Shown in pieces: positions 1 to 64,000 of a DNA stretch of 64,000 nucleotides; position 1 is the stretch's first letter; each line of letters begins with the position of its first letter. The notes beneath the pieces were generated by a model. It was not told the DNA's origin, made no database searches, and saw only the letters and a program-made list of their open reading frames with translations. The position numbers and the translations under genes are program-made. Origin of the DNA: Bacillus sp. FJAT-22090 (GTDB lineage Bacteria; Bacillota; Bacilli; Bacillales_A; Planococcaceae); the NCBI RefSeq assembly GCF_001278755.1, contig NZ_CP012601.1, positions 2,790,001-2,854,000 on the forward strand, given 5' to 3'.

Positions 1-510
1 CAAATACTTATTGGCAAATTCCTCCGTTTTCATGTTGGTTACCTTCTGGAGGATAGCAGATAATATATGGGAGCAACCCGAGTTGTAGTTCATATATGTG
101 CCAACAGGATGGATTATTGGACGTTCTAGAACAAACTTCATTATATTCGGATGATAGACCATTGGTGCAAAGCTATTCCATTCACCAAATTCGGGAAAGT
201 CCAATCCATCTGTCATCGTTAACAAATGATAAATAGTAATATCTAATTTACGACTATCCGTTTGTTCTTTAAAAAGCTCTGGGAAAAAGGTATAGACAGG
301 TAAGTGAATGGATGTTAAATGCTTTTTCTCTAGTGCAATTCCAACTAAAATTGAAAGTACACTTTTGGTACAGGAATTCATTTTATGAAGCTTTTCACGT
401 TGTTTATTGTTTTTGTAGTATTCGAAAATACTATTTCCCTTTTGATATACAAGTAAGGAAGTAACTTTCTCCTTTTTTATTTCTCTTTTTAAGTAGTCAA
501 AATCTATCAT
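1..510 (-). CDS. Serine hydrolase, beta-lactamase (class C-like) family, C-terminus cut by window edge
   Basis: 170 residues are readable from ATG at 510 (GAGGG ribosome site upstream); the reading frame is open to base 1, so the gene is incomplete. An S-x-x-K catalytic motif is visible as Ser46-Cys-Thr-Lys49, and a Tyr-Asn-Ser triplet near residue 142 resembles the second conserved motif of penicillin-binding-protein-like esterases. The KTG-like third motif would lie outside the window. No signal peptide is visible, so a cytoplasmic esterase or amidase is more likely than a true beta-lactamase. The substrate cannot be inferred. Confidence 0.8.
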   Translation of the reverse strand, partial: MIDFDYLKREIKKEKVTSLLVYQKGNSIFEYYKNNKQREKLHKMNSCTKSVLSILVGIALEKKHLTSIHLPVYTFFPELFKEQTDSRKLDITIYHLLTMTDGLDFPEFGEWNSFAPMVYHPNIMKFVLERPIIHPVGTYMNYNSGCSHILSAILQKVTNMKTEEFANKYL

Positions 511-650
511 GTTTTTTACCCTCTATTAATTCTTACTATTCAAAAAATTGCTTACTATTATTATAATAAGTAACTTTTGGGAACTCAACCTTTTACTACT
601 AATCACACGAATGGAGCATTTCGAGTATTGTAACTTAGAGGCAATTATAA

Positions 651-1325
651 ATGAAAAGCAATGATGATATTTTGTATTTCCGTTATTCTTCTTATCCCCT
701 AAGCTCGTTTTATAAGGCACCTTTTTCTCAATATACAGCTCCAGTTCGATTTATATTGAATCAAGAGGCTGATCATGATCAATTTATTAGTAAAAATGAA
801 TTCGATTTTATAAGTATGAATCGTCTTTTGTGGATGGAGCACGTCAACTGGACGAGAATGACAATTACAAGCATTGTATTTAACTTACCTGATTTGCCAT
901 TCGTCCAAGAACGGCTTTTAAGAAACGCAACCGATTTAGCGAATTGTATTCGCCCTTACTATGGAGACCAAATTGCAAATCAATATGAGGGGTTATTAAA
1001 GAAGCATTTAGTAATAGCAGCGCAACTAGTAACCGCCGCCGTAAAAGGTGATTCAACAACTGTGGAGGAAAAAGAACAAGCATGGTTTAAAAATGCAGAT
1101 GAAATTGTAGCATTTTGGAGCAGTATTAACCCTTATATTAATAAAGAAGAATTAAAAGAAATGTTTTATACTCATTTGACATTAACAAAATCAGAGGCAG
1201 TTAATATGATTGAAAAAAATTATAAAGTGGATATTGAGGTTTTTGACAAAATCGAAGAGCAAGCTTTAGAAATGGGAGATATGATTGCCGAGGCAATCAT
1301 CAAGCAATTCCCTCAATATTTTTAA
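651..1325 (+). CDS. Conserved protein of unknown function, 224 aa
   Basis: Soluble, mostly helical-looking protein starting at ATG 651 with AGAGG about 10 nt upstream. It has no signal peptide or membrane segment. Homologues in Bacillus are sometimes labelled acetylglutamate kinase, but I see no amino-acid-kinase glycine loop, so I do not use that name. A Trp/His/Asn-rich stretch (MEHVNWTR, residues about 62-69) and a central VIAAQLVTAAVKGD segment suggest a helical bundle. An internal Met further downstream could be an alternative start. It ends just before a bidirectional terminator shared with the convergent yqjF-like gene. Confidence 0.6.
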   Translation: MKSNDDILYFRYSSYPLSSFYKAPFSQYTAPVRFILNQEADHDQFISKNEFDFISMNRLLWMEHVNWTRMTITSIVFNLPDLPFVQERLLRNATDLANCIRPYYGDQIANQYEGLLKKHLVIAAQLVTAAVKGDSTTVEEKEQAWFKNADEIVAFWSSINPYINKEELKEMFYTHLTLTKSEAVNMIEKNYKVDIEVFDKIEEQALEMGDMIAEAIIKQFPQYF

Positions 1326-1328
1326 TTA

Positions 1329-1366
1329 AAAAGGTTTCAGGACAATAATACGTTCTGAAACCTTTT
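1329..1366. terminator. Bidirectional intrinsic terminator
   Basis: Twelve-bp stem AAAAGGTTTCAG (1329-1340) with CTGAAACCTTTT (1355-1366) between convergent genes. The right arm reaches the last bases of the yqjF-like gene. Confidence 0.8.
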
Positions 1367-2054
1367 ATTTCTCTTTGATAGGTAAATAAGATCGAACTTT
1401 TTTCCTTTTTGAGTAGTGAGCGATTGGTGGATTTTTTTGATAATCACCTTTTAGAAAAGAAGCCATAGAATTTTCTACAACTCCCCCTTTAACATTTTGC
1501 AATTTCCATGGAGCATGCCAAATATCCACACGGTATAAATCATTATTTATTTTTGTCCATAAACAATAACGCTCTGTCAGCCACCGTTCTAATGAAGTTC
1601 CTTCCATAATTTCTGGCATCGGCTCAAATGAAGTGATTAGCGTTTCGGGAATTGAATTCGCATTACTCACTTTACTAGAAACTGAAAAAATGTTGTTTCT
1701 TTTTTGTAAATGGATATTAGCTTGACGATAAGGTAAAAAGTTTCCTATGGTCGCCAATTTCACGATTACTGGATTATTCGCATCTAAGCTAAAGAAAAAA
1801 ACACCTGATTTCCCTTTATAGCTGACATATGTACGAACGTTTAGTTCTAAATAAGAACTCAATCCTGGAATAGGGGGGACAAGTCTCGGGCGATTACCTT
1901 TTACCTGAAAAGAGACTAAACCAAGCCAAGCCATATTGTCATATAGATCTAACTTTAGCTCCGAAGGTATGTGATCACGTATATCCTTTGCCGAAACTGG
2001 CCAATGAAGGAAAAGAACATCCCGCCATTCCTGCGTCATAACCCATGGTCTCAT
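1365..2054 (-). CDS. yqjF: YqjF-like DUF2071 family protein
   Basis: 229 aa, close to the usual length of the DUF2071/YqjF family. Family-like features are the N-terminal W-R-D-V-L-F-L-H-W-P-V segment, the P-x-E-L-x-L-D-x-Y-D stretch (residues about 30-40) and the L-N-V-R-T-Y-V motif followed by G-K-x-G-V-F-F-F-S-L-D (residues about 72-92). The molecular function of the family is not established. The ATG at 2054 is preceded by AAAGGAG at an unusually long spacing of about 12 nt. The gene runs divergently from qoxA, leaving a 344-bp intergenic region. Confidence 0.75.
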   Translation of the reverse strand: MRPWVMTQEWRDVLFLHWPVSAKDIRDHIPSELKLDLYDNMAWLGLVSFQVKGNRPRLVPPIPGLSSYLELNVRTYVSYKGKSGVFFFSLDANNPVIVKLATIGNFLPYRQANIHLQKRNNIFSVSSKVSNANSIPETLITSFEPMPEIMEGTSLERWLTERYCLWTKINNDLYRVDIWHAPWKLQNVKGGVVENSMASFLKGDYQKNPPIAHYSKRKKVRSYLPIKEK

Positions 2055-2204
2055 TCCAAAATTCGTCTCCTTTCTGCCTAGGATCTTTTAAGAATTATTT
2101 CCAAATAGGTGGACCTTCAAACTTGCAAAAGTTTGATATTATTAATTTTTTGATTTAAACCAAGATTATCCACAATAATGAATACTTTTTGACATTTTAC
2201 CTCT

Positions 2205-2268
2205 GTTTTCACAATTGTGTTACGGAACTATTTTAATTTGTTCATATCTTCATGAACATTTTGTGAAG
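2205..2268 (+). promoter_or_regulatory. Palindromes and ResD-like boxes upstream of qoxABCD
   Basis: The 344-bp gap (2055-2398) before qoxA contains a perfect palindrome CACAATTGTG (2210-2219), an inverted repeat TGTTCAT-N6-ATGAACA (2239-2258), and TTTGTGAA (2260-2267). The last, and TTGTGAA read on the minus strand at 2208-2214, resemble the published ResD consensus TTTGTGAAT. Control by oxygen or redox state is inference; I could not fix the promoter hexamers. Confidence 0.4.
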
Positions 2269-2398
2269 CCCGATTCTATTAGTTTGTTTTTTAAAGTTGC
2301 GGTAATAAGATAGAGGCACGGATAGGAATTCCTCCAATTAGTATTCGCATGATTAGTTACCACAACTTTTTATAAACAGAATTGAAAGGGGTACAACT

Positions 2399-3322
2399 AT
2401 GAAATTAAAAATGAAGTGGGCTCTAATGACGATGGTTTTCACTATTGCCACTGTGTTAACAGGTTGTGAACCATTACTAGTTTTAGACCCGAAAGGTCCT
2501 CAGGCTAAAACTCAGGCTGATGATATTATGCTTTCTATCTGGCTGATGTCAGGTATAGTTATTGTCGTTTTAGCTATTTTAGTATTTGTGCTAATAAAAT
2601 ATCGCGCTTCTAATCAAAGTAAAGATTACGAGCCACCTCATATAGAAGGAAGTCCAATCGTTGAAGCAATTTGTATCGGTATTCCTATTTTGATCGTCAT
2701 TTTTCTTTCAATCGTTTCTGTAAAAAGTAATTATGAAGTAGAGGCGACTCCAGCAGGATACGAAGATCAAGAGCCGTTAATAATTTATGCTTCTTCTTCT
2801 AACTGGAAATGGCATTTTAGTTATCCAGAAGAAGATATCGAGACTGTTAACTACTTGTACATCCCTGAAGACCGTGCAATTGAGTTTAAATTATATTCCT
2901 ATGGACCAATTACTAGTTTTTGGATTCCACAATTAGGTGGACAAAAATATGCCATGGCTGATATGGTCACCACCTTGCACTTAGCAGCAGATACACAAGG
3001 TGAGTTTGTTGGAAGAAATGCTAACTTCAGTGGAGCAGGATTTGCAGAAAATACATTTGAAGTTACAGCTATGTCTCAGGCAGACTACGATGATTGGGTG
3101 AAAGAAGTACATGAAACAGCAAAACCTCTAACCGAAGAAAAGTTTGAGGAATTATTAGAACCGGGCCATCTTGGACGTTCTACTTACACAGGAACACATT
3201 TAGAATTCTCACCTGCGCCTAACCATGATCATGGCTCTACTGAAACGGACGCAGAAGAATCAGAACACGAAAATCACGAATCAACTAATACCGATGAGGA
3301 ATCAAGTCACGCTCATCATTAA
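2399..3322 (+). CDS. qoxA: Cytochrome aa3/bo-type quinol oxidase subunit II (QoxA), lipoprotein
   Basis: Subunit II of a heme-copper menaquinol oxidase, anchored outside the membrane. Residues 1-23 form a lipoprotein signal with lipobox L-T-G-C (Cys23), followed by two membrane helices (about 45-65 and 86-105) and a cupredoxin-like external domain. The CuA ligands of cytochrome-c oxidases are absent (no Cys pair), which fits quinol rather than cytochrome-c oxidation. Start ATG 2399 has AAAGGGG 7 nt upstream. The last ~35 residues form an unusual His/Glu/Asp-rich tail with repeated His pairs, not typical of B. subtilis QoxA and possibly metal-binding. First gene of qoxABCD. Confidence 0.92.
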   Translation: MKLKMKWALMTMVFTIATVLTGCEPLLVLDPKGPQAKTQADDIMLSIWLMSGIVIVVLAILVFVLIKYRASNQSKDYEPPHIEGSPIVEAICIGIPILIVIFLSIVSVKSNYEVEATPAGYEDQEPLIIYASSSNWKWHFSYPEEDIETVNYLYIPEDRAIEFKLYSYGPITSFWIPQLGGQKYAMADMVTTLHLAADTQGEFVGRNANFSGAGFAENTFEVTAMSQADYDDWVKEVHETAKPLTEEKFEELLEPGHLGRSTYTGTHLEFSPAPNHDHGSTETDAEESEHENHESTNTDEESSHAHH

Positions 3323-3383
3323 TTAGAAGTTTATTAGATTACTATAGTTCAAGCTATAGATTCCTGAAAGGAGTTACAAAAGT

Positions 3384-5333
3384 ATGGATTTCTTTGATCG
3401 CTTTGCCGTACCACATCCAAGCTTTTTAATATACGCATCCATGGTTGGTATTGGTCTTACGATGATTGCTATAGTCGTAGGAATTACCTACTTTAAGAAA
3501 TGGGGATACCTTTGGCGCGAATGGATCACAACTGTTGATCACAAACGTATAGGGATCATGTATTTGCTATCAGCCTTACTTATGCTGTTCCGAGGTGGCG
3601 TTGATGCAATTATGATGCGCTATCAGCTGTCAATGCCGGAGAACACGTTTCTAGATTCTCAGCATTATAATGAAGTTTTCACAACACATGGGGTCGTAAT
3701 GATTCTGTTTATGGCTATGCCGTTCATTATATTTTTCTTTAATTACCTAGTACCATTACAAATCGGAGCACGTGACGTTGCATTTCCTCGTCTAAATGCA
3801 TTGAGCTTCTGGTTATTCTTTATGGGAATGGGATTATTCAACATTTCATTTATAGTGGGTGGATCACCTGATGCTGGTTGGACTTCTTACTTCCCTCTTG
3901 CAGGGAATGAATTTAGTACATCCGTTGGTTCGAATTATTACATGATTGCTATTCAAATCGCCGGAATTGGTACACTAATGACTGGTATTAACTTTATTAC
4001 GACTATCTTAAAAATGAGAGCTCCTGGCATGACTCTTATGAAAATGCCAATGTTCACTTGGTCTGCATTTATCGCAAACGTCATCATTGTTTTTGCTTTC
4101 CCTGTATTAACAGTATTGCTTGCAATGGGGACAATGGATAGATTATTTGGAACAAACTTCTTTACAACCACCAATGGTGGTATGGATATGCTTTGGGCTA
4201 ACTTGTTCTGGGTTTGGGGACACCCTGAAGTATATATCTTGATTTTACCTGCATTCGGTCTATATAGTGAGATTATTTCAACCTTTGCACGACGCAACCT
4301 TTATGGTTATAAGTCCATGGTTGCTTCAATGGTAGTCATTTCTTTACTATCATTTGTAGTTTGGGCTCACCATTTCTTCACAATGGGCCAAGGTGCGTTA
4401 ACAAATAGTATATTCTCCATCACAACGATGGCAATAGCTGTTCCGACCGGGGTTAAAATATTTAACTGGCTGTTCACCCTTTGGAAAGGGAAAATTGAAT
4501 TTACTACCCCAATGCTTTATTCCATAATGTTTATCCCACTGTTTACATTAGGTGGAGTTACCGGAGTAATGCTTGCAATGTCAGCTGCTGACTATCAATA
4601 TCACAATACGATGTTCTTAGTAGCTCATTTCCATAACGTAATTATTCCAGGTGTGGTTTACGCTATGCTAGCTGGTCTTACATTCTATTGGCCAAAAATA
4701 TTTGGTTTCATGTTAAACGAAAAGCTTGGTAAATGGACAGCTTGGATTTTATCAGTCGGATTTGTCCTAGCCTTCATTCCAATGTATATTACAGGCTTAG
4801 ATGGTCAGGCACGTCGCATGTACACTTACTCTGAATCAACCGGTTTTAGTGCGTTAAATATGGTTTCTTTCATTGGTGCAGCAATTATGGCAGTAGGTTT
4901 TGTCCTTCTTGTCTACAATATTTACTATAGTACTCGTTATGCTTCAAGGGATATTGCTAGTGACCCATGGGATGCACGTTCACTTGAATGGGCAACACAT
5001 ACTCCAGTACCAGAATATAATTTTGCAATTACACCACAAGTTGCATCGACACAAGCATTTTGGGATTCAAAGAAAAATGGTCATGAATTATTCAATGGAA
5101 AAATTGAAAAAATTCACATGCCAAATAACAGTGGTTTACCATTTATCATGAGCTGTATCTTCTTTGTCTTTGGATTTGCGATGATATTCAGCATTTGGCC
5201 ACTTGCCATAGTGTCATTAATCGGTATTTTAGCTTGTTTGACTTATCGTTCATTCGAGAAAGACCATGGAAGATATATTTCTGTAGAGGAAATCGAAGAA
5301 ACTGAAAGAAAATTGCGAGGTGCTAAAAAATGA
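3384..5333 (+). CDS. qoxB: Quinol oxidase subunit I (QoxB), catalytic heme-copper subunit
   Basis: 649 aa, the same length as B. subtilis QoxB. It reduces O2 to water at a heme-CuB centre and pumps protons. Visible ligands: His102 (T-H-G-V, low-spin heme), His280 and Tyr284 in W-G-H-P-E-V-Y (CuB and crosslinked Tyr), His329-His330 (CuB), His415 (high-spin heme) and His417 (low-spin heme) in H-F-H-N-V. The last motif has Asn where many oxidases have Tyr (HFHYV). Many hydrophobic helices cover nearly the full length. It lies 61 bp after qoxA; its stop region overlaps qoxC by 4 nt. Confidence 0.97.
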   Translation: MDFFDRFAVPHPSFLIYASMVGIGLTMIAIVVGITYFKKWGYLWREWITTVDHKRIGIMYLLSALLMLFRGGVDAIMMRYQLSMPENTFLDSQHYNEVFTTHGVVMILFMAMPFIIFFFNYLVPLQIGARDVAFPRLNALSFWLFFMGMGLFNISFIVGGSPDAGWTSYFPLAGNEFSTSVGSNYYMIAIQIAGIGTLMTGINFITTILKMRAPGMTLMKMPMFTWSAFIANVIIVFAFPVLTVLLAMGTMDRLFGTNFFTTTNGGMDMLWANLFWVWGHPEVYILILPAFGLYSEIISTFARRNLYGYKSMVASMVVISLLSFVVWAHHFFTMGQGALTNSIFSITTMAIAVPTGVKIFNWLFTLWKGKIEFTTPMLYSIMFIPLFTLGGVTGVMLAMSAADYQYHNTMFLVAHFHNVIIPGVVYAMLAGLTFYWPKIFGFMLNEKLGKWTAWILSVGFVLAFIPMYITGLDGQARRMYTYSESTGFSALNMVSFIGAAIMAVGFVLLVYNIYYSTRYASRDIASDPWDARSLEWATHTPVPEYNFAITPQVASTQAFWDSKKNGHELFNGKIEKIHMPNNSGLPFIMSCIFFVFGFAMIFSIWPLAIVSLIGILACLTYRSFEKDHGRYISVEEIEETERKLRGAKK

Positions 5334-5926
5334 AGGTAGATAACTCGCTTCCACTTGAATACAGCACGGAAGAAAATAGCTTAAAAATCTTAGGTTTTTG
5401 GATTTTCATTGGTGCGGAAATTATGCTTTTCGCGACACTATTTGCATCTTATTTTACTTTAGAAAATCGTATTGGCAATGGACCTTCTGGGGCAGAAATT
5501 TTTGAAATTACACCAGTATTAGTTGAAACGATTTTACTATTAACAAGTAGCTTTACGATTGGACTTGCCATTCATGCTATGCGAATGAACAATAAAAAAG
5601 CGACAATGGCATTCTTTGCGGTTACTCTTATACTTGGGGCAGCATTCGTAAGCTTCGAAATTTATGAGTTCATTCACTATGTGCATGTTGGAGCAGGGTT
5701 ACAAACTAGTGCTTTTACTGCCATTTTGTTAACGACCTTAGGAACACACGGATTACACGTTACACTTGGTTTCTTCTGGGGAGTATTTATCCTATTGCAG
5801 ATCAAAAAACGTGGCTTGACTCCGGAAACAGCCAATAAATCATTTATTTTCTCTCTCTATTGGCATTTCTTAGATATTATTTGGATTTTCATCTTCAGCT
5901 TCATCTACTTGAAAGGAATGATGTAA
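5330..5926 (+). CDS. qoxC: Quinol oxidase subunit III (QoxC)
   Basis: 198-aa subunit III with five predicted membrane helices, as expected for bo3/aa3-600-type oxidases. The family signature G-F-W-I-F-I-G-A-E-I-M-L-F-A (about residues 22-35) and the L-G-T-H-G-L-H-V-T-L-G segment near residue 140 are visible. The start overlaps the qoxB stop (ATGA), indicating translational coupling. It is followed one base later by qoxD. Confidence 0.95.
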   Translation: MKVDNSLPLEYSTEENSLKILGFWIFIGAEIMLFATLFASYFTLENRIGNGPSGAEIFEITPVLVETILLLTSSFTIGLAIHAMRMNNKKATMAFFAVTLILGAAFVSFEIYEFIHYVHVGAGLQTSAFTAILLTTLGTHGLHVTLGFFWGVFILLQIKKRGLTPETANKSFIFSLYWHFLDIIWIFIFSFIYLKGMM

Positions 5927-5927
5927 T

Positions 5928-6209
5928 ATGAAAGAATTATTCCCTCTTAAACAAGTAATGGGCTTTGCATTCTCATTAGTTCTTACAGCAGTGGCACTAT
6001 TAGTGTATTTTACTGATATGTCCTACTCAATTGGTATGACTGTTCTTCTCCTTACGGCATTTATACAGGCTGGTCTTCAGCTGGTAGTATTTATGCACGC
6101 AGGTGAGACCAACGATAAAAATTCTATTTATGTAAATATATATTATGGTTTAATCCTTGCTATATTAACCATACTAGGCACCTTGCTGACGTTGGTTTGG
6201 GATATGTAA
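5928..6209 (+). CDS. qoxD: Quinol oxidase subunit IV (QoxD)
   Basis: 93 aa with three membrane helices and the subunit IV (CyoD-like) segment A-x-x-Q-A-G-L-Q-L-V-V-F-M-H, including the conserved FMH. Last gene of the operon; a strong terminator begins within 10 bp of its stop codon. This small subunit is thought to help CuB insertion and assembly. Confidence 0.93.
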   Translation: MKELFPLKQVMGFAFSLVLTAVALLVYFTDMSYSIGMTVLLLTAFIQAGLQLVVFMHAGETNDKNSIYVNIYYGLILAILTILGTLLTLVWDM

Positions 6210-6215
6210 ACAGAA

Positions 6216-6247
6216 AAAAGAGAGCGTCATTTTAGACGCTCTCTTTT
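6216..6247. terminator. Bidirectional terminator between qoxD and the convergent small membrane gene
   Basis: Perfect 13-bp stem AAAAGAGAGCGTC (6216-6228) / GACGCTCTCTTTT (6235-6247). The loop contains the stop codon of the minus-strand gene and the right arm encodes its last residues. Confidence 0.9.
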
Positions 6248-6465
6248 CTATATTCTTTAGAGTTTAATACCATTTCTTCCGAAGCAACTAGAATCATCCC
6301 TATTAGAAAAATAAAGACTGCTCCCATTACTATTCCAATACCTACACCCATAACAGTACTATATTCGCTTATTAATGATCCATATAAAAAGGTAGCTATT
6401 CCTACAGTTAACAAAATTGCACCTACAAATTTTGTAGCATGTAACATTTTCACGTATGATTCCAT
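6232..6465 (-). CDS. Small two-helix membrane protein, unknown function
   Basis: 77 aa with two hydrophobic segments (about residues 13-34 and 39-62) and a short charged C-terminus. It starts with ATG at 6465 behind a good AAGAGGGG ribosome site. I recognise no family. The coding end is embedded in the qoxD terminator hairpin, so the gene is real but very tightly packed. Location next to qox does not establish a respiratory role. Confidence 0.65.
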   Translation of the reverse strand: MESYVKMLHATKFVGAILLTVGIATFLYGSLISEYSTVMGVGIGIVMGAVFIFLIGMILVASEEMVLNSKEYRKESV

Positions 6466-6555
6466 TTAAAACACCCCTCTTACTCTATATTATTCAACGT
6501 GTTCACAAATTTGTCAAATACTTTTTGTCAATTATATGAACAATCGGTAATAAAA

Positions 6556-6592
6556 AAGAACTGCTACAAAAATGTCACTTGTAGTAGTTCTT
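6556..6592 (-). terminator. Terminator of the VCBS-like gene
   Basis: Stem AAGAACTGCTACA (6556-6568) / TGTAGTAGTTCTT (6580-6592) with one G-U pair, followed on the minus strand by a T run. It lies 8 bp after the stop of the 6600-8063 gene. Confidence 0.85.
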
Positions 6593-6599
6593 TATCCTA

Positions 6600-8063
6600 T
6601 TATCTATTAGATAAATCCTCGCCAAAAATAGATACACTTTGTCTTTCGGTGATAAATTCGCTTCCATTCCAGCTTAATACATTTTGAACATACCCTAATG
6701 CATCCGCATGATATCTTCCCGCGATTCTTTGAAATGCAGTAAGCTCGTAAGTTCCATCTCTAGCGAAATCGATTGGATATAAACCACTCACGGGATCTAC
6801 CCAACCCTCAATCGGCTCTTTTAATGTTCCATTTTCGTTATAGATCTCCGATAAATATTCTTCCCCCTTATAAGTTAAATCCAATGTGTATTTCTTCAAA
6901 GGATAACTACTAGTTACAGTCGCTTTAAATTGATTTTGATAGTTAACCTCATATTTTGACTGTTCGTTATATTCTTCTACATCAAACAATTGACGCATGT
7001 TCCCTTCCATATAAGAAAAAATATAAGCGTAAATCGTACCACCACTTCCACCTGTATCTATGACAATCAAAATGTCATATACCTGGTTTCCAGTAAAATC
7101 TCCGAGAAATAAGGTAGGATTATAGCCAGCATTTTGCTTTAGTGAAATTCTCTCTACTATATTGTCTTTTCCATATAGAATATTTAACGTAATGTTTTGC
7201 CAAAACGGGCTATCTTCTCTCTTCTCACCCGTAAGGTAGATGGTATCCATAATACCATCACCTGTCACATCTCCTCTAGTATGTGTAATGATATCTTGAC
7301 CGTTAGATTTATTATCTTGTAAGAGTCTAAGAATCTGTTGTTTTTTATCTAGCAACATATCTCTTGAAGGGTATGGGGAGCGAAAGGACAAATCTTTATC
7401 AATGGAAGCTAAACTTTGTTCCAAATCACCAGCTTTCTTCTGTGCATCAGCCAAATAGTACCAGTAATAGGAGAAATCATTCGTTTGTAATAATCTCTTG
7501 TAGTAGTCCCCCACTTTTTTAAAGTAATAAGGATAGACATCCTTTGCTCGGACTAGTCCACTATCGGTGAATCGATATACTTCTACTTTATAGGCTTCTC
7601 CAGTATCATGAGTCCAAACCGCCATTTCATATTGACCATCCTCTCCATAAGTACCTGGCATATCTTCTACTTCTAACTTACTATATACAAGATCATTAGT
7701 AGATAGCTGTACAAATCCACTATTTGTCCATTGCAACAGATCTAATTGAGACCATATACTACCTATTTGCCAACCTACTATCAATGTATTGATCCAACTA
7801 TCTGTTATTGGCGCTGCCATTAAATGTGCTATGCCATAACCATTACCTTGAATATGAATTAATGGAAGCCATTGTTCATGATTGTTCTTTAATATTAAGA
7901 GATAGTTTTGTTCTTCATGTCTATATGCGCCAATTAATTCTTCCAAACGATCTCCATCGATATCTGCTAGAATTACAGCCGGTATATCTTGGGGTTCTGG
8001 TAACTCTAGAATCTCTGCATTTGGAGGCAAAAAGTTCTTAAACACATTTACATAATAATTCAT
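6600..8063 (-). CDS. VCBS/FG-GAP repeat-like protein, unknown function
   Basis: 487 aa without signal peptide or membrane helix. Three calcium-loop-like segments typical of FG-GAP/VCBS beta-propeller repeats are visible: A-D-I-D-G-D-R-L-E-E-L (about residues 33-43), G-D-V-T-G-D-G-I-M-D (about 265-275) and G-D-F-T-G-N-Q-V-Y-D (about 323-332). Between them is a TPR-like helical stretch (Y-Y-L-A-D-A-Q-K-K-A-G-D, about 202-213). FG-GAP proteins are usually exported, so the lack of a secretion signal is odd. Start ATG 8063 follows GAAAGGGGTG. It stands alone between two terminators. Confidence 0.65.
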   Translation of the reverse strand: MNYYVNVFKNFLPPNAEILELPEPQDIPAVILADIDGDRLEELIGAYRHEEQNYLLILKNNHEQWLPLIHIQGNGYGIAHLMAAPITDSWINTLIVGWQIGSIWSQLDLLQWTNSGFVQLSTNDLVYSKLEVEDMPGTYGEDGQYEMAVWTHDTGEAYKVEVYRFTDSGLVRAKDVYPYYFKKVGDYYKRLLQTNDFSYYWYYLADAQKKAGDLEQSLASIDKDLSFRSPYPSRDMLLDKKQQILRLLQDNKSNGQDIITHTRGDVTGDGIMDTIYLTGEKREDSPFWQNITLNILYGKDNIVERISLKQNAGYNPTLFLGDFTGNQVYDILIVIDTGGSGGTIYAYIFSYMEGNMRQLFDVEEYNEQSKYEVNYQNQFKATVTSSYPLKKYTLDLTYKGEEYLSEIYNENGTLKEPIEGWVDPVSGLYPIDFARDGTYELTAFQRIAGRYHADALGYVQNVLSWNGSEFITERQSVSIFGEDLSNR

Positions 8064-8199
8064 CGCACACCCCTTTCAACACATCATATGCGGAGTAATG
8101 AAAGGACTACACTAGTTTTTAATAGGAGTTTGTTTTCCATCTAAGAACTCTTTTATTTCAACTAAAGTCTTTATTTTCAACTAACTATAAAAACTAAAA

Positions 8200-8233
8200 A
8201 ATGCCAAAGAGGATTTTTATCCTCTTCGGCATT
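8200..8233 (-). terminator. bpr terminator
   Basis: 15-bp stem AATGCCAAAGAGGAT (8200-8214) / ATCCTCTTCGGCATT (8219-8233) with one mismatch, then a T-rich tract on the minus strand, 13 bp after the bpr stop. Confidence 0.9.
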
Positions 8234-8245
8234 CAATAGAATCGT

Positions 8246-11200
8246 TTATTCCGCCATCTTTTCAGCAGGTGTTTCCGTTTCTGCAGGCACATCCACAGGA
8301 GTCTCTGCAGGTGTCTCAACTGATGGTTGAGCTGAAGGCGCCGCTACATTGATGTATAATTTACCCGCTGCTCTTTCGCGTGTTTCGTTTTCGAAGCTGT
8401 CAACAGCTTTTACTTCGATAACTGCTCCGTTGGCAACAGTATCTGCTGGTACTGTCCAGTATCCGACATAGTGACCATTAGATTGTTCCATCATTGGTAA
8501 TTCCGTAGCGTTTTGAACATCTCCAACATTTGTTAGTGGCATATGGATGACAAATGTTGTCTTCAATCCTGGCTCACTATCAAATTCAATTTTAACGCTT
8601 TTACCTGTTGTCAAGTGAAGGTCTTGTGCAGGTTTTAAGTTCTCAATAACAGGTGCATCGTATTGAGCAGTTACTGTCACTTTTTTGGAAGTTTTATTTT
8701 TCGCTTTATCTTGAGCGATGACTGTAATTTCATTCGCACCGTTCTCAAGAAGTATACGTTTTGAATATTTTCCATTAACCACTTGTGCAGTTTGACCGTT
8801 AACCTTTACGAAGTCAAGGTTTGCGTCTTTAACAGTACCTTCGACAGTAACTGATTCACGATTAGTTTTATCACCATCTTTTGGGCTTGTGATCGTCATT
8901 TCAGGTTTTATTGTATCTAAAATGACTGTAACTGGTGCAGATTCACCTGTTGTTCTGCCATCTAATACCGAAACTACTTTGAACTCATTAGCACCTTCAG
9001 TAAGTGTCGCAGGGATTGCAAATTTACCGTCACTGCCTACAACAACAGATCCAGAATCTTTACCGTTTTGTTTCAACTTTATAGTAGCAGTCGGTGATGC
9101 AGTCCCCTCAACAGTCAACGCTTCTTGACTTGTTGTCAAATTAGCAGCAGGAGATGTGATGACTGGCGCGCTTACTTCATAGCTTACTCGAGCACGAATC
9201 ATATAGTTACCTTCAGCAGTTGGTGATGGAGACCAAGCACCAGAAACTCCTTGATAACTTCTTCCAGCATTTGTTCCATTTTCATCTGTTGCTAAACCTG
9301 GTGTATTTGGGTTTGCAAAAGTTTGGCGGTATACCATGAAGAAGTCGCCATTTACGACAATGTTGTGTTCAGTTAAATTCACAACTGTCCATTCACCGTT
9401 ACGTAAAGCTGTTGCATCTATTGGGCCTGCAAGCATCTTACCTGGTGCACCATTTGCACCTGTAGCATCCCAAACTTCAACAGCAAATGCAGTTCCACCA
9501 GGGACTGGCCATTCAGTATCCCAGAATCGGAATACGCCATCTGTAACGATACCGTTTTCTTTGCCTTCAGGTAGAGACATTTTTACTGCCCATGCATTTC
9601 CTGCTGCATTAAAAGCACGAGCATTTTCAGCTGAACCGTCATCATAGCCTATTTCTCCACCAGGATACGTGTAGAATGGCTCTAGTGCAATGTTTTGCGT
9701 AATTGCTTCAGCTCCAATAGTAATGGACACTTCTTGGCTATGGTAGCCTCGAGCAACTACTTTTAATGTGTAATCACCTTCGTATGCTGTAAGTGAATAG
9801 TTACCTGATGCATCAGTTTCCACAGGGGTGATGTTTGCATCTTCCACAAGTAAAATTGTTGCTCCTGCAACCCCCTCACCTGTCGATTGGTCCGTAATTG
9901 TACCACTTACTGTATTTTGTGCTACTTCATCTAAAGTGAAATTAGCAGTTGTTGTACCATCAGCTTCAATCGCTACAGATTGTTCTTCCGAGGTGAATCC
10001 ATAAGCTTCCGCTTTTACGGTGAACGTTCCTGCACCATGTGTTAAAGAATAAGAACCATCAGCTGGATTTGAATAAACCGAGCGTCCTGATTCTAGTACA
10101 CTAACTTGAGCACCTAACGGTAGAAGGGTAGGATTAACAATTGCCTCTTTTACTGGTGGTGTTTCTTTAACAGGTAATACAGGTCTGATTGTTTTTGGAT
10201 CAACCGCTTCTTTTAATGCCTCTTTGTCTTTATCCTTGTTATTTCCGTTATTTGTATTTCCATTATTTCCGTTATTTCCGATTGTTCCTTTATTTCCTTT
10301 TGATACTTTTCCAGTTTGTGAGATATTAGCTAAAGATACATCATCGATATACCAGCCATCTCTTTGAACGCTTCCATCAGAGAATGCATTAAATCCAATG
10401 TAAATACGTTGACCAGCATATGCAGACAGATCAACCTCTGCACTTACCCATCCATTCGATTGACCTTGAACCATTAGTAATTGCGTCCAGTTTTCTTGGT
10501 CAGTCGAAACAAATACATGTCCGTAATCCCAAGCTCTTCCTGAGGAAGATTGCTCAAAATTGTGCCAATGTTTGAACTGCAAGTAAGAGTTTCCTTCTGG
10601 CAGGTCAATTGGAGGTGCAACTAGTGTTGCGTTCATGCGATTCGCGTATAATCCAGCTAAGTTTGTTGCATATACCTTTTCACCTGATGCAGCATTTCCT
10701 GGTCCGGATGTAGGCACGCCCCATTCCCAACTGTTTTGTTCTCCAAATGAATACCAACCCGTTGGCTGTCCTTCAAAGTCTTCAAAGTATCCAACCGTAA
10801 TTCCTGGTTTCACTTGAACAACATATTCTTCACTGCTAACTTCATTATTACCAAAATCGTTTACAATCCATTTGTACGTAAATGAGTTACCTGTGATTAA
10901 TTCACCAGGAACTACTACACCGAACTCGCCAGCTTTATAATCACCAGATTTGCGACCAGCTTCAATTACTTGCCAAGCTCCATCTGCATCTTTATAGTTT
11001 AGAATAACTGAAGCAACGCTAATGTTATCATTAACATCTATCGTCAATTCTAAATCCATTCCCGCATACGTCTCGCTTGGAGCTGTATGTTCGAATGTTG
11101 GTGCTTCATTGTCATCACCTTGTTGGGTTACTTGTCCTTTTAATGTTCCTAATCCAGTAATAATCGAGGATACTGCTTCATAAGCATCCACTAACCCATA

Positions 11201-12697
11201 TCCATATGCATGGTTAGGAACTGCTGGATATTGAGCATCTGTCAAAGGATTAGCTGTATTAAGCAAAATTTCCTCCATTTCATCAACCGTCAAGTTCGCA
11301 TTTACTTGTCGAAGAAGTGCCGCTACACCAGATACCGCTGGACCTGACATAGATGTCCCATTCCAACCACCTTCATAACCACCACCCGGTACGGATGAAC
11401 GGATATTTACACCTGGTGCTGAGATATCTGGTTTAATCTCCGCATAAGGCGAAGGACCACGTAGTGAGAAGCTACCCACTTTGTTATTGATATCAGTTGC
11501 ACCCGTCGCAAATGATTCAGGATAGTTTGCTGGTGCTGCAACCGATCCTGCACCACCTGGATTTGAAAGCGTTGTGTTACCTGCAGAGAATTCAGGGAAA
11601 ATTTCTGCTGCACGCCAGTTAATAACTACGTCACGGTACCATTCATCAAGACCAGGACCGCCACCCCAAGAGTTATTAACAATGTCCGGAGCCATATCAA
11701 CACGTGCGTTTCCAGCTGCATCAGTTGGTGCTAAAATCCATTGTGCCGCCTCTAACAAGTCGACATCAGTACCACCAGCTGCTGAGAAAGCTTTTACTGC
11801 AATATATTTTGCTCCCGGAGCTACACCAATTTGGTTTGCACCATTTGGTTCACTACCAACCATTGTTCCTGTTACGTGCGTCCCATGGTCAATATCATCA
11901 TATGGAGTAGCTCGTCCAGCTGTTGCATCAAACCAGTTATAGTCATGTGAGACTTGTCCAGTTGCAGCATTGTAACCACGATATTTTTGTTTTAAAGCTG
12001 GGTGATCCCACTGAACTCCTGTATCGATACTTGCTACTACCGTTCCTGAACCATCAATGCCCATCGCCCAAACATCTGGTGCTTTCACACGCTCAATGTT
12101 CCACTCGATATTTGCAGTTTCTGCTTTAGGAACGACCGCATTTTCTGTTTTTGTTGTAAACAGTTGACGAGTTTCATTTGGTAATATTTTTTCTACTTCT
12201 GCGAAAGTTGCTATCTTTTCAGCTACTTCCTGTGTCGCAGTAACTGCCATCCCATTTACGATGTAGTAGGAGGTAAGATCTTCGGCATTTCCTTTCGCTA
12301 TTTCTTGTTGTAAAAATTGTTTAACCGTTTGTTGAGACTCAATAGACGTTGCCTTTAACTCAGATACAACAGCCGAGCGTTGAATAAGCTTTGTATTATG
12401 AGCTGATAGGTTTGCTTCATCTGCATTTTTTCTTGCTTCTTCAGCCACTTGAAGAGAGTCAGATTTTTCCTTGAATTTAATTAGGAATGTAACCTTCTCA
12501 TCGTTTTTAAAGTTTTCAAGCAGACGGCTATTCAATTTGTCTTTCACAGAAATGTTATTAGAGCTTGAATCTCTGAACGATTGATGAAGCTTACTAGTTG
12601 TTTCTGCGCTTACAACATTTGGTGCTACTAGCGAAAACGTCATGAGTAAAGATGCTACAACACTAAGAGCTTTGACTGAACTACTTTTCTTCCTCAA
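8246..12697 (-). CDS. bpr: Bacillopeptidase F-like secreted S8 serine protease
   Basis: About 1483 aa, close to B. subtilis Bpr (1433). Order: Sec signal peptide (first ~31 residues), I9-type propeptide, S8 subtilisin domain with Asp near 228 (S-I-D-T-G-V), His near 273 (D-H-G-T-H-V-T-G) and Ser near 450 (N-G-T-S-M-S-G-P). Then a jelly-roll/MAM-like domain (about 640-800), an Asn/Gly/Lys-rich linker, two carboxypeptidase-regulatory-like repeats, Big/FN3-like repeats and a Pro/Glu/Thr-rich tail without an LPxTG anchor. Start: an ATG at 12703 lies only 1 nt after AAAGGAGG (12705-12712), while the in-frame TTG at 12697 lies 7 nt after it. I therefore choose TTG. It is probably a scavenging extracellular protease. 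Confidence 0.95.
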   Translation of the reverse strand: MRKKSSSVKALSVVASLLMTFSLVAPNVVSAETTSKLHQSFRDSSSNNISVKDKLNSRLLENFKNDEKVTFLIKFKEKSDSLQVAEEARKNADEANLSAHNTKLIQRSAVVSELKATSIESQQTVKQFLQQEIAKGNAEDLTSYYIVNGMAVTATQEVAEKIATFAEVEKILPNETRQLFTTKTENAVVPKAETANIEWNIERVKAPDVWAMGIDGSGTVVASIDTGVQWDHPALKQKYRGYNAATGQVSHDYNWFDATAGRATPYDDIDHGTHVTGTMVGSEPNGANQIGVAPGAKYIAVKAFSAAGGTDVDLLEAAQWILAPTDAAGNARVDMAPDIVNNSWGGGPGLDEWYRDVVINWRAAEIFPEFSAGNTTLSNPGGAGSVAAPANYPESFATGATDINNKVGSFSLRGPSPYAEIKPDISAPGVNIRSSVPGGGYEGGWNGTSMSGPAVSGVAALLRQVNANLTVDEMEEILLNTANPLTDAQYPAVPNHAYGYGLVDAYEAVSSIITGLGTLKGQVTQQGDDNEAPTFEHTAPSETYAGMDLELTIDVNDNISVASVILNYKDADGAWQVIEAGRKSGDYKAGEFGVVVPGELITGNSFTYKWIVNDFGNNEVSSEEYVVQVKPGITVGYFEDFEGQPTGWYSFGEQNSWEWGVPTSGPGNAASGEKVYATNLAGLYANRMNATLVAPPIDLPEGNSYLQFKHWHNFEQSSSGRAWDYGHVFVSTDQENWTQLLMVQGQSNGWVSAEVDLSAYAGQRIYIGFNAFSDGSVQRDGWYIDDVSLANISQTGKVSKGNKGTIGNNGNNGNTNNGNNKDKDKEALKEAVDPKTIRPVLPVKETPPVKEAIVNPTLLPLGAQVSVLESGRSVYSNPADGSYSLTHGAGTFTVKAEAYGFTSEEQSVAIEADGTTTANFTLDEVAQNTVSGTITDQSTGEGVAGATILLVEDANITPVETDASGNYSLTAYEGDYTLKVVARGYHSQEVSITIGAEAITQNIALEPFYTYPGGEIGYDDGSAENARAFNAAGNAWAVKMSLPEGKENGIVTDGVFRFWDTEWPVPGGTAFAVEVWDATGANGAPGKMLAGPIDATALRNGEWTVVNLTEHNIVVNGDFFMVYRQTFANPNTPGLATDENGTNAGRSYQGVSGAWSPSPTAEGNYMIRARVSYEVSAPVITSPAANLTTSQEALTVEGTASPTATIKLKQNGKDSGSVVVGSDGKFAIPATLTEGANEFKVVSVLDGRTTGESAPVTVILDTIKPEMTITSPKDGDKTNRESVTVEGTVKDANLDFVKVNGQTAQVVNGKYSKRILLENGANEITVIAQDKAKNKTSKKVTVTAQYDAPVIENLKPAQDLHLTTGKSVKIEFDSEPGLKTTFVIHMPLTNVGDVQNATELPMMEQSNGHYVGYWTVPADTVANGAVIEVKAVDSFENETRERAAGKLYINVAAPSAQPSVETPAETPVDVPAETETPAEKMAE

Positions 12698-12765
12698 CTT
12701 CATTCCTCCTTTGAATTTTACAAAAATTAAATTAACGTCCGCTGCTCGCCCTTGTTTAAAAAAGA

Positions 12766-12828
12766 CTAAATAAAAAACACCTTTACCTCCTTTCCTAAGT
12801 TACTTAGGCAAACAGAATCAATGGTGTC
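12766..12828 (-). promoter_or_regulatory. Structured leader of bpr with a 4-codon mini-ORF
   Basis: On the minus strand an outer stem ACACC (12823-12827) / GGTGT (12777-12781) encloses a perfect hairpin CCTAAG-TAA-CTTAGG (12794-12808). A strong AAAGGAGGT (12785-12793) follows, then GTG-TTT-TTT-ATT-TAG (12780-12766), a possible four-residue leader peptide. This sits about 70 nt upstream of the bpr start. It may be an attenuator, a riboswitch-like element or a leader-peptide control; I recognise no known class. Confidence 0.4.
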
Positions 12829-13343
12829 GTTCGTGAATCTCTTGTTGTTAAGTATCACTATATTTGAAATGAAGTGTGAAATTTGTCGTACTTTGTCGTT
12901 ATTTTTCAGAATTTTCGGAAACAATAACTATTTACTATTTTGCACTAAATTTTCAATAGTTCTATTTATCTATGAAAAATTAATATTAGTTTAATAGAAC
13001 ATTGGTATCATTGGCATTAAAGAGAATATCAAATTTTTATCATAACAACAATATTTGGTTATTTTTTCTAAAAATGCTTCATTCATCCTAGTTAATCCTT
13101 ATAGTTATATTGACTAATAATTTTATTAATCATTATTTAGTTCTTTTTATCTACATTTCTAATTTATGTTAAGAATGAATTAGCAATTATAGAACATACA
13201 CTTAAAAATCTGCTATTATTCATATATTGGATAGTAATGGATTGTTTTATCAGGTTATTTTTTCCAAAATTATTATATTTATTAATGTAGTCTTAATTAA
13301 CCATTCGGTAATAGGTTAATACTCATACAAGGAGGTTTCACGA
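12829..13343. other. Long AT-rich intergenic region, no gene seen
   Basis: About 515 bp between divergent bpr and the SLAP gene with no plausible ORF. The only clear structure is a tandem direct repeat TTTGTCGT at 12882-12889 and 12892-12899 (10-bp period), about 190 bp upstream of bpr. It could be a regulator site on one DNA face. The rest shows no obvious repeat or hairpin. Confidence 0.5.
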
Positions 13344-13727
13344 ATGCAAAAGCTTGAGTTTGAAGCATCATGGGATAAGTCCTTATCCAGTAAGGATCGA
13401 AAAGAAATCGAAGAAATTTTCCTCCAAACATACAAAACGGAGTCTCAAGATATTCTTCTAACACCAATTTGGGAAGCAGTGAATCATAAGAGTGAATTAT
13501 TGATCACTGTACTTGTACATAATTTTTCTGAAGAAGAGATTACTTTTTATAATAGAAAATTAGCTTATATGGAAAATGAAAATTCTCTTGCTGAGCATAC
13601 TTTTACACTACAAACATTGAAAATTAAACCCAAAGTTAGTATGCCATGGACTTTCATATTTCCCGTTGAGAGCCTAAAGAATTATGCTACATTTCAAAAC
13701 GGTCATTTAGTCATTATTAATAATTAG
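13344..13727 (+). CDS. SLAP-domain protein
   Basis: 127 aa, essentially one SLAP-type domain. It begins L-E-F-E-A-S-W-D-K-x-L-S-x-x-D and has the central I-T-V-L-V-H-N-F-S-E-E-E-I-T-F-Y segment and the P-W-T-F-I-F-P motif near residue 108, all typical of this Bacillales domain. Family members are found in S-layer export contexts and stand-alone; this copy has no signal peptide. Start ATG 13344 has AAGGAGG 8 nt upstream. No S-layer or SecA2 gene is present in the window, so the role is open. Confidence 0.75.
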   Translation: MQKLEFEASWDKSLSSKDRKEIEEIFLQTYKTESQDILLTPIWEAVNHKSELLITVLVHNFSEEEITFYNRKLAYMENENSLAEHTFTLQTLKIKPKVSMPWTFIFPVESLKNYATFQNGHLVIINN

Positions 13728-13804
13728 TCCATATTTGATATACATCTTTTACTCATATTGAACCAAGTTAAAGAGGTATGAAAAATTTTAAAGGAGGTTA
13801 CTTT

Positions 13805-13978
13805 ATGAGTGAAAATCGCAGGGGCGCTAGCAACAATAAAGGTTCTATGGCAAAAAATCCAAGTAGTAAGAAAGAAGAGATATCTCTAGAATTAGCTGAA
13901 CTCGGAAACTTAAAACCAAAGCATGAACCAATGACCCCAAATCAACGTGAAAAAAGCGAGAGAGAAAAATCTTACTAA
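13805..13978 (+). CDS. Small hydrophilic protein, 57 aa, unknown
   Basis: Start ATG 13805 is chosen because AAAGGAGG (13790-13797) lies 7 nt before it; the ATG at 13778 has no better site and would place the SD inside the coding region. The product is very hydrophilic, rich in Lys, Glu, Asn and Ser, and probably disordered. Its composition recalls small spore-associated or stress proteins, but I see no SASP motif. It is followed by a terminator. Confidence 0.6.
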   Translation: MSENRRGASNNKGSMAKNPSSKKEEISLELAELGNLKPKHEPMTPNQREKSEREKSY

Positions 13979-13989
13979 CTACAACATGC

Positions 13990-14018
13990 AAAGCAGTCCT
14001 ATAAGAATGGGCTGCTTT
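13990..14018 (+). terminator. Intrinsic terminator
   Basis: Stem AAAGCAGTCC (13990-13999) / GGGCTGCTTT (14009-14018) with one G-U pair, weak T tail, 11 bp after the small ORF. Confidence 0.7.
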
Positions 14019-14090
14019 GTGTTATGTAGAAAGAGCTAAACTTTGTGTATAATACTTCTTAACATGTGTTTGAAACAAAGGCGGGTGCGT

Positions 14091-14897
14091 ATGGATCCAA
14101 ATGAAAAACAACATAAGGATGATTGGAAAGAGGAAGAGCTAAGCGAAGAAGAGTTTCTCGAACTTGTATTAGAGGCACAGAGGGAAGCACTTCAGAAAGA
14201 AGCTCTTGAAAAAAAGAGTAATAGACCAAACAGACCTTTTCCAAAATGGGTATTCTATTTGATGGCTTCTATTCTGTTTGTCAGTACATTTGCATCAATC
14301 TTTCAAATTTACTCTATTCCAGCTATTGAATTTATTAAAACGTCTGCAAAATTGTCTGCTCAGGAAGAGATAGCAGTTTATAAAAAGTCTGTCGTAGTCA
14401 TCTTAACAGATGATAGCAAAGGAACCGGCTTTTCTATATCAAGCGATGGTATGATTTTGACTAACTATCATGTTGTGGAAGGTAATGAAACTGTAACAGT
14501 TGGTTTTCCTGATGACAGGCGTTTTCGTGCTAAAGTAATAGATACATATCCTTCTGTCGATCTTGCTGTATTAGATATTAAGGAGGAGGATCTCCCATTT
14601 TTGGAGCTTGCGGAGAGAACTACTTTTGAAGCTGATGAATCTATATACTTTATTGGTAATCCACTAGGTTTTACTGGTATTGCAAATGAAGGAACAATTA
14701 TTGATTATACACAGTTAAGTGATTGGGACATACCTGTAGTCATGATGAAAGCACCAGTTTATCGAGGGAATAGCGGAAGCCCTGTTTTGAATAAAGATGG
14801 TAAAGTAATTGGGGTTATTTTCGCCACATTAGATCATGATGAACACGGCAGGGTCGGATTATTTGTGCCTATAGATGAGTATCTTAATACAAAATAA
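14091..14897 (+). CDS. Membrane-anchored HtrA-like (S1C) serine protease lacking a PDZ domain
   Basis: 268 aa. An acidic cytoplasmic N-terminus (1-50) is followed by one membrane helix (about 53-74) and an external trypsin-fold domain. Catalytic residues visible are His127 (N-Y-H-V-V-E-G), Asp157 (S-V-D-L-A-V) and Ser228 (G-N-S-G-S-P). The protein stops right after the protease domain, so the PDZ module of HtrA/DegP is missing and regulation must differ. ATG 14091 is chosen because AAAGGCGGG lies 5 nt upstream; the open frame extends back to 14043 without a ribosome site. A TATAAT at 14048-14053 could be the -10. Monocistronic by its flanking terminators. Confidence 0.88.
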   Translation: MDPNEKQHKDDWKEEELSEEEFLELVLEAQREALQKEALEKKSNRPNRPFPKWVFYLMASILFVSTFASIFQIYSIPAIEFIKTSAKLSAQEEIAVYKKSVVVILTDDSKGTGFSISSDGMILTNYHVVEGNETVTVGFPDDRRFRAKVIDTYPSVDLAVLDIKEEDLPFLELAERTTFEADESIYFIGNPLGFTGIANEGTIIDYTQLSDWDIPVVMMKAPVYRGNSGSPVLNKDGKVIGVIFATLDHDEHGRVGLFVPIDEYLNTK

Positions 14898-14903
14898 TAC
14901 AAA

Positions 14904-14936
14904 GAGACCCCTTAGTGCAGAAAACTAAAGGGTCTC
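14904..14936 (+). terminator. Intrinsic terminator after the S1C protease
   Basis: Stem GAGACCC-C-TTAGT (14904-14916) / ACTAA-A-GGGTCTC (14924-14936) with one internal mismatch. Its right arm is also the first unit of the GTCTCG repeat. Confidence 0.75.
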
Positions 14937-15000
14937 GGTTGTGTGAGAATTGGTCTCGATTTTTGAAATTTGGTCTCGGTTACCGGAAAACTTGTCTCGC
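14931..15000. repeat. Four-unit GTCTCG direct repeat, 20-21 bp period
   Basis: GGTCTCG occurs at 14931, 14952 and 14972 and TGTCTCG at 14993: starts 20-21 bp apart (two helical turns) with AT-rich, poorly conserved spacers. It lies between the S1C protease and the helicase pair, downstream of both. Confidence 0.75.
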
Positions 15001-15042
15001 TCACATTTACATTCATCTCTTTCTGCCACTTAATGTAAAATA

Positions 15043-15801
15043 CTATTCTAAATAAGTTTTCCGCCAATCCAAGCGTTCTTTCTCATTCAGTTGGTTTTCG
15101 AGTTTTTCATCCCACCGCTCTAATAATGTATTCCATACTCGTGCATATATGATGTCTTGTTTTTTATCATACAAAATAAATTCTATACAAGGAATATCAT
15201 CGATATATAAATCCGTCGATGAGACAATTTCAGATAGTACCGTCTGAACGTCTCCTTCTCCTGATTCAGCACCGTTTATACGGAGCGCATTTATCAATGT
15301 CTCATCCTCAAAAGACAATTCTTCATCCAGATATCCTTCTTTTACATATCTATAAACTTCTAATTCTTCTTCACCCGTTGCTTCCTTAAGTTCACCTTCC
15401 AAGAATGCCTCATGAGAAGGACTATATAGTATATTGTTAGTCTCAGGCTTCTGTTCCTCTTCAAATATGCCATTTGCTAGTTGTCTGTTTCCTTTATCTG
15501 TAAGCCTATATCCGCTCTCTATCTTCTCTAACAGACGTGTTCTTTGCATTAAATCAATTAAATCCTGTATAAAAAGTTGCTCTACAAGTAATAATTCACT
15601 TAATTCTTCCGCATTTATCTTTGTAGTCTTTTGAAAAGCAATGAGCATCATCTTCATGAGCACGTCCATTTTTATTCGCTTCACACATATAAATTCAGCC
15701 TCAATCGAATGAACTGGTATACTCCACATTGATGAATGTATTATTTTCACGTTTAGATTCTGTTGCAGTTCTCTTTTTAATCGATTTTCCAACTCACGCA
15801 T
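15043..15801 (-). CDS. Partner of the long helicase; winged-helix-like protein, unknown
   Basis: 252 aa, no signal or membrane segment. Residues about 60-112 look like a winged helix (I-N-A-E-E-L-S-E-L ... G-Y-R-L-T-D-K-G-N-R-Q-L). The rest is acidic and unrecognised. Its start overlaps the end of the helicase gene by 8 nt, so the two are translationally coupled and probably act together. Its N-terminal layout recalls accessory proteins next to helicases in defence or repair loci, but I cannot name a family. Possible roles: DNA recognition, adaptor or regulator. Confidence 0.6.
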   Translation of the reverse strand: MRELENRLKRELQQNLNVKIIHSSMWSIPVHSIEAEFICVKRIKMDVLMKMMLIAFQKTTKINAEELSELLLVEQLFIQDLIDLMQRTRLLEKIESGYRLTDKGNRQLANGIFEEEQKPETNNILYSPSHEAFLEGELKEATGEEELEVYRYVKEGYLDEELSFEDETLINALRINGAESGEGDVQTVLSEIVSSTDLYIDDIPCIEFILYDKKQDIIYARVWNTLLERWDEKLENQLNEKERLDWRKTYLE

Positions 15802-18800
15802 TTTCTAGAACTCCTATTACATTTCCTTTTATATCTTTTAGTCCATCTTTATTCTTTACGACCTCTAGCAAGCCACTGTACATATCTCTAGCATCTTTTC
15901 TTTTAGCACGTTGAGTGAACATTTCAGTACTTCCTACTAGAACTAGCAATTCCCTAGCTCTGGAAAGGGCTACATTCAAACGTCTATAATCATTCGCAAA
16001 TCCTATATCAGCATTATTATCTTTGTTATTACGTACCATACTTAAAATGATAACATCCATTTCCATCCCTTGAAATTTATCGACCGTTCCTGTTCGGAAA
16101 GTTAGATGTTTAAAGCTTGTTTCTTGTTGTATTAATCGATCAATTCTTTTCACTTGCTCTCCATAAAAACTAATTACCCCGATACTCTTTCTTTCATCTA
16201 AGCCCATTCTTCCTTCATTTTTAGCAGACTCTGTAGCTTTGTCTAAATCCATCAAAACATCTCGTATAGTATTCAATTCGCCTTGGTTAAAACGACTTTT
16301 TCCGTCCTTCACTTTTTCTTCAAAGTAGGATCTTTCGTTAGGTATATCCATCCAAATTAAATGATCATTTCTTTTAACGTAGTGTGAATCTAGTAAATGA
16401 TCACGTACTATATCAGAATCGACTAAACCACATTGCAATCGATAATTCTCCTCTGCGTAAAAGGGAGTAATCGTCTCCATTATACTTTCATGCATGCGAT
16501 ACTGAATAGCCAGCATCGTTTTATTGCTCTTAGGTAGATTTTTAAATAGTCTTTCGAATAAAGACTCCTTCAAGAGTTTCTTCAGTTCGTCCTTTTCCTC
16601 AAAACTATCACTTTCTTCTAGAATTGCTTTTAAAGTCTCATCAAGCGTATCTTCCCCAACAAGAGGTGGTAACTGATGATGATCTCCAACTAAAATTATT
16701 TTTTTTCCTTTTAGCATCGGTAACAACAATTCTGGAGGTGTCGCTTTTGACACTTCATCAATTATTACAACATCAAAGACAGGATAGTTGTCCATAAACT
16801 CTTTTCTTGCAGAAGCTACACAAGTTGTTCCAATTACATTTGCATGTCTTACATAAAGCTTTCTAATTTCATTTAAATCATGGTCATTTGCTTCACTTAG
16901 TAGAGAAAACCATTCGTTTTGAAGTTCCTGAGTAATCGGTAAACGTTCTTTTTCACGTGTTAAAGAGAGCTTCTTTTCAGATAGTTTTTCAATTTCAACT
17001 ATCACTAGTTCGCGCTCTTCCTCTAAATTTTGACTTAATAATTCATCTAAAGCTTTAAGCTTTCTTTCCTGTTCTAATCCTTCGGAGTTAATTCTTTTAC
17101 CTTCTACCTCTTTTTCAGAGAGAGTCTCTTTATAGGATTCCAATTGATTAGAGCTAACCCGCTCTTCATTCTTTTTAAGCTCTAGTCGATTTATATACTG
17201 TTTTAAAGTTTCTTCTGTTTTCTTTAAGTCATTATATAAAAGTTCTTTTTGTTGCAGTTCTTCTTCTAGTTTTTGTGGTGACTGTATATTCTCTATATCT
17301 TCAAGTTTTATTTTAATATTTTTACTTTTCTCCATTAATACATTTAACTTTTCGCTATTGGCTATACCGTTGTTTTTTAATTCATTTATATCTCGTTCTG
17401 CTTGAATGATTGCTTTTTTAAGTTGCTCTTCCAATTCTAATTTAATCGTTTGAAATCGTTTAGTTGAGTCTGATTTTGCGTTATTTAAAATTATTCCTTG
17501 CTTCCAAACAAATTTTTTCCTTACGTTCAATCCTTCCCAATACACTTTTAGCTTCTCTAAATCGATTTCTCCTGACGTAAGCATTCGTTTCATGATATCT
17601 ATGAATTGGTGAATTTCTTTTATTGAGTAAGATGAATCAAAAAACACTCCGCTACTACCTACATTTTGTAAAGATATATTGTTTTTTTTCAATATACTTT
17701 CTATGTAACTAATAGCTGATAGTAGCCTTTTATTTAGTTCTTCCCAGTCTTCAAATGACTGTATTTTTTCTATTAATTTGTCCAAGTCTTCTATTTGCTT
17801 CTCTAACATAGAAAGTGGTGTAAACTCATAGTGTTTTATCAAACTTTTTAACTGTTCGAATTTACGCGTAGAAGGTATCTCCGTCAAAAACTGTTTGAAA
17901 CTATCTATTTTAAGCTGTCGCATTTTAAACTTTTGTCTTGTGTCATTTACTAATTTTTCGGCGTCACTAACTTCTTGCATTGTTCGCTGATAATAAAGCT
18001 GATTTTTAATAATCTCCATTTCAGCTTCTAAAAAATTTAGTTTTTCTTTTAATTGTTCACTAGTTGGATTCGCATGAATGAATTCTTCCATCTTGGTAAT
18101 TTCCATATGCAGTTTTTGTAGCGAATTTTCTAATGTGGTTTTATTTTTTTCTAATTCTTCTTGTTCTTTCTTTAAAAGTATCAAACTTCTTTTAAGCCTT
18201 TTTATTTCTTCCATTATAGACTCGTGTTCAATCTTGGCAGTTTCTTTTTGTTTTATCTTTTCTTTTAATAAAACCAATTGAGTTTGAAGAGAATCAATTT
18301 GTTGCTCAAGGGTAGTAATTTCACTTGATAAATGTTCTTCTTTTACGGGATGAGAGTTTAACTCTCTTTGGAGTGCACTAAGTGTCTGGTCTTTCCAATA
18401 TTGCCCTACATTTTCCTCTATGAACTTCTTACCTTCTTCTTCAATGCTCTCAGTCCGACCGAAGCGCAAAATACGAATGTCTTTATTAGAAAGTAATCTA
18501 CTAAGTGCGTTATCAACAGCTAAATTGGACTGAGAAGCAACTAAAGTTCTGAGTCCCGCCTTTGCATTTTGTTGACAGATTTCGGAAATAACGGTGGTCT
18601 TTCCTGTTCCTGGTGGACCTTGTATTACATATAAATCTTTCGCTGACATAGCACCTGTAACAGCTTCTTGTTGAAACTCATTCAATTGATTATGAAATTC
18701 CAGTTTCTCTGTCTTATTTGTAATACGTATAGCGGGTCTATCCTCAAATAGAATTTTTTCAAGATTAGCATTCGCTGCAAGACCATTTTGAAGATCTTCA

Positions 18801-19612
18801 AATCCTTTTCGAAGTCTCCTAATTTGGCTAAGCGTAGCAAAGTTGCTAAACACAACTTCCCTTGTTTTAGGATTCCATTGATTTCTTCTTGCCAAATCTC
18901 TGAACTTTGGCTTTAAGTCAATTTCTATCGTTTTCTTTGAACGATCAGCCTTTAAAACGTCCCCAATATCGTTTTGAAACCCCTTCAGTGTAGTACTTAA
19001 ACCCTTTATTTTATTCCACTCATTACCGTTCAAGCTTATGCCTATGAGAGTCAATCTAGAAAAATCTTCATTTAACATTATTTTAGAAAATTCTGCAGTA
19101 ATATCTGCAATATCTGCATTTCGTTCTTGTATTTTTAAATATCCTTCCCAACTTGTAATTCGCTTTTTTACATATTCTGATCTTTCCTCAGCAATAGGCA
19201 ATTCACGAATTTTAGTGTGGAGTTGAATTGGTAGGCCCGCTCCATTATTTCGAGCTGTAACAAACTTCAAATTTACAGCTAAACGGCGATTTGTTCTGAC
19301 TCTAGTTTTCTCTCCTCTTACGTGAAAACCAGTAGCTAGAAACCCATCATTCTGAAGTACACATTCCATTACAGCAACCTTACCATTTAACTTATCCGAT
19401 AGAATTTTATTCATTTCATTATCAAAGTAAAGAGAAAGCGACGTGTTTCCATGAGAATTGACCGGTCTCTTCTCCATATATATAGCAAACGATTCCTGCA
19501 TTTTAAAAAAGGCATGTTCATCTGTAGACCATTCTAGAATACCTTTACGTGCATTATTCGTCACAATAAGATTGCTTCGGAACGTTTCTATTCTAGTTAA
19601 TTCCTTCTCCAT
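15794..19612 (-). CDS. SF1 (Upf1/Dna2-like) helicase with a very long coiled-coil insertion
   Basis: 1272 aa. Residues 1-310 form an uncharacterised N-terminal region. Motif I (G-P-P-G-T-G-K-T, Lys near 340) is followed by motif Ia, then by roughly 500 residues (about 410-900) of Lys/Glu/Leu-rich coiled coil. Motif II (V-V-I-I-D-E-V-S-K-A, near 950), motif III (V-G-D-H-H-Q-L-P-P), Q-Y-R-M, V-D-K-F-Q-G-M-E-x-D-V-I and the final R-R-L-N-V-A-L-S-R-A-R complete the core. The coil splits the RecA-1 domain, as in some large SMC-like helicases. No nuclease domain was recognised. Start ATG 19612 is chosen: it is 7 nt after AAGGAGG, while the ATG at 19618 is 1 nt after it. Lies in an operon with the 15043-15801 gene. 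Confidence 0.85.
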   Translation of the reverse strand: MEKELTRIETFRSNLIVTNNARKGILEWSTDEHAFFKMQESFAIYMEKRPVNSHGNTSLSLYFDNEMNKILSDKLNGKVAVMECVLQNDGFLATGFHVRGEKTRVRTNRRLAVNLKFVTARNNGAGLPIQLHTKIRELPIAEERSEYVKKRITSWEGYLKIQERNADIADITAEFSKIMLNEDFSRLTLIGISLNGNEWNKIKGLSTTLKGFQNDIGDVLKADRSKKTIEIDLKPKFRDLARRNQWNPKTREVVFSNFATLSQIRRLRKGFEDLQNGLAANANLEKILFEDRPAIRITNKTEKLEFHNQLNEFQQEAVTGAMSAKDLYVIQGPPGTGKTTVISEICQQNAKAGLRTLVASQSNLAVDNALSRLLSNKDIRILRFGRTESIEEEGKKFIEENVGQYWKDQTLSALQRELNSHPVKEEHLSSEITTLEQQIDSLQTQLVLLKEKIKQKETAKIEHESIMEEIKRLKRSLILLKKEQEELEKNKTTLENSLQKLHMEITKMEEFIHANPTSEQLKEKLNFLEAEMEIIKNQLYYQRTMQEVSDAEKLVNDTRQKFKMRQLKIDSFKQFLTEIPSTRKFEQLKSLIKHYEFTPLSMLEKQIEDLDKLIEKIQSFEDWEELNKRLLSAISYIESILKKNNISLQNVGSSGVFFDSSYSIKEIHQFIDIMKRMLTSGEIDLEKLKVYWEGLNVRKKFVWKQGIILNNAKSDSTKRFQTIKLELEEQLKKAIIQAERDINELKNNGIANSEKLNVLMEKSKNIKIKLEDIENIQSPQKLEEELQQKELLYNDLKKTEETLKQYINRLELKKNEERVSSNQLESYKETLSEKEVEGKRINSEGLEQERKLKALDELLSQNLEEERELVIVEIEKLSEKKLSLTREKERLPITQELQNEWFSLLSEANDHDLNEIRKLYVRHANVIGTTCVASARKEFMDNYPVFDVVIIDEVSKATPPELLLPMLKGKKIILVGDHHQLPPLVGEDTLDETLKAILEESDSFEEKDELKKLLKESLFERLFKNLPKSNKTMLAIQYRMHESIMETITPFYAEENYRLQCGLVDSDIVRDHLLDSHYVKRNDHLIWMDIPNERSYFEEKVKDGKSRFNQGELNTIRDVLMDLDKATESAKNEGRMGLDERKSIGVISFYGEQVKRIDRLIQQETSFKHLTFRTGTVDKFQGMEMDVIILSMVRNNKDNNADIGFANDYRRLNVALSRARELLVLVGSTEMFTQRAKRKDARDMYSGLLEVVKNKDGLKDIKGNVIGVLENA

Positions 19613-19744
19613 GCACATGCCTCCTTACAAATTAATCAACCTATCTATGTTAGCACTTTTTGAGCAAATCTTGAATGGAGAAGGTTGGATTTTAATTTTC
19701 ATCATTAAGTTTTTGTTAATATTGAATATTTTGTGAACTTTTAT

Positions 19745-19773
19745 TTGATATTTCTTTAATAGTTTCATATTAT
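19745..19773 (+). promoter_or_regulatory. Sigma-A promoter of the acetate symporter operon
   Basis: TTGATA (19745-19750), 17-bp spacer, TATTAT (19768-19773), about 60 bp upstream of the DUF485 gene. Confidence 0.75.
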
Positions 19774-19834
19774 TAAATTACAGTTTAGGACAGAATTTTC
19801 CAAAAACTGATTCGGAATTAATGGAGGAATGGAA

Positions 19835-20224
19835 ATGGCAAAGAATTTAGAAAGCGTTTACATTTCAGATGACCACAGAAACAGTAAAACTCTTTCAAAA
19901 GATGATGCTCAAAAAACATCAACAAATTACACAGCTATTGCACAAAGTCCAGAATTCAAAGAATTAAAAAGAAAAAAGAACAGATTCATATTACCAATGT
20001 CATTATTCTTTTTTGTATGTTATATCACTCTACCAATTTTGACTTCCTACACAACAATTTTAAACGTCAATGCTTTTGGAGACGTTTCTTGGGTATGGGT
20101 ATATTCGATTGCACTATTCATTATGACTTGGACGTTATGTATGATCTATGTTAGAAAGGCAAACACGTTCGATCAAGAAGCAAATGACATTTTAGAGAAG
20201 GAAAAGGCTGGTGGATATAAATGA
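19835..20224 (+). CDS. DUF485 membrane protein, partner of the acetate symporter
   Basis: 129 aa with two membrane helices (about residues 49-70 and 82-106) and the DUF485 signature F-K-E-L-x-x-K-K-x-R-F-I-L-P. The family (YjcH in E. coli, YwcB in B. subtilis) nearly always sits before a solute:sodium symporter, as here. Start ATG 19835 is 7 nt after GGAGG; the ATG at 19829 is only 1 nt after it. The 3' end overlaps the symporter start by 4 nt. Exact role unknown. Confidence 0.88.
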   Translation: MAKNLESVYISDDHRNSKTLSKDDAQKTSTNYTAIAQSPEFKELKRKKNRFILPMSLFFFVCYITLPILTSYTTILNVNAFGDVSWVWVYSIALFIMTWTLCMIYVRKANTFDQEANDILEKEKAGGYK

Positions 20225-21744
20225 GTCCAATTGGTTTATCATTCTTTGTAGGTATTGTTGCATTAACTTTATACGTTACGTATATCGCTTCTAAACGTAC
20301 TAATTCAGCTAGTGAGTTTTACACCGCTGGTGGTGGTTTGTCTGGATGGCAAAACGGAATCGCAATTGCTGGAGATTATTTATCAGCCGCATCCTTCCTT
20401 GGAATTGCTGGTGCCATTGCACTTTTCGGATTTGATGGTTTCTTCTATAGTATTGGTTATTTAGTAGCTTATTTAGTTGTTTTATATATTGTTGCCGAGC
20501 CTTTGCGTAACTTGGGTCGATATACACTCGCAGATATGATTACTGCCCGTTTCAATCAAAAGAAAATCCGTGGCGCTGCAGCAATTAGTACTTTAACAAT
20601 TGTTTTATTTTATATGATCGCTCAACTTGTTGGTGCTGGCGCACTTATTCAATTATTATTAGGTATTGATTATTGGATTGCTGTTCTAATCGTTGGAGTT
20701 ATGATGACTGTCTATGTTTTATGGGGAGGAATGGCAGCTACCAGTTGGGTTCAAATTATCAAAGCTGTTCTATTAATGGTTGGTACTGTCATTATTTCTT
20801 TCTTAGTTTTATGGCATTTCAATTTCAATATATTTGGTATGTTTACAGAAATGAAAGGTGCAACTTCTCACGGAGAAGCATACTTACATCCTGGGGTAAA
20901 ATATACAAATGGTTTAGACACGATATCTATGATGATTGCATTAGTGTTAGGTACTGCAGGATTGCCTCATATATTAATGCGTTTCTTTACAGTAAAAGAT
21001 GCGAAGACAGCTCGTAGCTCAGTTATATACGCTACTTGGATCGTAGGAATCTTTTACATTTTAACGATCTTCCTAGGTTTTGGTGCAGCAGCTTTAGTAG
21101 GTTCTGAAAAAATTATGGGAGCAAATGCAGCTGGAAATATGGCCGCCCCGCTTCTAGCACAAGCCTTAGGTGGCGACATTTTAATGTCTTTTGTCTCTGC
21201 GGTAGCATTTGCAACTATTTTAGCAGTAGTTGCAGGACTAGTATTATCAGGCGCTTCTGCTTTTGCCCATGATTTATATGGACAAATCTTCAAAAAAGGT
21301 AAAGTAACAGAAAAAGAACAAATGAAAGCAGCACGTTTAGCTTCAGTTAGTGTTTCTGTAATTTCCATTATATTAGCATTAGGTGCACAAAACATGAATG
21401 TAGCTTTCCTAGTTTCACTTGCTTTCTGTATTGCAGCAAGTGCAAATTTACCTGTAATTATTTATACAATCTATTGGAAAAACTTCAATACGACAGGTGC
21501 ATTGACAGCAATTGTTACTGGACTTGTCGTTGCCCTTATCTTAGTAGCATTAAGCCCTAACTTATGGGCAGCGGATGGTTCTATGACTTTTACAGGTGAA
21601 GCATTATTTCCATTAACAAATCCTGCGATTATATCTGTTCCAGCCGGTTTTATCGGAGGTTGGGTTGGTTCTCTAGTCGGTGCTCGTGCAGATCAGAAGA
21701 AATATGCAGAAGTCGATGTTAAAGCAAATATTGGATTAAAATAA
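20221..21744 (+). CDS. actP: Cation/acetate symporter (ActP/YwcA-like, sodium:solute symporter family)
   Basis: 507 aa with about 13 hydrophobic helices. It has the sodium:solute symporter pattern, including A-S-E-F-Y-T-A-G-G-G-L-S-G-W-Q-N-G (about 31-47) and the long signature region with G-L-P-H-I-L-M-R-F-F (about 247-256) shared by ActP/MctC proteins. Likely substrate is acetate or another short monocarboxylate. Coupled by ATGA overlap to the DUF485 gene. A GC-rich repeat and a terminator follow. Confidence 0.88.
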   Translation: MSPIGLSFFVGIVALTLYVTYIASKRTNSASEFYTAGGGLSGWQNGIAIAGDYLSAASFLGIAGAIALFGFDGFFYSIGYLVAYLVVLYIVAEPLRNLGRYTLADMITARFNQKKIRGAAAISTLTIVLFYMIAQLVGAGALIQLLLGIDYWIAVLIVGVMMTVYVLWGGMAATSWVQIIKAVLLMVGTVIISFLVLWHFNFNIFGMFTEMKGATSHGEAYLHPGVKYTNGLDTISMMIALVLGTAGLPHILMRFFTVKDAKTARSSVIYATWIVGIFYILTIFLGFGAAALVGSEKIMGANAAGNMAAPLLAQALGGDILMSFVSAVAFATILAVVAGLVLSGASAFAHDLYGQIFKKGKVTEKEQMKAARLASVSVSVISIILALGAQNMNVAFLVSLAFCIAASANLPVIIYTIYWKNFNTTGALTAIVTGLVVALILVALSPNLWAADGSMTFTGEALFPLTNPAIISVPAGFIGGWVGSLVGARADQKKYAEVDVKANIGLK

Positions 21745-21774
21745 AGGCTCTGTTAAACGATACTATTGATTTTT

Positions 21775-21900
21775 CGTTACAGCAGGACGCATGCAATCCG
21801 CTGGCTGTCCCGTGTGCTTCCACATCGAAAGCACTCCTGCGAGGTCTTGGTCTCATCAGGACAAGCCCGCTGGATTCGCAGCCATTCACTACATCCGTCT
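21775..21900. repeat. GC-richer structured intergenic element
   Basis: A stretch visibly richer in G and C than its neighbours with nested self-complementarity: GCAGGA/TCCTGC, GTGCTT/AAGCAC and TGTCC/GGACA pairs, and CCGCTGG present twice in direct orientation. It has no ORF. It looks like a small dispersed Bacillales intergenic repeat, but no second copy is in this window. Confidence 0.5.
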
Positions 21901-21944
21901 AAATGATAAAAAAAATCTACAACAATATATAACATAACTAAAAT

Positions 21945-21984
21945 AAAAAGAAATGAAGGGCTGCTTGGCTCTTCACTTCTTTTT
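21945..21984. terminator. Bidirectional terminator between actP and gltS
   Basis: 17-bp arms AAAAAGAAATGAAGGGC (21945-21961) and GCTCTTCACTTCTTTTT (21968-21984) with two mismatches and T tracts in both directions, 5 bp from the gltS stop. Confidence 0.85.
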
Positions 21985-21988
21985 ATTT

Positions 21989-23179
21989 TTACTGAAATAA
22001 ATTAATAGTCGTTATAATGATTGGCATTGCAAAAACGTCAATTAGGAATGCACCTACAATCGGAACAACCAAATATGCTTTTTTAGAAGGACCAAACCTT
22101 TCCGTTACTGCTGCCATATTTGCCATTGCATTTGGTGTTGCACCAAGTCCATGTCCAGTAAAACCAGCTACCATTACAGCTGCATCGTAATTCTTTCCCA
22201 ATAAGCGAAACAATACAAATATACCAAAAAGGACGATGAAAACAACTTGTACAAAAACAATAGCTAAAATAGGTAAAGCTAAATCAGCTACCTCCCATAG
22301 TTTGATGCTCATCAAAGCCATCGAAAGAAAAATACCTAATGTAATATCTCCTACTAAACCTATGCTTTGCATATCTACTATTTTAGGATTAACTTTGTCT
22401 ACTATATTTCTTACTATTACTGCCACAAACATTGCACCCACATATCCTGGTAGCACAAATCCCGTTGCCGAAGAGAACAAGCTACCTAAATAAGTTCCTA
22501 ATGCCATACAGAAAGTGATGAGGAATAATTGTGTAAAAAATGTATTCGTTTGTATCGGCTTGTTACTTTCCAATGGGTTTACTTCCTCTACTTCCTCGCG
22601 TTCCGTAGATTTCAAATCATACTTAGAAACGAGGAACTTCACTACAGGTCCTCCTACCAGCCCTCCAGCAACTAGCCCAAATGTTGCTGCAGCTACCCCG
22701 ATAGATAACGCTGAGTTTATTCCGAGATCCTCCACAGTTTGGCCAAACGCCGTAGCCGCTCCATGACCACCTTCCATTGAAACTGCTCCTGCCATCATAC
22801 CGATAAGCGGATGAATATCAAATAAATAGGCCATCGAAACTCCAATTGTATTTTGGGCAAGGGCTAAAAAACCACATGCCAGCCAATAAATAACGAGTAA
22901 TTTCCCTCCTAATTTTACTAGCTTAAAACTTGCACCTAGCCCAACTGTTGTGAAAAATGTGAGCATAAATATTCCTTGTAATGATGTATCCAAAGTAATT
23001 TCTAATAATCCTAGAGCTTTCGCTATGGTTGCAACTAAAGCAAAAAGTAATCCTCCTACTACCGGAGCAGGTATACAAAACTTATTTAAGAAACCAATAT
23101 TTTTTACTAAAAACGTACCTAGCACTAATAGAGCTATGGCAAGAAAGATAGTAGTAACTTGATCTAATGCTAGTGTCAT
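21989..23179 (-). CDS. gltS: Sodium/glutamate symporter GltS
   Basis: 396 aa, about ten membrane helices, typical GltS length. It has the GltS pattern C-I-P-A-P-V-V-G-G-L near residue 35, G-M-M-A-G-A-V-S-M-E-G-G-H-G near 125 and G-F-T-G-H-G-L-G-A-T-P-N-A near 345, the two inverted re-entrant-loop regions. Start overlaps the hutG stop by ATGA, so glutamate transport is coupled to a glutamate-releasing enzyme. Export or import cannot be decided from sequence. Confidence 0.93.
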   Translation of the reverse strand: MTLALDQVTTIFLAIALLVLGTFLVKNIGFLNKFCIPAPVVGGLLFALVATIAKALGLLEITLDTSLQGIFMLTFFTTVGLGASFKLVKLGGKLLVIYWLACGFLALAQNTIGVSMAYLFDIHPLIGMMAGAVSMEGGHGAATAFGQTVEDLGINSALSIGVAAATFGLVAGGLVGGPVVKFLVSKYDLKSTEREEVEEVNPLESNKPIQTNTFFTQLFLITFCMALGTYLGSLFSSATGFVLPGYVGAMFVAVIVRNIVDKVNPKIVDMQSIGLVGDITLGIFLSMALMSIKLWEVADLALPILAIVFVQVVFIVLFGIFVLFRLLGKNYDAAVMVAGFTGHGLGATPNAMANMAAVTERFGPSKKAYLVVPIVGAFLIDVFAMPIIITTINLFQ

Positions 23180-24138
23180 TTAATATCCCTCCTCAGAAAA
23201 CTTGTGATTGCTTCATTTACTAAATACGCACCTAGTTTTACAGTACGGTTATGTTCGTCTAAAAGAGGATTTACCTCTGAAATATCAAAGGATAATGTTT
23301 TTTTATGTGCTGTTACACTCCTTATAATAGATCGCACAATACTTGGATCTAAACCAAATGGTGATGGAGCACTTACACCTGGGGCAAAAGCAGCGTTCAG
23401 AACGTCTGTGCACAAAGTAAGAATGATATAATCATTTTCTTCTATAAAATTGTTTAGTGTTTCATTTACTTTGTCTATTTGACTTACATTCATACTTTCC
23501 TCAAGGATATATTTAACGTTCAATTCATCAGCTCGATCAAAAAGCTCCTGCGTATTCCCAAAACGCTGAATGCCAACAACACAATAACAACTGTTTGAAT
23601 CTTGGTCTAATATTTGCTTAAACATAGTACCGGAAGAGGATTGCTCATCATATGATCTTAAATCAAAGTGAGCATCGATATTTATAATTCCTAGCTTTGC
23701 CTGTGAGCCAATATAATTACGTGCACCGAGATAATGTCCGTAAGCGGTTTCATGTCCGCCACCTAAAATAATTGGAGTCATTTGTTTGTTTAAAACTTTT
23801 GTAATTGTTTCTCCAAGTTGTCGTTGCGCTTCTTCTAAGTTTTCTTCTATACACGTAACTGACCCGATATCCGCGAGTTGCTTGTGTGGTGGAAATAACC
23901 ATGGTAAGTTTGCTAGTTCAGATCGAAGAGCGTCTGGAGCTTTTGCTGCACCAACTTTACCTTTATTTCGTCTAACCCCTTCCTCACTTTCAAATCCGAT
24001 AATGACACAAGTTTCTTTGTTAGGTTTATAATCATCCATCTGAGGTAACTCTATGATTTGGTGATATCGAAAGCTAGATCTATTTACACGATGATCGGTC
24101 CGACCAGACCAAATACCATCCTTCATTTTATTTAACAT
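23176..24138 (-). CDS. hutG: Formimidoylglutamase (HutG), ureohydrolase family
   Basis: Hydrolyses N-formimidoyl-L-glutamate to glutamate and formamide, the last step of histidine degradation. 320 aa, with manganese ligand motifs G-G-G-H-E (near 134), D-A-H-F-D (near 162) and S-F-D-I-S-E-V-N-P near the C-terminus. The last has Ile-Ser-Glu-Val where arginases have D-x-D-x-x-D-P, a HutG-like variation. The other hut genes (H, U, I) are not in the window, so agmatinase-like activity is a weaker alternative. Start ATG 24138 has GAAGGG 9 nt upstream. Divergent from a LysR regulator. Confidence 0.85.
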   Translation of the reverse strand: MLNKMKDGIWSGRTDHRVNRSSFRYHQIIELPQMDDYKPNKETCVIIGFESEEGVRRNKGKVGAAKAPDALRSELANLPWLFPPHKQLADIGSVTCIEENLEEAQRQLGETITKVLNKQMTPIILGGGHETAYGHYLGARNYIGSQAKLGIINIDAHFDLRSYDEQSSSGTMFKQILDQDSNSCYCVVGIQRFGNTQELFDRADELNVKYILEESMNVSQIDKVNETLNNFIEENDYIILTLCTDVLNAAFAPGVSAPSPFGLDPSIVRSIIRSVTAHKKTLSFDISEVNPLLDEHNRTVKLGAYLVNEAITSFLRRDIK

Positions 24139-24230
24139 GCTGCACGTCCCTTCTTAATTCGTTCTATTTATATTTTCTAAATTATATAAGAACTCATTTA
24201 TTATTTCTAATATATAATTGTTATAAATCT

Positions 24231-24245
24231 ATAGCTTTAAACTAT
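24231..24245. promoter_or_regulatory. LysR-type operator
   Basis: ATAG-CTTTAAA-CTAT, a dyad with the T-N11-A layout bound by LysR regulators, 22 bp before the lysR gene in the hutG/lysR divergent region. Confidence 0.5.
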
Positions 24246-24266
24246 ATATGTACGGAGGAAATCCAA

Positions 24267-25148
24267 ATGGACTTAAAACAACTCTCTTATTTTGTAACAA
24301 TAGTAGATCAAATGAGCTTTTCCAAAGCTGCTCAAATACTTCATATTTCACAACCTTCTCTAAGTAATGCAATTAAAAGCTTGGAAGGTGAATTAGGATT
24401 TCAAATACTTGAACGGAATACTAGGAATATAGGAATAACTGAAGCAGGACATATTTTATATAAAAGGGCCGTGCATCTTTTATCGGAGATGGAAATTGCA
24501 AAAAAAGAAATGGGAGAAGTCAAACTTATTGGGAGTGGGGAACTTCAAATAGGAATGATAGAATCCGCAAAACATTGGATACCAAAAGTGATTCGACCAT
24601 ATATAAAAGAGTTTCCAGATGTTCGGATTAAATTAACGGAAGTATTAAGTGGAGCTGATGTAAAAAGCTCATTACGAAACTATGAAACACACCTTATTAT
24701 TACCAATCAATTTATCGAGGAAGACGATATTACAACCATACCTTTATATCACGAAAAGCTTGTTTTATTACTTCATACTAACCACCCACTTGCAAAGCTT
24801 GAATATATAGAGCTAAAAGACTTGGTAGGAGAACCTTTTATAATAAGTAGCGAGGGTTTTCAAACTAGGCATGATGTTTTAAATTTCTTTAAAACTGAAA
24901 ATATTATACCTACCATAAAATATGAGATTGAACGTTTTGAAACAGCATTAATTTTAGTTCGTGAAAACTTAGGCATTACACTAATACCTGAAAACTATTT
25001 GCAAGGACCTTATGATTACTCAATAGTTAAAAGAACCATTGATTCTATAGAAATAGATCGGACCGTTTATTTGACGTATTTAAAAAATCGTTATGTATCC
25101 CCCGCTATACACGATTTTATTAACCGAACTAACTCTTATTTTAATTAG
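24267..25148 (+). CDS. LysR-family transcriptional regulator
   Basis: 293 aa. N-terminal winged HTH (residues 1-60: M-D-L-K-Q-L-S-Y-F-V-T-I-V-D ... S-F-S-K-A-A-Q-I-L-H-I-S-Q-P-S-L-S) and a substrate-binding effector domain (about 90-290). Transcribed divergently from hutG-gltS, so it probably controls that operon; effector could be histidine, formiminoglutamate or glutamate (inference). Good GGAGG before ATG 24267. Confidence 0.9.
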   Translation: MDLKQLSYFVTIVDQMSFSKAAQILHISQPSLSNAIKSLEGELGFQILERNTRNIGITEAGHILYKRAVHLLSEMEIAKKEMGEVKLIGSGELQIGMIESAKHWIPKVIRPYIKEFPDVRIKLTEVLSGADVKSSLRNYETHLIITNQFIEEDDITTIPLYHEKLVLLLHTNHPLAKLEYIELKDLVGEPFIISSEGFQTRHDVLNFFKTENIIPTIKYEIERFETALILVRENLGITLIPENYLQGPYDYSIVKRTIDSIEIDRTVYLTYLKNRYVSPAIHDFINRTNSYFN

Positions 25149-25275
25149 ATTTATTAGTCTTAATTGTTATTACTTCCACTTAAACTGCTATGTATGAGTG
25201 ACTCATCCTTTACGGCAAGCACACATCCGTATTTCTAAACTATGGTTTTGAAACACATTCTAAGTTTAAGTATTA

Positions 25276-25306
25276 AAAAACCGGTCCCAAAAAGGAACCG
25301 GTTTTT
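25276..25306. terminator. Bidirectional terminator
   Basis: Stem AAAAACCGGTCCC (25276-25288) / GGAACCGGTTTTT (25294-25306), one G-U pair, with T runs in both directions, between lysR and the MFS gene. Confidence 0.9.
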
Positions 25307-25317
25307 ATAATGGAAAT

Positions 25318-26625
25318 TTAATTAGCTTGGGCTTCTTTTAGCTTTTCTAACTTTCTTTCTGAAGCTAATTTTAATGACATTAATGTTACTCCTCCTATTG
25401 CAAGCAGCCCTGCAATAATAAACATACCTGAAGTAAACGCTACAGCTCCTAGAATCATTGGACCAACAAATCCTCCTAAAGCTGCAAATGAATTAACTAA
25501 AGCAATTCCAACAGGTGCGGTAGATTCTGTAAAGAAGAAAGTTAAGTATGCAAAGAAACAACCAGTAAATCCATATAGCCCAGCAGAAGTTATGGCTAAC
25601 ATAAGGACCATCATAAATACACTATTGGAAAATCCGCAACCTATAAATCCTATGATTGAAATAAGGAAACATACAAGTAAATGTGATTTATGTGCATTCG
25701 TTCTATCAGCACTCCAACCAACAAATAGGATAGCAGGTATACCGACAACAGCAGGAATCATCGCCAACCAACCTATTTCTAAGTTAGTAGTCGCTGTTGC
25801 AGATAGAGATTTAATAATAGTTGGCATCCAGAAAGACAATCCATATATTCCTGTATATGCTGCGAAATAAAGTAATGACAGCTTCCAAACTTTTGAGTCT
25901 TTTAACATTTCTCGTTTTGAAACTTTGTTTACCATTAAGCTTTGTTGTCTTTCAGACTCTAGTTCTCCTTCTAACCAATCCTTTTCTTCTTGAGACAACC
26001 ATTTAGCATTTGCTGGTCTGTTTGTTAAATAGAATATAACAACGAATCCTAGAATAACTGCTGGAATACCTTCTAAAATAAACATCCATCTCCACCCAGA
26101 CATAGATAGCCAAGAGATATTATCTAGAATCCATGTCGATACAGGTGCTCCAATGAGTCCCCCAACTGGTAAAGCGAGTAATAATACGGCCGTTGCTTTT
26201 CCTCTTTCACGGGCTCTAAACCAATAAGTTAAATACAATATAATACCTGGGAAGAACCCAGCTTCAGCAACACCTAATAAAAAACGAAGAATGTACAAAT
26301 GAGTTGTTGTTTGTGCAAAACCAGTTAAGACAACTATAATACCCCATGAAAACATAATACGTGCAATCCAAACCTTTGCGCCAATTTTGTGCATAATCAT
26401 ATTACTTGGAACTTCAAAGAAGAAATAACCAATAAAGAAAATACCTGAAAGAAGTCCGAAAACTTCCGCTGTTAATGCTAATTCCGCGTTCATTTGCAAC
26501 GCTGCATAACCTAAATTCACTCGATCTAAGTAAGCTACAATATACAAAACTAATATAAATGGTAAAATGCGAAGCATTGTTTTATTTATCGTTCTTTTTT
26601 CAAGTGCATTAACTGTTTGAGTCAT
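25318..26625 (-). CDS. MFS transporter, anion:cation symporter (ACS) family
   Basis: 435 aa, 12 membrane helices. Features of the ACS family: Y-L-D-R-V-N-L-G-Y-A-A in helix 1 (about 28-38), R-F-L-L-G-V-A-E-A-G-F-F-P-G (about 114-127) and Y-W-F-R-A-R-E-R-G-K-A-T-A (about 133-145). Such carriers move organic acids. Position 56 bp after the thiolase gene in a 3-hydroxybutyrate/acetoacetate operon suggests a short hydroxy- or keto-acid substrate (inference). Confidence 0.85.
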   Translation of the reverse strand: MTQTVNALEKRTINKTMLRILPFILVLYIVAYLDRVNLGYAALQMNAELALTAEVFGLLSGIFFIGYFFFEVPSNMIMHKIGAKVWIARIMFSWGIIVVLTGFAQTTTHLYILRFLLGVAEAGFFPGIILYLTYWFRARERGKATAVLLLALPVGGLIGAPVSTWILDNISWLSMSGWRWMFILEGIPAVILGFVVIFYLTNRPANAKWLSQEEKDWLEGELESERQQSLMVNKVSKREMLKDSKVWKLSLLYFAAYTGIYGLSFWMPTIIKSLSATATTNLEIGWLAMIPAVVGIPAILFVGWSADRTNAHKSHLLVCFLISIIGFIGCGFSNSVFMMVLMLAITSAGLYGFTGCFFAYLTFFFTESTAPVGIALVNSFAALGGFVGPMILGAVAFTSGMFIIAGLLAIGGVTLMSLKLASERKLEKLKEAQAN

Positions 26626-26681
26626 TTTTTTCTCCCCTTTGTGTGATCTTTTACTACATTCTCAATCCGCGTCGCAGCTTT

Positions 26682-27860
26682 TTAGTTCACGTTTTCCAAA
26701 ATCATCGCAATACCTTGTCCCCCACCAATGCAAAGCGAAGCTAGCCCATAACGGACATTTCTTTTCTTCATTTCAATTGCTAATGAATAAGTAATTCTCG
26801 TACCACTAGCACCTACAGGATGTCCTAGTGCAACTGCGCCACCATTCACGTTTACTTTTGATGTATCCAAGCCTAGTTCTTTAATCACCGCTAATGATTG
26901 TGCAGCAAATGCCTCATTTAATTCAAACAATCCTATATCATCCAAAGTTAAACCAGCTTTTTCTAAGGCTTTTTTGCTTGCTGGAACAGGACCAATACCC
27001 ATAATTTTTGGATCAACACCTGCCACTCCCCAAGAAACAATCTTTGCTAATGGCTTTAAGTTATGCTCTTTTACATATTGCTCTGAAGCAAGTATTACAG
27101 CTGCAGCTCCATCATTAATTCCACTTGCATTCCCAGGAGTTACCGTGCCATCCTTCTTAAATGCTGGCTTTAACTTCGCCAATCCATCTATTGTTGCACC
27201 TTCTCGAATATGCTCATCGCTATCAAATGTTACTTCTCCTTTTTTACCTTTTATCGTAATCGACACTATTTCTTCCGCGAAGCGGCCACTATCTCTCGCT
27301 TGTATTGCTCTCTCCTGGGATTGAACTGCAAACGCATCTTGTTCTTCACGGGAAATATCATATTGTACTGCTAAGTTTTCAGCTGTCATCCCCATCCCGC
27401 AACCAACATATTTATCTGTTAAAGTATCCCAAAGCATATCTTCTACTAACGGCGCTTTGTTAGGCGAGCCGAATCGGGTTCCCCTTAATACATGCGGAGC
27501 TAAGCTCATGCTTTCAGTTCCTCCAGCAACTATTACATTTGCATCCCCGACCGCAATTGCCTGTGCTCCTGAGACAATGGATTGTAAGCTCGATCCACAA
27601 AGTCTATTTAGTGTTAGTGCACTAGAGGATTCTTTCATTCCGCTTTTTAGTCCAATATGCCTTGCTAGGTAAGCAGAGCTACCACTTGTTTGAATAATAT
27701 TTCCGAAGATGATTTCATCTATATCAGAAGCTGGTATTCCACTTCTTTTAATAGCTTCTCCTGTAGCTGCTACACCTAAATCGATATCACTCACATCTTT
27801 TAGTGAACCTCCAAAAGTTCCAAAAGCTGTTCTTGCACCATCAATAATATAAGTTGTCAT
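26682..27860 (-). CDS. Acetyl-CoA acetyltransferase (thiolase)
   Basis: Converts acetoacetyl-CoA plus CoA to two acetyl-CoA. 392 aa, the usual thiolase length. Acylation Cys88 in N-R-L-C-G-S-S-L-Q, N-E-A-F-A-A-Q near 316, G-G-A-V-A-L-G-H-P-V-G-A-S-G (His near 348) and the C-terminal Cys in C-I-G-G-G-Q-G are visible. It is the last enzyme of the ketone-body route encoded here, 19 bp after the broken dehydrogenase gene. Confidence 0.93.
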   Translation of the reverse strand: MTTYIIDGARTAFGTFGGSLKDVSDIDLGVAATGEAIKRSGIPASDIDEIIFGNIIQTSGSSAYLARHIGLKSGMKESSSALTLNRLCGSSLQSIVSGAQAIAVGDANVIVAGGTESMSLAPHVLRGTRFGSPNKAPLVEDMLWDTLTDKYVGCGMGMTAENLAVQYDISREEQDAFAVQSQERAIQARDSGRFAEEIVSITIKGKKGEVTFDSDEHIREGATIDGLAKLKPAFKKDGTVTPGNASGINDGAAAVILASEQYVKEHNLKPLAKIVSWGVAGVDPKIMGIGPVPASKKALEKAGLTLDDIGLFELNEAFAAQSLAVIKELGLDTSKVNVNGGAVALGHPVGASGTRITYSLAIEMKKRNVRYGLASLCIGGGQGIAMILENVN

Positions 27861-27879
27861 TTAATATCCCCCTTTGTCT

Positions 27880-28634
27880 TTACATTCCACCTGAAACGCT
27901 TAAATGTTCACCAGTAATTCCACTTGCCTCATTTGCTGCAAGATACGCCACACCTGAAGCAACCTCTTCAGGGGAGATAAAGCGTTTCATCGCTTGTCTT
28001 GGATACATAATAGTCTCTAATGCTTCTTGTTCTGTTTTTCCAACACTTTTTAAATCGTTTAACTGTCTTTCAAGTAAAGGAGTAAGTACTGGACCTGGTA
28101 ATATGGAGTTAGCGGTAATATTAAATGGTGCACCTTCTAATGCTGTCACACTTGTTACGCCTATCACACCATGTTTTGCTGCAACATATGCTACTTTTTC
28201 AGGACTCGCCAACCTTCCATGAATAGAGGATATATTGACAATCCGTCAAATTGATTTTTCTTCATGTAAGGAAAAACATGTTTCGTCATTAAAAATACCC
28301 CGGTTAACATAACGTTGATAAGTAGATTCCACTTATCTAACGGAAACTCCTCAATTGCTGATCTATACTGTAGTCCAGCATTATTTATTAGAACATCGAC
28401 GGTGCCTTTTTCCTCTACAATTGCTTGTATAACAGCTTGAACGTTTTCTTCATTTGTTACATCTAGTGCTATCCCTTTCGTGTTTTCTCCTAATTCTTTC
28501 GCTACTTTTTCTGCCGCTTCTTGATTTAGATCGGCAACGTATACGAAGTCATTCTGAGTAACAAATTTTTGGGCTATGGCATATCCCATTCCCCCGGCAC
28601 CACCCGTCACGATAACTACTCGTTGCTTACTCAT
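27880..28634 (-). pseudogene. 3-hydroxybutyrate dehydrogenase (SDR family), disrupted by a frameshift
   Basis: Two overlapping open frames make one ~250-aa short-chain dehydrogenase. The N-terminal frame (28191-28634) carries T-G-G-A-G-G-M-G and N-N-A-G. The C-terminal frame (27880-28212) carries Y-V-A-A-K (catalytic Tyr and Lys) and the P-G-P-V-L-T-P segment. At 28246-28248 the minus strand reads TTTGACGG where TTTGGACGG would give Phe-Gly-Arg and continue into I-V-N-I-S-S-I-H-G in the second frame, so one G is missing. Without it the first frame ends in 17 unrelated residues. Either a real inactivation or an assembly error. The intact enzyme would oxidise (R)-3-hydroxybutyrate to acetoacetate. 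Confidence 0.88.
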
Positions 28635-29593
28635 AAGTTGACCTCCTCTTTTGCCTTCAACTCGGATTGGGTGTTAAGAAGATGTTTAATCAGTTGAGAG
28701 TCCCTTTCTTTTACATATCCATCAAAACTTTTACCAGGATATTCATAAAATCCTTTACCTGCTTTAACACCAATCGCTCCTGATTCAACCCTTTCCTCAA
28801 TTGCTTTAAACTCTCTAACATTCGATTCAATTTTCGATTGAAGACCATCTAACACAGCCTTCCAAATGTCCAATCCTCCAAAGTCTAATATCTTCAACAG
28901 ACCGCTAGAGGAAAAACGGAACCCGGGTCCTTGGAAGATTGCTATATCTAAATCTTCTTCACTTACAACCCCATCTTCAATTAAAGCCAGTGCCTCTCTT
29001 ACAATAGCTACTTGGATTCTATTTGCTACAAGGCCATCGATCTCTTTTTTCACTTCAATCGTCACCTTATTGTTTGATTCTAAAAAATCTTTTACTTCAT
29101 TAAACACATGATCACTTGTCTCATTTGACCTTAGAAGTTCCACAAGCGGAACAATATGTGCAGGGTTGAAGAAATGAGTCAATATTGTTCTATCCTTATG
29201 TTTCTTAACGTCAACCGTAATGTCTGAAAGTTTTAAACTTGACGTATTGGATGCTAAAATTGTATGTTCTGCGCAAATGTCATCTAATTGTTTAAAAAGC
29301 TTTTGTTTCAAAGTTAAATTTTCTGATACACTTTCTATTATTAAATCGACATCCGCTAAATCATTAATGTTCGTTGTAAAAGAAATATGAGATAACACTT
29401 CCTGATCGCTGTATCTAATGTCATATCCTTCCGCACGAAATAAATCTAAGTAAATGTGAAATTTCCCCTTTGCTGTTTCAAGCATTTCTTCAGAAATATC
29501 CGTTAGCGTTGTTTGCACTCCATTAATAGCAAATTGAAAAGCAATTCCAAACCCCATCGTTCCAGCACCAATAACTCCTAATTGATTTATCAA
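28631..29593 (-). CDS. 3-hydroxyacyl-CoA dehydrogenase family protein
   Basis: 320 aa. NAD-binding Rossmann motif G-V-I-G-A-G-T-M-G-F-G (residues 6-16), S-x-T-S-S-L region (A-S-N-T-S-S-L-K-L, about 113-121), catalytic His in T-H-F-F-N-P-A (about 138-144) and the C-terminal helical domain with G-K-G-F-Y-E-Y-P. Likely oxidises (S)-3-hydroxybutyryl-CoA to acetoacetyl-CoA; L-carnitine dehydrogenase belongs to the same family and is an alternative. Stop overlaps the start of the next gene by ATGA. Confidence 0.85.
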   Translation of the reverse strand: MINQLGVIGAGTMGFGIAFQFAINGVQTTLTDISEEMLETAKGKFHIYLDLFRAEGYDIRYSDQEVLSHISFTTNINDLADVDLIIESVSENLTLKQKLFKQLDDICAEHTILASNTSSLKLSDITVDVKKHKDRTILTHFFNPAHIVPLVELLRSNETSDHVFNEVKDFLESNNKVTIEVKKEIDGLVANRIQVAIVREALALIEDGVVSEEDLDIAIFQGPGFRFSSSGLLKILDFGGLDIWKAVLDGLQSKIESNVREFKAIEERVESGAIGVKAGKGFYEYPGKSFDGYVKERDSQLIKHLLNTQSELKAKEEVNL

Positions 29594-29628
29594 CCGTATA
29601 TCTCCCTTATTGAATATTTTGCTGACTA

Positions 29629-30288
29629 TTAAATCTCTATTGGACTATTTAAATACTCTAATGGAATACCTACCTTTTCACTCAATTGTTCTAAAGACAT
29701 ATCTCCCAATAACTCTACTACTCTAGGACCTTCTACCGTAAATTTAATAACAGCATATTCACATACAAACAAATCTACTTTTCGAATTCCACTTGTTTTA
29801 TACGTAAGTTCCTTCACTAATTTTGAAGTTCCATCCTTTGCAAACAATGTAGCTGCTACTATTACCTTTTTGGCACCTGTCACTAAATCCATTGCTCCCC
29901 CAACACCTAAAATGGGTTGGTTTGGTACTGCCCAGTTAGCAATTTCTCCATGGACATCCACTTGGAGAATACCAAGTACCGCAACATCCACATGACCACC
30001 TCTAATTAATGCAAATGAATCTGCACTACTGAAAAAAGAGGCACTTTTTAAATATGTTACGGGCTCTTTTCCAGCATTAATCAAATCAATGTCCAAATTA
30101 TCATCTGTTGCAGGTGGTCCCATTCCTAATAATCCATTTTCCGTTTGTAAAAATACCTCTTTATCTTCTAAATACTCGGATACGATTGTAGGAATACCAA
30201 TTCCTAAATTCACGATTTGACCATCTTCTAGCTCTTCCGCAATTCTCTTTGCAATGATATGTTTTTTATCTAGACTCAACATACTCAC
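29629..30288 (-). CDS. scoB: 3-oxoacid/acetoacetate CoA-transferase subunit B
   Basis: 219 aa. Catalytic Glu50 in the family motif Q-T-E-N-G-L-L-G-M-G-P, preceded by N-L-G-I-G-I-P (27-33), and G-G-A-M-D-L-V-T-G-A-K near 129. With subunit A it transfers CoA from succinyl- or acetyl-CoA to acetoacetate. Overlaps the scoA end by 23 nt, as common for this pair. YodR is a related B. subtilis protein. Confidence 0.93.
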   Translation of the reverse strand: MSMLSLDKKHIIAKRIAEELEDGQIVNLGIGIPTIVSEYLEDKEVFLQTENGLLGMGPPATDDNLDIDLINAGKEPVTYLKSASFFSSADSFALIRGGHVDVAVLGILQVDVHGEIANWAVPNQPILGVGGAMDLVTGAKKVIVAATLFAKDGTSKLVKELTYKTSGIRKVDLFVCEYAVIKFTVEGPRVVELLGDMSLEQLSEKVGIPLEYLNSPIEI

Positions 30289-30952
30289 TCCCTACTTTGG
30301 AATATTTACTTTGGATGACATAATCGACATAAGCATGAGGGGTCACAATGTATTCAGGATCCAATTCCCCCACTTCTACAATTTCATCAACTTCTGCAAT
30401 GACAATCTTACCAGCAGTTGCCATCATCGGATTAAAGTTTCTTGCAGTGGTGTAATATACTAAGTTTCCAAGTCGATCTGCTTTTGCTGCTTTAATAATG
30501 GCAACATCGCCTTTAATAGCCTTCTCAAAAATATATCTTTCCCCATCAATTACACGTTCCTCTTTACCTTCACTTAATTCAGTTCCTACTGCCGTTTTTG
30601 TGTAGAACCCCCCGATGCCGGCCCCGCCACAACGAATTGCCTCAGCAAGTGTACCTTGTGGTAATAATTCAATATCTAATTCACCTTTAGACCAAGCAAT
30701 TACTGCTTCTCTATTAATAGAAAAAAAGGAACCAATTGCTTTTTTTATCTTTCCTTGCATGAACAACTTATGAAGTCCTTGCCCCAAGTCTCCTAAATTA
30801 TTACTGACAACTGTCAAATCTTTAATATCTGTTTCTAATAATTCATCGATAATCGTAAGAGGTGTTCCTGATAAACCAAATCCACCAGTTAAAATTTGAT
30901 CGCCGCTTTTAAATAACTTTCGAATTTCCTTTGAATCAATTATTTTGTTCAA
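30266..30952 (-). CDS. scoA: 3-oxoacid/acetoacetate CoA-transferase subunit A
   Basis: 228 aa. CoA-binding glycine motif G-G-F-G-L-S-G-T-P (22-30), the A-I-R-C-G-G-A-G-I-G-G-F-Y-T segment near 105-118 and R-N-F-N-P-M-M-A-T-A near 191-200. First gene of the operon scoA-scoB-hydroxyacyl-CoA dehydrogenase-HBDH-thiolase-MFS; a cre-like site lies 32-45 bp upstream and the TetR operator 133 bp upstream. Confidence 0.93.
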   Translation of the reverse strand: MNKIIDSKEIRKLFKSGDQILTGGFGLSGTPLTIIDELLETDIKDLTVVSNNLGDLGQGLHKLFMQGKIKKAIGSFFSINREAVIAWSKGELDIELLPQGTLAEAIRCGGAGIGGFYTKTAVGTELSEGKEERVIDGERYIFEKAIKGDVAIIKAAKADRLGNLVYYTTARNFNPMMATAGKIVIAEVDEIVEVGELDPEYIVTPHAYVDYVIQSKYSKVGSEYVESR

Positions 30953-30983
30953 TGTTATCCCTCCACTTTATAGTTCAACTAAT

Positions 30984-30997
30984 AGAAAGCGCTTTCT
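30984..30997. promoter_or_regulatory. cre-like CcpA site before scoA
   Basis: Perfect palindrome AGAAAGCGCTTTCT. It fits the cre core (GNAARCGNWWWC) with mismatches only at the outer T/A positions. It sits between the TetR operator and the scoA start, consistent with glucose repression of the operon (inference). Confidence 0.65.
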
Positions 30998-31084
30998 TTT
31001 TTTAGAAAACTAAAATAGAATTAAATAAGTTTTAACTGTACAAAAAATTTAATCGGATTGTTTTAGTATATAATGAGATACATA

Positions 31085-31102
31085 ATTAGACCGCAGTCTA
31101 AT
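31085..31102. promoter_or_regulatory. TetR-family operator
   Basis: ATTAGAC-CGCA-GTCTAAT, perfect 7-bp arms, in the scoA/tetR divergent region, 11 bp after a TATAAT (31069-31074) reading toward tetR. TTAGAC-GTCTAA arms are typical of TetR-type sites. Confidence 0.75.
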
Positions 31103-31149
31103 ATTAAAATATTTGTGAGTATTCTGTCAATAATAGTTGGAGGTAATTT

Positions 31150-31755
31150 ATGATTGAACGTGTAAAAAAACAGCGTAGAGGGGAAGAAACAAAGGAAAAA
31201 ATTCTAAGGGTTGCACTAAAACTTTTTGCGGAAAAAGGGTTCACCAAGGTAACAGTAGATGATATTGTGAAAAAAAGCGGAACATCTAAAGGCTCTTTTT
31301 ATCAGCATTTCCGTTCAAAATCCGATATTTTTTTAGTACGTTTTACCGAAGTGGATCATTATTATGAGGAAGTTTATAAATCCTTTCCCGACGACATGGA
31401 TCCGATGGAAAAATTGTCTATTTTCTCGCAAAAGTTAATGCGCTTTCTAGATGAAGAAATGGGAAAAGACTTGATGAAAGTAATTTATACTGCTGCATTA
31501 GAAAACAACGAGCATAAATATTTTCTAGATTCAAATCGTTCACTCTTTAAAATCATCCGCTCATTATTAGAAGAAGCTATTACAAAGGGAAAGCTCCATC
31601 CCGAGCTTTCCTTAGATGATGTTTCGACAATAATCACCCAATCCTATATGGGCGCAATTTATCATTGGGGTTTACAAAATACCGATCGTAGCTTAGAATC
31701 GTTCTCCATCCCAATTACTAAAGCAGTTCTTGAGGGATTAACGATGAAAAGTTAG
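31150..31755 (+). CDS. TetR/AcrR-family repressor of the ketone-body operon
   Basis: 201 aa. HTH at about residues 15-60 (E-K-I-L-R-V-A-L-K-L-F-A-E-K-G-F-T-K-V-T-V-D-D-I, split here only by notation, then S-K-G-S-F-Y-Q-H-F). The C-terminal ligand domain is helical. Divergent from scoA with an 18-bp palindromic operator between them, so it likely represses scoA and itself; inducer may be acetoacetate, 3-hydroxybutyrate or an acyl-CoA (inference). GGAGG before ATG 31150. Confidence 0.88.
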   Translation: MIERVKKQRRGEETKEKILRVALKLFAEKGFTKVTVDDIVKKSGTSKGSFYQHFRSKSDIFLVRFTEVDHYYEEVYKSFPDDMDPMEKLSIFSQKLMRFLDEEMGKDLMKVIYTAALENNEHKYFLDSNRSLFKIIRSLLEEAITKGKLHPELSLDDVSTIITQSYMGAIYHWGLQNTDRSLESFSIPITKAVLEGLTMKS

Positions 31756-31830
31756 AAAGAGGAATCTCTTGATTGCCAATCAAAAAGAAATGGAAAGGAA
31801 AATTCTTTCTTTTTCTCTCTATCCATAGAA

Positions 31831-31865
31831 GAATACAAAAAGACCGGATCCCATGGGAACCGGTC
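31831..31865 (-). terminator. Terminator of tandem RNA copy 1
   Basis: Hairpin with arms GACCGG..CCC and GGG..CCGGTC (31842-31865), then TTTTTG on the minus strand. Confidence 0.8.
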
Positions 31866-32075
31866 ATTACTATTAATAATTAGTCAGCCGCCTTTACCGT
31901 ACTTACATAAGAAAGTTTTAAACCACCACTCCTCAAAGTTGGTGTTCGCAAAAACTATCCTGCATGTCCTCATTGTCTTAAGAGAATGAAGCCTGTCATT
32001 CCAGTTTTTATATAAAACTCCCTGTTACAGCATAAAGGTTAAAACTTAATATTTATACGTGCAATGCAGCTTGTA
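31842..32075 (-). ncRNA. Putative structured small RNA, copy 1
   Basis: No ORF fits this strand. A promoter (TTGAAA 32104-32109, 17 bp, TATTAT 32081-32086) points to a start near 32074 and a terminator ends the unit near 31840, about 235-240 nt. The 5' end (32059-32072) can pair with the 3' part (31885-31902): GCAGCTT/CAGCCGC blocks, and AUUGCAC with GUACGGU. Further stems match those of copy 2. The sequence is about 90% or more alike copy 2 in the body. No known family recognised; 6S-like or raiA-like RNAs are alternatives to test. Confidence 0.65.
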
Positions 32076-32119
32076 TACATATAATAAACCTATTCTCAAC
32101 TATTTTCAACGGTAATTGC
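31886..32119. repeat. Tandem direct repeat, unit 1
   Basis: 234-bp unit highly similar to 32213-32445, offset 327 bp. It contains the promoter and nearly all of the putative RNA; the terminators differ and lie outside the repeat. Confidence 0.9.
32081..32109 (-). promoter_or_regulatory. Sigma-A promoter of RNA copy 1
   Basis: TTGAAA (32104-32109, minus), 17-bp spacer, TATTAT (32081-32086). Confidence 0.75.
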
Positions 32120-32160
32120 TACCAACACATTATGCTAGCCTTCTGAGTCCCTAAGTCAAT

Positions 32161-32194
32161 AAAACAAAAAACACCATCCGTTAAGATGGTGTTT
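32161..32194 (-). terminator. Terminator of tandem RNA copy 2
   Basis: Perfect stem AAACACCATC (32169-32178) / GATGGTGTTT (32185-32194), six-base loop, then TTTTTGTTTT on the minus strand. Confidence 0.9.
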
Positions 32195-32402
32195 GAAATG
32201 TACATTTAAGGAAGCCGCCTTTGCCGTACTTACATAAGAAAGTTTTAAACCACCACTCCTCAAAGTGGGTGTTCGCAAAAACTATCCTGCATGTCCTCAT
32301 TGTCTAAAGAGAATGAGGCCTGTCATTCCAGTTTCTATATAAAACTCCCTGTTACAGCATAAAGGTTAAAACTTAATATCCATACGTACAACGCAGCTTG
32401 TA
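32165..32402 (-). ncRNA. Putative structured small RNA, copy 2
   Basis: Promoter TTGAAA (32431-32436), 17 bp, TAGTAT (32408-32413); predicted start near 32401 and terminator at 32161-32194, about 240 nt. Long-range stems by inspection: AAGCUGC (32393-32399) with GCGGCUU (32212-32218); GUUGUAC (32386-32392) with GUACGGC (32223-32229); AAGUUUUAACC (32364-32374) with GGUUUAAAACUU (32240-32251). Internal hairpins: CCUCAUU/AAUGAGG (32295-32301 and 32312-32318) and AGUUU/AAACU. Between copies one pair changes G-C to A-U and one C-G to U-G, keeping the stems. It lies just after the YhcN-like lipoprotein gene. Confidence 0.68.
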
Positions 32403-32445
32403 TTTATATACTAAACCTATTTATTACTTTTTTCAACGGTAATGC
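32213..32445. repeat. Tandem direct repeat, unit 2
   Basis: 233-bp copy of the unit at 31886-32119. Differences are scattered single bases, with extra divergence in the promoter spacer. Confidence 0.9.
32408..32436 (-). promoter_or_regulatory. Sigma-A promoter of RNA copy 2
   Basis: TTGAAA (32431-32436, minus), 17-bp spacer, TAGTAT (32408-32413). Confidence 0.75.
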
Positions 32446-32455
32446 ATTCCAGTAA

Positions 32456-32989
32456 TTACTTTGCTTCTGGGAACACTCTGTTAATTGTATCTGTAAATCC
32501 TTCCATCAATCCCTCTACAGGCTCATTTGCTCTAATTTTATCTCCATATTCAGTTATTTCTTGAGCAAAGTCTGGGTTGGTTGACACATATACATTATCG
32601 AAGTTTCCATTTGTTGCTTTTGCTTGATCGGCAATTTTACTTTTAAGATCGTCATTTTCATTAACTCCTTCTTTTAAAAGGACCCCAACATAAGCATTGT
32701 TATTTGTCACAATAACATTGGCGCTTTCCACTTCTTCCATTTCTGCAATTTTACTCGCAACGTCATCTGCTAATTCTAGCTGTTGATCTCCATTATTTCC
32801 ATTTGTTCCGTTATCCTCATTAGTATCAGTACCTGTTTCATCGTTAGCAGTATTTGTATCTACCGTTTCGTTAGTTGTTACATCATTATTATCATTATTT
32901 GCATTATTGTCGTCATTATTAGCCGTTCCACACCCCACTAAAGAACTAATTAAAAGCAAAGTCATCGATACTTGTAATATTTTATTCAT
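32456..32989 (-). CDS. YhcN/YlaJ-family sporulation lipoprotein
   Basis: 177 aa. Lipoprotein signal with lipobox S-L-V-G-C near residue 20, an Asn/Asp/Thr-rich low-complexity linker (about 22-68), then a YhcN/YlaJ-type domain with A-D-D-V-A-S-K-I-A-E-M-E-E-V-E-S-A and V-T-N-N-N-A-Y-V-G-V. Family members are found in the spore inner membrane/cortex region. ATG 32989 is chosen since AAGGAGG precedes it; the ATG at 33007 lies upstream of that site. Its stop is 11 bp from the repeat unit. Confidence 0.85.
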   Translation of the reverse strand: MNKILQVSMTLLLISSLVGCGTANNDDNNANNDNNDVTTNETVDTNTANDETGTDTNEDNGTNGNNGDQQLELADDVASKIAEMEEVESANVIVTNNNAYVGVLLKEGVNENDDLKSKIADQAKATNGNFDNVYVSTNPDFAQEITEYGDKIRANEPVEGLMEGFTDTINRVFPEAK

Positions 32990-33205
32990 TTTTAAATCCT
33001 CCTTCATAATGTCATAACGATAGGATGAGTATTTTTAACCGAGATATTCTTAGGAGAATAAAATATTTTTATAAAGTGCTTATTTACGTTTTCGCTAATC
33101 GTCTTTTGTTATTTTTCACATTATGATTAAATGATAATATAATCTAAATCTCTTTTTTTATCCCTGAAATTACTCTAATACTTTTAAGAAAGGAGATTCA
33201 ACTAA

Positions 33206-34099
33206 TTGAAAAACGAACTAACTATACTATTTCCATCCATTCAAATTCTGTCCGAATATCCTACTGAATTAGAAGAAGAAGTGTATATTTTCCACAATCC
33301 GTATTTGAATAATTGGTTACAAATAAACAAATCGGAAGTCTCCCATCGTGAATATTCATTACTTGCATCTCTCTATTCAGAAGTAAGTATAGATCTATCA
33401 ACTAATCAAACAGTTTCCATGAAGTGGATGAATTTTCTACGTGGAGATGGTCTTGCTCCTGTAAAAACTGAAACTGATATTCGAGTCATTCAAATTCATT
33501 TTAAGAAAAATGTTAATGAAGCTGATTTAAAAGAAGCTGTTCATGTATTTTTTGGTGATGCTATGCAATTTGTTTTTGTTTCTTCTCAAAATGCGTTACT
33601 CATTGAGGAAAAGTCTTCATACATCCAAACTACGGAGGATTTTGCTTCTTTTATTACTGCACTTGAAAGTGATTTCTTTATAAAAGCAAAGTTATATATC
33701 GGGAAGTTTCACCAAACAAATATGCTATTTTCTGTTCATTTCTCTACAGAAAAAGAATGGTTTCAAAAAGGCATCTCCGCCAACCATGTGGAAAGAATTT
33801 ATACATTGGAAAATATTTTTCCCTTTAACTTGATTGAACAAATGTCAGAAGAAATGAAACATATTATTCGCAAAGAGATTCTCAATCCAATTGAATATGA
33901 TATGGAGTTACTACAAACAGTCCACCAATTTTTTGAAAACGGCTTTAATGCATCTGTCACAGCCAAGAAATTACATATTCACCGAAACACGTTCCATTAC
34001 CGTCTAACTAAATTTCAAGATATTACAGGAATATCCGTTCGTAGTTTCGACGGTGCCCTGATTGCTTATTGTGCAAGCTTAATTGCTAATAATCGTTAA
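33206..34099 (+). CDS. yxkF: PucR/CdaR-like regulator (YxkF-like) upstream of msmX
   Basis: 297 aa. The C-terminal ~55 residues form an HTH of the PucR/CdaR type (A-K-K-L-H-I-H-R-N-T-F-H-Y-R-L). The N-terminal part is unrecognised. TTG start at 33206, 10 nt after AAAGGAG; no better ATG is near. B. subtilis has yxkF directly before msmX, the same order as here, which is why I use the name. Probable transcription regulator, effector unknown. Confidence 0.7.
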   Translation: MKNELTILFPSIQILSEYPTELEEEVYIFHNPYLNNWLQINKSEVSHREYSLLASLYSEVSIDLSTNQTVSMKWMNFLRGDGLAPVKTETDIRVIQIHFKKNVNEADLKEAVHVFFGDAMQFVFVSSQNALLIEEKSSYIQTTEDFASFITALESDFFIKAKLYIGKFHQTNMLFSVHFSTEKEWFQKGISANHVERIYTLENIFPFNLIEQMSEEMKHIIRKEILNPIEYDMELLQTVHQFFENGFNASVTAKKLHIHRNTFHYRLTKFQDITGISVRSFDGALIAYCASLIANNR

Positions 34100-34209
34100 A
34101 TCAAAGTTGCACAATTTTCTATATTAATAATTGTGCATATCGTCCATACCATCTATCTTTCTCTATTGGTAACCTTAATGTAGAGATCAAATACTAAAGG
34201 GGTGCTTAT

Positions 34210-35307
34210 ATGGAGAAGTTAGTTCTTGATAATATTTTTAAAGTTTATGATGACGGTTCTACTGCAGTTTCCAATTTTAATTTACGTGTTCAGGATCAAG
34301 AGTTTATCGTTTTGGTTGGACCATCCGGCTGCGGAAAATCTACAACACTCCGGATGATTGCCGGTCTTGAAGAAATTACGACTGGTGAATTGCGAATCGA
34401 AGGCAAATTAATGAATGATGTCCCTCCAAAAGATCGTGATATCGCAATGGTATTTCAAAACTATGCACTGTATCCGCATATGAATGTCTACGATAATATG
34501 GCTTTCGGATTAAAACTTAGAAAGTTTTCAAAAGCTGAAATTGATCAGCGTGTAAAAAATGCAGCTGACATTCTTGGCCTGCAGCAACTATTAGATAAGA
34601 AGCCAAAAGCTCTATCTGGTGGTCAACGTCAGCGGGTAGCACTTGGTCGCGCAATTGTGCGTGATGCAAAATTATTCCTAATGGATGAACCATTATCTAA
34701 CCTTGATGCAAAACTGCGTGTTCAAATGCGTGCTGAAATTGCAAAATTACACCTTCGCCTGAAAACAACTACAGTTTATGTAACACATGACCAAACAGAA
34801 GCAATGACTATGGCATCACGTCTTGTCGTTATGAAAGATGGTTTCATACAACAAATCGGATCACCGAAAGAAGTGTATGAGAACCCAGAAAATGTCTTTG
34901 TAGGTGGATTTATTGGTTCACCAGCAATGAACTTTTTTGAAGGAAAAGTTAATAATGGTTATTTCAAGATTGGTGATTTTAATCTGAGAATTCCTGCGGA
35001 GAAATGGAACTTGCTTAATTCCCAAGGATTTGATGGGAAAATAGTTATATTAGGTGTAAGACCTGAACATATCTCTGGAGATACTGAAGCTCTCGCTCTA
35101 TTTCCTGACTCTATAGTAGATGCTGATATAGAAGTTTCCGAATTAACAGGGGCTGAACTTATGGTGTATTCATCTATTGCAAACCAACAATATGTAGCTA
35201 GAATAAATGCTGATGCTACAATGGAACCTGGTCAAAAAGTTAAACTCGCATTCGACTTAACTAGAGCCCACTTCTTCGATAAGGAAACAGAAAGTCGCAT
35301 TAGATAG
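34210..35307 (+). CDS. msmX: ABC transporter ATPase MsmX/UgpC type
   Basis: 365 aa sugar-importer ATPase. Walker A G-P-S-G-C-G-K-S-T (Lys43), Q-loop near 82, signature L-S-G-G-Q-R-Q-R (about 136-143), Walker B L-F-L-M-D-E-P-L-S-N-L-D and a C-terminal TOBE/MalK regulatory region (from about 240). No permease or binding-protein gene is adjacent; MsmX in B. subtilis serves several sugar importers encoded elsewhere. Start ATG 34210 behind AAAGGGGTG. Confidence 0.93.
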   Translation: MEKLVLDNIFKVYDDGSTAVSNFNLRVQDQEFIVLVGPSGCGKSTTLRMIAGLEEITTGELRIEGKLMNDVPPKDRDIAMVFQNYALYPHMNVYDNMAFGLKLRKFSKAEIDQRVKNAADILGLQQLLDKKPKALSGGQRQRVALGRAIVRDAKLFLMDEPLSNLDAKLRVQMRAEIAKLHLRLKTTTVYVTHDQTEAMTMASRLVVMKDGFIQQIGSPKEVYENPENVFVGGFIGSPAMNFFEGKVNNGYFKIGDFNLRIPAEKWNLLNSQGFDGKIVILGVRPEHISGDTEALALFPDSIVDADIEVSELTGAELMVYSSIANQQYVARINADATMEPGQKVKLAFDLTRAHFFDKETESRIR

Positions 35308-35315
35308 AAGTAAAG

Positions 35316-35352
35316 AAGGAGCCCTCATCTTGGATGTGGACTCCTCCTTTTT
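35316..35352 (+). terminator. msmX terminator
   Basis: Imperfect stem around AGGAG (35317-35321) / CTCCT (35341-35345) with inner CA/TG pairs and a long T run after it. Confidence 0.75.
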
Positions 35353-35361
35353 TTATGGACT

Positions 35362-35973
35362 TTAAATCTTCCAACGTTTTTCACGAAATAAAATTGCCAC
35401 ACAAAACATAGTAGCAGTAATCATGGAAGTACTTATAAGGGGTTTCTGTAAAACTAAATGTAACACGCAAAATAGCAATAAAAATAGAATTGCCAATCGA
35501 ATAGATTCTTTATATTTGAACATTAACAATGCTATGAAGAAAACGAGGGTTAATGTGAACCCAATTTGAAGAAGAGAAGAATTATTCAGAATAACTACTA
35601 AAACCGCGAAACTACTATAAAACGAGATAAAAGTAAAAATTAGAGCATTATTCAACGGAAACGGCTTTTGCTTCTTAAGAAGATAAAACATATAGAGAAT
35701 TATCCACGCTACTCCTATGTATACGCCTGTTCTAGCCCCTGAAAAATATAATATCATCCAAGGATGTTGGATAATCGTGGAGAAATCTGTTAATACAATG
35801 CTAAGTTTCCATACAACAATAAAAAGGAAAATCATATCACTAAATTGATTGGAAATTGCTTTACCGAATTTAACATATAGTATTAAAGCTGTAAGTATCG
35901 CTGCGAATACAAAGGCTAACCATGTCGAAGGAACTGTCATGGAAAAAACCCTATACCATTCCGTTGCAACCAA
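35362..35973 (-). CDS. Polytopic membrane protein, unknown function
   Basis: 203 aa with about six hydrophobic helices over its whole length and a basic C-terminus. Start TTG at 35973 is preceded by AAAGGAGG at 9 nt; no ATG fits. The F-S-G-A-R-T-G-V-Y-I-G-V segment (about 78-89) slightly recalls Lgt-like or prenyl-binding membrane proteins, too weak for a call. Convergent with msmX. Confidence 0.6.
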   Translation of the reverse strand: MVATEWYRVFSMTVPSTWLAFVFAAILTALILYVKFGKAISNQFSDMIFLFIVVWKLSIVLTDFSTIIQHPWMILYFSGARTGVYIGVAWIILYMFYLLKKQKPFPLNNALIFTFISFYSSFAVLVVILNNSSLLQIGFTLTLVFFIALLMFKYKESIRLAILFLLLFCVLHLVLQKPLISTSMITATMFCVAILFREKRWKI

Positions 35974-36012
35974 ATGCTCTAACCTCCTTTTTTATATTTA
36001 TTTTCATAGCAA

Positions 36013-36039
36013 AACTTGAAGCAATTTCTGCTTCAAGTT
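36013..36039 (-). terminator. TauE gene terminator
   Basis: Perfect 11-bp stem AACTTGAAGCA (36013-36023) / TGCTTCAAGTT (36029-36039), TTTT after it on the minus strand. Confidence 0.8.
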
Positions 36040-36045
36040 GCCCCT

Positions 36046-36822
36046 TTACAATATATCCATCCAAATTTTAATAGCAGTCGCTAAAATAAGCACCGCTAAA
36101 ATCATTTTAAGTATCTTTGTGTTCAAACGTTTCCCAAATTTTGCTCCTAGTGGCGCTGCAATAAGACTTGCAATGATCATAATGACTGCCGGAAAGTATT
36201 CTACTTGCCCCGTAGTAACTTTACCAATTGTAGCTCCAATTGATGATATAAAAGTAATCGCAAGACTTGTTGCAATGGTCATACGTGTAGGAATTTTTAG
36301 AACAACGAGCATGATCGGCACTAACAAAAATCCACCAGCTGCTCCTACAATCCCTGATCCAATACCTACAATAAATGAAAGCATAGCTGCTAATGGTTTG
36401 TTAAATGTTACTTGATCGAGCGGAATATCATCCACTTGTTTATTTGGGATGAACATCATAATTGCTGCAATTAATGCGAGTATACCATATACAATATTCA
36501 CACTTGCTTCCGATAAAGATTGGGAACTAAAACTACCAACAAAGCTCCCTACTAAAATAGCTCCTCCCATATAGACGATAAGAGATTTATTTAAATAACC
36601 GCCTTTACGATATGCCCATACACCAGCTATCGATGCAAAAAGTACCTGGACTGCGCTAATACCAGAAACTTCATGCGCTGTGAAAGCTACAAATCCGAAC
36701 ATTGGGGGAATATATAGTAGCATTGGGTATTTAATAATCGATCCACCTATACCAAGCATCCCTGAAATATATGAACCGATAAAGCCTATTAAAAAGATAG
36801 TAATAATCCATGCTATATCCAT
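36046..36822 (-). CDS. yrkJ: TauE/SafE-family sulfite/thiosulfate exporter-like permease (YrkJ-like)
   Basis: 258 aa with eight or so hydrophobic helices and the TauE repeats G[12 protein letters not shown] and [13 protein letters not shown]. Last gene of the sulfur cluster. In cst/yrk clusters this permease is thought to export sulfite or thiosulfate made by persulfide oxidation. A terminator after tusA (36842-36872) separates it partly from the upstream genes. Confidence 0.88.
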
Positions 36823-36846
36823 TATTCTTACACTCCTATCTAAAAA

Positions 36847-36872
36847 AGGGAAGCTCTTTTTTTGGCCTCCCT
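36847..36872 (-). terminator. Terminator or attenuator between the TusA and TauE genes
   Basis: Stem AGGGAGGC (minus, 36872-36865) / GCTTCCCT (36854-36847), one G-U pair, then TTTTTT. Could reduce read-through into the permease gene. Confidence 0.7.
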
Positions 36873-36880
36873 CTCCATTT

Positions 36881-37114
36881 TTATGCTTTTTGAATCCAGA
36901 ATTTCAGAACGTCATCCTCTTCTTTTTGCTCTATAATCGTGTGTCCGCCTGAAGCCGCCCATGCTGGAATGTCTGCAACGGCTCCTTTGTCGGTAACATG
37001 TACTTCTAATATTTCGCCTGATTCAATAGTGTCTATAGCCTTTTTCGTACGAACGATTGGCATCGGGCAAGCTAATCCTTTTGCATCTAATAGTTTAGTA
37101 GAATACATATTCAT
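36881..37114 (-). CDS. yrkI: TusA-family sulfurtransferase (YrkI-like)
   Basis: 77 aa. Conserved sulfur-carrying Cys in G-L-A-C-P-M-P-I-V (about residues 13-21) and the C-terminal hydrophobic strand of the TusA fold. Carries sulfane sulfur as a Cys persulfide between partner proteins of the cluster. Confidence 0.92.
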
Positions 37115-37135
37115 CTCTCCCTTAATTATTTATTT

Positions 37136-38263
37136 TTACCGTACTGCACAACGGTTTGGACCGATTTCCATTTCTGTTTGTTCGTCACCTGAAGGGACAA
37201 TTTTCCCCATATTAACTTGACGAATTTCTTCGTATGCATTTGGCTGAGGAGGTAAATTATCCGTAACAATACTACGGAATTCTGTTTCATCCGTTATATT
37301 TAAACCATGGTTTTCTTCAAACAAATCGCCTAAACGTTTTGCCACTGTACCATCCTCGTTTAACTCATCGATAATCATAAAGTGTGCAGGTAATACGATT
37401 AACTCATTTGAAAGCTCACGATAACGACTATATAGAGTTTCACGGAGATCACCTACCCAGTCCTCTGCAAGACCCGCCAAATCAGGTCTTCCTATGGAAT
37501 CAATAAATAAGATATCTCCTGTTAATAAAAACTTATTATCTACAACAAATGATGTTGACCCAATTGTGTGTCCAGGTGAATACAGGGATTGAATGGCAAT
37601 CGTACTATCGCCAATTCTCACCTCTACTCCGTTTTCTAAAGGTGTGTAATCAAATACAACTTCCACTGCATCTTTTGGTGGCAAGTAATAAGTTGCACCA
37701 GTCTTTTCTGCAATATGACGTCCCCCAGAAATATGATCCGCATGTAAGTGAGTGTCAAATACATTTGTTATCTTCACGTTTTTACTTGCTGCAAAATCTG
37801 TAAATACATCTACCATCCGTGTTGCGTCAACAATTGCAGCTTCTCCATTTGAAATAATCATATAAGAAAGACACCCTTTACCTAATCTTACGAATTGGTA
37901 AAGCTCTCCCCCATTTTCAAGATTACTTACTTTTACTGGTTCTAGATATTCGCTCCACGTTTTCATACCACCCTCTAAGTATGCTGCATCACGCCCTGCA
38001 TCAGAAAGCATTTCTGCTACCATTATAGATGAGCCTTCCTTTGCACAAACAACTAATAAAGGTGTATCTGAAGGAATTTGCTGTAAAATATCTTCTACTC
38101 CATCCAATAATTCAAAGTATGGAATATTTAAATACTCAAATTTGTGACCTTCAATTTTCCAGTCAGCAAAAGCATCAGCATTCCGAACATCTAAAATAAA
38201 TAATCTTTCGTTCTTCATTACTTTCTTTGCTACTTGTTCTGCTGTCCATTTATTCAAAGTCAT
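37136..38263 (-). CDS. yrkH: Rhodanese plus metallo-beta-lactamase persulfide dioxygenase-like protein (YrkH-like)
   Basis: 375 aa. N-terminal rhodanese domain (1-108) with Cys73 in V-V-C-A-K-E-G-S-S, then a metallo-beta-lactamase domain with H172-L-H174-A-D176-H177, S-P-G-H-T near 226, G-D-I-L near 253 and P-A-H near 299. Related to persulfide dioxygenases (ETHE1/CstB) that oxidise persulfides to sulfite; here the rhodanese is N-terminal, as in YrkH, unlike S. aureus CstB. The ribosome site GGGGG overlaps an operator-like palindrome. Confidence 0.9.
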
Positions 38264-38266
38264 TTA

Positions 38267-38284
38267 ATTACCCCCATAGGTATT
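38267..38284. promoter_or_regulatory. CstR operator-like palindrome 4
   Basis: ATTACC-N6-GGTATT, 4-21 bp before yrkH, overlapping its ribosome site. One mismatch from the AATACC/GGTATT arms. Confidence 0.6.
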
Positions 38285-38318
38285 ATTTTTAATAAAAATT
38301 TTTAAAGTGCTCTCCCTT

Positions 38319-38714
38319 TTAAAAAGTTAGTGTTGGTGATGCGTCTTTTGCGAACTCTAAAAAGGTCACTGCTCCGCCAACATCCATTCCATCTACAAAA
38401 TCTTCTTTCGTTAATCCCATAACATCCATTGTCATTTGACAACCAATAAATTTCACTCCAAGTTCTTGAGCCATTTCAACTAATTGCGGAATGCTTGGCA
38501 CATCGGACTTTGCAAATCCTTCTGCAATAGCTTCACGACCTTCTGGCATAGGTAGTGCCTGCATACCTTGGTTGTGAATCAAGTTCAATCCTTCAAATGT
38601 AAAGAAGATGGTAACTTCCTTTTCAGTGGCAGCTGCAGCTGTCGCTATATTAAATACTTTATATGCGTCGAATAGACCACCATTACTTGCGATAATCGCT
38701 ACTTTATTTGACAT
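38319..38714 (-). CDS. yrkE: DsrE/DsrF-like protein (YrkE-like)
   Basis: 131 aa DsrE-fold protein with conserved Cys in F-I-G-C-Q-M-T-M-D-V-M-G (near residue 93). The N-terminal strand K-V-A-I-I-A-S-N-G-G is typical of the YrkE/DsrE-type group. Probably takes part in sulfur relay with TusA and rhodanese. Between YrkF-like and YrkH-like genes, the order found in B. subtilis. Confidence 0.88.
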   Translation of the reverse strand: MSNKVAIIASNGGLFDAYKVFNIATAAAATEKEVTIFFTFEGLNLIHNQGMQALPMPEGREAIAEGFAKSDVPSIPQLVEMAQELGVKFIGCQMTMDVMGLTKEDFVDGMDVGGAVTFLEFAKDASPTLTF

Positions 38715-38731
38715 TGTTTATTCCTCCAAAT

Positions 38732-39289
38732 TTAAATTGATTTTTTAATAGCGCCTTTCCATTGGGTCATACCAGGTATTACGTTCCAGACATTTGTAAA
38801 ACCATTATCCGCTAATTTTTGTGCCGCTAAATCACTACGCTTACCTGTACGGCAAATAACATATATGGATTTATCTTTTTCTAGCTCGTTTATCCGCTCC
38901 TCCAATTCGCCCATTGGAATCGATTTCGCGCCTTCGATATGCCCAAAAGCATATTCTGCTTCTTCTCGGACATCTAAAAGTAAAGCTCCCTCTGAAACTT
39001 TTGTTAAAAGTTCGTCCAAATGAATGACTTGTTCATGTAACTTTTCCACAACCGTTTCGTTGGAACACTTACGGATATAATGCTTTAATACATCCCCATC
39101 CTCAACTGTCCCAAGATATTGGTGACCGACCGTTTCAGACCATGCTGCAATATCCGCTTTTGACCCTCGATCCGTTGCTACTACCTCGATTATTTGACCA
39201 TCTATCAAATCATTCATCGCTTTTTTAGTTTTAACAATAGGCATCGGACAAGCCAAGCCCTTAGCGTCTAAAGAATAGTCTACTTTCAT
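38732..39289 (-). CDS. yrkF: TusA-rhodanese fusion (YrkF/CstA-like)
   Basis: 185 aa. TusA domain (1-75) with G-L-A-C-P-M-P and a rhodanese domain (about 85-185) with active-site loop V-I-C-R-T-G-K-R-S (Cys near 147). Fusion of two persulfide carriers in one chain; CstA of S. aureus is a related multidomain sulfur transferase. An operator-like palindrome lies 16 bp upstream. Confidence 0.9.
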   Translation of the reverse strand: MKVDYSLDAKGLACPMPIVKTKKAMNDLIDGQIIEVVATDRGSKADIAAWSETVGHQYLGTVEDGDVLKHYIRKCSNETVVEKLHEQVIHLDELLTKVSEGALLLDVREEAEYAFGHIEGAKSIPMGELEERINELEKDKSIYVICRTGKRSDLAAQKLADNGFTNVWNVIPGMTQWKGAIKKSI

Positions 39290-39304
39290 CTTTTTCTCCC
39301 CCTA

Positions 39305-39322
39305 AATACCTGTAAGGGTATT
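39305..39322. promoter_or_regulatory. CstR operator-like palindrome 3
   Basis: AATACC-N6-GGTATT, perfect 6-bp arms, 16 bp before yrkF. Confidence 0.65.
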
Positions 39323-39341
39323 ATTTTTGATAAAATAATTT

Positions 39342-39638
39342 TTAGCGAACTTCACCTTCCCAAGCTAGCATTCCTCCAATCATATTTGTCACATCGTAAC
39401 CCTGACTTTCTAAGAACATGGTTGCTCGACCACTTCTTCCACCTGAACGGCAAACTACAATATATTGTTCTGATTTAGATAATTCTTGCAAACGAAATTC
39501 TAACAAACCAAGTGGAATATGAATAATATTAGCTATTTTACCAGCCTCTACTTCATCTACTTCACGAACATCAATTATATGAAGGTCTTCGCCATTTTCA
39601 AGTTTTTGTTCTACTTCTTTTGCTGTAATCTCTTTCAT
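39342..39638 (-). CDS. Single-domain rhodanese
   Basis: 98 aa. Start ATG 39638 follows GAGGAGG; the open frame continues upstream to 39755 but that part overlaps the previous gene in another frame. Active loop V-V-C-R-S-G-G-R-S-G (Cys near 64). Thiosulfate or persulfide sulfurtransferase. Confidence 0.88.
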   Translation of the reverse strand: MKEITAKEVEQKLENGEDLHIIDVREVDEVEAGKIANIIHIPLGLLEFRLQELSKSEQYIVVCRSGGRSGRATMFLESQGYDVTNMIGGMLAWEGEVR

Positions 39639-39652
39639 CTGATTTCCTCCTC

Positions 39653-39994
39653 TTAATGCCATGCACTCATGCCCCCACGGACATTTGTCACGCGCTCGTA
39701 TCCTAGCATCTTTAATTTTTTGCAAGCAGTATTGCTCCGCATACCACTCTGACAAATAACAACAATTTCTTTATCCTTTGGCAACTTTTCAAACGATGAA
39801 CCAAGTGGGATGTTTTTGAATTGTCGTATATTTTGTGCCTTATACTCAGAAGGAGTTCTCACATCAACAAATACTTTATCTTGATCGTTCAACATATTTT
39901 TCAACTCTGATGTAGAGATTGTTTTTACGCCTTTTGAAGGCATCAGTCTCCATGCAAAAAAACCAACAATTACAACAATAAAAACCCATTCCAT
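39653..39994 (-). CDS. Membrane-anchored rhodanese
   Basis: 113 aa. One N-terminal membrane helix (about residues 3-18) followed by a rhodanese domain with V-I-C-Q-S-G-M-R-S (Cys near 80). ATG 39994 lies 8 nt after AAAGGAGG. Probably handles sulfane sulfur at the membrane, facing the cytoplasm or cell wall (orientation not decided). Confidence 0.87.
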   Translation of the reverse strand: MEWVFIVVIVGFFAWRLMPSKGVKTISTSELKNMLNDQDKVFVDVRTPSEYKAQNIRQFKNIPLGSSFEKLPKDKEIVVICQSGMRSNTACKKLKMLGYERVTNVRGGMSAWH

Positions 39995-40027
39995 TTTCTT
40001 CACCTCCTTTAAAGCTTTCGACACCAA

Positions 40028-40045
40028 AATACCAACTAGGGTATT
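40028..40045. promoter_or_regulatory. CstR operator-like palindrome 2
   Basis: AATACC-N6-GGTATT, perfect arms, between the cstR terminator and the membrane rhodanese gene, 34 bp before its start. Confidence 0.65.
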
Positions 40046-40051
40046 ATTTCT

Positions 40052-40081
40052 TTTAAAAATAAAAGCCGTATATTATCGGCT
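40052..40081 (-). terminator. Short terminator at the end of cstR
   Basis: AGCCG/CGGCT stem (minus) overlapping the last codons and stop, then TTTTATTTTT. Suggests partial separation of cstR from the following genes. Confidence 0.6.
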
Positions 40082-40336
40082 CTTAACTACTAGGTTCATC
40101 GCTTCTTGAATTGCTGAATTTACTTTATCAGAATTACCTTCTGCGTTTTGTACACATTCTAATAGATTGTTACTTACTATTACACCAATGGTTCGGTCCG
40201 CTGCTGAACGAACTGCTGAAAGTTGAGTAACTACTTCTTTACAATCTTTCCCCTCTTCCATCATACGTAATATTCCTCGTAGCTGTCCTTCTATACGCTT
40301 AATCCGATTAATCGTTTTGGCATCATAAGACGACAT
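40073..40336 (-). CDS. cstR: CsoR/RcnR-family persulfide sensor (CstR-like)
   Basis: 87 aa all-helical repressor. Cys32 and Cys61 match the CstR persulfide-sensing Cys31/Cys60 pair, while Asn57 stands at the His position that binds copper in CsoR. It therefore fits CstR rather than a copper sensor; YrkD of B. subtilis is the like-placed protein. ATG 40336 is chosen: GGAGGGAGG lies 9 nt upstream. An operator is inside its own promoter. Confidence 0.88.
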   Translation of the reverse strand: MSSYDAKTINRIKRIEGQLRGILRMMEEGKDCKEVVTQLSAVRSAADRTIGVIVSNNLLECVQNAEGNSDKVNSAIQEAMNLVVKSR

Positions 40337-40393
40337 ATTAGAATTACCTCCCTCCAAAAAAGATGATCACCTTCTTGTCATGTTCTTAACACG

Positions 40394-40422
40394 ATAATAT
40401 ACCCCGTTAGGTATAATGTCAA
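40394..40422 (-). promoter_or_regulatory. cstR promoter with CstR operator 1 in the spacer
   Basis: TTGACA (40417-40422), exact 17-bp spacer and TATTAT (40394-40399) on the minus strand. The inverted repeat TATACC-N6-GGTATA (40398-40415) fills the spacer and touches the -10, ideal for autorepression. Confidence 0.8.
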
Positions 40423-40538
40423 CATATAAACTTCATTTTATATATACTTTCTTTTTTTGTTGCATGAAGTGCCAGTTAGCCGTATCATGTACAATTGTTA
40501 GTCTTCATAGGACATTCACAGAAAGTTAGGTGTGAAAA

Positions 40539-41423
40539 TTGAATAAAAAAGCATTTCTCTTGGCAATATTTACTGTATTTATATGGAGCTCATCATTCGC
40601 TTCGATAAGCGCCAGTCTTCAAGGAGGCTACTCTGCTGGTCACTTGATATTATTTCGTTTTATTATTGCTTCCTTTATATTTGTTATTCTAGCTTTTATA
40701 CCTCAAATGAGATTTAGTTTACCTAAAAAAGAAGATATATTACCCATTTTCGCTCTAGGTTGGATTGGAATTAGTATTTATCATGTCTGTGTAACATTCG
40801 GTCAATTGACTATCACTGCTGGTACTGCCGGTATGCTCATTGGTTCAGCACCTATTTTCACTACGATCATTGCTGTAGTTGTGTTAAAAGAACGAATCGG
40901 GACATTTGGATGGATAGGATTAGGGTTCGGGTTTAGCGGTATTACAATAATCGGCTTAGGAACTGGGGAATCATCTTTTGACATTTCTCCTGGTGTATTT
41001 TTAGTGATTATAGCTGCTTTAGCTACTTCCATCTTTTTTGTTTTCCAAAAATCTTTATTAACAAAATATACCCCGATCGAATTAACAGCGTATTTTACGT
41101 GGGCAGGGACTTTACCTTTTCTATTTTTTGCTCCTGGTCTTATAGAAGGTATACAGCATGCATCGCTTGAAGCTAACTTGTCATCCATTTATATAGGAAT
41201 TTTCCCTACGGCAATCGCATATCTTACGTGGGCATATGCATTGTCTCAAAGCAAAGCAAGTTCAGTTTCCAGCTTGCTCTATGCAGAACCCGTACTATCC
41301 ATTTTCATAGCTTGGATCTGGTTGCATGAATTACCGTCACCTCTATCTATTAGCGGAGGAATAATTGCCATTTCAGGCGTTCTAATCGTTCAATTGTTCG
41401 GTAGAAGGAATAAGAAAAAATAA
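40539..41423 (+). CDS. EamA/DMT-family transporter
   Basis: 294 aa with ten hydrophobic helices in two EamA repeats; A-x-x-W-S-S-S-F-A at the start (residues 10-22) and repeat 2 from about 148. Substrate unknown (amino acids, drugs or metabolites are typical). Start TTG 40539 with AGGTG a few bases upstream. Divergent from cstR but separated from the operator by over 100 bp. Confidence 0.83.
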   Translation: MNKKAFLLAIFTVFIWSSSFASISASLQGGYSAGHLILFRFIIASFIFVILAFIPQMRFSLPKKEDILPIFALGWIGISIYHVCVTFGQLTITAGTAGMLIGSAPIFTTIIAVVVLKERIGTFGWIGLGFGFSGITIIGLGTGESSFDISPGVFLVIIAALATSIFFVFQKSLLTKYTPIELTAYFTWAGTLPFLFFAPGLIEGIQHASLEANLSSIYIGIFPTAIAYLTWAYALSQSKASSVSSLLYAEPVLSIFIAWIWLHELPSPLSISGGIIAISGVLIVQLFGRRNKKK

Positions 41424-41432
41424 ATTAAATAA

Positions 41433-41467
41433 AAAGGTACCAGGATTATTATTCCATGGTACTTTTT
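41433..41467. terminator. Bidirectional terminator
   Basis: Stem AAAGGTACCA with TGGTACTTTT arms around 41433-41467; its loop holds the stop codon of the minus-strand gene. Confidence 0.75.
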
Positions 41468-41682
41468 TTACTTTTATCAATTCTATGATATTCAGAAATT
41501 TGAATGACTCGTACATCACTTGTATTCAACTCGTGGTAAATTCCCCTGCTATCTCGAAAGGATATATATTGATCTCGCTCACTTTGAATCAATTCCTCTG
41601 CCTGTTCTTGTGATTCCATATGGATGAACCTTCTAATATAATGGTCTTCCTCAAAGAAGTAAGTCACTTTAAATTCTTTCAC
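41449..41682 (-). CDS. Small conserved protein, unknown
   Basis: 77 aa, soluble, acidic N-terminal half and basic C-terminus. The pattern of strands (F-K-V-T-Y-F-F-E-E-D) followed by a helix (E-E-L-I-Q-S-E-R) suggests a small alpha-beta fold. No family recognised. It lies 26 bp downstream of cypC and may share its operon. Confidence 0.55.
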   Translation of the reverse strand: MKEFKVTYFFEEDHYIRRFIHMESQEQAEELIQSERDQYISFRDSRGIYHELNTSDVRVIQISEYHRIDKSKKSTME

Positions 41683-41708
41683 AGTTTTTCCCCTAACGTT
41701 TGGTAAGT

Positions 41709-42962
41709 TTAATTTCTTTCAACGTTTGTTAATATTATTTTACTATGAGGAATGCTAGGCATACTCACCATGCTATAGCTTAAGTCTTGTTCTGGAAGAT
41801 CATATTTCAACTTGTTAACTAAATAATCTAAACTAACTTTCATTACCTCAATCGTAACAAACTCACCTGCACAACGATGTCCCAGCAAATAGTCACCGCC
41901 ACCTTGTGGAATAAAGTTAAATGGGCTTCCTTTCCAGTTACTAAACCTTTCAGGATTGAAAACCTCCGCATTATCCCAAAGTTCAGCGTCATGATTTGTT
42001 CCATACAAATCGAGCAGAGTCAATGTTCCTTTTTCGAAGGTGTAACCATTCCACACAAATTCATTTTTCACCTTGGCAGCTACTAAAGGAAAAAAAGGGT
42101 AATATCGTCGAACTTCCTGAACAAACATTTGCGCATATTGATTATTTGCTACCTTCAACTTACCTCTTTCCTCGGGATGATGATGGATGGCTAACGCTGT
42201 AAAATTAATATAAATAGCAATTGCTACAATTGGTCTAATAATATTTACTACTTCCACTGCAGCTATTTCTATATCTAATAGCTCGCCTTTTAGATCTTGA
42301 TGAATGGAAATGGTATGGAGAGCAGAACCCTCCTTGGGCTTCAACTGTCCTTCTCTTACCTGTTCAATCAATTGCGCAACCCATTCCTCCAGATTTTTGC
42401 GGGCATGCCGACCTTTCCAATGCTTTGGCCCAATTGCAGTTGGTGATTCGAATAATAATCCTAATTGTATTGTTCGTTCCTTTACTTCCTCTTCCTTTAA
42501 AGGCACTCCAGCCCACTCACAAGCAGTTCTACACAGGATTTCTTTACTTTCCTCGTAAAGTATTACTTCGTCTGTTAGTTCCCACTTATTGACTGCATTT
42601 TCCCATTGCTTTTTAGTGATATTCTTTAACTCCTCCAGCTTATCTGGTGTCATCAGTGACATAAACATTTCTTTACGGTGTCTATGAGCCTCGTTATCTA
42701 AAGACTGAACTCCCCCAACGCCAAATAAAGTCTTTTGAACACGCTTTGGAGCAACCCCATTTCGCAAAAACTTTTCGTCATCATAAAAAATCTCCGCTGC
42801 TTCCTTTCCCCCTATACAAATTGCTTTTTGACCTAATAAATGGGTCTCATAAACATTGGAGGAGAAACTTTTTCTCCTATTAGGAATATACAAATAACCC
42901 TCTCTCAAAAAACTTAGGCTATGATCTATACCCTCTTCACGAGGCATCTGATTTGAATTCAT
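41709..42962 (-). CDS. cypC: Fatty-acid peroxygenase, cytochrome P450 CYP152 (CypC-like)
   Basis: 417 aa, identical in length to B. subtilis CypC. It hydroxylates fatty acids at alpha/beta carbons using H2O2, without reductase. Heme ligand Cys364 in G-H-R-C-A-G-E; the CYP152 pair Arg243-Pro244 (N-I-I-R-P), which binds the substrate carboxylate and replaces the usual acid-alcohol pair, is present. Soluble. Start ATG 42962. Confidence 0.95.
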
Positions 42963-43092
42963 TATTTAATCCATCTCCTTAAAGGTCTTCCTCACAAATC
43001 AATTTTAATTAGTGTTCCCCTGTTTATTTTTATTAAAACTTACGATTACATAACCTCTTTTTAATGACAGGAAAATTATTATTCTCAAGTTA

Positions 43093-43121
43093 TTGACACA
43101 CTTCAATATTTATTATATTGT
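43093..43121 (+). promoter_or_regulatory. Sigma-A-like promoter upstream of the chemoreceptor
   Basis: TTGACA (43093-43098), 17 bp, TATTGT (43116-43121), about 145 bp before the start. The 304-bp gap also holds GCCAATAC, near to a sigma-D -10 (GCCGATAT), but without a good -35. Confidence 0.55.
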
Positions 43122-43266
43122 TTACTTTGTCTTTATAATACGAAATACCTAATTATCGGAATATTGTAGTAAAAAGGTAATGTTCACTTGCATTTCTTTA
43201 AGTAATTCAATAGAGACAGAAGCCAATACATAACTTCAAAGAAATAGAAACGAAAGGTGTTTTAAA

Positions 43267-45027
43267 ATGAACTTTAAAAATATTATAAAAAGGATGTCTT
43301 CCATTAAATTTAAACTTATTAGTATTTCCATCCTGCTTTTAGTAATTCCTTTAATTGTTCTTGGAATCGCTAGTTATGAAAGGAGTGCTTCCAGCTTAGA
43401 TGAAATCGGAGAACAGAACCTAAAAAATAGCGTAGAAATGACCCTTGAAATGATACGTGTATTAAATGAAAGCGTAGAAAAAGGCGATTTGTCACTAATT
43501 GAAGCACAGGAAAAAGTTAAGAAAGCTATACTAGGCGATGTAAATCCAGATGGAACACGTCCAATCAATAAAAATATCGGCTTAGGTGAACATGGATACA
43601 TGTATGTTTTGGATAGTGAAGGACTAGAACTTGCTCATCCAACCGCTGAAGGTGAAAATCTTTGGGACTCAGAAGATTCTAACGGAGTTAAATTTGTTCA
43701 AGAAATAATTAAAATGGGGAATGATGGTGGTGGATTCGTTTATTATGAATGGCCGCATCCAACAAACAACAAAGTGATAGAGACAAAGGTGTCTTATTCT
43801 GAAACCGATCCTTATTGGGGTTGGGTAGTCAATGCAAGTACTTTTATGATGGATTTCAATCAACCCGCTAATGAAATTTTACAGATGATTTCTATAGTAA
43901 TTGGAATTACATTAATTGTTGGTATCTTGATCATATGGTTGTTTGCTAATAGTATTGCTAAACCGATTAAGAAAGTGTCTGAACATATGAACCATCTTGC
44001 TCATGGTGATTTGACTCAAGGACATATACAAGTGAAATCAAAAGATGAGACTGGCCAGCTTGCAGACGCAATGAATAAAATGCAAAGTAGTATAATAAAT
44101 GCAATGAAAAGTATATCTAGTAGCTCAGAAACATTGTCGAGCCATAGTGAAGAGCTAACTCAATCTGCTAATGAAATGAAAGCAGGTACTGAACAAATAG
44201 CTACAACCATGCAGGAGTTGGCTTTTGGAACAGAATCACAAGCCAATAGCACTGGAGAATTGTCTTCCATAATGGATTCGTTTGTTTCTAGAGTGATAGA
44301 AGCTAATGAAAACGGAGAAAAAATCCAACATTCAACAAGTGAAGTTCTACAGATGACTAACAAGGGCAAGCATTTGATGGAATCCTCTAATAAACAGATG
44401 GAGAGAGTAAATGAGATTATAAGAGAATCCGTTCAACAATTCCAAGGTTTCGAGGAACGCACGAAAGAAATAGCTAATCTCGTTACCGTGATACGTGATA
44501 TTGCAGGGCAAACCAATCTTTTAGCATTAAATGCTTCGATTGAAGCGGCACGCGCTGGAGAACACGGAAAAGGATTTGCTGTAGTTGCAGACGAAGTAAG
44601 GAAGCTTGCAGAGCAAGTAAATGATTCTGTCACTGACATTACGGCCATTGTAAATAATACACAAGAAGAGTTTATTGAAGTAAAAAGTTTCTTACAGAGT
44701 GGATATAATGAGGTCGAAGAAGGCGCAGGTCAAATTAAATCTACAGGCGAAGCGATTAACAATATCAATGTTTTAGTATTAGAAATGGTTGAAAATGTCC
44801 AAACAATCTCTAATAACTTATCTGAAATCGCAGCTAATAGCCAAGAGATGAATGGTTCAATAGAAGAAATAGCAGCTATATCGGAAGAATCAGCAGCGGG
44901 AGTAGAACAAACTGCCGCAACCGCGGAAGAAGCTAGTAGTTCGATGGAAGAAGTAGCTGAAAGCGCAGAACAACTTGCGAAGTTAGCTGAAGATTTAAAT
45001 GGAGTTGTACAACACTTTAAACTTTAA
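43267..45027 (+). CDS. Methyl-accepting chemotaxis protein with sCache-type sensor
   Basis: 586 aa. N-terminal membrane helix (about 17-37), external sensor (about 40-200) with [11 protein letters not shown] and [10 protein letters not shown] typical of sCache_2 domains, second helix (about 208-230), HAMP (to about 285) and cytoplasmic signalling domain with the hairpin tip [22 protein letters not shown] (near 410-430). sCache_2 sensors often bind small organic acids; ligand unknown. Confidence 0.93.
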
Positions 45028-45039
45028 AGGATAGATTTT

Positions 45040-45086
45040 ACACTTTGTATAATGTCGAATGACTTATACAAAGTGTTTTATTTTTG
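45040..45086 (+). terminator. Chemoreceptor terminator
   Basis: 13-bp perfect stem ACACTTTGTATAA (45040-45052) / TTATACAAAGTGT (45064-45076), then TTTTATTTTTG. Confidence 0.9.
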
Positions 45087-45126
45087 TTAAAATGGATTTA
45101 CTTTAGCCTGAAGGGACGAAAAATAA

Positions 45127-45756
45127 ATGAACTCACCTTTTACATACAAATATACCGCTCCACAGGTAGCAGAAAAAAATCAACCAACTTTGTTTTTATT
45201 ACACGGCATGGGAAGTAATGAAGAGGATTTGCCTCAGCTAGTGAAGGACTTTGAAAAGACACATCATATTTTTAGCTTGCGCGGACCAATTGTTTTCAAC
45301 CCTGGGTACGCGTTTTTTACAATAGAAGAAGAGGGCAAACCAAATCGAGAAGTATTTGATAAAGTACTGGTCTATATTCAATCTTTTATTCGCGAGACAA
45401 TTGTAGAATTTGAGTTGGATTCTAACCAAATTTCTGTACTTGGCTTTAGTCAAGGTGCTGTGCTAGCACAAGCATTAGCTTTAACTATGGGAAATGAATT
45501 GAATAGTGTTGTTGCTTTGAGTGGCTATATACCGGACTTTGTAAAAAATGAATATAGCAAAAGATCTATTGATCATTTAGATATTTTTATTTCTCATGGT
45601 GATTATGATTACATTATTCCTTTCCAATGGGGTGCTGAAAGTAAGGATTATTTCGAAAGGCTCGGTGCTAAGGTTACCTTTAAAACATATAACGATGGTC
45701 ACGGTGTACCACCGGAAAATCAGCAGGATCTTGTGGAGTTTTTGAAGAAGAATTAA
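45127..45756 (+). CDS. Alpha/beta hydrolase, carboxylesterase/phospholipase family
   Basis: 209 aa. Oxyanion-side H-G-M-G-S-N (26-31), nucleophile Ser108 in G-F-S-Q-G, acid in H-G-D-Y-D (Asp159 or 161), His192 in D-G-H-G-V-P. Typical of the MhqD/YodD group of small esterases; cytoplasmic. Start ATG 45127 with AGGGACG upstream. Confidence 0.88.
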   Translation: MNSPFTYKYTAPQVAEKNQPTLFLLHGMGSNEEDLPQLVKDFEKTHHIFSLRGPIVFNPGYAFFTIEEEGKPNREVFDKVLVYIQSFIRETIVEFELDSNQISVLGFSQGAVLAQALALTMGNELNSVVALSGYIPDFVKNEYSKRSIDHLDIFISHGDYDYIIPFQWGAESKDYFERLGAKVTFKTYNDGHGVPPENQQDLVEFLKKN

Positions 45757-45829
45757 TGTTTGATTATATGAAATCAGATTGCTCGTTCATCCATTAAATG
45801 AATAAGTGGAAAACCAAATAGAAAAAGAA

Positions 45830-45864
45830 GAAGCTCAGAAATAGGATACTTATTTCTGAGCTTC
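45830..45864. terminator. Bidirectional terminator
   Basis: 14-bp perfect stem GAAGCTCAGAAATA (45830-45843) / TATTTCTGAGCTTC (45851-45864). The right arm encodes the C-terminus of the MFS protein. Confidence 0.85.
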
Positions 45865-47043
45865 TTTCAACGTAAATTTTAGAAAGAAGGATAAGATTAC
45901 CGAAATTAGAAGGAAACTTGCTATTAAACCTATGACTCCGTTCCAGCCAAACTTGGACCAAAAAATCCCGCCTGCAGTACCTCCAATACTAGAGCCGACA
46001 TAATAGAAAAATAAATAAAGCGAAGAAGCTTGTGCCTTATCATGTTCCGCTCTTTTACTCACCCATCCACTCGCGATGGAATGCGCTCCAAAAAATCCAA
46101 AAGTAAATATAATAATGCCAACAATTTTCAGTGTTAATCCAACATTAATCGTTAGGATAGCACCAGCAAACATAATGCCTATTCCAACAAATAACATTTT
46201 TTGTCTACCATATCGATCCGCTAGGCTACCAAGCCATGTGGAGCTGAATGTTCCTACCAAATAAATAATAAAAATCCACCCGACAATCGTTGTACTAAGT
46301 GAATAAGGAGGACCTAGCAATTTAAAACTGATGTAATTATATAATGATACAAAACTCGCCATCAGTGTAAAGCCTATACCAAAAAGACAAAGCATACTTG
46401 AATCTTTTAAATGTGCTATAAGCGAATTAGTTAAAGCTCTAAATTGTAACTTTCTTGGCTCAAAATGTCGAGAATTTGGTAAAGAAATGACAAAATAAAT
46501 GCTAATCGCTAGACTTAATAAACCAAGAAAAACCATTCCAATTTTCCAGCTAAATAAATCTGTCATCGTCCCCATAATAATACGACCTGCTAGCCCGCCA
46601 ATCGAATTTCCACTTATATAAAGTCCCATTGCAACTCCTAGACTAGCCGGCTCTACTTCTTCCCCCAAATAAGCCATTGCAATTGCCGGAAGTCCGGCAA
46701 AAGCAACCCCTTGAATCACTCGTAATACAAGTAGCACTTCAAAATTTGGAGAAAACGCAATTATTAATGTCAAAATAGAAGCCGCAAGGATGGAAATCGT
46801 CATCAATCGTTTACGTCCCCATGCTTCTGAAAGAGATCCGAAGATGACAAGGCATATAGCTAAAGCAAATGTAGTAAATGAAAGGGACAAACTAGCCACA
46901 GCTGGTGACACCTGAAATTCTCTTGAAAATTCAGGAAGAATCGGTTGTGTGATGTATAAATTAGCAAACGTTATAAACCCTGCTGCAAATAATGCAAAGT
47001 TAACTTTTTTATATTCTTTCGTTCCTTTTTGTATATATTCCAT
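45850..47043 (-). CDS. MFS transporter, drug/sugar-efflux type
   Basis: 397 aa, 12 helices. MFS motif A G-S-L-S-E-A-W-G-R-K-R-L (about 69-80) and again G-S-L-A-D-R-Y-G-R-Q-K; I-T-Q-P-I-L-P at the end of helix 1. Resembles YbcL/YdhP-like efflux carriers. Starts 29 bp after the peptidase E gene, so the two likely form one unit. Confidence 0.85.
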   Translation of the reverse strand: MEYIQKGTKEYKKVNFALFAAGFITFANLYITQPILPEFSREFQVSPAVASLSLSFTTFALAICLVIFGSLSEAWGRKRLMTISILAASILTLIIAFSPNFEVLLVLRVIQGVAFAGLPAIAMAYLGEEVEPASLGVAMGLYISGNSIGGLAGRIIMGTMTDLFSWKIGMVFLGLLSLAISIYFVISLPNSRHFEPRKLQFRALTNSLIAHLKDSSMLCLFGIGFTLMASFVSLYNYISFKLLGPPYSLSTTIVGWIFIIYLVGTFSSTWLGSLADRYGRQKMLFVGIGIMFAGAILTINVGLTLKIVGIIIFTFGFFGAHSIASGWVSKRAEHDKAQASSLYLFFYYVGSSIGGTAGGIFWSKFGWNGVIGLIASFLLISVILSFFLKFTLKEAQK

Positions 47044-47071
47044 CAGTATATCGCCTCAATATGTTTTGTAA

Positions 47072-47764
47072 CTAGTTTTTAAAACCTAAATAAGTTGTGG
47101 ATAACTTCTCTTCTTTGTTCTTATCCACACGATATCCACTAGCATGTGGACGAGAACTTACAACAGAGTATAATTTTTCATCTATAAAATGCAGAGCAAC
47201 CCCATCGTCCGCTGCATATCCTGCACCAATAACGCCTTCATTGATAAACTTTTGATAAACAGGGCGTCTATCTTCTTCCCCATCATAATGTGGACAATTA
47301 CTACCAGAAATCAAACCCAGACATGAGATAGGTTCAAGCTCGTCCCCGAAGGAATCCGTTGTACCTTCTTCAAACCAACAAAGTGACCCCGCACTGATCC
47401 CAGCTAAAATAATTCCATTGTTGTATGCTTCTCGAATAATTATATCCAATTCCCACTCTTTCCAAAGAGCCATGAGGTTTTTCGTGTTACCTCCCCCTAC
47501 ATAGAGAATGTCCTGGTCGAGAATGAATTTCTTAATATCACGGGTATGTGGTTTAAACAACGATAAATGGGAAGGCTCACATGCCTCATTTTGAAAAAAA
47601 TTATAAAAACGTTCAATATAACTATCTGCATCTCCGCTAGCCGTACCAATAAAACAAATTTTTGGCCTATCCTTTTTGGATTGCTTCAAAATATATCGAT
47701 CTAATAATGGATTTTCAGGCTCCATGGAGAAACCTCCACCACCCATTGCAATAATTTGTTTCAT
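47072..47764 (-). CDS. Peptidase E-like (S51) protein
   Basis: 230 aa. Nucleophile elbow G-I-S-A-G-S with Ser124, the S51 pattern; class I glutamine amidotransferase-like fold with G-G-G-N-T near 90-94. S51 enzymes cleave Asp-X dipeptides; YgaJ is the B. subtilis relative. Cytoplasmic. Upstream lies a hairpin terminator (47818-47856). Confidence 0.88.
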   Translation of the reverse strand: MKQIIAMGGGGFSMEPENPLLDRYILKQSKKDRPKICFIGTASGDADSYIERFYNFFQNEACEPSHLSLFKPHTRDIKKFILDQDILYVGGGNTKNLMALWKEWELDIIIREAYNNGIILAGISAGSLCWFEEGTTDSFGDELEPISCLGLISGSNCPHYDGEEDRRPVYQKFINEGVIGAGYAADDGVALHFIDEKLYSVVSSRPHASGYRVDKNKEEKLSTTYLGFKN

Positions 47765-47817
47765 TTACTATTCCCCCATCCTGATTTCTTTTTACTAATA
47801 GTAACATGAAAAAAAGA

Positions 47818-47856
47818 ACTTGCACTTCAACTATTTTGAATAGTTAAAATGCAAGT
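47818..47856 (-). terminator. Terminator upstream of the peptidase E gene
   Basis: Long stem with outer ACTTGCA/TGCAAGT and inner AACTATT/AATAGTT arms, then TCTTTTTTT on the minus strand. It may end the chemoreceptor transcript (48089-49840) or attenuate transcription into the peptidase gene. Confidence 0.7.
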
Positions 47857-47908
47857 CTTTGAAAAATATTAGAGAGAAAGAAAAACTAGTGAACGCACGT
47901 TAAAGACT

Positions 47909-47999
47909 AGAACACGGATGTGCGCTTGCCGCACGTTACGCTTGAGCCTCCGCAGGATGAGTCGCTCCTTCGTCGCTCTCACATCCTGGCAACACCCTT
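47909..47999. repeat. GC-richer dispersed intergenic repeat, copy A
   Basis: Contains AGAACACGGATGTGC, CTTGCCGCACG and CGCAGGATGAGTCGCT (47951-47966). The last block is identical at 63350-63365, and the first ones recur in altered form at 63496-63533. No ORF. The gap 47857-48088 holds only this. Confidence 0.75.
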
Positions 48000-48088
48000 T
48001 CAAAACAGTGTAAATTTATCAGATATATAGACTACTTTATTCTCTACTTTTACGCTAACTGGTTAAATCACAAGTAATAAATAAATAA

Positions 48089-49840
48089 TTAAATACGAAA
48101 TTTCGAAATATCCTGGATCATTTCTTGCATGGAAGCTTGAAGTTTATATACTTCATCATTTAACTCTTCAACTAGCTCTACTTGTTGGTCAGATGATTTT
48201 GCAACACTCGTTGTATCTTCTGTATTCTGACGAACAACACCATTCATCTCTTCTGTCGATGCAAGCACCTCTTCTGAGCTCGCTGACATTTGTTCAATAA
48301 TAGCTGAGTCTTCTTGAATTCCATCATTGACCTTAACCACAGCTTGTAGGATCATTTCTAAACGTTCTCCGATAGTATGAACCTCGCTATTTCCTTCTTT
48401 CGCCAATACAGAAGATTGGTTCATTTCCTCCGTTACACGACTTGTAATCTCTTCAAATTTCTGAAGCTGCATACGAATATCCTCTGCAGAAGATCGTGAC
48501 ATCTCCGCTAACTTGCGTACTTCATCAGCTACAACTGCAAAGCCTTTACCTGCCTCGCCTGCTCGTGCCGCTTCGATTGCTGCATTTAATGCAAGTAAAT
48601 TTGTTTGTTCTGCGATGCTCGTAATAACCTTTACCATTTCTTCAATTGAGCGATACTTTTCGCCCATTTCTTCTACATGCTCACTCGTTTTTAGTACAGA
48701 TTTTTCTACCGTTTCGATTTTCTCAATAACCTTTTCTGAATCTGAAACACTATTTTCCACAAGCTTTGTCATGTCAAAAGATGAATTTGACATAGATGTT
48801 GTAGAATCAGCCATACGTTGAATTCCTGCAGCCATTTCTTCCATAGCATTTAGCACTTCATTATTACTTATATGTTGCTTCTCTCCATTAATGGCTAGGC
48901 TAGTTATATTTTGAGCAATAGCATCATTTGAGACACGCACTTTATTCATTGTATCCTGGATTCGATATGTAAAATCATTGACTTCCATAGAAGAATCCTT
49001 CATCATCTTTAATGTTTTCTTTAACTGTAACAATGATGTAGAAAATGCCTGAACAAAATCTGCAATTTCGTTTTTTGCCTTATATTGAATTTGCGATACT
49101 TGCTCTTCTGCGCCTTTCAAATCCCCATTTGCAAAATTGGTCGTCGCCTCTTTTAATTCTGAAAGAGGGTGCAGTATTTTATATGTACTTCGATAGATTA
49201 TGTACAATACAACAAGACAGATTACTATTATTAAAGAAAACACAATCGGAAGAACAGACGACAAAACATCTTTTTGTATCCCTTGTACTACATCAGCTGA
49301 AATATCTACTCCAAGAACCGCAATAGCTTTACCTGATGCATCCTTAATCGGTACATATCCAGTTATATATTCTCCAAATTCTCCATCACTCTGAATATTA
49401 GTAAATAAAGAGCCCTTCTCAATTGCTTCTTGAATTTCCTTCCCGGAGGTGCCAGTAGACTCTAGACCTATAGTTCCGACTAGCGCAGGATCTTCATCAC
49501 GTGGTGCTGCATAAACCAAAAAGGTTGGATTCTTTCCTGGCTCTGGAATGGAAAAAGTATAAGCATATAAAACACCATTTTTCTCTTTTAAATCATTTAG
49601 TTGATCTCTTAACTCCCAATAGAGATCATCCTCTTCTAAAATAGTATTGAACTTTTTATATTGTTCTCCATCAATTTGATTGGCAAAGTTACTCGCAATT
49701 TGCGATGCTTGTGCACCCATTGTTTTCTCGACACTCGTATTTGTATTCCAATAAACAATTCCCCCGAAAATAACAGCGATTAATGTAAATGTAACTAGAG
49801 CAAACAGTAAAATATGCTTACCTAATTTTGTCTTCTTCAT
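48089..49840 (-). CDS. Methyl-accepting chemotaxis protein with Cache-like sensor
   Basis: 583 aa. Membrane helix (about 10-30), external sensor (about 33-190) with [19 protein letters not shown] typical of Cache domains, second helix (about 195-217), HAMP, and signalling domain with [19 protein letters not shown] (near 410-430). ATG 49840 with GAAGGGG upstream; extended -10 TGCTATTAT about 40 bp upstream. Ligand unknown. Confidence 0.92.
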
Positions 49841-50027
49841 TTCTTATCCCCTTCCTCCAAGATATAATAATAGCAGAAAATTGCGCAAATAAAAGATAAA
49901 TATTTGTATTTTATAGATATTTTTTATCATAAATAAAAAATGATTGAATCCATTTTACCTATTTACCCGTTTATACCTTTTATTACTATTGATACATTAT
50001 CGCAAAAAATAAAAAGCTAAAACAAAT

Positions 50028-50083
50028 AAAAAAGCATGCCATCCCAAAAATCTTTACAAGATAATCGGATATGCATGCTTTTT
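50028..50083 (-). terminator. gabD-like gene terminator
   Basis: Arms AAAGCATGC-ATCC / GGAT-GCATGCTTTTT with a long loop, 12 bp after the stop. Confidence 0.75.
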
Positions 50084-50094
50084 ATAAATTTAGA

Positions 50095-51516
50095 CTATAA
50101 ACCAAGAGAAATGTACTTAATCTCTAAGTATTCGTCCATTCCATGGTGACCACCTTCACGGCCGAGTCCACTTTGTTTAAATCCTCCAAATGGCGCCTGT
50201 GGAGTAGATGGTAAACCGTCATTCAAACCAATAATACCGTACTCTAATTTTTCTGTAATACGGATACCTCTCGAAATATTCTCTGTAAAAACATACGCTG
50301 CAAGTCCATATATAGAGTCATTCGCGCGTCGAATTGCCTCTTCTTCATCCTTAAATGTACTAATAGGGACTACTGGACCGAATGTTTCTTCCTGCATACA
50401 AAGCATGTCATCAGTGACATTCGTTAAAATGGTCGGTTCAAAGAAAAGACCTTCTTTTCTTTTCCCACCAAGTTTTACTTCTGCTCCTTTTGAGGCTGCA
50501 TCATCTACATGCTCCTGAGCTTTTTCCACAGCAGAATCGTTAATAAGCGGACCGATTGTCACGCCATCTTCGAGACCATTACCAATCTTCAACTTCTTCG
50601 TTTTTTCTATTAATAACTCAGTAAACTTCTGTGCAATCGATTCCTGCACGTATACACGATTAATACATACACAGGTTTGACCAGCATTTCGGAATTTCGC
50701 GGCAAGCACATTTTCTGCAGCCTTTTCTAAATTACAATCTTCCATAATGATAGAAGGTGCATGCCCCCCCAATTCAAGCGAAACTTTTTTGACTGTATCC
50801 GCCGCACCTTTCATTAACCGCTTTCCTACCTCTGTAGAACCTGTAAAAGTCAGTTTTCGAACACGGGAGTCTTCTATCCAAGCATTTCCAATAGAATTAG
50901 AATCGCCTGTTACTATATTTACAACCCCATCTGGTATTCCTGCTGCTTTTGCAAGTTGCACCAACTTGATTGCCGTGAGAGGTGTCTGTCCAGCAGGTTT
51001 TATTACTACAGTACAGCCAGAAGCGAGAGCCGGACCAACCTTTCTTGTAATCATTGCTGCTGGAAAGTTCCAAGGAGTAATAACTGCTACAACGCCCACC
51101 GGTTGTTTATGCACAAAAATACGTTTATTTTGTTGAGTTGCGGGAATCATTTCTCCATAAATACGTTTCCCTTCTTCTGCATACCAGGAAATAAACCCAT
51201 TTGCATAATTGATTTCCCCTCTTGCTTCTGTAAGAGGTTTCCCTTGCTCCTCTGTCATCGTTTTGGCAAGGTCTTCCGTATGATCCTTAATCAGATTATG
51301 CCAATTTTGTATTAGTTCACTTCGTTCATATGCAGATAAAGCAGACCATTTTTTAAATGCTTCATAAGCTACATCGACTGCTTGTATCGCTTCTTCCTTA
51401 CCTCCTTTTGGAACAGTCGCAAAAACTTCTCCTGTTGCAGGGTTACTGACTTCAATAACAGGTAATTCTTTTCCAACTTCCGCTCCATTAATGATCATGT
51501 AATATTGTCTAGACAT
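50095..51516 (-). CDS. gabD: NAD(P)-dependent succinate-semialdehyde dehydrogenase (aldehyde dehydrogenase family)
   Basis: 473 aa. Catalytic Glu248 in L-E-L-G-G-H-A-P and Cys282 in N-A-G-Q-T-C-V-C (the second Cys284 is typical of GabD-type enzymes with redox control). F-T-G-S-T-E-V-G near 224-231. Oxidises succinate semialdehyde to succinate in GABA breakdown; no gabT is adjacent. ATG 51516 is chosen: it gives the family start and has GGAG upstream; the open frame extends to 51615. Confidence 0.9.
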   Translation of the reverse strand: MSRQYYMIINGAEVGKELPVIEVSNPATGEVFATVPKGGKEEAIQAVDVAYEAFKKWSALSAYERSELIQNWHNLIKDHTEDLAKTMTEEQGKPLTEARGEINYANGFISWYAEEGKRIYGEMIPATQQNKRIFVHKQPVGVVAVITPWNFPAAMITRKVGPALASGCTVVIKPAGQTPLTAIKLVQLAKAAGIPDGVVNIVTGDSNSIGNAWIEDSRVRKLTFTGSTEVGKRLMKGAADTVKKVSLELGGHAPSIIMEDCNLEKAAENVLAAKFRNAGQTCVCINRVYVQESIAQKFTELLIEKTKKLKIGNGLEDGVTIGPLINDSAVEKAQEHVDDAASKGAEVKLGGKRKEGLFFEPTILTNVTDDMLCMQEETFGPVVPISTFKDEEEAIRRANDSIYGLAAYVFTENISRGIRITEKLEYGIIGLNDGLPSTPQAPFGGFKQSGLGREGGHHGMDEYLEIKYISLGL

Positions 51517-51720
51517 CCGTCTCCACTCCATTTCATATATTCTTTCTATGTTATCTACATTATAAAGATACCCCTCACAACATATTAATAAAACGATTTT
51601 ATATTGTAATGACACAAGAGAACTAGGAAATAAATTATCAGAATGTTCGAGTTCCTGGCAAAATTAAGTAGTGTAGAATAGAATAAAGACGTCAAATGCT
51701 TACATAAGGTGGTATCGCTT

Positions 51721-52422
51721 TTGTTAAAAGAATCTATTTTAATAGTAGAAGATGAAGAAAAAATTTTAAGATTGCTGGAAATAGAATTAGAATTTGAAGG
51801 TTATGAAATTGGAAAGGCTACAAATGGTTTAGATGCCTTAGAATCCTACCGCGCAAGAAATTGGGATTTGATATTACTTGATGTTATGTTGCCAGAAATG
51901 AGCGGAATAGAACTTCTCCGACGCATTCGTGTAAAGGACTCATTCATTCCAGTAGTTTTATTAACAGCCAAGGACTCCATAGAAGATAAAGTATCCGGTC
52001 TTGACCTGGGAGCCAATGACTATATTACAAAGCCTTTTCGTATGGAAGAATTACTAGCAAGAATACGAGCTGTTTTAAGGATAAAGCAGGCCACAGCACC
52101 AAAATTGGAAGAGAATGACGAGTGGATATATGTAAGTGACTTAAAGATAAATGAAAAAACGAGAGAAGTCATTCGAAGCAAAAACGATATAACTCTAACA
52201 CCAAAGGAATACGATCTACTTTTATATTTACTTAAAAACAAGCGTCAAGTTTTAGACCGTGAGCAAATTTTAGAGGCGGTTTGGGGCTATGATTATTTTG
52301 GAGAAACAAAAATTGTTGATGTTTATATTCGTTATCTCCGAAAAAAAATCGACGCTGACTTTGATTATCCATTAATTCATACAGTAAGGGGCGTAGGCTA
52401 CGTCTTAAAGGAAGTTACATGA
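51721..52422 (+). CDS. OmpR-family response regulator
   Basis: 233 aa. Receiver domain with acidic pocket E-D-E-E, phospho-acceptor Asp54 in L-L-D-V-M-L-P, Thr/Lys in T-A-K-D and the OmpR-type winged helix (about 130-230). TTG 51721 is preferred (AAGGTGG 8 nt upstream); a GTG at 51709 lies inside that ribosome site. Overlaps the kinase gene by 4 nt. With the PepSY genes it recalls B. subtilis ykoG-ykoH-ykoI-ykoJ. Confidence 0.92.
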   Translation: MLKESILIVEDEEKILRLLEIELEFEGYEIGKATNGLDALESYRARNWDLILLDVMLPEMSGIELLRRIRVKDSFIPVVLLTAKDSIEDKVSGLDLGANDYITKPFRMEELLARIRAVLRIKQATAPKLEENDEWIYVSDLKINEKTREVIRSKNDITLTPKEYDLLLYLLKNKRQVLDREQILEAVWGYDYFGETKIVDVYIRYLRKKIDADFDYPLIHTVRGVGYVLKEVT

Positions 52423-53777
52423 AACTACGAAATAAAATAAATTTATATACTTCGGTGTTATTTATCGTTTTATTAATTCTAATGAATACTTCTATCTACC
52501 TTCTTTTCAGTCATCTTATGATGTCAAATGAACTTGATCGCGCCAAAGCTGAAGTGGAAAAAATCGCTTCAGATGTGCGGCGTGAAATTGATCGAATTGC
52601 ACCTAACAAGCTTCTCCTAGCCTATGTGCCAGTGAATGGGATGATCCAAGTATTAAACGAGGATTTGACAACTGAAGCAAAAATAACATCTGCCTCAGAG
52701 ACAGCCTTAAAGTCACGAAAAAGCAACTTTTCTGCGGGCGAAGTAAGCAAAATAATTTCGTTTGGAAACAAGCAGTATGTTTTTGTTTCCTATCCAGTCG
52801 TTTGGAATGACGGGCGAGTTGTTAACCTTCAAGTGATTAGTAGTATACATGCAACAGATGAGATGATTAAGATTCTGGGTATTGTGTTAATTGGTGTAAC
52901 GATTATCGCGATGATACCTGTATTTATCTCTAGCAGAATTCTTAGTAATTTAATCATACAGCCGATCAGACTAATGATTAATACGATGAAAGAAATACAG
53001 AAAAGTGGTCACTTTAAAAGACTTAAGCTTGAAGAGACTTCTGAGGAAGAGCTAGTGGAAATGGGTGAAACCTTTAACCATATGATTGATTTGCTACAAA
53101 CTAACTTTGAAAAGCAAGAACAATTCGTGTCGAACGCTTCTCACGAACTAAGAACTCCCTTAACTATTATTGAGAACTACTCGGATCTTTTAAAACGAAG
53201 AGGTCTAGAGCGACCCGACCTATTTGAAGAATCTATAGAAGCGATACACTCAGAGGCTGTTCGAATGAGAGAAATGACGGAACAGCTCTTACAATTAGCA
53301 AAACCTCAGGAACAATGGAATATCCAAATGGAACAAATAAATGTAACAGAGCTCGTCTTGGAAACTGCTAATACGTTTCAAAACACCTACCAAAGAGAGA
53401 TTTCCGTCGAAAGCAATGAAATGTTTACTGGTTATACCGATCATCAAAAGCTAAAACAACTTCTTTTTATATTTTTAGATAATGCCAGAAAGTACAGCGA
53501 AGAACGCATTACTATATATGTTAGTGCTACCTCTAATGAAACATTTATACAAATTGAAGATAGAGGAATTGGAATCCCAAAGGCAGACTTACCAAAAATA
53601 TATGATCGATTTTACCGTGTCGATCAAGCTAGAAGCAGAAAGCAAGGAGGGTCAGGTTTAGGACTTACTATGGCAAAAGAAATAGCCAAGGCAATCGGGG
53701 CACGAATCGAACTGAATAGCTTAGAAAACCGCGGTACAACGGTTACACTTTTTTTCAAAACGAAAAATGCTAAGTAA
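52419..53777 (+). CDS. Sensor histidine kinase
   Basis: 452 aa. Membrane helices at about 12-32 and 152-172 with an external sensor between, HAMP (about 173-225), phosphoacceptor His242 in N-A-S-H-E-L-R-T-P, N box F-L-D-N-A-R-K-Y-S, G1 D-R-G-I-G-I-P and G2 G-G-S-G-L-G-L. Forms a pair with the preceding response regulator. Signal unknown; cell-envelope stress is a guess from the neighbouring PepSY proteins. Confidence 0.92.
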   Translation: MKLRNKINLYTSVLFIVLLILMNTSIYLLFSHLMMSNELDRAKAEVEKIASDVRREIDRIAPNKLLLAYVPVNGMIQVLNEDLTTEAKITSASETALKSRKSNFSAGEVSKIISFGNKQYVFVSYPVVWNDGRVVNLQVISSIHATDEMIKILGIVLIGVTIIAMIPVFISSRILSNLIIQPIRLMINTMKEIQKSGHFKRLKLEETSEEELVEMGETFNHMIDLLQTNFEKQEQFVSNASHELRTPLTIIENYSDLLKRRGLERPDLFEESIEAIHSEAVRMREMTEQLLQLAKPQEQWNIQMEQINVTELVLETANTFQNTYQREISVESNEMFTGYTDHQKLKQLLFIFLDNARKYSEERITIYVSATSNETFIQIEDRGIGIPKADLPKIYDRFYRVDQARSRKQGGSGLGLTMAKEIAKAIGARIELNSLENRGTTVTLFFKTKNAK

Positions 53778-53857
53778 AATAACAATTTATTTCTCACCAT
53801 TTTTTAACTTTCCCGTTATATACTATTGCCACAAACTGTTACAAGGGGGATTGCACA

Positions 53858-54454
53858 ATGAAGACAAAGAAATGGGTATGGGTATCTGGAGCTATACTCC
53901 TCGTTTCCCTACTTTTAATCGTATGGTTTCAATGGTTATCTCCATCCATTTCTGCTCAAGGGTTATCAGTGGAAGAAGCGAATGCTGTTGCGATAGACCA
54001 ATATGCAGGAGACATTATCCGAACGACAAAAACTCATGATGAATACCAGATAGAAATGCAGATTGAAAATGGTATATACAATATTAAGATAGATGCAAAG
54101 AGCGGAAATATTCTTTCCTTGAAACAACTGGAAAAGGCCAAAGAACAACCTGTTGAGCCTAAAGAGCCGCCAACAAATACTGAAGATGGATCCCAAAGTG
54201 AGAGTAACGATCCTAAAACACAAGATCCTGCACCAAAAGAAAACACGGTAATTACGGAACAGGAGGCACTAGATATCGCCGCAAAACATGTAAATGGTTT
54301 AGCAGATGATGATACTGAATTACATCAACCACCAGACCAAGCCCCTTATTACTTGGTTGAAGTAGAAATTGAAAATGGCGAGGAAGATCGAGAAGCTATC
54401 GTTCAAGTCGATGCATATACAGGAGAAGTAAAATCCGTTAATTGGGAAGATTAA
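53858..54454 (+). CDS. PepSY-domain membrane protein 1
   Basis: 198 aa. N-terminal membrane anchor (about 6-24) and two PepSY-type units (about 30-88 and 130-196) joined by a Pro/Glu/Ser-rich linker. Each unit has the A-x-x-I/V-A-x-x-x-x-x-G pattern and a strand such as Y-N-I-K-I-D-A-K-S-G-N-I-L-S-L. PepSY domains are thought to inhibit or modulate peptidases outside the membrane. 80 bp after the kinase. Confidence 0.85.
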   Translation: MKTKKWVWVSGAILLVSLLLIVWFQWLSPSISAQGLSVEEANAVAIDQYAGDIIRTTKTHDEYQIEMQIENGIYNIKIDAKSGNILSLKQLEKAKEQPVEPKEPPTNTEDGSQSESNDPKTQDPAPKENTVITEQEALDIAAKHVNGLADDDTELHQPPDQAPYYLVEVEIENGEEDREAIVQVDAYTGEVKSVNWED

Positions 54455-54562
54455 TTTCTTTTATACTTTTTCTTACCGAATTTTAACCTTCTTATAACCG
54501 TCCTTTCTTTTTCTCTGTTTATTATATAAGTGTAAGCCAAATTAAACAGAGGAGGAAACAAC

Positions 54563-55132
54563 ATGAAAAAGATGGTAATAGGGACTTTGGCAACCGCCTT
54601 AGTTATAAGTGGTGCAGTCGGAATTAGTGCATTTGCAGAGGATGACGTAAAGATTTCTACAGAGCAAAGTAATAAACTAATCGGTATTGAAAAAGCAAAA
54701 GAAATTGCATTAAAGGAAGCTAGCGGTAAATTTGATAGTGTTGAATTAGAGACGGAGAACAAAAAAACATATTACGATGTAGACATTGATGTAGATAAAA
54801 ATAAAGAAATTGAAGTAAAAGTTGATGCATATACAGCAAAGGTGTTAAGTGTTAAAGAAAGTGATAACGATGACGATATGGAAGCTAGCGTTAAAACTAC
54901 ATCTACCACATCGCTGATCTCAGAAAAAGATGCAATTGCCCTTGCTAAAGAAAAAATGAACGGAGAAGTCATTAAAATCGAATTAGACTCAGATGACGAA
55001 AGATATGAGTATGAAATAGAATTACGTACTAAAAAAGGTGAAGCAGAAGTTAAAATCGATGCAAGTACTGGAGTTGTACTAGAGTTTGAATATGATGACG
55101 ATCATGATGATGACGATGATGATGATAAATAA
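54563..55132 (+). CDS. Secreted PepSY-domain protein 2 with poly-Asp tail
   Basis: 189 aa. Signal peptide ending near A-F-A (about residue 24), two PepSY units (about 38-92 and 112-172) and a C-terminal run of Asp with one His. The acidic tail might bind Ca2+ or other cations (inference). GAGGAGG before ATG 54563. Own transcription unit or co-transcribed with PepSY 1; 108 bp gap. Confidence 0.87.
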   Translation: MKKMVIGTLATALVISGAVGISAFAEDDVKISTEQSNKLIGIEKAKEIALKEASGKFDSVELETENKKTYYDVDIDVDKNKEIEVKVDAYTAKVLSVKESDNDDDMEASVKTTSTTSLISEKDAIALAKEKMNGEVIKIELDSDDERYEYEIELRTKKGEAEVKIDASTGVVLEFEYDDDHDDDDDDDK

Positions 55133-55147
55133 AATTAACTAAAAATG

Positions 55148-55188
55148 AGAAGGTTCTAAAACAATATCTAATTGCTTTAGAACCTTCT
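55148..55188. terminator. Bidirectional terminator
   Basis: 13-bp stem AGAAGGTTCTAAA (55148-55160) / TTTAGAACCTTCT (55176-55188) plus inner CAAT/ATTG; better T tail on the minus strand. Confidence 0.8.
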
Positions 55189-55224
55189 ATCATTGTATTG
55201 ATTTCAACCTGTAATATTAAATAT

Positions 55225-56661
55225 CTATTGAATGCTCGGTCTAAGATTATCAGGCAATGGATTTCGATAGGCACTTTTTGTGCTTGCAGCTAATTCTTGC
55301 TTCGCTAAATCTATTAAGTCTGGTTTTTCAAAAATCTCAATGGCACTTGCTGCAAGAACCTTTCCTGCATATAATAATCCCTTATGAGCCAGAGAGGTTT
55401 TTCCTTGAGAGACAAGTTGCCAAGTGTGAAGTGGAGTGCCTGCTACAAAGCAAGTAGTAAAAAATTGAGCGGTAGGCACGATCCAACTAACATCTCCTAC
55501 GTCTGTCGAACCTTGCATCACTTCTCTATTTTTCACATAGGGTATAATCTCTTCAAAAAAAGGATAGCCTTCTCTATAAAATTGATCTGTGATTTGATAG
55601 CTCGATAATTTCTCTGCATCTAGAATAGCCGTTTCAACCTCTTCAGATGTAATAGTTTTGGCCATTTTATGAGCATAATTCAATTCTTCCCCATTATATT
55701 CCGGCAAACCAAAATGCTGTAATTTTTCATTTATTATCATATTTAATGTATGGTTCGGTATGTAATTTGAACATGCCTTATCAAAACGAACGGATACTTT
55801 GGTTTCCGTCATTAAAGCAGCTCCATTTGCAATGTTAATAACACGCTGATAGATTTCTTCTACGTCTTTTAAATGAGGGGCACGAATGAGATACAATACC
55901 TCTGCATCTGATTGTACAACATTGGGAGAAGAGCCTCCCGTGTTTGTAACAGCATAATGGATTTTGGCATCTGAGATAATGTGTTCGCGTAAATAATTGA
56001 CACCAACATTCATCAGCTCAACTGCATCTAATGCACTCCGTCCAAGATGGGGAGAATTTGCTGCATGCGAGGCTTTTCCTTCAAAAGAGAAATATACTTG
56101 ATAATTTGCGAGTGAGGAGAATGAAAAAACACCCGTGTAAGAATTAGGATGCCATGTAAGCGCAACATCAATGTCTTTAAAAACACCATCTCTCACCATA
56201 AAAGTTTTACCAGATCCCCCTTCTTCTCCAGGACATCCAAAGTATTTGATAGAACCCTTTACTTTCTTTTGTTGAATTAGTTCCTTTATTGCAAGAACTC
56301 CTGCGATTCCTGCTGTACCCAATAGATTATGTCCGCATCCATGCCCGTTTGCACCTTCTTGTAAAGGTTCTCGTATATCTGATGCTTCTCTTTGACTAAG
56401 ACCTGACAAAGCATCAAATTCCCCGAGTACACCAATGATAGGCTTTTCTTCTCCAAAGGTAGCTGTAAAGGCTGTTTCAATTCCACCTACTCCACGTTCA
56501 ACAATAAAGCCCTTTTGTTCTAAAAAATCACTCAATATTTTGGATGATTGATATTCTTGAAATCTAGTCTCTGGTATGTCCCAAATTCGATCACTTAACG
56601 CTATTATTTCCTCTCGTTGCTCTTCTATTAACAACTCTATTAAATCTGCTAGATTATCCAT
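55225..56661 (-). CDS. abgB: p-Aminobenzoyl-glutamate hydrolase subunit B-like (M20D)
   Basis: 478 aa, about the length of E. coli AbgB (481). Metal ligands in G-H-G-C-G-H-N (near 106-112), G-C-P-G-E-E-G-G (near 141-148) and H-A-A-N (near 196), and the M20 dimer domain in the middle. With AbgA it should split p-aminobenzoyl-glutamate to p-aminobenzoate and glutamate, a folate-breakdown salvage. Starts directly after the abgA stop. Confidence 0.87.
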   Translation of the reverse strand: MDNLADLIELLIEEQREEIIALSDRIWDIPETRFQEYQSSKILSDFLEQKGFIVERGVGGIETAFTATFGEEKPIIGVLGEFDALSGLSQREASDIREPLQEGANGHGCGHNLLGTAGIAGVLAIKELIQQKKVKGSIKYFGCPGEEGGSGKTFMVRDGVFKDIDVALTWHPNSYTGVFSFSSLANYQVYFSFEGKASHAANSPHLGRSALDAVELMNVGVNYLREHIISDAKIHYAVTNTGGSSPNVVQSDAEVLYLIRAPHLKDVEEIYQRVINIANGAALMTETKVSVRFDKACSNYIPNHTLNMIINEKLQHFGLPEYNGEELNYAHKMAKTITSEEVETAILDAEKLSSYQITDQFYREGYPFFEEIIPYVKNREVMQGSTDVGDVSWIVPTAQFFTTCFVAGTPLHTWQLVSQGKTSLAHKGLLYAGKVLAASAIEIFEKPDLIDLAKQELAASTKSAYRNPLPDNLRPSIQ

Positions 56662-57972
56662 TTAAAGTTTCCCACTTTCATATACATAAATTTGTTCAAT
56701 TGTGGCCAACCAAGTTTCCAAAACAATTGGAAACACGTCCTCATCGATATCAAATTTTTCATGATGATGTCCAGCTGATAGTGTTGTTCCAAAGATGGAA
56801 TACGTTGCAAGTCCACCTTGATTTTGAACATGATTCATCATATAAGTAGCATCTTCTGAACCGGCGGCAAATTTAGTAAGAGGTATTACTTCCACTAATT
56901 TATTTACAGTTTTTGCTGCATCCGTAACTAGTTCTATTAATTTATCAGAAGATGAACAAGTTTTGGCCGATCCCACAACTCTACAAGAAAGCTCAGTCCC
57001 ATACATTTTGGAAGCTCCTTCTAGCACAGTTAAAGCTTGTTGATGGACATAGGAATGGACTTCGCTATTTTCACCGCGAGTTTCAAGCTGTAAGGAAGCA
57101 TGGGCTGGAACAATATTCCGTCCATCACCCGCAATACAGGTTCCGACATTTATCCGAGAAGCCCCTCCACTATGAGGGGATATTCCATGAAGGCCTAGAA
57201 TAGCAGATGCGGCAGCTAACAAAGCATTTCTTCCCTTTTCTGGCTCGGCTCCTGCATGCGCTGCCTTCCCTTTAAACGTTGCATCTATTTTAGTTGTAGC
57301 TAAAAATCCATTTGTTCCAGCAATTACGGTTCCTAATGGCACCCCAGTTCCAACATGCATACTTAAAAAATAATCCACTCCATCTACTACACCCGCATCC
57401 ACCATGGATTTTGCCCCACGCACTCCTTCTTCTGCTGGTTGGAAAATTATTTTAATCGTCCCTCCAATGTACTCCAAGCTTTCTGCAAGTATTGTTGCTA
57501 AGCCTAAACCAAGAGCACTGTGGGCATCATGTCCACACGCATGCATAACTCCCTCATTTAAAGAACGAAAACCTTTTTCTGTCGGTATATGCGATGCACT
57601 ATTAGTTTCTAAAATTTCCAATGCATCCATATCAAATCGAAAAGCAATAGTAGGTCCAGGCTTGTATCCTTTAAGTGTCCCAACCACACCTGTATATCCT
57701 CCTATCATTTTTTCAAGATATTCTTGGTATGCTCCAGTATTTTTTGCACGCTTATAACAAGCTTCTAACTGTTCATCAGAAGGAACACCCATACGTTCCT
57801 CTGTTAACACTTCTTTACCGATCTGTACTTCAAATCCTAAATGATTTAACTCATGCGCAATAATGGAGGCAGTGCGAAATTCTGTCCAGCCTGTTTCTGG
57901 ATAACGATGAAAATCCCTTCTCCATTCACATATCTGCTCCATTAAATTAGGAGTTATAGTAAACCCATTCAT
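56662..57972 (-). CDS. abgA: p-Aminobenzoyl-glutamate hydrolase subunit A-like (M20D)
   Basis: 436 aa from ATG 57972, the same length as E. coli AbgA; that ATG is 8 nt after AAGGAG, whereas the GTG at 57981 abuts the ribosome site. Metal ligands in H-A-C-G-H-D-A-H (near 145) and P-A-E-E-G (near 182), H-A-G-A-E-P near 237. Subunit of a heterodimeric amidohydrolase. Middle gene of abgT-abgA-abgB. Confidence 0.87.
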   Translation of the reverse strand: MNGFTITPNLMEQICEWRRDFHRYPETGWTEFRTASIIAHELNHLGFEVQIGKEVLTEERMGVPSDEQLEACYKRAKNTGAYQEYLEKMIGGYTGVVGTLKGYKPGPTIAFRFDMDALEILETNSASHIPTEKGFRSLNEGVMHACGHDAHSALGLGLATILAESLEYIGGTIKIIFQPAEEGVRGAKSMVDAGVVDGVDYFLSMHVGTGVPLGTVIAGTNGFLATTKIDATFKGKAAHAGAEPEKGRNALLAAASAILGLHGISPHSGGASRINVGTCIAGDGRNIVPAHASLQLETRGENSEVHSYVHQQALTVLEGASKMYGTELSCRVVGSAKTCSSSDKLIELVTDAAKTVNKLVEVIPLTKFAAGSEDATYMMNHVQNQGGLATYSIFGTTLSAGHHHEKFDIDEDVFPIVLETWLATIEQIYVYESGKL

Positions 57973-57997
57973 CTTATTCACTCCTTAGATTTATAAA

Positions 57998-59533
57998 CTA
58001 GAGATATAAAGATACCCCTGGACCAATAGGAATACCAAGTAATGCAAATACGAGCATTAAAATAATCCAAATAATCAGAAAACCGATTGTATATGGAATC
58101 ATAAGAGACATGAGTGTACCTATTCCCGCTTTTTTATCATACACGTGCATGAATGATAGAATAATAGCGAAATATGGATTTAATGGCGTTACCATATTGG
58201 TAGAAGACTCCCCAATACGGTACGCTAGTTGTATAAACGCCGGGTGATAACCAAGCACCATAAAGAGCGGAATAAACACAGGACCAACTAGTGACCATAA
58301 TGCAGAACCACTAATGATGAACAAGCTCAAAAATGCGGTTAATAATACAAATAGCACGATAACGAATATATTTGTCATATTTAAGTGCGTTAATATTGCT
58401 GCACTATGCACCGCTAACCAAATAGCAATATTGCTCCAGTTAAAATATGCAACAAATTGAGCAATCATAAAAATTAATACAATATATCCAGATAAGGTTC
58501 CAATTGCCTCTGTCATCAATTTAGGAACGTCTGCAGATGATTGGATTTTTTTCGTGCTTACCCCATAAACAATCCCTACTACTAAAAAGAATAGAAACAA
58601 AACTGGCACTATCCCTGACAAAAATGGTGATCGCAATAAGGTTCCATCTTCGTTTAGCAAAGGAGAATTAGGTATAAGCATAGCTCCAACAACAGCAGCG
58701 ATGAATATTAGTGCAGCAATCAGTGAATTACGTAAACCTCTTTTTTCTAAGGTACTTATCTCATTGGAAAGAGATTGTTGCTCTCCGGTATAAGCTCCTA
58801 ATCTCGGTTCTACATACTTCTCAGTAATGAGTGTACCTAGTCCAGCCAAAACAAATGTAGAAACACTCATAAAAAACCAGTTATCGAGTGGTGTCACAAT
58901 AATATCGGGATTAATACCTTGTGATATTTCTGTAGATATTCCAGATAATAACGCATCTGTACCAGCAATTAATACATTTGCCGTAAAACCAATTCCGGTA
59001 CTTGCTAAGCCAACTGCCAATCCAGCAATTGGATGACGACCGACCGATAAGAATACTAGTGCAGCTAATGGGGGAATTACAACAAATGCTGCATCGGAAG
59101 CAATATTCCCTAAGATTCCAATAAAGAAAACGGTAAATGTAATAATCTTTCTAGGTGTATTGAGTATTGCTCTTTTCATAAGCATTTCTAGCAACCCGAC
59201 TTTTTCAGCTAAACCTATTCCTAACATGACAGTTAGAACTAAACCTAACGGTGCAAAGTCTGTAAAGTTCTTTAGAGTATCAGATAATATAAACTGAATA
59301 CCTTCATAAGACAAAATACTTTTTACTGCTACAGTTTCCTGCGTATTCGGATGAACTACAGCAGCTTTAAATAAACTTAATATCCATGATAGAATAACGA
59401 GAAGAACTGTTAGATAAAAGAATAAAATAAACGGATGTGGTAACTTATTTCCCACTTTCTCCACGAAAGATAAAAATCTTGAAAACCTATTTTCACTATT
59501 AATCTCTTCGTTATTTTCAATTGTGCTATTCAA
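57998..59533 (-). CDS. abgT: AbgT-family p-aminobenzoyl-glutamate transporter
   Basis: 511 aa, about 12-13 hydrophobic helices. Family segments: N-K-L-P-H-P-F-I-L-F near the N-terminus, I-A-S-D-A-A-F-V-V-I-P-P-L near 150, and R-I-G-E-S-S-T-N-M-V-T-P-L-N-P-Y near 435-450. TTG 59533 is chosen (8 nt after AAGGGG); the GTG at 59542 overlaps the SD. First gene of the operon, divergent from its putative regulator. Some AbgT members export sulfonamides instead. Confidence 0.9.
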   Translation of the reverse strand: MNSTIENNEEINSENRFSRFLSFVEKVGNKLPHPFILFFYLTVLLVILSWILSLFKAAVVHPNTQETVAVKSILSYEGIQFILSDTLKNFTDFAPLGLVLTVMLGIGLAEKVGLLEMLMKRAILNTPRKIITFTVFFIGILGNIASDAAFVVIPPLAALVFLSVGRHPIAGLAVGLASTGIGFTANVLIAGTDALLSGISTEISQGINPDIIVTPLDNWFFMSVSTFVLAGLGTLITEKYVEPRLGAYTGEQQSLSNEISTLEKRGLRNSLIAALIFIAAVVGAMLIPNSPLLNEDGTLLRSPFLSGIVPVLFLFFLVVGIVYGVSTKKIQSSADVPKLMTEAIGTLSGYIVLIFMIAQFVAYFNWSNIAIWLAVHSAAILTHLNMTNIFVIVLFVLLTAFLSLFIISGSALWSLVGPVFIPLFMVLGYHPAFIQLAYRIGESSTNMVTPLNPYFAIILSFMHVYDKKAGIGTLMSLMIPYTIGFLIIWIILMLVFALLGIPIGPGVSLYL

Positions 59534-59554
59534 TAAAACCACCCCTTCGATTAA

Positions 59555-59583
59555 TTAAAGACCCCTTTGTCCAATGTCTTTAA
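59555..59583. promoter_or_regulatory. Inverted repeat in the abgT/regulator gap
   Basis: TTAAAGAC-N13-GTCTTTAA, perfect 8-bp arms, the only strong dyad in the 117-bp divergent gap. Candidate operator of the regulator at 59651. Confidence 0.6.
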
Positions 59584-59650
59584 ATAACAGGGTAAACTAA
59601 ATTAATTACGGAAGTCAATATATTTTTAGAAAAAGGAGAAAAATTGAAAA

Positions 59651-60967
59651 ATGCCGAGAATTCTTATTTTTACAACGGAAAATTCTTTAAAATGGGTTAA
59701 AAAGGCTGAGGCATTACAGCTAGAAAATTGTGAATTTGTTTACACAATTTATGATAGCCTCGCACATTTACACGCAATTTTTTTAGATAAAATACAGTTG
59801 GTGGATGGGATATTATTTAGTGGACAAATACCTTATTTTTTCGTTAAACAACATTTTTCAGATGTACTCATTCCGATGTTACATTTCGATGTCACCCAAG
59901 CTGATTTTTATCGGACACTTTCTGAATATATCTATAAGAACAAAGACTTCGAGATGAAAAGATGTTTAGTAGATTTCTTATACGAGGAAAATAATTATCT
60001 GGGTATAAAGGAGTGGACTTCAGAGGAAGATTTACCCTATACCTTTGACCCTAGCATCCGCGCATATGCGGATCTTGATGTATATGATAAAATTCGAGAT
60101 CTCCACGTTGATTTGTGGCAACAAAACAAAGTGGATGTATGCATGACTAGATTAAGTAGGCTACCAGAAATATTAAAACCATATAATATTAACTTGTTAT
60201 TAGTAGTTCCTTCTGACCGAAGTATGATTATGAAAATAGAAGCATTGTTAAAAGAAATACAACTTCTTCAATTAATAGAGAATCAAGTTGTTATTGGTCA
60301 TTTAGAGATAGCTATTAATAGGAATAACGTAACGGAATTAGAATATCGACAAATGTCCTTATATAAAGCAATACTGGATTTTAGCAAACAAAATCATATG
60401 TCTTTTATTATTCATAAAAATGTTTTGTATTATGAAATTATCACGAATTACACTGACTTTAAATTGATTACAAACGATATGACTAGCTGTCAGCTAGTAC
60501 CCTTTCTCTCCCAAGAATTACAGTTTCCTGTTCATATCGGCTGGGGGATAGGTCATTCGATTCAAGAAGCACGATCAAACGCTGAAAAAGCTTCACAAAT
60601 GTGTGCAGCACTGGAAACTCAGGCTTACATTTTGTCTAAAGAAGAGAAGTTGATTGGACCATTGGGCGATAAAAATTGGATACAGGTAATTACACAGTAT
60701 GATTCTGGTATTGAACAATTAAGCGGGAAAATAAACACATCTCCTCTACAAATTCAAAAAATCATTGCCGTTATGGACAAGCTTCAATCTAACATACTGG
60801 CGTCAGAGGATTTAAGCAGTCATTTAGGTATCACGTCAAGAGCTGCTAATCGAATACTAAAAAAACTAGAAGAACACGGAGCTGCTACTGTTTTAATGCA
60901 GCAACAGAAAAAACTACGAGGACGTCCGAAGAAAGTGTATCAAATCCAATTTGACAAAATAGAATAA
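59651..60967 (+). CDS. Putative transcriptional regulator of the abg operon, unusual architecture
   Basis: 438 aa. The C-terminus (about 365-432) looks like a winged HTH ending in a basic arm (K-K-L-R-G-R-P-K-K-V). A region around 290-325 (V-H-I-G-W-G-I-G-H-S-I-Q-E-A-R-S-N-A-E-K-A) resembles the GGDEF/GTP-cyclohydrolase-III-like half-fold seen in some Bacillus regulators, without a GGDEF active site. N-terminal part (1-150) unrecognised. E. coli uses a LysR regulator (AbgR) here, so this is a different solution. ATG 59651 or the nearby M at the same site; AAAGGAG upstream. Confidence 0.65.
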   Translation: MPRILIFTTENSLKWVKKAEALQLENCEFVYTIYDSLAHLHAIFLDKIQLVDGILFSGQIPYFFVKQHFSDVLIPMLHFDVTQADFYRTLSEYIYKNKDFEMKRCLVDFLYEENNYLGIKEWTSEEDLPYTFDPSIRAYADLDVYDKIRDLHVDLWQQNKVDVCMTRLSRLPEILKPYNINLLLVVPSDRSMIMKIEALLKEIQLLQLIENQVVIGHLEIAINRNNVTELEYRQMSLYKAILDFSKQNHMSFIIHKNVLYYEIITNYTDFKLITNDMTSCQLVPFLSQELQFPVHIGWGIGHSIQEARSNAEKASQMCAALETQAYILSKEEKLIGPLGDKNWIQVITQYDSGIEQLSGKINTSPLQIQKIIAVMDKLQSNILASEDLSSHLGITSRAANRILKKLEEHGAATVLMQQQKKLRGRPKKVYQIQFDKIE

Positions 60968-60978
60968 AGTTATTTTAA

Positions 60979-61014
60979 AGACCGTTAGATGTATCAACCA
61001 ACATCTAATGGTCT
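60979..61014 (+). terminator. Regulator terminator
   Basis: 14-bp stem AGACCGTTAGATGT (60979-60992) / ACATCTAATGGTCT (61001-61014), one mismatch, then ATTTTA. Confidence 0.85.
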
Positions 61015-61254
61015 ATTTTATCGTGGTTACTTTTGCATTAACACATATTATTTAAAATGCATTAGTACTAGGGATTATCCACTAATTCATGGTGAAAATT
61101 ATGATAGTTGAATGATTAAATTAGCACTATCTAGTCGAGTTTATGAAACATGTGAATATCATTGATCCGCTTCTTTATGAGGACTGGAGAAGCATTTTAG
61201 ATTAATAGAAACGACTTCCCGTTTATATTTAAACGATAAGCCGCTTTTTTAAAC
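61015..61254. other. Intergenic region, no gene seen
   Basis: About 240 bp between convergent genes. A weak hairpin (CGTTTA/TAAACG within 61218-61233) may terminate the PhnA-like gene. Nothing else recognised. Confidence 0.4.
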
Positions 61255-61596
61255 TTATATTTTCTTAACGAATTCAGATTTTAATTTCATTGCACCAAAG
61301 CCGTCAATTTTGCAGTCTATATTATGGTCTCCATCTACTAATCGAATACTTTTAACTTTCGTGCCGATTTTTAACGTAGAAGAGGTACTCTTTACCTTTA
61401 AATCTTTAATAACAGTTACGGAGTCGCCATCATTCAATACGTTTCCGTTTGCATCCTTAACAATCTTTTCATCTTCCGTATTTTCACTCTCAGTATCTAT
61501 GCTCCATTCATGCGCACACTCTGGACAAACAAATAGATTTCCATCTTCATATGTATATTCTGAGTTGCATTTCGGACAATTTGGTAAAGCTGGCAT
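61255..61596 (-). CDS. yjdM: PhnA/YjdM-like zinc-ribbon protein
   Basis: 113 aa. N-terminal zinc ribbon with C-x2-C (C-P-K-C) and C-x2-C (C-P-E-C), then a PhnA C-terminal domain with [13 protein letters not shown] and [18 protein letters not shown] 61596 gives the family start (GGGGGAAA upstream); the frame extends to 61638. Despite the old phosphonate name its function is unproven. Confidence 0.92.
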
Positions 61597-61837
61597 ATTG
61601 TATTTCCCCCATTTCATATACTGCATCCTATTATACAAGAATTATTTATTATTTCATCCTACATCCATGAAAAAGGAATGTTTACGATACAATTTACGTA
61701 GAAAGTACTTCATAGAGAAGGCGGCAACGAAGTCAAAAATAGAAATAATGGATAAATACATTAGTACTTTTGGCGGTGCTAAGAGCCTTAAAATTATATT
61801 TACGGTAGTTCAACTTCAACACTTTCCTACTAAAAAA

Positions 61838-61863
61838 GCCGTTTGATAAAAATATCAAACAGC
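61838..61863 (-). terminator. SIMPL gene terminator
   Basis: 11-bp stem GCTGTTTGATA / TATCAAACGGC (minus) with one G-U pair, then TTTTTT. The 200 bp between it and the PhnA-like gene show no gene. Confidence 0.8.
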
Positions 61864-61880
61864 CTAATAATAAGATTTAA

Positions 61881-62531
61881 TTAGTATTGATACTTCACCT
61901 TAACAATTGCATTTATCAAAATTTGTCCGGGTTCAATTGGTGTAGAGAAAGTCTGGTCAGCCATAGCAACTGATTTATAAAGAATCGGTCCCGTTTCCCT
62001 TTCTTCTACAACTTCAATTGGTTGAGGGTGCAAAGTCAATTTCAAAGTCTCTGCAATTGTTTTTGCTTTTGTTTGAGCATTTTGAAGTGCTAAACGAAGT
62101 GCTTGTTGGTAATACGGATCAGCATTTTCTATTTTAAATTGTATTCCAGAGACACGGTTTGCCCCATTTTGAACAGCAGTATCAATGACACTTCCTATTT
62201 TGTTTGTATCTCTCACCTTGACAGTCAATGCATTTGTAACCTCGTACCCTCTAAATATTTGTTTTCCTTCCACATAATCATATTGAGGAAGAACATTAAA
62301 TGCAGCTGTCTGAATATCTTCTCTCGGAATATTCAGCTGTAAAAGGGATTGTATTACTTGGTTCATAATATTTGCGTTTTCCTGTTGTGCTCCTCTTACA
62401 TCTTTTCCTTCCGTACTTACCTCTATTTGGATTTGGGCATAGTTAGGTTTTACAAAAACCTCACCGTCCCCCCTTACCGTTATGACTCGTAAAGGAGAAA
62501 ATAAATGGCCTCGCATAGATTGATAATACAT
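61881..62531 (-). CDS. SIMPL-domain (DUF541) protein
   Basis: 216 aa, one SIMPL domain covering most of the chain: V-R-G-D-G-E-V-F-V-K-P-N-Y-A-Q-I near the start and the Y-x-Y-V-E-G-K-Q-I-F-R-G-Y-E-V-T-N segment in the middle, both typical. No signal peptide, unlike many periplasmic members. ATG 62531 follows GGAAGGTGG by 6 nt. Function of the family is poorly known. Confidence 0.88.
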   Translation of the reverse strand: MYYQSMRGHLFSPLRVITVRGDGEVFVKPNYAQIQIEVSTEGKDVRGAQQENANIMNQVIQSLLQLNIPREDIQTAAFNVLPQYDYVEGKQIFRGYEVTNALTVKVRDTNKIGSVIDTAVQNGANRVSGIQFKIENADPYYQQALRLALQNAQTKAKTIAETLKLTLHPQPIEVVEERETGPILYKSVAMADQTFSTPIEPGQILINAIVKVKYQY

Positions 62532-62688
62532 CAATTGCCACCTTCCGAATAATTCATACTAACTATCCTATGCACAATGTATAAAAAACTTGTCATTTAT
62601 CGTCTAGGTGATTTGCTCACAAAAATCGATTTCGTTCATAGACTAAACAATGATGACTACACGTTTTATTTATAAAGGAGTTGTATAT

Positions 62689-63240
62689 ATGAATGAATCG
62701 AAGGTACGTTTATTTCCACTTACCCTTTCCACGGAAAATAACCAAAGTACTTTTAACCTCAATCCTTGGTTAGATTTTATAGAAGAACAGAAATCATTAA
62801 ACATCCATTTAATTGAAAGTGTTGCTGAGCTGGAGAAGTCATGTCAAAAAATTTTAGAGGGCGTGCAAAGACAAGAAGAAGTATTAAATATGCAAGGAAA
62901 AATCCACAGAAGGCAGTATGAACATCTGAAGAAAAATGTAATCGAAATCAAACATGCCTCAAAAAGCTACAAAACCTCTATGAATGAGCATTTGAGTAAG
63001 CAAACTGCATTTAACAAGATGATGATTAGACGATCTAGTATTCAAAATGAGGTATTGAATCGGATTCAACGAAACAGCAATAGACAAGAGAGTATTCTAA
63101 AGAGGTATTTTGAGACAGCCTTAGAGAAGCTTGATAAAAATGAGGTCAATACGAATCAATCTGTGGAAAGATTAGAAGCTCTTGAATCAATAATCGAAAA
63201 AATAATTGCAAAAATAGAACTGGAAGAAAAGATAAGATAG
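62689..63240 (+). CDS. Coiled-coil protein, unknown function
   Basis: 183 aa. ATG 62689 is chosen behind AAAGGAG; the frame opens earlier at 62650. Residues about 25-80 and 125-183 are predicted amphipathic helices rich in Glu, Lys, Gln and Ile, likely coiled coils. No signal peptide or membrane helix. No family recognised. Confidence 0.6.
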   Translation: MNESKVRLFPLTLSTENNQSTFNLNPWLDFIEEQKSLNIHLIESVAELEKSCQKILEGVQRQEEVLNMQGKIHRRQYEHLKKNVIEIKHASKSYKTSMNEHLSKQTAFNKMMIRRSSIQNEVLNRIQRNSNRQESILKRYFETALEKLDKNEVNTNQSVERLEALESIIEKIIAKIELEEKIR

Positions 63241-63316
63241 TAATGATTGAATGAATAAAAATGTTCGCTGCGTATATTGTAGGATTTTTAGATCACTTCT
63301 AGAATTTTAAGAGTAT

Positions 63317-63560
63317 ACATTCTTGTCGCACGCTACACCATCGAGTCTTCGCAGGATGAGTCGCTTCGTTCCCCTTACTTTGCGGAGTCTCATTCTTCGA
63401 GCTCTTTAGGCGTGTAAGGTAAACACCCTAAAAAAATTCATTAAATGGTACCCATTCCGTACAAGTCCTAAAGCCTAATTAATCTTTTAAAAAGCCAGAA
63501 CACGAATGTGCTACTTGCCGCATTCTCTTTGAGACTAGCAACCTAAAAATATCCGAAAGA
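63317..63560. repeat. Dispersed intergenic repeat, copies B1 and B2
   Basis: In the 399-bp gap 63241-63639. B1 (63321-63372) has CTTGTCGCACGCTAC and CGCAGGATGAGTCGCT; B2 (63496-63533) has CCAGAACACGAATGTGC and CTTGCCGCA. Both match parts of copy A at 47909-47999. No gene. Confidence 0.7.
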
Positions 63561-63601
63561 AGTTCCCCAGGAATTACTATAGCTTTACATATTAACAAAC
63601 C

Positions 63602-63633
63602 AATAGATATCCAGCATTTGCCGGATATCTATT
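63602..63633. terminator. Hairpin between repeat region and the 3D gene
   Basis: 11-bp stem AATAGATATCC (63602-63612) / GGATATCTATT (63623-63633), 6 bp after the stop of the 3D gene; weak T tails. Confidence 0.6.
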
Positions 63634-63639
63634 TTATGT

Positions 63640-64000
63640 TTAATCTAAAATCTTTACTTTAACTGTTTTGCGACCCCAATTAATTGCATCTTGTTTTTCT
63701 GGCATAAAAATATCTATTTTGTTTCCTTTAATTGATCCGCCAGTATCTCCAGCAATTGCTTCACCATAGCCTTCTACCCATACACGGGAGCCTAATGGAA
63801 TAACCGATGGATCTACAGAGATAACTTTTTGGTTCGGATTAGCAATTAAGTCGATTCCAGTAGCTGTCACACCAGAGCATCCTTCACAAGAAGCTGTGTA
63901 AGCAGTAGAAGTAACCGTAAGCTCTTTTGCTGTAGATTCTGCAGGAGCTGAAGTTTTAACTGCTGCTGGTTCTGTAGTTTTTGCAGCTGGTGCTGGTGTT
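63640..64000 (-). CDS. 3D-domain cell-wall protein, N-terminus beyond window
   Basis: About 119 C-terminal residues are visible; the frame is open to base 64000, so the start is missing. 3D domain with A-Y-T-A-S-C-E-G-C-S-G-V-T-A-T-G, then V-D-P-S-V-I-P-L-G-S-R-V-W-V and A-x-D-T-G-G-S-I-K-G-N-K-I-D-I-F, which carry the three conserved aspartates. Preceded by an Ala/Pro/Thr/Lys-rich linker. 3D domains act as lytic transglycosylase-like murein enzymes (YocH, Sps-like). The missing part probably has LysM or SH3 cell-wall binding modules (inference). Confidence 0.9.
   Translation of the reverse strand, partial: TPAPAAKTTEPAAVKTSAPAESTAKELTVTSTAYTASCEGCSGVTATGIDLIANPNQKVISVDPSVIPLGSRVWVEGYGEAIAGDTGGSIKGNKIDIFMPEKQDAINWGRKTVKVKILD

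Follow-up and report, generated by a model that had tools for sequence, protein, structure and literature searches.

Two closely similar RNA genes lie in tandem on the minus strand of the window (the whole stretch of 64,000 nucleotides from Bacillus sp. FJAT-22090 that was analysed). They form a direct repeat of 231 nt with 93% identity (32213-32443 and 31886-32116, spacing 327), in agreement with the repeat pair that an earlier note, made from the letters alone, had described on this strand. The two genes, copy A (32208..32402) and copy B (31881..32075), differ at 12 of 195 positions, and their bodies are separated by 132 nt. Each is preceded on the same strand by a promoter-like site (TTGAAA-N17-TAGTAT at 32408..32436 for copy A, from a consensus scan; TTGAAA-N17-TATTAT at 32081..32109 for copy B, from the scan and an alignment) and followed by a terminator-like hairpin of its own, called by a signal scan. 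The hairpin after copy A (32169..32194) runs into a T-rich tail and lies inside a spacer of 88 bases of unique sequence, which extends from copy A to the promoter region of copy B (32120..32207, minus strand), and that after copy B (31839..31868) is of the CCGG type. Such sites are not much more numerous in the region than in shuffled sequences (6 promoter-like sites against 3.2 +/- 2.0, and 2 terminator-like sites against 0.7 +/- 1.1), and taken alone their counts are weak evidence; the promoter calls are supported because the -35 and -10 positions of both copies line up with those of 18 orthologues. Thus, the separate promoters and different terminators proposed earlier were recovered as promoter-like and terminator-like signals.

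No open reading frame of at least 60 aa overlaps the unit on either strand, as had been claimed before, and a protein-coding unit was rejected on this ground. An assembly artefact is unlikely, as the copies differ at the 12 positions mentioned above and are followed by different sequences. Upstream of copy A, and outside the RNA genes, lies a gene for a YhcN/YlaJ-type sporulation lipoprotein (32456..33007, minus strand, probable start ATG at 32989; PF09580, E 7.8e-31), which bears out the neighbour named in the earlier note, and downstream of copy B there is a convergent TetR-family gene (PF00440).

When the whole window was searched with cmscan, all 4227 families of Rfam being included, both copies were assigned to 6S RNA (RF00013), at 75.1 bits for copy A and 51.8 bits for copy B against a gathering cut-off of 46.4 (E-values over the whole window 5.5e-13 and 2e-7), with model positions 1-187 aligned in full in each case. 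These E-values, together with the orthologue present in every one of 18 related genomes, place the pair beyond chance. No other family exceeded its own cut-off in the window; rnk_pseudo (25.6 bits, cut-off 55) and L20_leader (20.1 bits, cut-off 58.7) were set aside as sub-threshold matches that end in a terminator hairpin. Because both copies exceed the RF00013 cut-off over the full model, the pair belongs to a known RNA class, and a new class was rejected. The earlier note had expected a pair of paralogous, structured RNAs with a regulatory or protein-binding role, and this expectation holds; its statement that they match no known class does not, and 6S RNA was in fact among the families that it listed for an Rfam check.

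The full-length alignment brings with it the rod of closing stem, central bubble, and apical arm in both copies. The consensus fold of 20 sequences (the two copies and their 18 orthologues) is likewise rod-like, although RNAalifold predicts pairing for parts of the bubble as well. Within the genus there is little covariation: some two-sided changes exist (3 of 56 predicted pairs), but the covariation term is -1.4 in the fold of 20 sequences, so that the 6S identity rests on the Rfam model. The compensatory pairing that had been read from the two copies survived only in part. The change from C-G to U-G (column 86) keeps its pairing in copy B, and copy B does lose the outermost closing pair, but the changes from G-C to A-U and from U-A to C.A were not reproduced; column 11, with G in copy A and A in copy B, is unpaired in the consensus fold.

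From the 5' side of the 6S central bubble, the polymerase transcribes a short product, the pRNA. This side reads TATTAAGTTTTAACCTTTA in copy A (32360..32378, minus strand) and holds the predicted pRNA template; the corresponding columns 25-43 are invariant in all 20 6S-2 sequences. The predicted pRNA, AAAGGUUAAAACUU, is identical in the two tandem copies and presumably resembles that of B. subtilis 6S-2. It has GG at positions 4/5, as do other 6S pRNAs according to the available text of PMC8414754.

The genome carries three 6S matches, the third of which (G000:C1:577812-577996) is flanked by a gene for a GAD-domain class II tRNA synthetase and by a ThiF-family gene, neighbours that we read as aspS-type and tcdA/yrvM-type. 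Its 5' bubble encodes GUUCGGUCAAAACU, which is identical to the 14-mer given for the B. subtilis 6S-1 pRNA in the accessible part of PMC12005410. Owing to the aspS-type neighbour and this identity, the third gene is taken to be 6S-1. The tandem pair is distinct from it, and since 6S-1 lies elsewhere, at aspS, the pair represents the second paralogue, of the 6S-2 type, in duplicate; this label was assigned by exclusion (not at aspS), not by comparison with the B. subtilis 6S-2 sequence. Azoreductase and recQ neighbours, reported for 6S-2 of the B. subtilis group (PMC7726162, as far as its text is available), were not seen in L035 or L038, the two non-Psychrobacillus loci viewed. It was also observed that a box of the form GGNA-N5-TNCC precedes the -35 element at a distance of one base in 9 of the 20 6S-2 genes (both copies and 7 of the 18 relatives), in the window at 32438-32450 and 32111-32123; it is possibly a regulator site.

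Within the genus, 19 genomes were compared. The genome of the window has its three 6S matches, and each of the other 18 has exactly two, one of which is in every case the single orthologue of the pair (87-92% to copy B) and the other a further 6S gene. The duplication thus appears, from these sequences, only in the present genome among the 19. A wider search found a 6S match in 149 of 151 genomes, and in the 56 non-genus genomes with at least two matches, which were searched again, no two 6S genes lie less than 1 kb apart on the same contig; the closest same-strand pairs outside the genus are separated by 3.1 kb in G070 and by about 5 kb in G051. It should be noted that the wider search used stricter filters, which within the genus missed the second 6S copy in three genomes, and that draft assemblies could hide near-identical tandem copies. 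Literature searches on 6S RNA in Psychrobacillus and on duplication or copies of 6S RNA genes in Bacillales found none, and one on three 6S copies in Firmicutes gave a single entry, which concerns mycobacteria.

Three genomes of other genera of the family carry more 6S matches still or as many: six in G038 (L111-L114), four in G070 (L109), and three in G051 (L110). The similarity among the 6S-2-like copies of G070 and G051 spans promoter through terminator. By eye, and with no control, 6 of 9 viewed 6S-2-like copies start no more than 250 nt past the end of an open reading frame on the same strand. An element carrying a whole 6S gene was considered and was not supported, as most of these nine copies were seen, again by eye, between ordinary chromosomal genes.

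The flanks of the pair differ in their affinities. The sequence after copy B, terminator included, resembles that after the single 6S-2 gene of G010 (E 7e-8) and G011 (E 1e-4). For the 88-base spacer behind copy A, comparison with the other loci returned nothing similar, and the rest of its own genome gave only matches of 18-19 nt. Such a layout would fit a tandem duplication whose spacer either diverged or was newly acquired. As a separate observation, some 10 kb (window about 21750-31755) parts copy B from the symporter region that follows 6S-2 in G011; this interval holds genes for a TetR-family regulator, two CoA-transferase genes, and genes for a 3-hydroxyacyl-CoA dehydrogenase, a short-chain dehydrogenase, and a thiolase, and the frame of the short-chain dehydrogenase appears to be split (27880-28212 and 28191-28634). 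On the other side, 8 of 18 genomes have a relative of the lipoprotein a short distance upstream of 6S-2 (tblastn, E 1e-3, about 1.5 kb of flank); because it adjoins in only these 8, a role in sporulation is not implied by position.

The tree joins copy A and copy B as sisters, with moderate support (ultrafast bootstrap 88, SH-aLRT 91), on branches of 0.013 and 0.078, respectively. Both have A at column 71, where all 18 relatives have G, and T at column 175, which one of the 18 shares. A duplication within this lineage fits best, and gene conversion could also be a source of the likeness between the copies. Taken as a whole, the locus almost certainly consists of two tandem 6S RNA genes of the 6S-2 type that arose by a duplication seen in no other of the genomes of the genus.

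The two copies do not appear to have changed at the same pace. At gap-free columns in which exactly one of the 20 sequences differs, copy B has 6 singleton substitutions, copy A has 1, and any other sequence has at most 3. With 10 of 18 outgroups, a relative-rate test counts 10 changes in copy B against 2 in copy A (p 0.021), and with one more outgroup p is 0.035, the outgroups not being mutually independent; with the remaining 7 of the 18 the test is not significant (p 0.083 to 0.248), and the count of 6 against 1 alone gives p 0.125. Acceleration of copy B is likely but not certain. As copy B also has the lowest 6S score among the 39 matches in the genus, it might be a pseudogene in early decay, in which case only copy A and 6S-1 would work and the duplication would be neutral. 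This explanation is a possible one, if on balance rather improbable. Its statistical basis depends on the outgroups chosen, as just described, and copy B retains an intact template, a terminator-like hairpin, and a -10 element that is closer to the consensus than that of copy A.

The positions of the changes bear on the same question. Columns 25-67, to which the template side of the bubble belongs, contain none of the six private changes of copy B. Two of the six lie in the closing stem and keep pairing (U-G to C-G at column 15, G-C to G-U at column 184), one costs the outermost pair, two sit at columns that the consensus fold leaves unpaired, and one, at column 139, lies within the 3'-bubble hairpin. 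Taken in isolation, the closing-stem duplex is predicted at -18.0 kcal/mol in both copies, several substitutions notwithstanding. In B. subtilis 6S-1, a triple mutation of the 3'-bubble hairpin lowers affinity and leads to longer pRNAs (PMC8876501, available portion). We dropped the claim that the change at column 139 breaks this hairpin and thereby affects release because RNAfold, by way of a register shift, gives the hairpin on its own an energy of -7.4 in either copy. The minimum energy of the whole molecule is -49.4 for copy B, a value that the 18 relatives bracket (-49.2 to -55.1) and that is among the weaker of the 20, and -56.0 for copy A. Because its score is near the cut-off and its predicted energy is among the weaker ones, copy B could be decaying; from the predicted folds, we read it as still functional in form.

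It is also conceivable that the pair is an operon of the kind known from B. cereus, in which one precursor is transcribed from the first promoter and cut into two RNAs. The tandem arrangement on one strand with only 132 nt between the bodies would suit such an operon, and the B. cereus group provides a precedent (PMC7726162, in its available part). However, there is a terminator-like hairpin behind copy A and a -35/-10 pair in front of copy B, so that instead of 6S-1 and 6S-2 adjoining under one promoter, the sequence presents two promoter-like and two terminator-like sites. According to the same partly available source, the second gene of B. thuringiensis has no promoter activity and the pair there comprises 6S-1 and 6S-2, whereas the present pair consists of one paralogue twice, with 6S-1 located at aspS. 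We therefore consider the operon improbable.

A different kind of event is suggested by one of the related loci. In G013 (L094, in reverse orientation), behind a full 6S-2 gene there are a different terminator, a tyrosine-recombinase remnant next to the gene (PF00589, E 9.5e-12), other sequence to 4.4 kb in all, and a repeat of the final ~61 nt of the 6S-2 gene, after which come a CCGG-type terminator and the sodium:solute symporter gene (PF00474) that in G011 (L092) follows 6S-2. The 4.4 kb insert is absent in G011, and the far flank matches the uninterrupted G011 locus (93% over 113 nt, 81% over 2453 nt). Judged by this layout, the 6S-2 3' end of G013 looks like an integration site of a tyrosine-recombinase element. 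Genes for tRNAs and tmRNA are established integration sites of tyrosine recombinases, and a 6S-2 integration site, if true, extends this pattern to 6S RNA. A literature search on 6S RNA genes as integration or attachment sites, with most subscription papers outside its coverage, found nothing.

Repeats of the 6S-2 3' end were observed in other genomes as well: 10.2 kb downstream in G004 (L089/L101) and on another contig in G005 (L090/L125). A shorter 6S-2 piece lies 0.34 kb away in G003 (L099; 27 nt of 6S, 89 nt including the terminator), and further partial repeats of the 3' end or its terminator region occur away from the full gene in G007 (L097) and G040 (L123). Short direct repeats (GGGTTAAA-like and GTCGCAA-like) were noticed by eye, without statistics, near both gene and fragment in G004 and G005. 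Some of these repeats may be partial duplications instead. No intact integrative element was found at 6S-2 in the loci examined. In the G004 interval from gene to fragment, Pfam found an integrase in none of the 10 of 13 listed open reading frames of at least 60 aa, which include an Mrr-type restriction gene and a helix-turn-helix gene; tblastn with the G013 remnant against the 18 relatives and the present genome gave one further, weak match (G006, 23 aa, E 0.008).

That the extra copy in the window is a scar of such element traffic, with the 6S-2 3' end as the attachment site, rather than a plain tandem duplication, would accord with the G013 locus and with the sequences behind the two copies, a flank of the kind seen after 6S-2 in relatives for copy B and unique sequence for copy A, but it is very improbable, given that the G013 integrase remnant has no tblastn match in the 20.6 kb of this genome from 6S-2 onward, that no partial 6S copy besides A and B occurs in the region searched, and that copy B is complete with its promoter, which 3'-end integration alone does not explain.

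Returning to a tandem duplication of 6S-2, what might the pair do? 6S RNA acts as a mimic of an open promoter: it keeps sigma-A RNA polymerase occupied and dissociates once a pRNA has been made (PMC12005410, available text). Both copies match this class, and from class membership they can be inferred to bind RNA polymerase; both would then occupy the sigma-A enzyme and be released by the same pRNA. Two genes with separate promoters would yield more 6S-2 or place 6S-2 under two slightly different controls. In B. subtilis, 6S-2 expression peaks in mid-exponential phase, and 6S-2 is less enriched on sigma-A than 6S-1 (PMC11077062, in the part available). The pair most likely raises the dosage of 6S-2, with copy B starting to diverge: its template region is intact and its arms seemingly change faster, so it may be drifting or being tuned in affinity or release. 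A bolder proposal, to which we give little credence, is that copy B is a young paralogue heading to a different release or affinity, born at an attachment-site locus where integration reshapes a 6S gene and a spare copy keeps the regulator intact.

With this analysis, a candidate new RNA class is removed and replaced by a case of 6S RNA gene duplication. A near-identical 6S-2 pair with separate promoter-like signals, one member of which appears to evolve faster, and with relatives that have a single copy, offers a setting in which to ask why some Firmicutes keep more than one 6S RNA.

Among known systems, the ssrSA-ssrSB genes of the B. cereus group resemble the present locus in that two 6S genes adjoin on one strand; as described in the available part of PMC7726162, they are 6S-1 and 6S-2 with one promoter and one precursor, whereas here both genes are the non-aspS paralogue, each has promoter-like and terminator-like signals, and 6S-1 is at aspS. 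The several 6S-2-like copies of G038, G070, and G051, in other genera of the family, also represent more than one copy of the same paralogue, with upstream similarity for each and a shared terminator in G070 and G051, but their nearest copies are 3.1 to 21 kb apart, none within 1 kb. With 6S RNA at large (RF00013; E. coli ssrS, B. subtilis 6S-1/bsrA and 6S-2/bsrB), the pair has in common the full-length model match over ~195 nt, the closing stem, central bubble, and apical arm, and, by sequence, a predicted pRNA template in the 5' bubble; it differs in that the genome has three 6S genes, two of which are the same paralogue in tandem.
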